The notes below the pieces were generated by a model that had not been told where the DNA came from, did no database searches, and worked only from the letters and a program-made list of their open reading frames with translations. This document shows, piece after piece, positions 1 through 24,892 of a DNA stretch of 24,892 bases. This DNA comes from a virus: the IMG/VR virus record IMGVR_UViG_3300032224_001388, positions 1 through 24,892 of that record; one strand, 5' to 3'. Numbering within the stretch: position 1 is the stretch's first letter; each line of letters begins with the position of its first letter. The position numbers and the translations under genes are program-made.

Positions 1-63
1 CGTGTTTGTGAAAGAAACCGTACTTAAAAAGGTACGATCTATATTTCCTGCTCCAATAGCCAT
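1..63 (-). CDS. 5' end of probable major capsid protein (partial)
   Basis: An ATG at 63-61 opens a frame that runs leftward out of the window. The 21 visible codons read MAIGAGNIDRTFLSTVSFTN followed by Thr. The start lies 28 bases after the stop of the scaffold-like gene, with an A-rich stretch (AAAATTAAA type) in front, as for other genes here. A capsid gene normally follows portal and scaffold genes in tailed phages, so the major capsid protein is the best guess. That identity rests on gene order alone, since 21 residues carry no diagnostic motif. Confidence 0.55.
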   Translation of the reverse strand, partial: MAIGAGNIDRTFLSTVSFTNT

Positions 64-90
64 TTTTCTTTAAAATTAAAAGTGAAAAAA

Positions 91-1191
91 TTATTTTTTA
101 ATAACTTTCATCTCCTTTAAGAATCCAATCTTATCGTCATACGGATTGTCGGAACGTTCCGTTTGAGGGATATCTTTTGATTTCAATTCAGGAGTTGCGT
201 TTTTCAACTCAGATTCCATCATTTTCCTGCCTAAAGATTTTCCATGTTTAATTAACTCGCTAACAAATAAAGTAGGGTTTTCTGCAAATGCAACAACCTT
301 AGTCCATTTAGCCCAATCAATTTGTCCATCTTTAGCAAAAGTTGACAAAAACTTTGTTTGATCCAATGCATAATCAACAACTTTGTTAGCATCATCAATT
401 TGAAAGTTAATCCCTTCCCCATTGGCTTCTACTTTAATTAAATTGTTTTTTAATACATTTGAAATTCCAGTCTGAACAATTTCACGGCTTTTGCGCATTT
501 CCGATTCTTGTTGTTCTGCAGAAATTTCTGGTTCAATATCTAGAGGCGTTATAGATTCCAAAAATTCTTTTTGATTTTCTTTTAGAGAAACTCTAAGCTT
601 ATTAGCATCTCGCTTTAGCAAAGCTTGTCCTATCTCAGCATCTTCATCATCAAATGCCTCTAAATTATATTTCTCAAGTTCCTTTTCAAATAAACGAGCT
701 TGCGCCTTAGGACTTAAATCAGAATTTTCTTTTTCAAAATTCATCTTTAAAATGTCAACATCGGCAACAGTATCGTAATTTGTTTTGGTGGCTTCTAAAA
801 AAGGTTGCAGTGTACCAAACTTCTCGTAGTAGTCTACAGCTTTTTTTATAAAGTCATCCTTGAATTTATACTCAACCTTTTCAGATTTATCTTGTATCTC
901 TTTTGAATCCGACTCATCAATTAATGCCGTATCGGCTGTTTGATCTTCCGGAGTTACATCAACTTCAATATTTGATTCCTCTAAATTAGTACTTGTACTC
1001 TCGTCATTTAAAGCTTCAACTTTTCGAAGCTCATTATTTTCAATATCTTCAACAGTTCCATTATCTTCAGAATTAATATCTTCTGTAATAGTTTCTGCGG
1101 AAGTTTCCGCTGCTGTTAAGTCTGTTGTTTCTTCAATTATAGTTTCCCCTTTATCTAAAAGTTCATCTAAGTTTATAGGGCTTTCGCTCAT
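91..1191 (-). CDS. Putative head scaffolding protein (acidic, 366 aa)
   Basis: The N-terminal ~115 residues are low-complexity and very acidic, rich in Glu, Asp, Thr and Ser. From about residue 108 a helical, mixed-charge region follows (YKFKDDFIKKAVDYYEKFGT, then LSPKAQARLFEKELEKYNL). The C-terminus is basic (LKEMKVIKK). An acidic, helical protein with a basic tail, encoded between portal and capsid, fits a scaffolding or internal head protein, whose C-terminus typically binds the capsid shell. No catalytic motif is visible. It lies 33 bases after the portal gene on the same strand and is surely co-transcribed with it. The function is inferred from composition and position; another minor virion protein is possible. 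Confidence 0.55.
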   Translation of the reverse strand: MSESPINLDELLDKGETIIEETTDLTAAETSAETITEDINSEDNGTVEDIENNELRKVEALNDESTSTNLEESNIEVDVTPEDQTADTALIDESDSKEIQDKSEKVEYKFKDDFIKKAVDYYEKFGTLQPFLEATKTNYDTVADVDILKMNFEKENSDLSPKAQARLFEKELEKYNLEAFDDEDAEIGQALLKRDANKLRVSLKENQKEFLESITPLDIEPEISAEQQESEMRKSREIVQTGISNVLKNNLIKVEANGEGINFQIDDANKVVDYALDQTKFLSTFAKDGQIDWAKWTKVVAFAENPTLFVSELIKHGKSLGRKMMESELKNATPELKSKDIPQTERSDNPYDDKIGFLKEMKVIKK

Positions 1192-1224
1192 ATTAATTTA
1201 TGTTTGGTTGTGCAAATCTATGAA

Positions 1225-3522
1225 TTATTTCTTTAATTCTTTAGTTTTTTCGTCAGCCTTCTTTATTTGAGCAATATACTCTCTTGAAGAAGCCTCTATC
1301 TGGCTCATATTAATCTTACCATTTATTACCATTTGTTGTATTTGTGCTTCTAATTGCAATTTGGTAGTAATAACTTGAGCCTCTAATTCTTTCTCTTTTT
1401 GAATCAATTGCAATTTAGCTTGCATTTCAATTTGAATAGTTTGTTGCTTTGCTTGCTCTGCTGCCATTGCTGACTGTTGCTGAACTTGTGCGTTTGCTTG
1501 TTGCAATTCTAAACTTCTCTTTTGTGTCTCTTCTTGGTTCTTTTTAATCTTGCTACCAAGTAATGCTTCAGCATACTTTAAATTACTAACATTTTCTAGC
1601 ATCATTGCGTCAGCCAAATTAATTTGTTGCGTTTGAATAGCTAAATCAATTCTTTGCCCAAACTTTTCTTTTTCGTATTCGTTAGGTTTTTGTTGGATAA
1701 CTAAACCACATTCATATGCTGAAACGTTTGGATCTAATTTAAAGAAATTAACACTATTGGTTCCTAATGCCCTAGTAAACCCTTCAATTGTTCCATTTGT
1801 TGCCGCATCTTGAATTCTTAATGTTAACGAATAACATAACCTTTCTAATAATTTTCTTTCTGCTCTACGCAAGAAGTCTAATGAATTATTAGTTGACTCA
1901 GATGCATATTTTGCAACTCCTTTTAATGTTCTTGGATCTGGAGTAGAACCGTCAGTAATCTCGTTGAATCCTAGAATGTCGCGTAATAACTGAATGTTGT
2001 TTGTGATTATACCAAAATACTCTTGAGCTTCACCGCCAATACCATTATTTAATTCTTCAATAGGCTTGTAATTACTAGCTTGCCCTTCTTCAGATAGTCT
2101 TCTGTAAACAAGGTTACCTGTTTGATTATATAAATCAATAATCTCCATAGGCTTTAATGCTTGCCCTCCTCGTCCTAATGGCACTCCCTCAAGGGCACCA
2201 AGTTCAATCATTATACCTCTTGGCCTAGCTCTTAACATTACATTTTGTAATTTATACCAAGCCATTTGTATTTGATCGGCAATTGCTTTCATCTGATCTC
2301 CTAATGAATAAGTGCTCATTTGGTAGATATTAGGAGCAACAATATGATATGATAACGACGTGTCAGTCATTGACGACTTAGCGCGCTTCATGTTTGTAGC
2401 TAGTTTGCAATCAAAGAATATATCAGAATCAATAACCCATTTGCCCTGATAAACAACTTTGTAATCAGTCTTAGTATATTTCTTTTCTTTCTTTGCGTCT
2501 TTTACTTTAGATGCTCTGCCTACAACAAGGTTTCCTTTTGAGTTAACTCTCTCCTCCAGGACCATGCTATTGGTAGAATAGAATTCCAAATCTAATACGC
2601 GAATTCTAAATCCATCATAATTTTTGTTTTGATTAGAATTCATGTTTCGAAGTAATCCGGGATTTCCCAATTTGTTAACATATCGTTCTGCTAACATTTC
2701 GTAATCTGCTTCAGTAATTTGATCGCCAGCTAATTGTTTTAAATCAGAAATTGTTATTTCAATTACTTCTCCTATATACTGAACGTCTTCAAAGTGTGGA
2801 TCAATAGAATAAGACATAACCATATTAGATGGGTTAACTCTTCTTATCTTAATGTTACCTTCTCCGTCAAAATATTCTTTATATCCAGTAATCCCTAAAT
2901 CATGTAAATCCTCAATCGCTTGTTCTCTAATATTATCAAACTTATTAAGGTTCATAATTAACTCAAGAGCTTGCTCCATTTCAATTGCCATTCTATGCTT
3001 ATACGAATAATCCATATAAGTATCCAACTCTTTAATACTTTCAGCGTCAACTTCTGCATCTGGAATCATTGAGGGATCTAACCCTTGTTTAGCAAATTCT
3101 TCTTTTAATAAAATCTTTGCGGCATTCTGAGCGTAAAACTCTTTTTTATCGTCTTGCGCTAATGGATCAATTGCATCTACTGAAATATTGTAATCTGCTT
3201 TAATTAAAGTTGCTAGTGCAATTCGTCTAAACTTTGGGATGATAGGAAGAATATCCCAGTTAATGTTAATCCAAGATTGATCTTCGTTTGCGGTTTGATT
3301 AGGTTGAAACAGTTTCTTATACCTTGTGATCGATTGTTTTCCCAACATATATAATTTTATCTCATGGTACTTATCCCTCCCATTATACAATTGATTAGGA
3401 TAGTAAGTTGAGAAATCTGTCCACGCAGATTTTATATATTGAGAAATCCAAGACTTGTCTTTCTTAGAGTTTTCTACTAAGTGACTTGGAAAACCAAGGA
3501 TTTGTTTTACGTTATCTTCCAT
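1225..3522 (-). CDS. Portal protein
   Basis: The 765-residue product is encoded two bases after the terminase large subunit, the usual place for a portal. The length is close to podovirus portals such as P22's (about 725 residues). The N-terminal part is aromatic-rich (SWISQYIKSAWTDFSTYYPN, residues ~24-43), and the middle mixes helices and strands. From about residue 655 the protein becomes a long Gln/Ala/Lys-rich coiled coil (for example LELQQANAQVQQQSAMAAEQ), as in the helical barrel of large portals. Portals form a dodecameric ring at one capsid vertex, dock the terminase and let DNA in and out. I recognise it by size, architecture and gene order rather than a unique motif. Confidence 0.8.
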   Translation of the reverse strand: MEDNVKQILGFPSHLVENSKKDKSWISQYIKSAWTDFSTYYPNQLYNGRDKYHEIKLYMLGKQSITRYKKLFQPNQTANEDQSWININWDILPIIPKFRRIALATLIKADYNISVDAIDPLAQDDKKEFYAQNAAKILLKEEFAKQGLDPSMIPDAEVDAESIKELDTYMDYSYKHRMAIEMEQALELIMNLNKFDNIREQAIEDLHDLGITGYKEYFDGEGNIKIRRVNPSNMVMSYSIDPHFEDVQYIGEVIEITISDLKQLAGDQITEADYEMLAERYVNKLGNPGLLRNMNSNQNKNYDGFRIRVLDLEFYSTNSMVLEERVNSKGNLVVGRASKVKDAKKEKKYTKTDYKVVYQGKWVIDSDIFFDCKLATNMKRAKSSMTDTSLSYHIVAPNIYQMSTYSLGDQMKAIADQIQMAWYKLQNVMLRARPRGIMIELGALEGVPLGRGGQALKPMEIIDLYNQTGNLVYRRLSEEGQASNYKPIEELNNGIGGEAQEYFGIITNNIQLLRDILGFNEITDGSTPDPRTLKGVAKYASESTNNSLDFLRRAERKLLERLCYSLTLRIQDAATNGTIEGFTRALGTNSVNFFKLDPNVSAYECGLVIQQKPNEYEKEKFGQRIDLAIQTQQINLADAMMLENVSNLKYAEALLGSKIKKNQEETQKRSLELQQANAQVQQQSAMAAEQAKQQTIQIEMQAKLQLIQKEKELEAQVITTKLQLEAQIQQMVINGKINMSQIEASSREYIAQIKKADEKTKELKK

Positions 3523-3524
3523 AA

Positions 3525-5534
3525 TTAAAACGGAAATACATCTCGTATTTCGTATAAAGTTTGTTTTTGTTCAATCCTTTGCGCAAATTTTGATTTGCTT
3601 GAGGCAATTAACGTGTAACCACTTGCCATCGTCGCATCAAATTTAGTTGTTTTATTAATATCAAACATCAACCAATCCTTTAAAAGATTTATAAAAATTA
3701 CTTTATGTACATTGTCTGTTACATAAGCTTCAATCTCTTCAGCTATTTGCTGATGTGTTTTAACCGTAGCCGATATCCCATATTTATTGGCACCTGGCAT
3801 CTTTGTTAAAAACCTATCATAACCCCTATATTCAAAGTATTTAATTAATCCTACTTTGTTATCTTCTGGAAGTATTTTACATCCAAAGAAATGAGCAAGC
3901 TTAATTATATCTTCATAAAATATTTCCGCTTTTTCTGGGCGATTTAAATATTCTACTAAAAAAGTTTCACTCAATTCATCCATGGCATCAAACTTACGAT
4001 AAACATAAGCCGCCCCATCAGATCTATTTGTTCCAGTTGTAATACTATGATCAAAAGGATCAGATCCAATTGCATATTTCCTATCATTATCCGGTTCCTT
4101 TTTACTTCCGTATTGCTTTACTTGGTTGTAAAAATCTGTGTCAAAAGGATTAACTTTTTTGTGAACAAGAAATTTCCCATTAGATGTTTCTTTAAAAACA
4201 ACCCTTGAATCTCGTTCTCCCTTTTCCCACATGAATTCACCTTGCAAATATAATTCTTTTTTATCAATCCATGATATACTTTCTATTTGTCTATTTAAAG
4301 ACATCGCATCAAATAAGCAACTCTCTGCTTCGCTAAAAAATGCTTCCTCAATAGTAAATGGATTTTTTCGTATATAAGATGCTAGTGCTCTATGATCCGA
4401 CTCAAGAGCCTCCCTTGCATTTATGTAATATTCTTTTGCCTTCTCTTCGTCACCATATCCAAACTTATCATAGAACAACGTCTTATAGGCAGGCATAAAG
4501 TATTGGTACAATCCAGACATCGTTCTTCCATTGCCATCCCTGACAGATTGGTTTGATGCTTGCCATAAATTCTTAAATGACTCGCCACCGTCTTCCATTT
4601 CCTCAACAGTTGTGGTATAGAGAGCCTTGCCAATTATTATTTCTTCTTGTTGCAAACAGAATTGAACAACCTGGTGTCTATCGTATACGTTTACATTCTT
4701 TGTTTTACCCGCTTCATCAGCAAGGTATCTATGTAACTTTGTCCCATCATAAGCAAACTTGTCAGCAGATTTAAATGTAATCATTGACTCTAACTCAACC
4801 TTTTTTTCAAAATCAAAATCTGCAGCACCCCTTTTATTTGTTTTAAAGAAACGAAGTTCCCCCTTAGGTGTCATTCCTTTTTCAGTATCGTATATTGGCA
4901 CAAAGAAATCAGGTAAATATTTAAACGGCATTACAACTCCCTTGGCAAATACGTTATCTCTTGCATCATCAAAAGTCTTACTTTGAATACCTGCATTCTT
5001 ATTCTTACTTCTAGACGTTAACTCAAACAAGAAAGCTCCCGCCCTCATTGTCTTCCCTTGGCGACGCTTGGTTACCTCAATCATCCCTAAGCAATTAGGA
5101 TCTTGCATACAGTACTCTAAGAAATAAAAGAAATGCAAATCAGTCATCCTAAAGTCAGGATACCCTACATCAATCTTCCAGTGAACCAAATAAAAATAAT
5201 GTAACCCAGTAACATAAGTTCCTTTGCCATTATTCATAAACCAAAATCCATTAAGCCTCCTGTCCCATTCTTGGTTACGATATGATTGTAATTCAGGATT
5301 GTAGTAATCGGGATTAGATTTTTGTGCCAAGATTTCTTTCTTACGCTTAAGCTCGTAATCTGCTGGCGGGAGAGGACGCTCCCAGTATTGGTATGCAGGT
5401 TTTGCGGAACGTTGAATAATATCCCTAGTCTCCCATTCGTTAGTTACAATATTCCAAACAACTCCATTAGGAGGAAGATTAACATTTATGCCATTAATCT
5501 CAATCTCCCTATTTCTTTTATGTTTACGATACAT
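3525..5534 (-). CDS. terL: Terminase large subunit (packaging ATPase and nuclease)
   Basis: The 669-residue product pumps DNA into the prohead through the portal and cuts the concatemer. The ATPase domain shows a Walker A-like loop, TKRRQGKT (residues ~155-162), a Walker B strand ending in YLADE (~270-274), and a probable coupling motif, YTTTVEE (~306-312). The C-terminal RNase H-like nuclease shows acidic residues in the expected order: IGSDPFD (~489-495), ILPEDNK (~554-560) and FDATMASGY (~632-640). The first ~130 residues form an aromatic-rich extension (HYFYLVHWKIDVGYPDFRM) of the kind seen in large Bacteroidota phage terminases. It starts one base after the upstream 186-aa gene and ends two bases before the portal gene. 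Confidence 0.92.
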   Translation of the reverse strand: MYRKHKRNREIEINGINVNLPPNGVVWNIVTNEWETRDIIQRSAKPAYQYWERPLPPADYELKRKKEILAQKSNPDYYNPELQSYRNQEWDRRLNGFWFMNNGKGTYVTGLHYFYLVHWKIDVGYPDFRMTDLHFFYFLEYCMQDPNCLGMIEVTKRRQGKTMRAGAFLFELTSRSKNKNAGIQSKTFDDARDNVFAKGVVMPFKYLPDFFVPIYDTEKGMTPKGELRFFKTNKRGAADFDFEKKVELESMITFKSADKFAYDGTKLHRYLADEAGKTKNVNVYDRHQVVQFCLQQEEIIIGKALYTTTVEEMEDGGESFKNLWQASNQSVRDGNGRTMSGLYQYFMPAYKTLFYDKFGYGDEEKAKEYYINAREALESDHRALASYIRKNPFTIEEAFFSEAESCLFDAMSLNRQIESISWIDKKELYLQGEFMWEKGERDSRVVFKETSNGKFLVHKKVNPFDTDFYNQVKQYGSKKEPDNDRKYAIGSDPFDHSITTGTNRSDGAAYVYRKFDAMDELSETFLVEYLNRPEKAEIFYEDIIKLAHFFGCKILPEDNKVGLIKYFEYRGYDRFLTKMPGANKYGISATVKTHQQIAEEIEAYVTDNVHKVIFINLLKDWLMFDINKTTKFDATMASGYTLIASSKSKFAQRIEQKQTLYEIRDVFPF

Positions 5535-5535
5535 A

Positions 5536-6096
5536 TTATAAATTAGCTATAGACTCAGGTGTAATATTCATTATATCACTTTTCTTTTCTTTATTATCTC
5601 CAAAGATTTTGTCTTCATAAGCATCAATCCTTTTAATGATTGAATCGCACTCGTTCATTAACTTACTTTTAATCTCAAGAGCTTGCAATTTATCCTTATC
5701 ATTTTTAAAATTAACAATAGGTGTTAACAATTCTTGTTGGTACTGCCATAATACTTCCTCGTTAGCCGTCAATATAGCCCATACCTTGGACGATTGGAAC
5801 CTTAGATAGGAGTTTATATACCCCAGTATATTATCGTGGCTTAAATCAAAGATTTTATCAGTAGCTGTTTTTAATTCAGCCATCTCAGCGCACTCTTCTT
5901 TTCTTAAATTAATGTCAGGGATCTTTAATCTCATAGGAGATTTTAAATCATATAACAAAACAACGTATTTAATAATAGGTACCTCAGAAATATTAATGCT
6001 TCCAAAGATTTGTTTAACCATAACATTGTTTTGAAAATTCTTGTCGTTAATAGGTAACGCTAAATCATCAAATTCCTTCTGCGTAAATGTTGCCAT
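5536..6096 (-). CDS. Unknown head-operon protein, candidate small terminase (186 aa)
   Basis: This is the first gene of the leftward late operon and sits one base before terL, where small terminase subunits usually lie. The sequence looks mostly helical, for example the stretch around NILGYINSYLRFQSSKVWAI (~89-108) and a charged C-terminal helix (ALEIKSKLMNECDSIIKRID, ~138-157). I see no clear helix-turn-helix. The product could be a small terminase that recognises the packaging site, and a GC-only block lies just upstream of its start (6115-6128). The assignment rests on position; an unrelated head-operon protein is possible. The ATG at 6096 is preceded by an A/T-rich leader. Confidence 0.45.
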   Translation of the reverse strand: MATFTQKEFDDLALPINDKNFQNNVMVKQIFGSINISEVPIIKYVVLLYDLKSPMRLKIPDINLRKEECAEMAELKTATDKIFDLSHDNILGYINSYLRFQSSKVWAILTANEEVLWQYQQELLTPIVNFKNDKDKLQALEIKSKLMNECDSIIKRIDAYEDKIFGDNKEKKSDIMNITPESIANL

Positions 6097-6114
6097 AATA
6101 TGTTTATTTTTTTA

Positions 6115-6132
6115 GCGGGCGCCGGCGGACCG
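6115..6132. other. GC-only block upstream of the terminase operon (cos candidate)
   Basis: Positions 6115-6128 are 14 consecutive G/C bases (GCGGGCGCCGGCGG), followed by ACCG. The block holds overlapping palindromes, GGCGCC (6118-6123) and CGCCGGCG (6120-6127). It stands alone in a very AT-rich phage and lies 19 bases upstream of the first late gene. Lambda's cos site is also GC-rich and lies just upstream of its terminase genes, so a packaging cut site is one reading. A regulatory site is another. It does not form a looped hairpin with a U tract, so a terminator is unlikely. Confidence 0.35.
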
Positions 6133-6160
6133 TAATCCTTTCTTTTTTTTCTTTTTCACT

Positions 6161-6182
6161 AAGGAAAAAATTCTTTTTCCTT
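6161..6182. other. A/T hairpin between co-chaperonin and late operon
   Basis: AAGGAAAAA (6161-6169) pairs perfectly with TTTTTCCTT (6174-6182) around a four-base loop. On the plus strand it runs into five more T (6183-6187). No rightward gene ends here, so a plus-strand terminator has no obvious client. It may help insulate the late operon or be part of the AT-rich unwinding region. Confidence 0.35.
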
Positions 6183-6247
6183 TTTTTGAAAATAATTGAT
6201 AATATATTTTTTATTATTAAATCTATTATTATATTCTATTATTATGT
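6183..6247. other. AT-rich stretch flanking iteron array I (possible DNA unwinding element)
   Basis: About 65 bases of nearly pure A/T sequence (TATTATTA-type runs) directly abut the iterons at 6248. On the minus strand the sequence leaving the array reads CTCACCACATAATAATAGA. The second array, inside the initiator gene, leaves with CTCACTACATAATAAGAGA, so the likeness continues past the iterons. Iterons next to an easily melted stretch are the standard layout of iteron-type origins such as lambda's. Confidence 0.55.
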
Positions 6248-6363
6248 GGTGAGATCTAGAGGGAGGGTATAGTGAGATCTAGAGGGAGGGTATGCCTAAA
6301 TCTCACTAGGGGGTATAGTGAGTTCTCACTAGGGGGTATGCCTAAATCTCACTAGGGGGGTAC
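6248..6363. repeat. Iteron array I: five 23-bp direct repeats
   Basis: Five contiguous units start at 6248, 6271, 6294, 6317 and 6340, a period of exactly 23 bp. Units 1 and 2 differ only in the first base; units 3 and 5 are near identical. Unit 4 (6317-6339) carries a dyad, AGTGAG-TT-CTCACT, followed by a G-rich box, AGGGGGTAT. The other units keep one half of the dyad plus the G-rich box. The same motif occurs in inverse orientation at 14161-14251 inside the initiator gene, so I read this as a binding array for that initiator: an origin, or an operator over the late side. The last unit overlaps the 3' end of the co-chaperonin gene and encodes its final residues, GYPPSEI. Confidence 0.85.
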
Positions 6364-7013
6364 CCCATTATTTTACCTAAAATATCCTCTTGGCGTACCG
6401 TGTAGTAGTCTTTTCCTTCAATCTTATTTTTGAAGTGTGCATTTTTTGCAAGAATAATTTCATCATTTTGTTTTACCTCAAGTTCATTTTCTCCAATAAA
6501 TGGTTTTCCAATAAATTTTAATTTTGCAACCCTAATTGATGAAGTTTTATGCAAACTCATTACAATTCCAGAAGCACTTACTGTTGCATTTATTTTTTTC
6601 GAAAGTACCTCCACCTGATTATATTCATTCTCCTGCTCAACCACTTCTTCGCAAAGTGTCCATGCGCCAACAGGTATAATACGACTATTCCTAACAGCAC
6701 AAAAAATCCAATAATAAGGTACTTTATAATAGTTCCCATAAATGCAATTTGTTTCATTGTTTGTTACTAAGTAATGAAAATAAATCTTATCCCCAACTCT
6801 TACTTCTTTCTCAATTTCAAATCCGTTCTCGTTTATGCATTTTCCTTCAGGCACCGCAATGACAGTACCATATATTTTAGCATGATGTGTGGGGTTGAAT
6901 AATGGATCAATATGAAGTTTCATACTACCATATTCTATAGTGTCTTCTAACGCAGAATCTACCCTAACTATGACAGTGTTTACGGGTGATTGCTTAAGCT
7001 CGTATGTAAGCAT
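6342..7013 (-). CDS. GroES-like co-chaperonin, probably two Cpn10 domains (223 aa)
   Basis: The sequence reads as two copies of the GroES (Cpn10) pattern. The first half has YGTVIAVPEG (~48-57), VRVGDKIYFHYLV (~71-83) and YYKVPYYWIFCAV (~95-107). The second half has VAKLKFIGKP (~162-171), VKQNDEIILAK (~180-190) and a GroES-type ending, GKDYYTVRQEDILGKI (~200-215). Bacterial GroES has about 95 residues, so 223 fits a tandem form. Phage co-chaperonins such as T4 gp31 work with host GroEL to fold the capsid protein, which suits a gene beside the head operon. It has its own promoter (7040-7070). Its last codons lie inside an iteron. Identification is by pattern only and could be wrong for the first half. 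Confidence 0.55.
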   Translation of the reverse strand: MLTYELKQSPVNTVIVRVDSALEDTIEYGSMKLHIDPLFNPTHHAKIYGTVIAVPEGKCINENGFEIEKEVRVGDKIYFHYLVTNNETNCIYGNYYKVPYYWIFCAVRNSRIIPVGAWTLCEEVVEQENEYNQVEVLSKKINATVSASGIVMSLHKTSSIRVAKLKFIGKPFIGENELEVKQNDEIILAKNAHFKNKIEGKDYYTVRQEDILGKIMGYPPSEI

Positions 7014-7039
7014 TTTATTATTTGTTTGGTTTGTAAACT

Positions 7040-7070
7040 CAAAGATATACTATAAAAAGTAATTTTCATA
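7040..7070 (-). promoter_or_regulatory. Bacteroidota-type promoter for the leftward co-chaperonin gene
   Basis: On the minus strand TATCTTTG (7047-7040) fits the -7 box TAnnTTTG, and TATG (7070-7067) stands exactly 19 bases upstream where TTTG is expected (3 of 4 bases). The spacing matches three other promoters in this window. Transcription would start near 7033, leaving a leader of about 20 bases. It may also serve the late operon by read-through, since no separate promoter is seen before 6096. Confidence 0.6.
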
Positions 7071-7080
7071 GCGTAAACTT

Positions 7081-7182
7081 ATGAGTCAAAGGTTATGGAT
7101 TAAAACGCACGGGAGCCAAGCCAAAAGAAGAAACGCAAAAAAAATACTGGGTGGCATTACCTTTTTGAATCCAAAATCCTAA
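7081..7182 (+). CDS. Possible small basic protein (33 aa)
   Basis: A short frame starts with ATG at 7081 in the divergence region and ends with TAA at 7180-7182. It is basic (WIKTHGSQAKRRNAKKI). No convincing ribosome-binding sequence or promoter is seen in front of it, and the leftward promoter runs the other way just upstream. It may be a chance frame; I list it because the surrounding 650 bases hold no larger gene. Confidence 0.2.
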   Translation: MSQRLWIKTHGSQAKRRNAKKILGGITFLNPKS

Positions 7183-7185
7183 TTT

Positions 7186-7507
7186 CCAGGTCCTAGAGCG
7201 TGTTTTCTTAAAGCATAAATATGTTGAAACATATATTTTTTATAGCAATCGATTTTTCTCCAGGATAGCAATGCAAAAAAGAAAAACGCTTCCAGGATTA
7301 ACGCGGAAAAATAAACGCGAAAAGGTGGCTACGCTCCAGGACGGCTATACGCTTCACATATCACCATTTACCAGGGACCTAAAATAAATCTATTCACCAG
7401 GTAAAAACCCAGGTAAAACAATCACCAGGAAGAAGGTCCAGGGAGATAAAACCCAGGGAATAAATACCAGGTTAAAACCAGGTTTCGTCCTGGAAGCATT
7501 TACCAGG
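7186..7507 (+). repeat. CCAGG-packed leader: 13 copies in 322 bases
   Basis: CCAGG starts at 7186, 7260, 7292, 7336, 7371, 7397, 7409, 7425, 7438, 7453, 7467, 7478 and 7503; its complement CCTGG occurs once, at 7489. From 7397 on the copies are 11-16 bases apart. Several share a longer form, ACCAGGTAAAA (7396, 7502), CCAGGTAAAA (7409) and ACCAGGTTAAA (7466). At this base composition about 0.1 copy would be expected. The array lies in the untranslated region ahead of the first rightward gene. The strand bias suggests a role in RNA or a directional DNA site; the function is unknown. Confidence 0.75.
7271..7387 (+). CDS. Possible small basic protein (38 aa)
   Basis: A frame from ATG 7271 to TAA 7385-7387 encodes a basic peptide beginning MQKRKTLPGLTRKNKREK and ending in SPFTRDLK. 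It lies inside the CCAGG-rich leader, and its CCAGG copies fall in different codon phases (Pro-Gly, Gln, Thr-Arg), so the motif is not there to encode one dipeptide. The Lys/Arg content is unlike the acidic genes downstream. It may be a leader peptide or a chance frame. Confidence 0.25.
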   Translation: MQKRKTLPGLTRKNKREKVATLQDGYTLHISPFTRDLK

Positions 7508-7559
7508 TAAAACGTGTAAAATCATATAACTTTTTTTATAATTCATTGTATTCTCATTT

Positions 7560-7590
7560 TTTCGTCGACACAATTACCCTATTTCGTCGA
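7560..7590. promoter_or_regulatory. Direct repeat TTTCGTCGA x2, operator-like
   Basis: TTTCGTCGA occurs at 7560-7568 and again at 7582-7590, 22 bases apart start to start, which is two turns of the helix. The pair lies 70-100 bases before the first early gene. A protein binding both copies would sit on one face of the DNA. A repressor or activator site for early transcription is the likely use; no protein can be named. Confidence 0.45.
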
Positions 7591-7595
7591 GATTA

Positions 7596-7630
7596 TTTTT
7601 GATATAAACCCGTTTTTACCTTGTTTCGGA
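7596..7630 (+). promoter_or_regulatory. Possible weak promoter of the first rightward operon
   Basis: TACCTTGT (7617-7624) matches TAnnTTTG at the TA and the following two T, but the spacing from the upstream TTTTTG (7596-7601) is only about 15 bases instead of 19. The flanking direct repeat at 7560-7590 and the lack of any better match before the gene at 7661 make it the best candidate. Confidence 0.3.
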
Positions 7631-7660
7631 ATATCATTTAAACAAAAAAATATCTTAATT

Positions 7661-7975
7661 ATGAAAAAATTACCTAAATCAATCGAGACGCGGATTAACT
7701 TAATCAATTCAATGATTCCGCAAATTTCTAACCTGGACGAAATTCCATTTACTTATAACGGTGGGACCTGGCCCTATTACGTCGAAATTCAGCCTATAGA
7801 AATTAAAGGTTTGAAAGTTATCATTAAAGCTAAGGACCTAAAAAGTAAAAATAATTATATTAACGCTGAAAAATATAATGTAAATAATACCGATTATTTC
7901 GCAGATAACGGTTTGAGCGGGCTTAGTTATGATTTGTCGGTAATTCTCAAAGCATTTAAAACAGCCTTAAAATAA
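7661..7975 (+). CDS. Hypothetical protein, first gene of the rightward operon (104 aa)
   Basis: The ATG at 7661 is preceded by an A-rich leader (AAACAAAAAAATATC). The product is mixed alpha/beta with short strands such as YYVEIQPIEIKGLKVIIKAK (~45-64), and ends in a helix, SYDLSVILKAFKTALK. No family is recognised. The sequence carries CCTGG and GGACC words, like the leader before it and the genes up to 9436. Its stop overlaps the start of the next small gene (TAATG), indicating one transcript and coupled translation. Confidence 0.75.
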   Translation: MKKLPKSIETRINLINSMIPQISNLDEIPFTYNGGTWPYYVEIQPIEIKGLKVIIKAKDLKSKNNYINAEKYNVNNTDYFADNGLSGLSYDLSVILKAFKTALK

Positions 7976-8070
7976 TGGAAGCATTAATAATATTTTTAGC
8001 GTCTTTTTACTTATCATTTATCTATCTATTTGCCTGGAATTATAACCAGGATAAACCTACAAAAAAATGA
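7975..8070 (+). CDS. Small membrane protein (31 aa)
   Basis: The frame starts at the ATG inside TAATG (7975) and ends at a TGA that overlaps the next start in ATGA (8067-8070). It encodes a hydrophobic segment, ALIIFLASFYLSFIYLFAW, followed by a polar tail ending in DKPTKK. One membrane span with the charged tail inside is likely. Tight coupling on both sides is the main evidence that this very short gene is real. The function is unknown; small phage membrane proteins often act on the host envelope or exclude other phages. Confidence 0.65.
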   Translation: MEALIIFLASFYLSFIYLFAWNYNQDKPTKK

Positions 8071-8261
8071 AAAATTACCGTTTAACTTTTAAAGACATTT
8101 ATAGCGACGTTCTTTACACGTCAATAATTCAAGCTAAGTCAATACGCGGGGCTGTTCAGCGCTCCAGAAAGCTAGGACCTTTGGAATATGTTTCCAGGTC
8201 CATTACAAGCCTAGAATCTGAATTTAATTTAAAACTTGACAAAATAGAATTTAATTATTAA
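8067..8261 (+). CDS. Hypothetical protein (64 aa)
   Basis: The start at 8067 overlaps the previous stop by four bases. The product begins with a strand-rich stretch (MKNYRLTFKDIYSDVLYTSI), followed by a basic helix (AKSIRGAVQRSRKLG). It resembles small phage proteins that begin with a strand and carry an Ala/Lys turn helix, but I cannot name a family. CCAGG and GGACC words place it in the same compositional block as its neighbours. Confidence 0.7.
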   Translation: MKNYRLTFKDIYSDVLYTSIIQAKSIRGAVQRSRKLGPLEYVSRSITSLESEFNLKLDKIEFNY

Positions 8262-8290
8262 TCCAATCATTTTAAACAAAAAAAAATCAT

Positions 8291-9037
8291 ATGAAAACTA
8301 TCATAGCACCAAACGGAAACCAATTACAAATTTCAAATAATCTTTTGAGCAAAGGAGACACAAACGCGAAACTGATTAAAAACTTTTTAGAATCGCATAT
8401 TTTATACCTTAACCCCTGGAAACAAAATTCACTAGGAATTAATCTTTGTGCCGGGGCTTCCGATAATTGTATTCAAGTATGTATTTATACTACCGGACGC
8501 GGAGTAATGGCACCCGTCCAGGAAGGAAGGACGCGTAGGACGGAACTTTACATACAGCATAGAAATTACTTTTTAAACATGCTATTAAATGAGCTTACAA
8601 AACTCAACAAAAAAGCTTTAAGAGAAGGTAAACAAATCGCAGTTAGGTTAAACGGAACGTCGGACCTGGATTTTATAGCTATCCTTAAAAACCGTTTTAA
8701 CATTGATATCCTGGACGCGTTTCCTGGACTTGAATTTTACGATTATACAAAGATTCTAGGTAAGGTAAAAAAATACGCGGGGACCAGGTACAAATTAACT
8801 TTTTCGCGTAGTGAAACAAACGAATCGGAATGTATTGAAGCTTTAAGCCTGGGCGCTCCCGTTTCCGTAGTTTTCGACGACAAAAAGCCCATGCCTAGTA
8901 TTTATTTAGGGGCTAAGGTTATTGACGGGGACCTTGCCGATGACATTATGTTAACTGCTGAACCTGGAACGATTATAGGCTTAAAAGCTAAAGGTAAGGC
9001 GCGCAAAGATAAAACTAGCGGATTCGTAGTAATTTAA
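8291..9037 (+). CDS. GP88-family protein (248 aa)
   Basis: The features match the phage/mobile-element family called gene product 88, first described from mycobacteriophages. They are a Cys cluster, NLCAGASDNCIQVC (C53, C60, C64), then RLNGTSDLD (~119-127), FYDYTKI (~149-155), LTFSRSETN (~169-177) and a C-terminal Asp/Gly-rich part. The biochemical role of the family is not established as far as I know; conserved Cys and polar motifs suggest a metal-binding or catalytic site. An A-run (AAACAAAAAAAAATC) precedes the ATG at 8291. The gene is unusually rich in CCTGG/CCAGG and GGACC, and is followed by a strong hairpin. Confidence 0.75.
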   Translation: MKTIIAPNGNQLQISNNLLSKGDTNAKLIKNFLESHILYLNPWKQNSLGINLCAGASDNCIQVCIYTTGRGVMAPVQEGRTRRTELYIQHRNYFLNMLLNELTKLNKKALREGKQIAVRLNGTSDLDFIAILKNRFNIDILDAFPGLEFYDYTKILGKVKKYAGTRYKLTFSRSETNESECIEALSLGAPVSVVFDDKKPMPSIYLGAKVIDGDLADDIMLTAEPGTIIGLKAKGKARKDKTSGFVVI

Positions 9038-9046
9038 TTAATCACC

Positions 9047-9074
9047 AGGTCCAGGGGCTAAACTTCCTGGACCT
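9047..9074 (+). other. Intergenic hairpin after the GP88-family gene
   Basis: AGGTCCAGG (9047-9055) pairs perfectly with CCTGGACCT (9066-9074) around a ten-base loop, GGCTAAACTT. The stem consists of the CCAGG/GGACC words enriched in this block. There is no U tract after it, so it may block exonucleases or mark a processing point rather than terminate. The loop resembles that of the hairpins at 9427-9456 and 13644-13660. Confidence 0.55.
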
Positions 9075-9088
9075 TAAATAAACCAAAT

Positions 9089-9436
9089 ATGAAAAACGAA
9101 ATAGAAATTTTGCAAAATAAACTAGTAGAATTCGAAGCTAGGGAACAAAGATTAAGGAAGCTAGTCCAGGACCTAGTCCAGGTGACAAGCTACGAGAATT
9201 ACCAGGAAACGGACGAAGAAACGGACGAAGTTACTACCTGGAAGCTAGGAGAAATTTATTTCAATTTAACGGATTTAGCTATCTGCGATTTTGACGAAGC
9301 TAGGGACCAAATGATTTCTAGGGACCTGGACGCGGACGACATACTAGGAAGCAATCTAGATTTAATCACTACTTTCCAGGACTACATTACCCCAATCCTA
9401 AACGAATTAAATTATTTGACGGAAGAAAATTCCTAG
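9089..9436 (+). CDS. Acidic hypothetical protein (115 aa)
   Basis: The product starts with a coiled-coil-like helix (MKNEIEILQNKLVEFEAREQ) and continues with a very acidic stretch (NYQETDEETDEVTTWKLGEI). The second half holds IYFNLTDLAICDFDEARDQM and an Asp-rich turn, SRDLDADDILGSNLDL. No enzyme motif is visible. Strong acidity can indicate a DNA-mimic or a protein-binding inhibitor, but that is only a possibility. The gene is rich in CCAGG/CCTGG and GGACC, like the preceding 2 kb; this bias largely ends here. Confidence 0.75.
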   Translation: MKNEIEILQNKLVEFEAREQRLRKLVQDLVQVTSYENYQETDEETDEVTTWKLGEIYFNLTDLAICDFDEARDQMISRDLDADDILGSNLDLITTFQDYITPILNELNYLTEENS

Positions 9437-9456
9437 GCTAAAATCCTAGGGAATTT
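9427..9456 (+). other. Hairpin with loop CTAAAAT at the end of the CCAGG-rich block
   Basis: AAATTCCTAGG (9427-9437) pairs with CCTAGGGAATTT (9445-9456), with one bulged G, around the loop CTAAAAT. Its core, TAGGCTAAAATCCTA (9434-9448), recurs exactly at 13645-13659 inside the structured RNA before the replication operon. The hairpin overlaps the stop codon of the gene at 9089. No U tract follows. It might stabilise the 3' end of the upstream message. Confidence 0.55.
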
Positions 9457-9516
9457 CCGCTCTCAACAATACTAACCCAATCGCAAAAATAAATTAATCA
9501 ATTAAATAATTTCAAA

Positions 9517-9789
9517 ATGAAAAACCAAATAAAGGATTTAAGTAATTTCTCTGATATGGAATTACTACATGAACTAGAGAAGCGCGGACACTACATAGAA
9601 GACACGCCGAGCGTTATCGACGTAGAAGTCGCCATGACTTTATACGGAATAGGATACAATGAACTCAAGTTTAATGAGAAGCATGAAATCCTAATGACTG
9701 CAGTCAAGAAATCAAAACTTTTTAAAACCGATGTTTTCGATGAAATGAGTATAGAATTAGAAAATTGGATATCATATATAAAAAACTAA
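9517..9789 (+). CDS. Hypothetical protein (90 aa)
   Basis: The ATG at 9517 follows an A/T-rich leader. The N-terminus, MKNQIKDLSNFSDMELLHEL, reads as a helix with a Ser/Asp cap, of a type common in small phage proteins (SDxELLxELxxRG). The rest is helical and ends in ENWISYIKN. No function can be assigned. From here to about 13.3 kb the genes lack the CCAGG bias seen before 9436. Confidence 0.7.
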   Translation: MKNQIKDLSNFSDMELLHELEKRGHYIEDTPSVIDVEVAMTLYGIGYNELKFNEKHEILMTAVKKSKLFKTDVFDEMSIELENWISYIKN

Positions 9790-9791
9790 TC

Positions 9792-10127
9792 ATGAAAAAC
9801 ATTAATTCGAATCATGTAATTCATTTGAGAAATGAATACATCACAAAAATTTTTAACATAATCAAAAAGGAAAATCTAGGCGGGACTCTCTTAAGCTTAA
9901 GAGAAGCCGACGAATTTAGGTGCTTTCAGTTGGTGCCTACATACGGAGAAGATAGCGACATAATTAGATATGAGCAGTTTGAAGCCAATGAAATAGAGAT
10001 AGCGGAAAACGTATATATTTTAGGCAATAATTCGGAAGGTAGTTCTGACTGCATATTACTAATGGATTTAGATATTAACGAAATAGCTATAGTCCTGGAC
10101 ATATTAGAGAACAAAAAATATTTTTAA
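9792..10127 (+). CDS. Hypothetical acidic protein (111 aa)
   Basis: I start it at the ATG at 9792 (MKNINSNHVIHLRNEYITKI) rather than at the TTG at 9765, because the ATG lies two bases after the upstream stop and the TTG would overlap that gene. The protein has a helical first third and a second half rich in Glu, Asp and Ile (YEQFEANEIEIAENVYILGN). It ends in a helix, INEIAIVLDILENKKYF. No family is recognised. Confidence 0.65.
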   Translation: MKNINSNHVIHLRNEYITKIFNIIKKENLGGTLLSLREADEFRCFQLVPTYGEDSDIIRYEQFEANEIEIAENVYILGNNSEGSSDCILLMDLDINEIAIVLDILENKKYF

Positions 10128-10146
10128 CTAAAACCCAAAAATTAAC

Positions 10147-10689
10147 ATGAAAAAGCATTTTTTATTTGGCAAGCATGCCATCAACGTTTACAAAACCAAA
10201 GGCATTAACTCGGTTGCCGAAATATCTCCAAATGGATACGAGTTATTCACCTGGGTTGACAATCATAGCAATCCCGAAAAATTAATGGATGCATTCATTC
10301 CCTGGGGCGACTACGTTGAAATTAAGGAAGATGAAATAAAATACATCAATCTAAAAAATAACGTATCAAAATGGAGAGAGTTTATAAATACAACCATTTT
10401 TGCAGAAGATTTAAATGACGGGCAATTACTCGATTATTTAATGGAAAATTTTCAGATCCCTAAACCTAGAATAAAGTTTGATTTATATGCATCAGACTAT
10501 GTGTTATTTAGCCACGCAAGGGAAGAATTTGAAAGGTTTAGCGACGGTGATATTGCCATTTATGGAGTTAAAGAAGATGCAATACTCCACTCCAAAGGAA
10601 CTGATTATTTACCAATTAGTTGTACGGACCTTAGTGAAGAAAATAAAGAAATATTATTAACTCAAATAAATAGAATCGAACATGACTAA
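10147..10689 (+). CDS. Hypothetical protein (180 aa)
   Basis: The product has aromatic, strand-like segments in its first half (NGYELFTWVDNHSN, FIPWGDYVEIKEDEIKYINL). An acidic helix follows (FAEDLNDGQLLDYLMENFQI), then further mixed sequence. I recognise no family. It is one of the larger proteins in the early small-gene cluster. Its last eight bases overlap the next gene's start, so the two are translationally linked. Confidence 0.7.
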   Translation: MKKHFLFGKHAINVYKTKGINSVAEISPNGYELFTWVDNHSNPEKLMDAFIPWGDYVEIKEDEIKYINLKNNVSKWREFINTTIFAEDLNDGQLLDYLMENFQIPKPRIKFDLYASDYVLFSHAREEFERFSDGDIAIYGVKEDAILHSKGTDYLPISCTDLSEENKEILLTQINRIEHD

Positions 10690-10900
10690 CAAAATGAATC
10701 TAACAGCCTTGTATTTCGCAAAGTATAACATTGACGAAATAGCCGAAGAAAACGGGATTAAAACATTCATATCTGGTTCCAATGATTTATATATCGAACT
10801 TAAATCGGGAAGAAATTTTAAGTTGTCGGAAGATGAAGTAAAATACCAGGCAATTGAATACCTAAAAAATCAAATATCAAATATTGAAAACAATTTTTAA
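10682..10900 (+). CDS. Hypothetical protein (72 aa)
   Basis: The ATG at 10682 overlaps the end of the upstream gene by eight bases. A second ATG four codons in (10694) is an alternative start. The sequence suggests a small alpha/beta fold: a helix (TALYFAKYNIDEIAEENG), a strand-turn-strand (KTFISGSNDLYIELKSGRNF), and a C-terminal helix. The function is unknown. Confidence 0.6.
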   Translation: MTNKMNLTALYFAKYNIDEIAEENGIKTFISGSNDLYIELKSGRNFKLSEDEVKYQAIEYLKNQISNIENNF

Positions 10901-10916
10901 TAAATATAATCCAAAA

Positions 10917-11279
10917 ATGAAAGATTTAACAAAAGAACAACAATTAATGGTAGAGTCATTAGTTGCACATTTCACGAATGAAAACGAAAGAAAAGAAGAC
11001 CCTTACGTTTTGGAAACTGACATAGACTTTAGCGCTCCCGAACTTGGTAAACAGCATAGCGGGTACGATTTTAAATGTTACGACGGGTATGCCGTTGGAA
11101 AAAATGAAGTTGTTGAAATTATAGTAACATACCCTAAAATGATAGACTTAACTCATTCTGAAGTTGATGAATGCATGTATTTTAGGTATGGATCCGATCA
11201 TAAAAAATATGATTATGAAATTCATTTTGGCGATGTAATGATGTTTAAATCAAAGCTTAAATCTTTTAGACTTTTATAG
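10917..11279 (+). CDS. Hypothetical protein (120 aa)
   Basis: I start it at ATG 10917 (MKDLTKEQQLMVESLVAHF), 16 bases after the upstream stop; a TTG at 10884 would overlap that gene. An N-terminal helix is followed by strand-rich sequence with many Asp, Tyr and Phe (HSGYDFKCYDGYAVGKNEVV, then CMYFRYGSDHKKYDYEIHFG). Nothing in it points to a catalytic role, and I cannot place it in a family. The next gene starts three bases after its stop. Confidence 0.65.
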   Translation: MKDLTKEQQLMVESLVAHFTNENERKEDPYVLETDIDFSAPELGKQHSGYDFKCYDGYAVGKNEVVEIIVTYPKMIDLTHSEVDECMYFRYGSDHKKYDYEIHFGDVMMFKSKLKSFRLL

Positions 11280-11281
11280 CG

Positions 11282-11488
11282 ATGAAAAATAACCTACAAG
11301 AAAACACCTGGTTTGAAGTGTACAAAACTTGTGCAGACGAATCAACTGAAACAATTGCAATGTTTTTATCCTTAAGGGATGCATCTGATTTTATATCGCA
11401 AACTGATAGGCACAGCGAAGTGCTAAACATCGACGAGTGGAGCGGGAACGGAGTAAGTATACCTAGAAGAATAGGCAGAATCAAATAA
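11282..11488 (+). CDS. Small hypothetical protein (68 aa)
   Basis: A compact sequence with a strand (NTWFEVYKTCADESTETIAM), a helix that resembles the Ser-x-x-[DE]-Ala helix found in many small phage proteins (LSLRDASDFISQ), and an ending, LNIDEWSGNGVSIPRRIGRI. The ATG at 11282 is three bases after the previous stop. No function is known. Confidence 0.65.
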   Translation: MKNNLQENTWFEVYKTCADESTETIAMFLSLRDASDFISQTDRHSEVLNIDEWSGNGVSIPRRIGRIK

Positions 11489-11531
11489 CATCATCCTTGT
11501 AGGTGGGTTAGGTAAACCTTCATTAAATAAA

Positions 11532-11930
11532 GTGATAGAAATAAAACAAGAAGACTTAGAATATTGGCTATCGGGCGCGCTCGAAGGCGGTTCAAATTAT
11601 TGGTACTTAATAATTAATGATTACGATAAGAGCGGGTTTGATAAGAAGCTTTGCACTATAGATAACTTTGCCAAATCATTACTTGAAACACCCAACTTTT
11701 CGATCAAAATATATGACATCGAAAACTTTAGTGAAGACGAAGATTTAGATTTAGATCCGAGCGGTGCATTACTTGGCGAAATATCCTTAGCAAATATTGT
11801 TAGGGGCATGGACCTAATGAAGGAAAACTATAGGGATATGTATGATAGACTTTATAGTGGTGATTACGACGCGGACGATTGCGATGTATGGCTACAGCTA
11901 ATAGTAATGGGCGAGGTAGTATTCTGCTAG
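11532..11930 (+). CDS. Acidic mobile-element protein of the ALEGG-NYW type (132 aa)
   Basis: The N-terminus, SGALEGGSNYWYLI (~14-27), and the C-terminal block, YDADDCDVWLQLIVMGEVVF (~112-131), are the two conserved ends of a small protein family that I have seen often in phages and conjugative elements; I do not know an assigned function. The centre is extremely acidic (DIENFSEDEDLDLDPSG). The start is a GTG at 11532. I accept it because it gives the expected short distance to the ALEGG motif and no ATG lies near. A 43-base gap separates it from the upstream gene. Confidence 0.7.
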   Translation: MIEIKQEDLEYWLSGALEGGSNYWYLIINDYDKSGFDKKLCTIDNFAKSLLETPNFSIKIYDIENFSEDEDLDLDPSGALLGEISLANIVRGMDLMKENYRDMYDRLYSGDYDADDCDVWLQLIVMGEVVFC

Positions 11931-12056
11931 TGCGTCTATAAATTGCTCGCGTTTGTCTACAAATTTAGACTAATTAAAGCATTGGAATTATCTTTAAATT
12001 ATAATTAATCAAACAATTAGCCACCTCTTGGTGATATAGGTTAACCAGGTTTTGTA

Positions 12057-12422
12057 ATGTTAGGAAGCGAATATTTTGAGTATTATTTAGTCGAAGAGGA
12101 GCAGGAATTGTTTAGAAACAATTTGCTCAACCAGGTGACTGAAAGTTATTTATGGGAATATTTGGATAGGGATTTTGATTCCTTTAAGGATTTTCTCACC
12201 CAAGCATTTTGGTTTAAGGAAACTCCCGAAGGTAATGAGTATTGGGAATTACTATGTAGCATCAGAAATGATATGCATGAAAAGAAAGTAAAGATTATCC
12301 AGGATTTCATCCGTCTTCAAATTAAAGATGAACATCAACTAGATAAGTTATTATTCCTGGCTGAAATGCATGTAAGACAATATGGTACAAACGAATTTTA
12401 TTATTTTAGAGATGAAGAATAG
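12057..12422 (+). CDS. Hypothetical protein (121 aa)
   Basis: The product is helical and rich in Glu and aromatic residues (FEYYLVEEEQELFRNNLLNQ, LTQAFWFKETPEGNEYWELL). It follows a 126-base gap (11931-12056) that holds only short hairpins (GTCTA/TAGAC; CACC-TCTT-GGTG) and a poor promoter-like TATCTTTA, with no gene. No family is recognised. The following gene overlaps its end. Confidence 0.65.
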   Translation: MLGSEYFEYYLVEEEQELFRNNLLNQVTESYLWEYLDRDFDSFKDFLTQAFWFKETPEGNEYWELLCSIRNDMHEKKVKIIQDFIRLQIKDEHQLDKLLFLAEMHVRQYGTNEFYYFRDEE

Positions 12423-12657
12423 AGCAAAAATTATTAATACAATCAAAGATTGTTCCTTAGAGCAGTTAGATATTAATACGTTATTGGATATCGCGTCAAT
12501 GAATGACGAAGAGCTTGTGCAATACCTAGCCCTGGAATTATATTCATTAAAGTATGAGTATGAAAATCTTTTAGACAAATTAATTGTCACTGAGAATACA
12601 TTATTTGAAAAAGTTAAAGAATTAGAAATCAAATTAGCCATCAAAGAGACATGTTAA
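12412..12657 (+). CDS. Hypothetical coiled-coil protein (81 aa)
   Basis: I start it at ATG 12412 (MKNRAKIINTIKDCSLEQLD), which overlaps the previous gene by 11 bases; an upstream ATG at 12382 would overlap by 41. The second half is a heptad-like helix (LYSLKYEYENLLDKLIVTEN, then TLFEKVKELEIKLAIKE), so a dimeric coiled coil is likely. It may act as a small adaptor. The function is unknown. Confidence 0.6.
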   Translation: MKNRAKIINTIKDCSLEQLDINTLLDIASMNDEELVQYLALELYSLKYEYENLLDKLIVTENTLFEKVKELEIKLAIKETC

Positions 12658-12923
12658 ATTTTAATATTTTAGTAAATCCTTTTACGCGTAGAATGTTAAT
12701 ATCATCGCGGATCAATAAAGTAAGCCATGAAGTGGTAATCGAATACGGAGATTTAGACGAATGGCATGCATTTATGTTTGACGATGAAGTGTTTGATATC
12801 CACCTCTTATACGAAGGAGAATTAGAAATTAGCATCTATAGGGTAACGGAAGGTAACACCTTAGTAAATAAAGATGATTCAATCCATGTTAAATATAAAA
12901 TTATTTGCAAGGATGAGTTTTAA
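12651..12923 (+). CDS. Hypothetical beta-rich protein (90 aa)
   Basis: The start overlaps the previous stop by seven bases. The sequence alternates short strands (NILVNPFTRRMLISSRINKV, VVIEYGDLDEWHAFMFDDEV, HLLYEGELEISIYRVTEG) and is acidic in the middle. It resembles no family I know. An overlapping small membrane gene begins at 12913. Confidence 0.6.
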   Translation: MLNFNILVNPFTRRMLISSRINKVSHEVVIEYGDLDEWHAFMFDDEVFDIHLLYEGELEISIYRVTEGNTLVNKDDSIHVKYKIICKDEF

Positions 12924-13008
12924 AGAGAAGCCTACTAAATCAGATTACTTTTGGGCGTTTATGTCTTATGTAATTTTATATTTAGTATACAAGTTAATAG
13001 TCCCATAA
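12913..13008 (+). CDS. Small membrane protein (31 aa)
   Basis: A frame from ATG 12913 to TAA 13006-13008 encodes a polar head (MSFKEKPTKSDY) and one hydrophobic span (FWAFMSYVILYLVYKLIV). It overlaps the preceding stop by 11 bases, like other coupled genes in this cluster. It resembles in layout the 31-aa membrane protein at 7975. The next gene is also membrane-bound, so the pair may work together at the envelope. Confidence 0.5.
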   Translation: MSFKEKPTKSDYFWAFMSYVILYLVYKLIVP

Positions 13009-13048
13009 TCACGCGGAAGTTCCGCTCAAAACAATTTAATTAAACCAA

Positions 13049-13267
13049 ATGAAAAAAAGATTCGTAATTGAGGCTATTGCTATAGCTGTTTTAGTCACAT
13101 GTTTATTAGTAATATGGATTAACCTTACCATAAAAGAAAAAAAGGTTTATATCAAAGGGCATGTGCCGTATGAAGAGTTTGGCATAGAAACATCTGCTGA
13201 TATTTATGTAGATAATATGCTTAAAAGACCATATACTAAAAGCGGTAGACTTATAGGTGAAGAATAA
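13049..13267 (+). CDS. Membrane-anchored small protein (72 aa)
   Basis: An N-terminal basic start (MKKRF) is followed by a long hydrophobic span (AIAIAVLVTCLLVIWINLTI, ~9-28) and a polar domain of about 44 residues (KVYIKGHVPYEEFGIETSAD). This is a signal-anchor layout with the C-terminal part outside the membrane. No lipobox or enzyme motif is seen. A small inverted repeat, GCGGAA/TTCCGC, lies just before it (13013-13025). The role is unknown. Confidence 0.65.
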   Translation: MKKRFVIEAIAIAVLVTCLLVIWINLTIKEKKVYIKGHVPYEEFGIETSADIYVDNMLKRPYTKSGRLIGEE

Positions 13268-13298
13268 TTAAAATTTAAATATATAAAATCAAATAAAA

Positions 13299-13586
13299 AT
13301 GGAAAGAAGAATTGAGTCGACTGTTATTTCTCGTCATGGAAATCTTATTAATATTTATGCAGTAGAAAATTCTCTTGTTAGGAAAGAAATGCTTAAGCCC
13401 TATAGCTCTTATGAAATTGAATATAGATTTGGGGCAAACGGTTCAGATACTTTCATCGGAGAATACATTGATTGTACTCCCGAAATGAGAAGTCTAATCT
13501 TTACTCATCCAACGAAAGGGGAAGGTAGAAGAATTATTGTACCAACAAATAATATTATTAAATTACGTCATTTGTTTGATAAATAA
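13299..13586 (+). CDS. Hypothetical protein (95 aa)
   Basis: A beta-rich small protein with a basic start, MERRIESTVISRHGN, then YSSYEIEYRFGANGSDTFIG and a Lys/Arg-containing C-terminal half (TKGEGRRIIVPTNNIIKLRH). It is less acidic than the genes before it and may bind nucleic acid, but no known fold can be named. It is the last gene before the replication operon. The promoter of the structured RNA (13571-13601) overlaps its final codons. Confidence 0.65.
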   Translation: MERRIESTVISRHGNLINIYAVENSLVRKEMLKPYSSYEIEYRFGANGSDTFIGEYIDCTPEMRSLIFTHPTKGEGRRIIVPTNNIIKLRHLFDK

Positions 13587-13601
13587 TTTGAGTTATATTT
13601 G
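13571..13601 (+). promoter_or_regulatory. Strong Bacteroidota-type promoter before the replication operon
   Basis: TTTG (13571-13574), exactly 19 bases, then TATATTTG (13594-13601) is a full match to TTTG-N19-TAnnTTTG. Transcription would start near 13607-13608, right at the base of the first stem of the RNA described next. The promoter lies partly inside the 3' end of the upstream gene. Confidence 0.75.
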
Positions 13602-13607
13602 TGAGTA

Positions 13608-13697
13608 GTATTTTGAATTGTATTGAGGGATGCGATTCAAAGTATAGGCTAAAATCCTATCGCCCAAGTTTCTTCCCTCAAGGACTTGGGCATTTTT
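13608..13697 (+). ncRNA. Structured ~90-nt RNA or attenuator leader with a possible loop-loop contact
   Basis: Between a full promoter and a terminator the RNA can form three hairpins. Hairpin 1 pairs TTTGAAT (13612-13618) with ATTCAAA (13635-13641) and can extend inward by G-U pairs to a GAGG loop. Hairpin 2 is ATAGG (13644-13648) with CCTAT (13656-13660) and loop CTAAAAT. Hairpin 3 is the terminator. TTGAGGGA in hairpin 1 (13623-13630) is exactly complementary to TCCCTCAA in the terminator loop (13674-13681), so a kissing or pseudoknot contact is possible. It ends eight bases before the next ATG. It is either a free small RNA or a leader controlling read-through into the initiator and helicase genes. 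It fits no riboswitch class I know. Confidence 0.65.
13662..13697 (+). terminator. Intrinsic terminator ahead of the replication operon
   Basis: GCCCAAGT (13662-13669) pairs perfectly with ACTTGGGC (13684-13691) around a 14-base loop, followed by ATTTTTA. The five-base U run is short, so some read-through into the gene at 13705 is expected. The loop contains the sequence that can pair with hairpin 1 of the upstream RNA, offering a way to control termination. Confidence 0.75.
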
Positions 13698-13704
13698 ATC
13701 TTCA

Positions 13705-13899
13705 ATGGATCTAGAATTAATGGCATTTATGGCGGTAGTTAAAGTTAAGCTGATTCATACTCAAATGGACCTGGCTGACTATCAAAAAGCATTATCATAT
13801 GCAACCCCCGAAATGGAAGCCTTTGATATTTTATTAAAAAATGCAGAAGAATTAGTCAAAGAAATTCAGTTTTACGAAAATAAATTAAAAGAAATATGA
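13705..13899 (+). CDS. Small helical protein before the initiator (64 aa)
   Basis: The sequence is wholly helical (MDLADYQKALSYATPEMEAF, then ILLKNAEELVKEIQFYENKL). The ATG at 13705 lies eight bases after the terminator; an ATG at 13720 is an alternative. Its stop overlaps the initiator's start in ATGA (13896-13899), so it should be translated in step with it. A helper or regulator of initiation is possible from position only. Confidence 0.65.
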   Translation: MDLELMAFMAVVKVKLIHTQMDLADYQKALSYATPEMEAFDILLKNAEELVKEIQFYENKLKEI

Positions 13900-14585
13900 G
13901 TTGGTTTGCGGTGATTTCTTCGGAGATATTGGTGCGAAAAGATTTGTCTGCTAATGAGAAATTATTGGTTGGTTTAATACAAAGTTTATCCCATCAAAAG
14001 GGGCATTGCTTTGCAAGTAATTCTTATATGGCTGAATGTATTGGAATTTCAGCAAGTTCGGTTAGACAATACCTAAAATCTTTAGAAGATAAGGATATTA
14101 TTACTAGGGATTTAAAGAAAAAAGAATCTGGAGAGGTTGAAATAAGGGAAATCAAGTTGACTACCCCTCTGCCGAGAACTCACCATACCCCTAGTGAGAA
14201 CTCACTACACCCTCTGCCTAATTCTCACCCCCCCTCTGCCGAGAACTCACTACATAATAAGAGAGATAATAATAAAGAGAATAAAAAAGAAGAAATAGTT
14301 AATAATCGATTTGAGGAATTTTGGGAATTGTATGGGAAGAAGGTAGGGAAGGAAAAAGCAAAGCTTAGTTGGATTAAACTAAAAGAAAAAGAAAAAGATG
14401 ATTGTCTATTGGCGATCCCGAAGTATACCAAAGCTAGACCCGATATAATTTATCGAAAGGACCCTGAGCGTTACTTGAAAAATAGGGTTTGGGAAGATGA
14501 TATTGTAGGTTCCAATCTAAATGTTAAATCAGAACCAATTGATCAAAAACAATTTGAATTAATCATACCAGACAAATGGCTTTAA
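13896..14585 (+). CDS. Replication initiator, lambda-O-like layout (229 aa)
   Basis: The N-terminal domain (~8-75) is a winged helix-turn-helix of the phage/plasmid initiator kind: LSANEKLLVGLIQSLSHQKG, then SNSYMAECIGISASSVRQYL and KSLEDKDIITR. Residues ~89-130 are a Pro/His/Ser then Asn/Lys/Glu linker whose DNA holds four iterons and an AT-rich tract. The C-terminal domain (~139-200) has FEEFWELYGKKVGKEKAKLS, the pattern of phage replication proteins thought to contact the helicase. The order DNA-binding domain, origin-encoding linker, helicase-contact domain is that of lambda O. The helicase gene follows at once (10-base overlap). The protein would bind the iterons and load the helicase. 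Confidence 0.85.
   Translation: MSWFAVISSEILVRKDLSANEKLLVGLIQSLSHQKGHCFASNSYMAECIGISASSVRQYLKSLEDKDIITRDLKKKESGEVEIREIKLTTPLPRTHHTPSENSLHPLPNSHPPSAENSLHNKRDNNKENKKEEIVNNRFEEFWELYGKKVGKEKAKLSWIKLKEKEKDDCLLAIPKYTKARPDIIYRKDPERYLKNRVWEDDIVGSNLNVKSEPIDQKQFELIIPDKWL
14161..14251. repeat. Iteron array II inside the initiator gene: four 22-23-bp repeats
   Basis: Four units end at 14184, 14206, 14229 and 14251. Each has a C-rich box (TACCCCT, CACCCTCTGCC) followed by AGAACTCAC or a close variant. The second unit has the full dyad AGTGAG-AA-CTCACT (14193-14206). Units 1, 2 and 4 share GAGAACTCAC. Read on the opposite strand this is the motif of array I (6248-6363). The DNA encodes the Pro/His/Ser linker of the initiator. 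Four iterons in the initiator gene followed by an AT-rich tract is the arrangement of the lambda origin, so I call this the origin with good confidence. Confidence 0.85.
14252..14306. other. AT/purine-rich tract beside iteron array II (probable DNA unwinding element)
   Basis: After the last iteron the plus strand contains only A, T and G from 14254 to 14306, mostly A with scattered G (AATAAGAGAGATAATAATAA). The strand asymmetry and low melting energy match the tract beside the lambda iterons. The start, ACATAATAA, is the same as that leaving array I on the minus strand. It encodes the Asn/Lys/Glu part of the initiator linker. Confidence 0.65.
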
Positions 14586-16009
14586 ATAAAAAAATAGTAA
14601 TTGAAGATTTTTTTCTAGAGGAGGATGTTATTGCATACCTACTAGAGAATTCTCACATGGTTCAAGATGCTTCTAAAATTATAACTGATAACTGCTTCGT
14701 AGACTTGTTATTTAAGGCGTCATTTAACGCGATGGTTGAATTATCTATTGACAATAAGGTATTTAATCGTTACGATGTTTTTAGACTGCTTAAATCAAAG
14801 AATTTGTCTATAGGTGTAGATCCCTCGCATTTGCTAAGTTTGTTACCTAAGGGCAAAGTAGAGCTACCTAAAGTTTGCGGTGAGCTAAAAGAATTAGAAG
14901 TTAAGAGGATTGCTAATGACTTATCAATCTCTATTCAACAAAGTCTAGCTAATGGCGACGACATAACAAAACTTTCGAGCGTAGTAGAACTAGGGTTGGC
15001 GGAAATTCACAATGGTCCGCTCTCAACTGAAATATATTCCCTAAACAATGTATATGAATCCGTGATGAATAAAATGGAAGCTACTGCTGGGGTGCTTAAA
15101 TTTTCGGGCGTTGACACTGGTTCGCGTAAACTTAATTACGTCTTAGGGGGTTGGCAACCAGGAGTAACAATCATTGCGGCTCGCCCTGGTATGGGGAAGA
15201 CTATTGCCGGTTTAGAGCATGCAAAATCTGCATCAAAGACGGGGGTTAAAGTATTATTTCTTTCGTTAGAGATGCCTAAAGAATCATTAGTTTATAGATA
15301 TATATCTAGTGAATTTGAGGATTATAAGTATTCTGATTTAAAAGCAAATCGTATTAGCAAAGAAGATGTAACTAAGATTAGGAATTCTAATGCTAGGGTC
15401 CTCAAGCAATTACCTATTTCGTTTTACGATTCTGATAATAGGGATGTCAATTATTTAAATTTGCTATTAATTAAGGAGTGCAGGAAAAATGGCATAGGAC
15501 TAATAGTTATTGACTATCTGCAGTTAATACGCGACAATCAAATCAAAGATCAAAGTGACTTCGCCCAGGTATCATCCGTATCAAATAAAATTCAGAAGCT
15601 TACTCGCAAGTTAGGTATTCCAATTGTAGCGTTATCTCAGTTATCCCGGAGCGTTGAATCCAGGGCTAATAAGCACCCAATGTTATCCGATTTAAGAAGC
15701 AGTGGCAATATTGAGCAAGATGCAATTGTAGTTATTCTATTATACCGAGACGACTATTATAAATACGTTGAAGCTAAAGAATCAAATCAACCCGTAGCTC
15801 AGATGGATAATAAACTATTGTACATCGTTGCAAAGAATAGAGACGGAGAGGTTGGCGATGTTAACAGAATTGTTGACGTTAAAACAAATAGAATTGCCGA
15901 CGAAGAATCAGAATTGTTTGGATTCAAGGAACCCCAGGTAGCATTTAAAGATTCAGCAATCAATAAGATTCAACCTAATTTTGACGATATAACAATTAAA
16001 CCATTTTAA
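14576..16009 (+). CDS. dnaB: Replicative DNA helicase, DnaB type (477 aa)
   Basis: The RecA-like motor domain (~180-445) carries Walker A ARPGMGKT (~202-209) and Walker B IVIDYLQL (~310-317). It also has the LSQLSRSVE motif (~353-361), SDLRSSGNIEQDA (~371-383, arginine finger region) and AKNRDGEVG (~419-427). The first ~150 residues are the helical N-terminal domain. The length is normal for DnaB. The hexamer unwinds DNA at the fork and would be loaded by the initiator encoded just before it. The extreme C-terminus, FDDITIKPF, resembles the acidic-plus-PF tip of single-stranded DNA-binding proteins. The start at 14576 overlaps the initiator stop. No primase domain is fused. Confidence 0.93.
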   Translation: MALNKKIVIEDFFLEEDVIAYLLENSHMVQDASKIITDNCFVDLLFKASFNAMVELSIDNKVFNRYDVFRLLKSKNLSIGVDPSHLLSLLPKGKVELPKVCGELKELEVKRIANDLSISIQQSLANGDDITKLSSVVELGLAEIHNGPLSTEIYSLNNVYESVMNKMEATAGVLKFSGVDTGSRKLNYVLGGWQPGVTIIAARPGMGKTIAGLEHAKSASKTGVKVLFLSLEMPKESLVYRYISSEFEDYKYSDLKANRISKEDVTKIRNSNARVLKQLPISFYDSDNRDVNYLNLLLIKECRKNGIGLIVIDYLQLIRDNQIKDQSDFAQVSSVSNKIQKLTRKLGIPIVALSQLSRSVESRANKHPMLSDLRSSGNIEQDAIVVILLYRDDYYKYVEAKESNQPVAQMDNKLLYIVAKNRDGEVGDVNRIVDVKTNRIADEESELFGFKEPQVAFKDSAINKIQPNFDDITIKPF

Positions 16010-16010
16010 G

Positions 16011-16250
16011 ATGATAACGCCCAAAGAAAAAGCAGAAGAATTAGTAGATAAATATATCAAAGCTTCATTTAATTGTACTGATTGTGTAATGACATATTGT
16101 GATATTAGATGCACTATGTTATCATTAACAGAAGCAAAAGATTGTGCAATAATCGCAATAGATGAGATTATTAAATTCGGTAATGAACAAGGAATTAGAG
16201 AGCCAATGATGTATTGGTATAAAGTTAAAGAGGAACTAGAAAAACTATGA
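16011..16250 (+). CDS. Conserved small phage protein, TPKEKAEELVDKY type (79 aa)
   Basis: The first residues, TPKEKAEELVDKYIK, the middle AKDCAIIAIDEII and the end YWYKVKEELEKL form a pattern I have met repeatedly in short Bacteroidota phage and prophage proteins of unknown role. This copy also has a Cys-rich insert, NCTDCVMTYCDIRC, which might bind a metal ion. The ATG is one base after the helicase stop, and its end overlaps the exonuclease start. Confidence 0.7.
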   Translation: MITPKEKAEELVDKYIKASFNCTDCVMTYCDIRCTMLSLTEAKDCAIIAIDEIIKFGNEQGIREPMMYWYKVKEELEKL

Positions 16251-17020
16251 ATATATACAAAGAGTTAGCCAAGTTTAAAAACGTTAAGTACCACGACGAA
16301 TTCCATAAATACTTCATTGGGGAGCAAGAACTTATTAGCGGAACCGGATTCATTGGGACTTTTAAAGAGAAGTTTGATTCTGCGAATATGGCAAAGTCGT
16401 CTGCAAAAAAGAAGGGTGTATCAGTAGAAGAGATCCTTTCCGATTGGGCTTTTAAAGGAAACTTCTCCAGGACCAAAGGAACGCTTCTGCATGATTATGC
16501 TGAAAACTATTGGCAGAATAAAGTGTATCCTATTGACTACAAATCATACGAACAAGAGTTTGGAGAAGGATTAATGGAGGGAAGACTTAAAGAATGCCTT
16601 AGGATGTTTCATCAATTCTACGAAGACTCAAGTTCCGCTCTCAACCCTATTGCATTAGAGCTTGTAGTAGGAGATTCTGACATAGGGATTGGTGGTATGG
16701 TAGACGGGTTATTCTGGAATCAAAAAATGGGAGAGCTTCAGATATGGGACTATAAAACTAATAAGGAGATTGCAGAATTTTCAAAGTATAGGAAAAGAAT
16801 GCTTGCACCAATTAATTTCTTGCAAGAATGTGAGCTTGAGACTTATTCTATTCAATTGAATCTTTATAAATATATTATTGAGAAGAATACTAATCTTAAG
16901 ATCGGCAGATGCTACCTGGTTCATATTCACGAAGAGCAAGAAAAATATAATGTTATCGAATGCAAAGAATATCAATACATCATTGATATGTTAATTAACC
17001 ATAAATCAAAACAAAAATGA
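16247..17020 (+). CDS. PD-(D/E)XK exonuclease, RecB/Cas4-like (257 aa)
   Basis: The nuclease signature is seen in order: TKGTLLHDYAENYW (~76-89, with the conserved His and Glu), GGMVDGLFW (~149-157, Asp153), ELQIWDYKTNK (~163-173, giving Asp168-x-Lys170), and ETYSIQLNLYKYI (~198-210, the Gln-Tyr motif of RecB-type nucleases). Enzymes of this group degrade DNA ends and in phages serve recombination, replication or host DNA breakdown. It is in the replication operon, overlapping its neighbours by four bases on each side. No annealing protein is recognised beside it. Confidence 0.8.
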   Translation: MNIYKELAKFKNVKYHDEFHKYFIGEQELISGTGFIGTFKEKFDSANMAKSSAKKKGVSVEEILSDWAFKGNFSRTKGTLLHDYAENYWQNKVYPIDYKSYEQEFGEGLMEGRLKECLRMFHQFYEDSSSALNPIALELVVGDSDIGIGGMVDGLFWNQKMGELQIWDYKTNKEIAEFSKYRKRMLAPINFLQECELETYSIQLNLYKYIIEKNTNLKIGRCYLVHIHEEQEKYNVIECKEYQYIIDMLINHKSKQK

Positions 17021-17301
17021 AAGAAGAAATTGACGATTTAATTACAGATGTAGGAAGTTCCATAGAGGAGGCTTACAGAAGGGGACTTGAGAAAGGTGGC
17101 TTAGGGAATAAAGCTATTCTTGATTCTAAGAAAGATATGTTATCAAAGTTTGATTTATATGTTCACAAGAACTATAGAAGACTTGAGGATGCTGAATATA
17201 TTTTATTCATAGATAAAAACGACAAGTGGGAAAGAGCACACTACAAAGAAAAAGTAATCAAAAACTTTTTACTATCATACGACGATGAGGGGACAAATTA
17301 A
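17017..17301 (+). CDS. Hypothetical protein (94 aa)
   Basis: The start overlaps the exonuclease stop in ATGA. The N-terminal half is helical (DDLITDVGSSIEEAYRRGLE) and Gly-rich around residues 25-33; the second half has strand-like and charged parts (LEDAEYILFIDKNDKWERAH). I recognise no family. Position suggests a recombination or replication accessory. Confidence 0.65.
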   Translation: MKEEIDDLITDVGSSIEEAYRRGLEKGGLGNKAILDSKKDMLSKFDLYVHKNYRRLEDAEYILFIDKNDKWERAHYKEKVIKNFLLSYDDEGTN

Positions 17302-17545
17302 AGCAAGCAAGGAGATACAGAAGTATCTAGACTTACACGGCATACCGTATCTTAAATTAGATGGGACAATAAATCTGCTAGTAATGAGAGCCAATAGCCG
17401 TTGTCATTACGCAGTCATTGAGTTCTTTAAAGTAGACGACGACTATTACCGTACGCCACAAAGAAAGGCGTTCACGTTCCACAGGTTATGGGGCAACACA
17501 AAAGAAAAAATAATGAAGGAATTAAATAACTATTTAAATAATTAA
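17285..17545 (+). CDS. Basic hypothetical protein (86 aa)
   Basis: A small protein with a basic first helix (IKASKEIQKYLDLHGIPYLK), strands around INLLVMRANSRCHYAVIEFF, and a Lys-rich C-terminal helix. A nucleic-acid-binding or nuclease-like role would fit the composition, but no active site can be named. It overlaps the previous gene by 17 bases. Confidence 0.6.
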   Translation: MRGQIKASKEIQKYLDLHGIPYLKLDGTINLLVMRANSRCHYAVIEFFKVDDDYYRTPQRKAFTFHRLWGNTKEKIMKELNNYLNN

Positions 17546-17553
17546 ATAAAGTG

Positions 17554-17781
17554 ATGGAAAAGAAAACAAAATTAAGCTTGTCGACAAACGACACTATAAT
17601 GTCAATCGAGTTTGACAACTGGGATGTAGACTTGGACCAGTACTTTCAGGCGTTCAAAACGCTATTGGTTGGTGTAACTTTTACTGAGGAGCAGATAGAC
17701 CATTGGATAATAGATGAGGGAGAATTATTGAGCGATAACGGGGATAATGATGAGCGACAAACCCAGAGTAATTTATTTTAA
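17554..17781 (+). CDS. Hypothetical acidic protein (75 aa)
   Basis: I choose the ATG at 17554 over the GTG three bases earlier. The sequence is strand-rich and then acidic (IEFDNWDVDLDQYFQAFKTL). The helix that follows, FTEEQIDHWIIDEGELL, resembles small phage proteins with a FTxEQID motif found near recombination genes. The end is polar and Asp-rich (SDNGDNDERQTQSNLF). The function is unknown. Confidence 0.6.
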   Translation: MEKKTKLSLSTNDTIMSIEFDNWDVDLDQYFQAFKTLLVGVTFTEEQIDHWIIDEGELLSDNGDNDERQTQSNLF

Positions 17782-17818
17782 CATTAAAGATGTTTTACAA
17801 AAGGACGGGTATTTGTAG
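17750..17818 (+). CDS. Very small reading frame (22 aa), possibly a remnant
   Basis: ATG 17750 opens a frame, MSDKPRVIYFNIKDVLQKDG, that stops at a TAG at 17816-17818. The same frame continues after the stop as a further open stretch to about 17863. A TAG within an otherwise protein-like frame suggests a decayed gene, but the length is too small to be sure. It overlaps the gene before it by 32 bases. The gap 17819-17921 holds nothing else I can name. Confidence 0.25.
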   Translation: MSDKPRVIYFNIKDVLQKDGYL

Positions 17819-17921
17819 AATATGTTTTATGTTATGATGATGGAAAATTCCAACAGTAATTAAGAATTTGCCACATAATGAGGGTAAAATCCGACATTAT
17901 TTTATAATTAACCCACAAAAA

Positions 17922-18161
17922 ATGAAGAAAATGACAAAGAAAATTAAACTAATGCATTACCGATTAGACGACGAGGTCTGTGTTGTGGACTACAACAACT
18001 TAAAGGTTTCTTACTTCGGTAAGAATGGGCATCACTACAACTTATTAGGAGCAGTTAGTGACAGAATAGAAGCTTTTTTAATAAGAAGGAAATGGAATAA
18101 GATTACAGCAGCTACCTTTGCAAAACTAAAAGAAGAACTATATGTCGAACAAACTAATTAA
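17922..18161 (+). CDS. Hypothetical protein (79 aa)
   Basis: I start it at ATG 17922 (MKKMTKKIKLMHYRLDDEVC), which follows an A-rich run (CACAAAAA); a TTG 54 bases upstream has no such support, and ATG 17931 is also possible. The protein pairs strands (VCVVDYNNLKVSYFGKNGHH) with a C-terminal helical region (ATFAKLKEELYVEQTN). Nothing diagnostic is seen. Confidence 0.6.
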   Translation: MKKMTKKIKLMHYRLDDEVCVVDYNNLKVSYFGKNGHHYNLLGAVSDRIEAFLIRRKWNKITAATFAKLKEELYVEQTN

Positions 18162-18429
18162 TCCGAAAAAAATTATCTGGTACAAATCTAAAGACAGTAT
18201 ATGCTATAGGTTTTTTGGTTGGGGAATTTACGGAATTAACACTAAAGCTAGTTGGATTCCATTTTCGATCAAGTACGGTTTTAGAAAGCTTCCAATCATA
18301 AAAGGATATTACATTGAATTCATGATACCACTATGGCTCCAGAAAATAAAGAATCGTATTACAGCCAAGCTATCACTTGGGGAGAAAAATACTTATGTGA
18401 GAATAAAGAAGCGCAATCCTTTAAAGTAA
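18142..18429 (+). CDS. Basic aromatic hypothetical protein (95 aa)
   Basis: The product is basic and aromatic-rich (NPKKIIWYKSKDSICYRFFG, then WGIYGINTKASWIPFSIKYG). It overlaps the preceding gene by 20 bases and the following one by 97. The last ~32 residues are therefore encoded over another gene in a second frame, and their Lys/Arg-rich sequence (KNRITAKLSLGEKNTYVRIK) may be dictated by that gene. A true end further upstream, caused by a frameshift, cannot be excluded. Confidence 0.5.
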   Translation: MSNKLINPKKIIWYKSKDSICYRFFGWGIYGINTKASWIPFSIKYGFRKLPIIKGYYIEFMIPLWLQKIKNRITAKLSLGEKNTYVRIKKRNPLK

Positions 18430-18596
18430 AGCTAGGCGAAATAATTACCGACGATTTATTTTTTGTATCTGTTCAGGTTGAAAGAATTAAACATAATGTA
18501 GGTAGAGAAAAACAAGGGGCATATAATAGGCTCCGGGAGTTTAAGCAATTTTACGAAAAGATTAAGGAAAATAGTTTGCTTGATAAACTAATTTAG
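18333..18596 (+). CDS. Hypothetical helical protein (87 aa)
   Basis: A well-formed helical sequence (SYYSQAITWGEKYLCENKEA, GAYNRLREFKQFYEKIKENS) starting at ATG 18333. Its composition is typical of this phage. The 97-base overlap with the gene before is the longest between likely genes in the window. No family is recognised. It ends just before the promoter at 18575-18605, whose upstream box lies inside it. Confidence 0.6.
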   Translation: MAPENKESYYSQAITWGEKYLCENKEAQSFKVKLGEIITDDLFFVSVQVERIKHNVGREKQGAYNRLREFKQFYEKIKENSLLDKLI

Positions 18597-18605
18597 TTAC
18601 CTTTG
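18575..18605 (+). promoter_or_regulatory. Bacteroidota-type promoter
   Basis: TTTG (18575-18578), 19 bases, then TACCTTTG (18598-18605) is a full match to TTTG-N19-TAnnTTTG. The start of transcription would lie near 18612, about 15 bases before the ATG at 18627. It gives the second half of the rightward genes their own transcript. Confidence 0.75.
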
Positions 18606-18626
18606 TTTTAACAAACCAAACAATCA

Positions 18627-18887
18627 ATGAATAAGTTACAACAGATATTAGAGAACTTCCCAGACGAAGAATTTATAATAGTAGACGGGTATGATAATGC
18701 AGTCATAGGTGTTGACACAAATAGCACTCCTATGCGTTTAGTATATTCTGTTAGCGAAATGATTCAGTGTCTAATAGATGAGGGGATGACTGAAGACGAC
18801 GCAATTGATCATTACGAATACAATACCGTTAGATCTTTGCCATACGTTGAAAATGCTCCGATACTTGTTAACACAGATTTCTTTTAA
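18627..18887 (+). CDS. Conserved small phage protein (86 aa)
   Basis: First gene after the promoter at 18575. The part EMIQCLIDEGMTEDDAIDHY and the following EYNTVRSLPYVENAPILV form a pattern (DDAIDHYEYN, then a Pro near the end) that recurs in phage proteins of unknown function. It is acidic and soluble. The next gene begins three bases after its stop. Confidence 0.65.
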   Translation: MNKLQQILENFPDEEFIIVDGYDNAVIGVDTNSTPMRLVYSVSEMIQCLIDEGMTEDDAIDHYEYNTVRSLPYVENAPILVNTDFF

Positions 18888-18890
18888 GTA

Positions 18891-19337
18891 ATGTACCACA
18901 AGAAAGATAAGTTAGATTGCCCTTGGTGCGGAAAATTATATGAAGAAGAATTTGCGGAAGCAAATATTGCCAAGACAATTAAATGTATCGAATGTGAATA
19001 TTCTTTTAGAATAAAATTAAATAAGTCTACCTACATATCCCTTAATAGAAGATTAGACAATACAGTAAAAATATCTAGGAAGCAACAACTTAAAAAAGAC
19101 AAAGAGTACTTTGACAAAATAACTAATCGTTACATTAAAGAGCTTTTAGGGAAACAGAATCAAGAATTATTTGATGCGGTATTTACGAAAGGAAGATTTG
19201 AATGGGTGAGAAAGGTTAGAAGTAAAGTTGTTTTTGAATGTTATGTTATGGGTTTAAATATAACAGAAATTAAATCATATTTTAAAAGTAACGGTGGTAG
19301 AATTAGACCTGAAACAATTAAAAATTATATAAGTTAA
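18891..19337 (+). CDS. Zinc-ribbon and helix-turn-helix protein (148 aa)
   Basis: The N-terminus has two Cys pairs, DCPWCGKL (C10, C13) and IKCIECEYS (C32, C35), a typical zinc ribbon. The middle is a basic helical linker. The C-terminal ~35 residues (FECYVMGLNITEIKSYFKSN, then GRIRPETIKNYIS) look like a helix-turn-helix of the kind seen in recombinase tails and sigma-type regulators. A DNA-binding transcription factor is the likely role, perhaps for switching to middle or late genes. This is inferred from motifs. Confidence 0.6.
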   Translation: MYHKKDKLDCPWCGKLYEEEFAEANIAKTIKCIECEYSFRIKLNKSTYISLNRRLDNTVKISRKQQLKKDKEYFDKITNRYIKELLGKQNQELFDAVFTKGRFEWVRKVRSKVVFECYVMGLNITEIKSYFKSNGGRIRPETIKNYIS

Positions 19338-19691
19338 ATGAGAAGATTACTTACAGACAACGAGATTCGCAATATGGTATGTTACTATGCTAAGTGCCAA
19401 TCGCTAAGGGATTTTATAGATGAGAAGGTTGTCCCTTCGCAATTCCACTATCAAAAAATTAAGCAATATACCAATCTTCTTATAGGAGAACTTGAAACCC
19501 AAGTTGACGTTATAATGAAAGCTAATGGAGGGGAAGCCCAGGCGGATGTATTAGATCAATTTGTTAATGCATCTATCCAGGCTGACTATTTATTTAATGT
19601 AGCATTAAAACTTGAAGGAATTGATTACGATAAAAAAATGGAGTGTACAACTAAAATATCTGATATACTAAAAAGTTATGGAATCAAATAG
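19338..19691 (+). CDS. Hypothetical helical protein (117 aa)
   Basis: The ATG at 19338 directly follows the stop of the zinc-ribbon gene. The sequence is mostly helical (NEIRNMVCYYAKCQSLRDFI, then YTNLLIGELETQVDVIMKAN). It has no metal or nucleotide motif. The next gene overlaps its end by 14 bases. Confidence 0.6.
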   Translation: MRRLLTDNEIRNMVCYYAKCQSLRDFIDEKVVPSQFHYQKIKQYTNLLIGELETQVDVIMKANGGEAQADVLDQFVNASIQADYLFNVALKLEGIDYDKKMECTTKISDILKSYGIK

Positions 19692-20085
19692 CGAAAACAT
19701 TACAACATTTACCGACAGCATAGTATTTGATACTATCAAAGATCTTGCAAGTAGATCCGAGATAGGTTTGGCTAAGTATAATATGACTATGGATCGAGAG
19801 GATCTTATTGCATCTGACTGGGTTCAGAATGCATATGAAGAAGCTTTAGACATGGCGCTATACCTTAAGCGATTAAAGAAAGATATGCTTGCAATGGAAG
19901 AAGAATTGAGTGCATTCAAAACTCAGGCGATGATTAGATCAAAGCTTGTAGATGAAGCTGTTAAAAATTCTACTTGCACAACAACTAATAGTGGCACGAA
20001 ACTTGTATATGATTTCTCACCTAAACCAAATGAAGTTAATACTGGCTCAAACGATAGTACCGTAAAAAGAGCCTGGCATTTTTGA
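19678..20085 (+). CDS. MazG-like all-alpha protein (135 aa)
   Basis: Residues ~22-67 contain ASRSEIGLAKYNMTMDREDL and DWVQNAYEEALDMALYLKRL. This matches a widespread phage pattern in which R-x-G-x-x-K-Y-x-x-T-x-x-R-x-D-L leads into an EEALDxAxYL helix. The EExxD element is that of MazG-type nucleotide pyrophosphohydrolases, which remove abnormal or signalling nucleotides using magnesium. Only part of the usual acidic set is visible, so the enzyme activity is uncertain. A Ser/Thr/Asn-rich tail follows, ending in KRAWHF. A terminator comes next. Confidence 0.55.
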   Translation: MESNSENITTFTDSIVFDTIKDLASRSEIGLAKYNMTMDREDLIASDWVQNAYEEALDMALYLKRLKKDMLAMEEELSAFKTQAMIRSKLVDEAVKNSTCTTTNSGTKLVYDFSPKPNEVNTGSNDSTVKRAWHF

Positions 20086-20121
20086 TTGATAGTACCATAA
20101 TTTTTTTGTTTAAAATTATTT

Positions 20122-20153
20122 AAAACTACTTGGCTTTGCTGGGTAGTTTTTTT
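20122..20153 (+). terminator. Intrinsic terminator
   Basis: AAAACTAC (20122-20129) pairs with GTAGTTTT (20143-20150). The stem continues inward through wobble pairs to a TTT loop, giving up to 13 pairs, and the T run reaches 20153. It ends the transcript that begins at 18605 and separates it from the SSB-like operon. Confidence 0.8.
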
Positions 20154-20164
20154 ATTATAAATAA

Positions 20165-20195
20165 TTTGCATTATAAATATTTTTAATTACCTTTG
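20165..20195 (+). promoter_or_regulatory. Bacteroidota-type promoter for the SSB-like operon
   Basis: TTTG (20165-20168), 19 bases, then TACCTTTG (20188-20195) is a full match to TTTG-N19-TAnnTTTG. Its -7 box is identical to that at 18598. It lies 12 bases after the terminator, and the leader before the ATG at 20215 is about 13 bases. Confidence 0.8.
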
Positions 20196-20214
20196 CAGAG
20201 GTAATATTAATCAA

Positions 20215-20382
20215 ATGAAAAGAAAAACATACAGCGATGTGCTCCGCCAGGCGGAGGCTATTGCACAAAATCCTTTAAATAGGAACCGTAGGGGCGATTT
20301 TAACGAACCTACTAAACGTAGAATAAGTAGATTATCTTTGAAGGTAGCATACTTATCACAATTTGAAGTAATTAACAATTAA
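20215..20382 (+). CDS. Small basic protein (55 aa)
   Basis: The frame runs from ATG 20215 to TAA 20380-20382. The sequence starts MKRKTYSDVLRQAEAIAQNP and continues with an Arg/Asn-rich part (LNRNRRGDFNEPTKRRISRL). It is basic, so nucleic-acid binding is plausible. It is the first gene after a strong promoter and terminator pair, and the SSB-like gene follows 18 bases later. The good placement makes this short gene credible. Confidence 0.7.
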   Translation: MKRKTYSDVLRQAEAIAQNPLNRNRRGDFNEPTKRRISRLSLKVAYLSQFEVINN

Positions 20383-20400
20383 ACCAAACAAATTTTAATC

Positions 20401-21099
20401 ATGGCAAGAGCTGACGAGTACAAATCAAAAACAGAATCTCCAGTTAAAAAGTATTTATCTTGGAGTTCAAATGAAAAGTGTTTTACCTATTGGGATAAAG
20501 AATCTCAATCAAACAAAAAAATGGAAGTCCCATTTTCGTTTGTGCATTTATCTGACATGTCCTGCATCAAAGGATGGCACGATGCATCTTCTTCTGGCAT
20601 TTACTCCAATGAAGTTAAGAATACTACAAAGGAAGAATTAAATGTTCGCGCATTTAAAGGCGGTGATTTAATCAAAGGGATGTATCGCGACATTAAAGAA
20701 AAAGTTAACGCCTTAGGAGGAGATTATCACGCAAGCATTTACGGTTTTGCAAATGGAGAGATTGTTAATATCTCGTTTAAGGGAGCTTCTTTAAAGGCTT
20801 GGAGTGATTTTGCCACAGAGTCTAGATCTTTATTTTTATCTAGCTTAATTACTGTATCTGGGGCATTAGACGCAAAAAAGGGATCTGTTAAGTATTCTGT
20901 TCCTGTTTTTGTGGTAGGGACTGGTATATCATTATCAGTTAGTGAAGAGGCTGAAGACGCTCATACGGTTTTATCAAACTATTTTTCGGCAAGAGTTGTT
21001 TCTGCTGAATCACATCCATTAGAAGTCGTAGCCCAAGAAACTAATATCCCAAAGTTTGAAGATGCACCAGTTTTTGAAGACAATCCTTTACCTTTCTAA
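20401..21099 (+). CDS. Probable single-stranded DNA-binding protein (232 aa)
   Basis: The protein is beta-rich, with aromatic strands suited to an OB fold (SWSSNEKCFTYWDKESQSNK, GDYHASIYGFANGEIVNISF). It ends in an acidic tail closing with FEDNPLPF. An acidic tail with a terminal Phe is the hallmark of bacterial SSB (DDDIPF) and phage T7 gp2.5, where it recruits replication proteins. The first gene pair behind a strong promoter fits a highly made replication protein. The fold is inferred. A possible alternative is another structural DNA-binding protein of the replication module. Confidence 0.6.
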   Translation: MARADEYKSKTESPVKKYLSWSSNEKCFTYWDKESQSNKKMEVPFSFVHLSDMSCIKGWHDASSSGIYSNEVKNTTKEELNVRAFKGGDLIKGMYRDIKEKVNALGGDYHASIYGFANGEIVNISFKGASLKAWSDFATESRSLFLSSLITVSGALDAKKGSVKYSVPVFVVGTGISLSVSEEAEDAHTVLSNYFSARVVSAESHPLEVVAQETNIPKFEDAPVFEDNPLPF

Positions 21100-21100
21100 T

Positions 21101-21571
21101 ATGCAAGATTTAGTTCAATTAAAAGATAGCCCTTTATTAAACGCTAATAAAGATGAAATGAGTAGCATGGTTAGTTCTTATATTCAAGAACTAGCTATGC
21201 ATGGGGGTAATCCTGTACTTGATTTGGCATTGTGCAAAAAGTACATATTCCTTCTTGAGGAATTATCTAAAAATTTAACTCCTTTTGCTGACGAAGAGCT
21301 TGGTAAGTTTGAAAATGCCGAAGCAAAAATTGCTGGCACAGAATTAAAACGTGTAGAGTCTGGCGTTAAATATGATTATTCTGACAATAAGGTTTGGGGA
21401 GAACAAAAATCTAAAGTAGATGAAGAGGTATCAAAACTTAGAGATATTGAAGCTTTTGCTAAAGGATTGAAAAGCAAAACCACTATTGTAGATGAAATTA
21501 CCGGAGAAACATTTGAGTATTTTCCCCCGGTAAAATCAAGTACAACAACCGTTAGAGTTACAATAAAATAA
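21101..21571 (+). CDS. Conserved phage protein of the GVKYDYS type (156 aa)
   Basis: The start is the ATG at 21101, one base after the SSB-like stop; earlier starts would overlap that gene. ESGVKYDYSDNKVWGEQ (~89-105) and the ending TGETFEYFPPVKSSTTTVRV match a protein often found beside replication genes in Bacteroidota phages. There the pattern is GVKYDYS, then a charged helix, then a PPxKxSTT tail. The function is unknown. A long helix with many Lys and Glu joins the two conserved parts. Its position suggests that it works with the SSB-like protein. Confidence 0.65.
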   Translation: MQDLVQLKDSPLLNANKDEMSSMVSSYIQELAMHGGNPVLDLALCKKYIFLLEELSKNLTPFADEELGKFENAEAKIAGTELKRVESGVKYDYSDNKVWGEQKSKVDEEVSKLRDIEAFAKGLKSKTTIVDEITGETFEYFPPVKSSTTTVRVTIK

Positions 21572-21578
21572 TTATACC

Positions 21579-21719
21579 ATGAACCAACAAAAAGAATTTA
21601 ATAGTGTCTGGGAGAATATCTATTTTCAATTAGAGTTAGCCCACAAAAATAAAATCGAATCAGCAAAGAATCGTTTTGCAAAAGAAAAAGAAAATGAGAA
21701 ATATAATAAAAGAAATTAG
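21579..21719 (+). CDS. Small charged helical protein (46 aa)
   Basis: A frame from ATG 21579 to TAG 21717-21719 encodes one long charged helix (MNQQKEFNSVWENIYFQLEL, then KIESAKNRFAKEKENEKYNK). It lies seven bases after the preceding stop and overlaps the Xre gene by 26 bases in another frame. It fills the space that would otherwise be empty before the regulator. No function can be assigned. Confidence 0.45.
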   Translation: MNQQKEFNSVWENIYFQLELAHKNKIESAKNRFAKEKENEKYNKRN

Positions 21720-21924
21720 AACTGAACTTGGGATGACTCAAAAGCAACTTTCCGAAAATGCGGGGTTTGCTACGGTTCAACAAATCTCTGGACTTGAGAA
21801 TAATCAAAGAGGTGTTGGATTTAATTTGTTGTCAAAAATAGTCAGAACTCTTGTAGTAAATGGATATGACGCTTCTTTAGATGTAGTGTTAACCATTAAT
21901 AACAAGAAGATAAGAATACATTGA
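21694..21924 (+). CDS. Xre-family helix-turn-helix regulator (76 aa)
   Basis: The whole protein is a single HTH domain: IKEIRTELGMTQKQLSENAG (~5-24), then TVQQISGLENNQRGVGFNLL and a short beta tail (LDVVLTINNKKIRIH). I start it at ATG 21694; an upstream TTG at 21676 lacks support. Such small DNA-binding proteins act as phage repressors or as regulators of their own operon. No integrase or partner antirepressor is seen, so it is no proof of lysogeny. The next gene starts at a TTG overlapping its stop. Confidence 0.75.
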   Translation: MRNIIKEIRTELGMTQKQLSENAGFATVQQISGLENNQRGVGFNLLSKIVRTLVVNGYDASLDVVLTINNKKIRIH

Positions 21925-22121
21925 AAAATCCTAGTAATCTAAAACCAGCCGAAAGGCTAGATGAGATAATGGAGTTATCCCATAAATTCGGGGTATGCTT
22001 CATTGTCTCTTATTTTTTAACCGAGTTAGCAGAGAATGCAAGTCACTCAAGTTTTGATGATAAGTGTTATTGGAAAGATGTATTAATGGAGTATGACAAT
22101 AAAATCAAATATGAAAACTAA
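21921..22121 (+). CDS. Hypothetical protein (66 aa)
   Basis: The likely start is a TTG at 21921 that overlaps the Xre stop (TTGA); ATG 21969 would give a shorter 50-residue form. The sequence has a basic helix, KPAERLDEIMELSHKFGVCF, and an acidic C-terminal half (SSFDDKCYWKDVLMEYDNKI). No family is recognised. Its end overlaps the resolvase start by 11 bases. Confidence 0.5.
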   Translation: MKNPSNLKPAERLDEIMELSHKFGVCFIVSYFLTELAENASHSSFDDKCYWKDVLMEYDNKIKYEN

Positions 22122-22509
22122 CAAAGTAGATGAGATTGTATTTGAATGGCACGACATTGATGTATCACTAAATAAGTTCTTTGCAGGTAAGCACTGGACA
22201 ATACGCAACAAAATTAAGGACCAATTCCATTCTTTGTTTGGAAAGTTACTTGATGGTAAGTATAAAAAGATTAATGAATACTCTGTTAAACTAGAGTACA
22301 ATAGCAGATTAGATCCAACAAATACCATTATATTAATCAAGATTGGAGAAGACTTCCTTAGGCATATTGATATCCTTACAGACGACACTAAAAAGTTCTG
22401 TAAGGGCGTTACAATTATTCCCGTATTAACAATGGGAAAGAAACACTATAAAATGACATTCTCAATTATATCTTATGCAAATAAAGAAAGTCTTACTTAT
22501 ACCTCCTAG
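22111..22509 (+). CDS. RusA-like Holliday junction resolvase (132 aa)
   Basis: I start it at ATG 22111; an ATG at 22093 is possible but overlaps more. The signature is in the C-terminal half: SRLDPTNTIILIKIGEDFLR (~65-84) followed by IDILTDDTKKF (~86-96). RusA enzymes have Asp residues, a Lys and a later Asp-Asp pair in this order (D70, D72, K76 and D91 in the E. coli enzyme). Here they correspond to Asp68, Lys77, Asp81 and Asp91-Asp92. The N-terminus, DIDVSLNKFFAGKHWTIRNK, also fits. The enzyme would resolve branched DNA before packaging. The match is by eye. Confidence 0.65.
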   Translation: MKTNKVDEIVFEWHDIDVSLNKFFAGKHWTIRNKIKDQFHSLFGKLLDGKYKKINEYSVKLEYNSRLDPTNTIILIKIGEDFLRHIDILTDDTKKFCKGVTIIPVLTMGKKHYKMTFSIISYANKESLTYTS

Positions 22510-23014
22510 TACATACCAAGAATCTGTAGCAGATCTTTTTTCAAAGGAAGTATTTTATAACACAAGCAATAAATCAGTCTATACAAATACAAATAAAAGT
22601 AGCCCAGAGAAATTGATCTCAGGAATTTACCTTGGTAAGTTAGCTGAATTTGCTGTATGGAATTTTCTTATTAGCGTTAAAAAGAAAGCATCATTCCCTG
22701 ACGTATCTATTTTACCGGCAGATATGAAATCGTATGACGCAGATATTATTAGCGAGGGAACTAATATACACGTTAAGTCGTGTATGTCATCGTCAAATAC
22801 ATTCCCAATAAGTTGGTTATTTTATCCAAACGATCCTGTAACAATAACTCCACAAGAAAATGATTTCTGCGCATTTGTTATATGTTATCCAAATAAAAGG
22901 TTTGAAGGGTATTTTGCTAAAGCAGTTGATATGTTAGGAATGTATAGGGATCCCAAGTTAGAACATTTAAAAAAGAAAGTTATTTACGAAGAAGATTTAA
23001 TTAAGTTAACATAA
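22475..23014 (+). CDS. Putative PD-(D/E)XK endonuclease (179 aa)
   Basis: The central part shows GIYLGKLAEFAVWNF (~50-64, with Glu58), FPDVSIL (~74-80), SYDADII (~86-92) and NIHVKSCMS (~97-105). This is the glutamate, then acidic residue, then x-x-Lys order of restriction-type nucleases; the pair before the Lys is His-Val, with Lys101 as the likely active-site base. A phage use would be DNA processing or host DNA degradation. It overlaps the resolvase gene by 35 bases and shares its transcript. It is a weaker match than the exonuclease at 16247. Confidence 0.55.
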   Translation: MQIKKVLLIPPSTYQESVADLFSKEVFYNTSNKSVYTNTNKSSPEKLISGIYLGKLAEFAVWNFLISVKKKASFPDVSILPADMKSYDADIISEGTNIHVKSCMSSSNTFPISWLFYPNDPVTITPQENDFCAFVICYPNKRFEGYFAKAVDMLGMYRDPKLEHLKKKVIYEEDLIKLT

Positions 23015-23334
23015 TGGAACAACAAACAAGATACAGAATATCAGTAGCCCTAAAGAAATTTAAAGATTCTTTAAAGCCACACACAGGACAAATATTAGAA
23101 TACGAATCTGTGCCATTTACCGTCTACACAAGTAGTGACAAGTACATAGTATTAGATGCTGTATTTCTAGATTCTAAACAATATATAGATACTATGCGAG
23201 TATTAGAAAAGACGAAACCATTTATATGTAAGTCTTGGGTTCCCCATAAGAAAGATGGGATTGAAATATATCCTGAATACAGTGGAATTATTCATGGAAT
23301 AATACATAACGAATTTACTTCTTTCCGCCCCTAG
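23014..23334 (+). CDS. Hypothetical protein, last gene of the rightward operon (106 aa)
   Basis: Coupled to the previous gene through TAATG. The sequence is strand-rich and basic (YRISVALKKFKDSLKPHTGQ, KTKPFICKSWVPHKKDGIEI). No function is recognised. Its 3' end overlaps the convergent minus-strand gene by 20 bases, with no terminator visible between the opposing transcripts. Confidence 0.6.
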   Translation: MEQQTRYRISVALKKFKDSLKPHTGQILEYESVPFTVYTSSDKYIVLDAVFLDSKQYIDTMRVLEKTKPFICKSWVPHKKDGIEIYPEYSGIIHGIIHNEFTSFRP

Positions 23335-23590
23335 TCTTACGATCTCCTGGCATATCAGTTTTAGAACCTCTGTTAACAGAAGCCTTTTTCATTACAATGC
23401 CTTTGCTAGTATGGGACGCGTCCTTGCCATCTCCGTTTCCGTAGGTTCCTTTGTCGCGATTAACCTTAACTAACTCTGCTCTTTTAGCACGTTGTTCTGG
23501 TTGGGCATTATACTTTTTTTGATAAGCATACTTCTTAGCCTGCGATTCCGGGTTCTCTTTATAGTATTGTGCTGAAGATTTCTTTTTCAT
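23315..23590 (-). CDS. Small basic phage protein of the NRGSKxDxPGDR type (91 aa)
   Basis: The product is highly basic. The N-terminus is KKKSSAQYYKENPESQAKKY and the C-terminal part KKASVNRGSKTDMPGDRKTR is followed by GGKK. This is a pattern found in many environmental phages, often near the protein encoded at 24586. I recall no proven function; the charge suggests DNA binding or a virion-internal protein. It lies seven bases after the HNH gene and ends facing the rightward operon. Confidence 0.65.
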   Translation of the reverse strand: MKKKSSAQYYKENPESQAKKYAYQKKYNAQPEQRAKRAELVKVNRDKGTYGNGDGKDASHTSKGIVMKKASVNRGSKTDMPGDRKTRGGKK

Positions 23591-23597
23591 TCCACTA

Positions 23598-24095
23598 TCA
23601 ACGTTTATGATTCTGAGCTACTAAGATACACAATTCTATGAAATATTTCTGCGTAAACGTCCACTTGGTAAAGTTAATATCTTTGTGTAGTAACTGGATA
23701 TTTCTTTTGATGTAGCCTTTATCGTTGTTAATTCTATCGATAGACACCATACCATTCTCTGTGTCTGTATCAAAATCTAATGGTAATCCCGACAACGCAC
23801 ACTTTCTATCTTGCTTAATATAAATAGCCCAGATGTATTTAATATCAAACTCAAATTCTCTCCCTTTCTCCAAAGCCCTTCTTTTTTTATTATCAAACCA
23901 AGAGATAGGGATTTCTTTGTACTTTCCCTTGTTGTTCTTTCCTGATTTATTATGACAAGTTATGCAGCTAGTATTATTCTTGGTTGCCCTATTAAGCTCA
24001 CACTTAGCTGTATAATATTGTTTTTTACCGCAGGATTGACAAAACTTAAACCACTCGGTTAGTTTGTCCAATGATTGTTTTCTTTCTCCCACCAA
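23598..24095 (-). CDS. HNH endonuclease with N-terminal zinc-finger region (165 aa)
   Basis: The N-terminal part has Cys pairs FCQSCGKK (C19, C22), C32 and CITCHNK (C44, C47), probably binding zinc. The HNH domain spans ~95-145: DRKCALSGLPLDFDT, then SIDRINNDKGYIKRNIQLLH and KDINFTKW, with the Asp-Arg, Gly-Tyr, Asn and His residues typical of the fold. It is a DNA nicking or cutting enzyme; in phages it may be free-standing and mobile or serve packaging. The start is a TTG (24095) or GTG (24092), inside the preceding gene; there is no ATG. The non-ATG start is unusual here. Confidence 0.8.
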   Translation of the reverse strand: MVGERKQSLDKLTEWFKFCQSCGKKQYYTAKCELNRATKNNTSCITCHNKSGKNNKGKYKEIPISWFDNKKRRALEKGREFEFDIKYIWAIYIKQDRKCALSGLPLDFDTDTENGMVSIDRINNDKGYIKRNIQLLHKDINFTKWTFTQKYFIELCILVAQNHKR

Positions 24096-24583
24096 AATGT
24101 AAGGTCTTGAGTTTTATCGTCGTAATACTCTCCCACAAAGTCAGACTTATATATACTATGGATATTCTCATACATAGTTAGAGTTAAGATAGGTAACTTT
24201 ATCTCTAACGTGTTCTTGATAATGTCTACAACTTTAGTGTAGTTGCCTCCTCTTATGATACCTGCCTCAACTAATAATATATTCTTCTCGGCTATGCTAT
24301 CTAGATGGATTCTAAACATCTCACACAACTCTTGTATGAATCTGCCGTTGAATGTCTGGTCTGGATAAGGAACGTCAATTCCAAAGCCATCGCATATCTC
24401 TCCATCCTTTGTTAGTTGGTGTCTAAGGTACTGTCCTATAATAGATGAGTAATCCGTAGATACGGTAACTATTATTGTATTAGAGGCATCTATGCCAGCA
24501 GATAGGAGGCTATCTCTTAGTAAATTCATTAGGCGGAGTTCGTCGCTCCATTCTACTAAAAGCTCCTTCCTAATTGTGTCCAT
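24059..24583 (-). CDS. Phosphoribosyltransferase-like protein (174 aa)
   Basis: NILLVEAGIIRGGNYTKVVD (~101-120) follows the PRPP-binding loop of type I phosphoribosyltransferases, in which two acidic residues follow the hydrophobic strand. Here the pattern has Glu-Ala in place of the usual Asp-Asp or Glu-Asp, so activity is uncertain. Earlier IIVTVSTDYSSIIGQYLRHQ (~37-56) resembles the strand and helix that carry the substrate-binding face. It may have a nucleotide salvage or a regulatory role. The HNH gene overlaps its end by 37 bases. Confidence 0.55.
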   Translation of the reverse strand: MDTIRKELLVEWSDELRLMNLLRDSLLSAGIDASNTIIVTVSTDYSSIIGQYLRHQLTKDGEICDGFGIDVPYPDQTFNGRFIQELCEMFRIHLDSIAEKNILLVEAGIIRGGNYTKVVDIIKNTLEIKLPILTLTMYENIHSIYKSDFVGEYYDDKTQDLTFWWEKENNHWTN

Positions 24584-24585
24584 AG

Positions 24586-24876
24586 CTACTTCTTTTTCTT
24601 ATGAGTATTCGCAAATTTTCTTGCTGACTCAACACTTCCAAAACCCCAAGCCTTTAGGGCAAGTGCTTTTCTTGTAGGTTCTCCGTTAGGCTTCTTCATT
24701 GGTCCAGCCATCCCTGCAAACCTTGCGGCAAAAGAAACACGTCTAGGATTAGTTCCTGCTTTAACAGGGGGCTTTAGATTGCCCCCAGTTTGAGCATTAT
24801 AAGACGCTCTGCCCTTAGAATTTAAGCCGCCCGCCTTGTTTTGTCCTTCTTTTCGAGTCCAAGCACTTGTTGCCAT
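24586..24876 (-). CDS. DUF6321-like basic phage protein (96 aa)
   Basis: The start, MATSAWTRKEGQNKAGGLNS, and NPRRVSFAARFAGMAGPMKK (~43-62) are hallmarks of a small, highly conserved basic family known as a domain of unknown function (I believe DUF6321), common in marine and freshwater phages. The end, ALKAWGFGSVESARKFANTH, is also typical. Its role is unknown; conservation and charge point to a virion or DNA-binding function. Two bases separate it from the phosphoribosyltransferase-like gene. Confidence 0.75.
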   Translation of the reverse strand: MATSAWTRKEGQNKAGGLNSKGRASYNAQTGGNLKPPVKAGTNPRRVSFAARFAGMAGPMKKPNGEPTRKALALKAWGFGSVESARKFANTHKKKK

Positions 24877-24877
24877 A

Positions 24878-24892
24878 TTACTTTTTCTTTGC
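24878..24892 (-). CDS. Possible 3' end of another minus-strand gene (partial)
   Basis: Read leftward from the window edge the codons are Ala-Lys-Lys-Lys followed by TAA (24880-24878), one base before the start of the next gene. A Lys-rich end is shared with the two small basic proteins of this block. Only five codons are visible, so this is no more than a hint. Confidence 0.3.
   Translation of the reverse strand, partial: AKKK

Follow-up and report, generated by a model that had tools for sequence, protein, structure and literature searches.

An unannotated leader RNA of about 90 nt precedes the replication genes in many phages of Bacteroidota, and sometimes in phages of other hosts. This is shown as sequence architecture: a promoter is followed by a 5' hairpin and by a terminator hairpin, and the loops of the two are complementary. 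The loop letters vary between phages and change together, and the pairing is conserved. The element is real, widely conserved and uncatalogued, and it is located where phage replication is turned on. Our best reading, held with no more than a slight preference, is that this 5' leader of the replication operon is a transcription attenuator, preferably one with replicon-specific feedback.

Promoter and hairpins ahead of the replication operon

The stretch of DNA analyzed (the window) is the IMG/VR virus record IMGVR_UViG_3300032224_001388, 24.9 kb in length; all features described here are on its plus strand. The terminase and the portal of the window are distant relatives of their counterparts in Flavobacterium elemoviruses and Cellulophaga phages, so that a flavobacterial host is probable. 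A conserved ORF of 95 aa (13299-13586), found as the same neighbor in relatives L027 and L028, lies directly upstream of the element. The promoter read in the window sequence is of the Bacteroidota -33/-7 form, TTTG-N19-TATATTTG, with the -33 element TTTG at 13571-13574 and the -7 element TATATTTG (TAnnTTTG) at 13594-13601; it was missed by a sigma-70 scan. The -33 TTG is conserved at a spacing of 17-22 nt in 35 of 48 relatives, compared with 11% of shuffles. From sequence alone, and without transcript data, the RNA is expected to start at about 13605-13608, at the foot of the first hairpin.

This hairpin, H1 (13608-13645), has an 8-nt loop and about 13 layers in relatives, and is supported by folding and by the covariation in classes B and C described below. 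Its loop, TTGAGGGA (13623-13630), is one strand of the loop-loop helix; the opposite strand is the loop TCCCTCAA (13674-13681) of the terminator hairpin T (13662-13691), which was recognized by sequence reading and folding and is followed by a U-tract at 13693-13697. The window T loop UCCCUCAA is the exact complement of the 8-nt H1 loop UUGAGGGA, and complementarity at this place recurs across relatives. Folded alone, positions 13600-13700 gave -34.9 kcal/mol (z = -4.8), and none of 200 shuffles was as low. T was not reported by a simple terminator scan of the window, probably because its stem-loop falls outside the stem and loop limits of that scan. The weakest part is the small hairpin H2 (ATAGG..CCTAT, 13644-13660), identified by folding of relatives. 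In the window it shares bases with the foot of H1 and does not appear in the MFE fold; it is present in the MFE fold of L026 and L038, and is missing in the cultured type of the elemoviruses, phage 11b and the muminviruses. Since this cultured group lacks H2, only the promoter, the two loops (5' and terminator) and the operon next to them are universal.

The first start codon, at 13705, lies 7 nt past the end of the U-tract. It belongs to a 64-aa ORF (13705-13899), identified from the ORF list and by searches, which opens the operon in classes A and B. Family matches identify the next genes as a replication initiator (13896-14585; HTH_36 and PHROG 270, replication initiation protein) and a DnaB-like helicase (14576-16009). 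Inside the initiator gene, at about 14167-14253, there are repeated GAGAACTCAC / CCTCTGCC motifs resembling the origin iterons in lambda O. Elsewhere in the window, at 6342-7013 and 8291-9037, are a GroES-like protein with an N-terminal extension and a GP88-family protein (PF17338).

A preliminary description of this locus had claimed a unit of promoter, structured RNA and terminator in front of the replication operon, with three hairpins, the last being the terminator, and with the operon beginning eight bases after it. The unit is supported by the sequence architecture. The promoter held, as did H1 and T, and H2 was the part that did not appear in the window MFE fold. The spacing held approximately: the gap is 7 nt, the first gene is the 64-aa ORF, and the initiator begins at 13896.

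Conservation of the loop-loop pairing

Relatives were collected with the 64-aa ORF, the initiator and the helicase as queries, which gave about 100 viral contigs, and elements were located with a script that finds a 5' hairpin whose loop complements a terminator loop. On reversed sequences the script returned a few weak false positives in each genome, and in nearly all of these the promoter was imperfect. About 55 distinct element sequences with 18 loop-pair types were parsed, and the element was present before the same operon in most contigs that reach far enough upstream. Three groups share a common architecture: group A, to which the window belongs, has the loop pairs UUGAGGG/CCCUCAA and variants; group B has GUUGCG/CGCAAC, GUUGAG/CUCAAC and GUCGCG/CGCGAC; and group C has the H1 loops GUGAGAG, GUAGGAGU, GUGGUAG, GUGGAAG and GUCAGAG, each with its complement. 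Among cultured carriers, elemoviruses E/F have GUGGAGG, elemoviruses A-D have UGAGAGC, Olleya phage Harreka_1 has GUGGUGG, and Flavobacterium phage 11b has CGGGCAGG. The loop of tooticki and the other muminviruses is GUCGUCG; in Cellulophaga phage phi13:2 the pair CUCUCACAA/UUGUGAGAG was found by eye, with a weak H1.

The same operon lacks the element in L013-L017, and in L018 (4020-4091) and L019 (4031-4102) a promoter and a single hairpin, GACTCCGC..GGCGGGGT, without a U-tract, stand at its place. No convincing element was found in the first 50 kb of phi38:1 or of Gundel_1, in half of MW202828, or in the initiator region of B124-14. A scan of GTDB genomes with the helicase alignment gave one unrelated match only, and no prophages were found thereby; the tyrosine integrase PF00589 was absent from all 33 records tested, many of which are fragments.

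For the 18 loop types, own pairs match over 5-9 nt and swapped pairs average 3.2 nt. The own-pair fits sum to 125 nt; the maximum in 100,000 permutations was 93, and none reached the observed value. Since most of the types had been found by a rule that itself requires complementarity, three further checks were made. Covariation was counted class by class, because a MAFFT alignment of all classes together misaligned class B. In the class C alignment 99.7% of cells are paired, with 68 double-change cells versus 20.5 in shuffles; its loop-loop helix is 100% paired with 3 positions doubly changed, and its H1 has double changes in 9 of 12 pairs (99.4% paired). Class B is 96.2% paired, its loop-loop helix 100%, and 8 of 14 H1 pairs show double changes. 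A covariance model of class C (R1), which pairs the stems only and leaves out the loop-loop helix, detected 28 sites at E < 1e-9, every one of them with complementary loops; this model does not reach classes A and B.

In a pattern scan of viral contigs, only one loop pair and a T-run were specified, and no stem, promoter or gene was required. The scan matched 119 viral stretches, 80 of which were retrieved. An H1 stem of at least 8 pairs was present in 40 of the 59 distinct pattern sites (1.9% in shuffles) and the TAnnTTTG promoter in 37 of them (3.7% in shuffled flanks), and in 74 of 78 sites a start codon lay 2-14 nt past the T-run. Four of the 80 pattern loci (L212, L222, L250 and L263) look like chance matches.

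The loop complementarity claimed in the preliminary description thus held, being exact over 8 nt in the window and kept with other letters in relatives. It had also proposed that compensatory changes in the stems and the loop pair of relatives would support the RNA, and that uncompensated loss of the complementarity would refute it. The former was examined and passed, by the permutations and by the covariation in classes B and C. The latter was seen in a single contig, 3300017774_001985 (L009/L022), where an 8-nt deletion in the T loop leaves 5 bp; this is the only clear loss seen.

Genes behind the element

The next gene in the pattern sites is mostly a replication initiator, drawn from the unrelated families PHROG 2562, 6251/1701, 2514 and 428/270; another next gene is PHROG 19415, of unknown function. 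As the downstream initiators span several unrelated families, we infer that the RNA is tied to the replication function rather than to one gene. A given initiator type is not tied to a loop type, the two being exchanged independently: L089 and L092 have the same initiator type and different loops, and so do L071 and L086. Elemoviruses E/F and A-D, which share one host strain, have the same promoter sequence and differ in both loop and initiator.

Some copies have an HNH or NUMOD4 endonuclease downstream (L045, L046, L186, L209 and tooticki). L046 has two copies with different loop letters, at 1354-1456 and 4955-5045. In the class-B phages L046, L045 (3471-3561) and L186 (3327), a class-C copy precedes a NUMOD/HNH endonuclease, and the endonuclease cassette looks as if it carried its own leader. 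A few copies occur, with a Shine-Dalgarno sequence, in phages that are not Bacteroidota-like; one such phage, L258, has the element before a gene that by eye is YopX-like. In L197, likewise not Bacteroidota-like (minus strand, about 7600-7760), the kissing architecture and a Shine-Dalgarno sequence stand before a BRO-N-like antirepressor gene, recognized by eye, inside a head-gene operon.

Proposed attenuation, rival explanations and known systems

The criterion for a transcription attenuator is met in the sequence, with an intrinsic terminator between the promoter and the first gene and an additional RNA contact; termination itself is inferred. The terminator-to-start gap of 2-14 nt leaves no room for another promoter, and the operon would therefore need read-through, so that an attenuator can be inferred from position alone. 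From its start at the foot of H1, transcription in the window would reach T after about 85 nt, with the first start codon following 7 nt further on; the operon would be expressed only by read-through of T. The contact between the H1 and T loops, of 6-9 bp, would set how often T stops RNA polymerase, and we consider it likely, by inference, that read-through is what this pairing sets. The terminated RNA of about 90 nt would carry both loops, and through them it could engage nascent leaders of that phage in trans by the same pairing. As genome copies and the short RNA accumulate, read-through into the initiator operon would change, providing copy-number or superinfection control. The architecture, the position and the conserved loop-loop pairing are shown; termination at T in vivo, the effect of pairing on termination, its sign and the action in trans are inferred, with no transcript, termination or structure data.

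The preliminary description had left two uses possible, an attenuator or a free small RNA. That a start codon follows at a fixed 2-14 nt, irrespective of which gene it belongs to, favors use as a leader or attenuator, itself an inference from sequence alone; a free RNA acting in trans is inferred only. Contact in trans is favored, without being proved, because the linkers around H2 in L026 are only 0-1 nt, which by a rough geometric inference seems to leave too little reach for the two complete hairpins to kiss in cis while H2 is formed, and because the letters diversify freely with complementarity held, as in plasmid copy-control RNAs. Several points stand against the attenuator reading with feedback. 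The loop-loop pairing and the T stem are not mutually exclusive, so that what the contact does to termination is not evident. Class C phages from a shared sample differ in loop type no more often than expected (few pairs, reckoned by hand). Furthermore, the relatives L013-L019 are without such an element before the same operon, and the muminvirus elements are identical in all 34 records compared.

A purely cis-acting device remains possible, in which the contact of H1 with T would serve as a fixed tertiary element, tuning or timing read-through or shielding the start-codon region, with no role for the free RNA. The leader position and the fixed distance to the start codon agree with it, as do the single element copy per record in class C and the identity of the muminvirus elements; however, a fixed tertiary contact gives no reason for the wide diversification of the loop letters, and the inference from the L026 linkers also speaks against it. 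It is unlikely that the element is a stand-alone small RNA acting in trans on other host or phage targets, with the operon merely lying behind its terminator. The complete promoter-RNA-terminator unit and the short stable structure would suit such an RNA, but the terminator nearly always ends 2-14 nt before a start codon with no promoter fitting between, and the two loops are matched to one another, not to some shared target elsewhere.

Nor do we favor a switch gated by a ligand or protein, either riboswitch-like or a polymerase-binding antitermination element. Cobalamin riboswitches do gate a kiss between an aptamer loop and an expression-platform loop by ligand (PMC10907184), but there is no conserved unpaired core in classes A-D, where variation extends to loops, linkers and stems alike; a protein of phage or host origin that reads only the RNA shape is not excluded. 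Least probable is a DNA-level element (an origin hairpin, primer RNA or single-strand initiation site). It would adjoin the initiator gene, whose repeated GAGAACTCAC motifs could be origin iterons; against it, the promoter and U-tract are conserved in place, and copies of the element that lie away from the initiator precede genes for HNH, NUMOD4 and antirepressor proteins (L045, L046 and L197).

No Rfam 15 family was found on the element, either in the window at gathering thresholds or in representatives of all classes at E up to 5 and 2, and no description of it was found in the open-access literature searched; the earlier statement that it fits no known class thus held. In phage P4, a short leader RNA of the replication operon (CI RNA, seqA-seqC immunity) base-pairs with that leader, so that transcription of the replication genes ends prematurely (PMC4825925). 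The element is likewise a short replication-operon leader RNA, but the P4 CI RNA is processed from a transcript and pairs with separate targets. Gifsy-1 IsrK has the same layout of promoter, short structured RNA, terminator and read-through mRNA, and the long form of this RNA is a trans target of the short form (PMC4825925); IsrK controls orf45-anrP, whereas the element precedes a replication operon. The architecture common to IsrK and P4 SeqA-CI (own promoter, intrinsic terminator, read-through mRNA behind) is met by the element in sequence only, its transcripts being inferred. Neither RNA qualified as a member: the P4 region scanned had no convincing match between a hairpin loop and a terminator loop, only matches with weak flanking stems, and the isrK region, the only part of Gifsy-1 scanned, had no notable complementarity between a 5' loop and a terminator loop (best 6 nt, with a 5-bp stem).

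Plasmid copy-control RNAs (ColE1 RNA I/II, CopA/CopT and pT181 attenuation) control replication by a loop-loop contact of variable letters. Their partner is antisense, from the opposite strand, whereas both loops of the element are on one strand and in one RNA; as no minus-strand element was found in the window, membership among antisense copy-control RNAs is not met. The L5-L13 contact of cobalamin riboswitches, in which the regulatory hairpin loop kisses an upstream loop (PMC10907184), belongs to RNAs with a large conserved ligand core; the element has no conserved unpaired core across classes and is not a riboswitch by this measure. C4 antisense RNA (RF01695; listed in PMC2864571) resembles the element in position, and no covariance-model match to it was obtained in any element searched. 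This phage RNA precedes the gene under its control and shares a transcript with it. We place the element with the phage leader-attenuators as an uncatalogued form, its mechanism being inferred.

On a bolder reading, which is no more than possible, a self-recognizing RNA from one strand defines immunity or incompatibility groups among virulent phages. The short leader RNA would recognize only leaders with its own letters, throttling sister genomes and superinfecting kin, and a swappable leader-initiator module would let phages escape. The loop pair is code-like in that it changes yet stays complementary, as in plasmid incompatibility, without an antisense strand. There is a realistic chance of an RNA-based copy-number or immunity code; the mechanism is plausible and the function inferred. 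The element is also a source of ready-made, mutually specific RNA attenuators for Bacteroidota. As cultured Flavobacterium phages carry it, RNA control of copy number or of the exclusion of relatives, in phages with no integrase gene found, is directly testable. In the elemoviruses, the element has a tRNA-Met gene as its immediate upstream neighbor (L187, 9508-9581; L192, 2365-2438).
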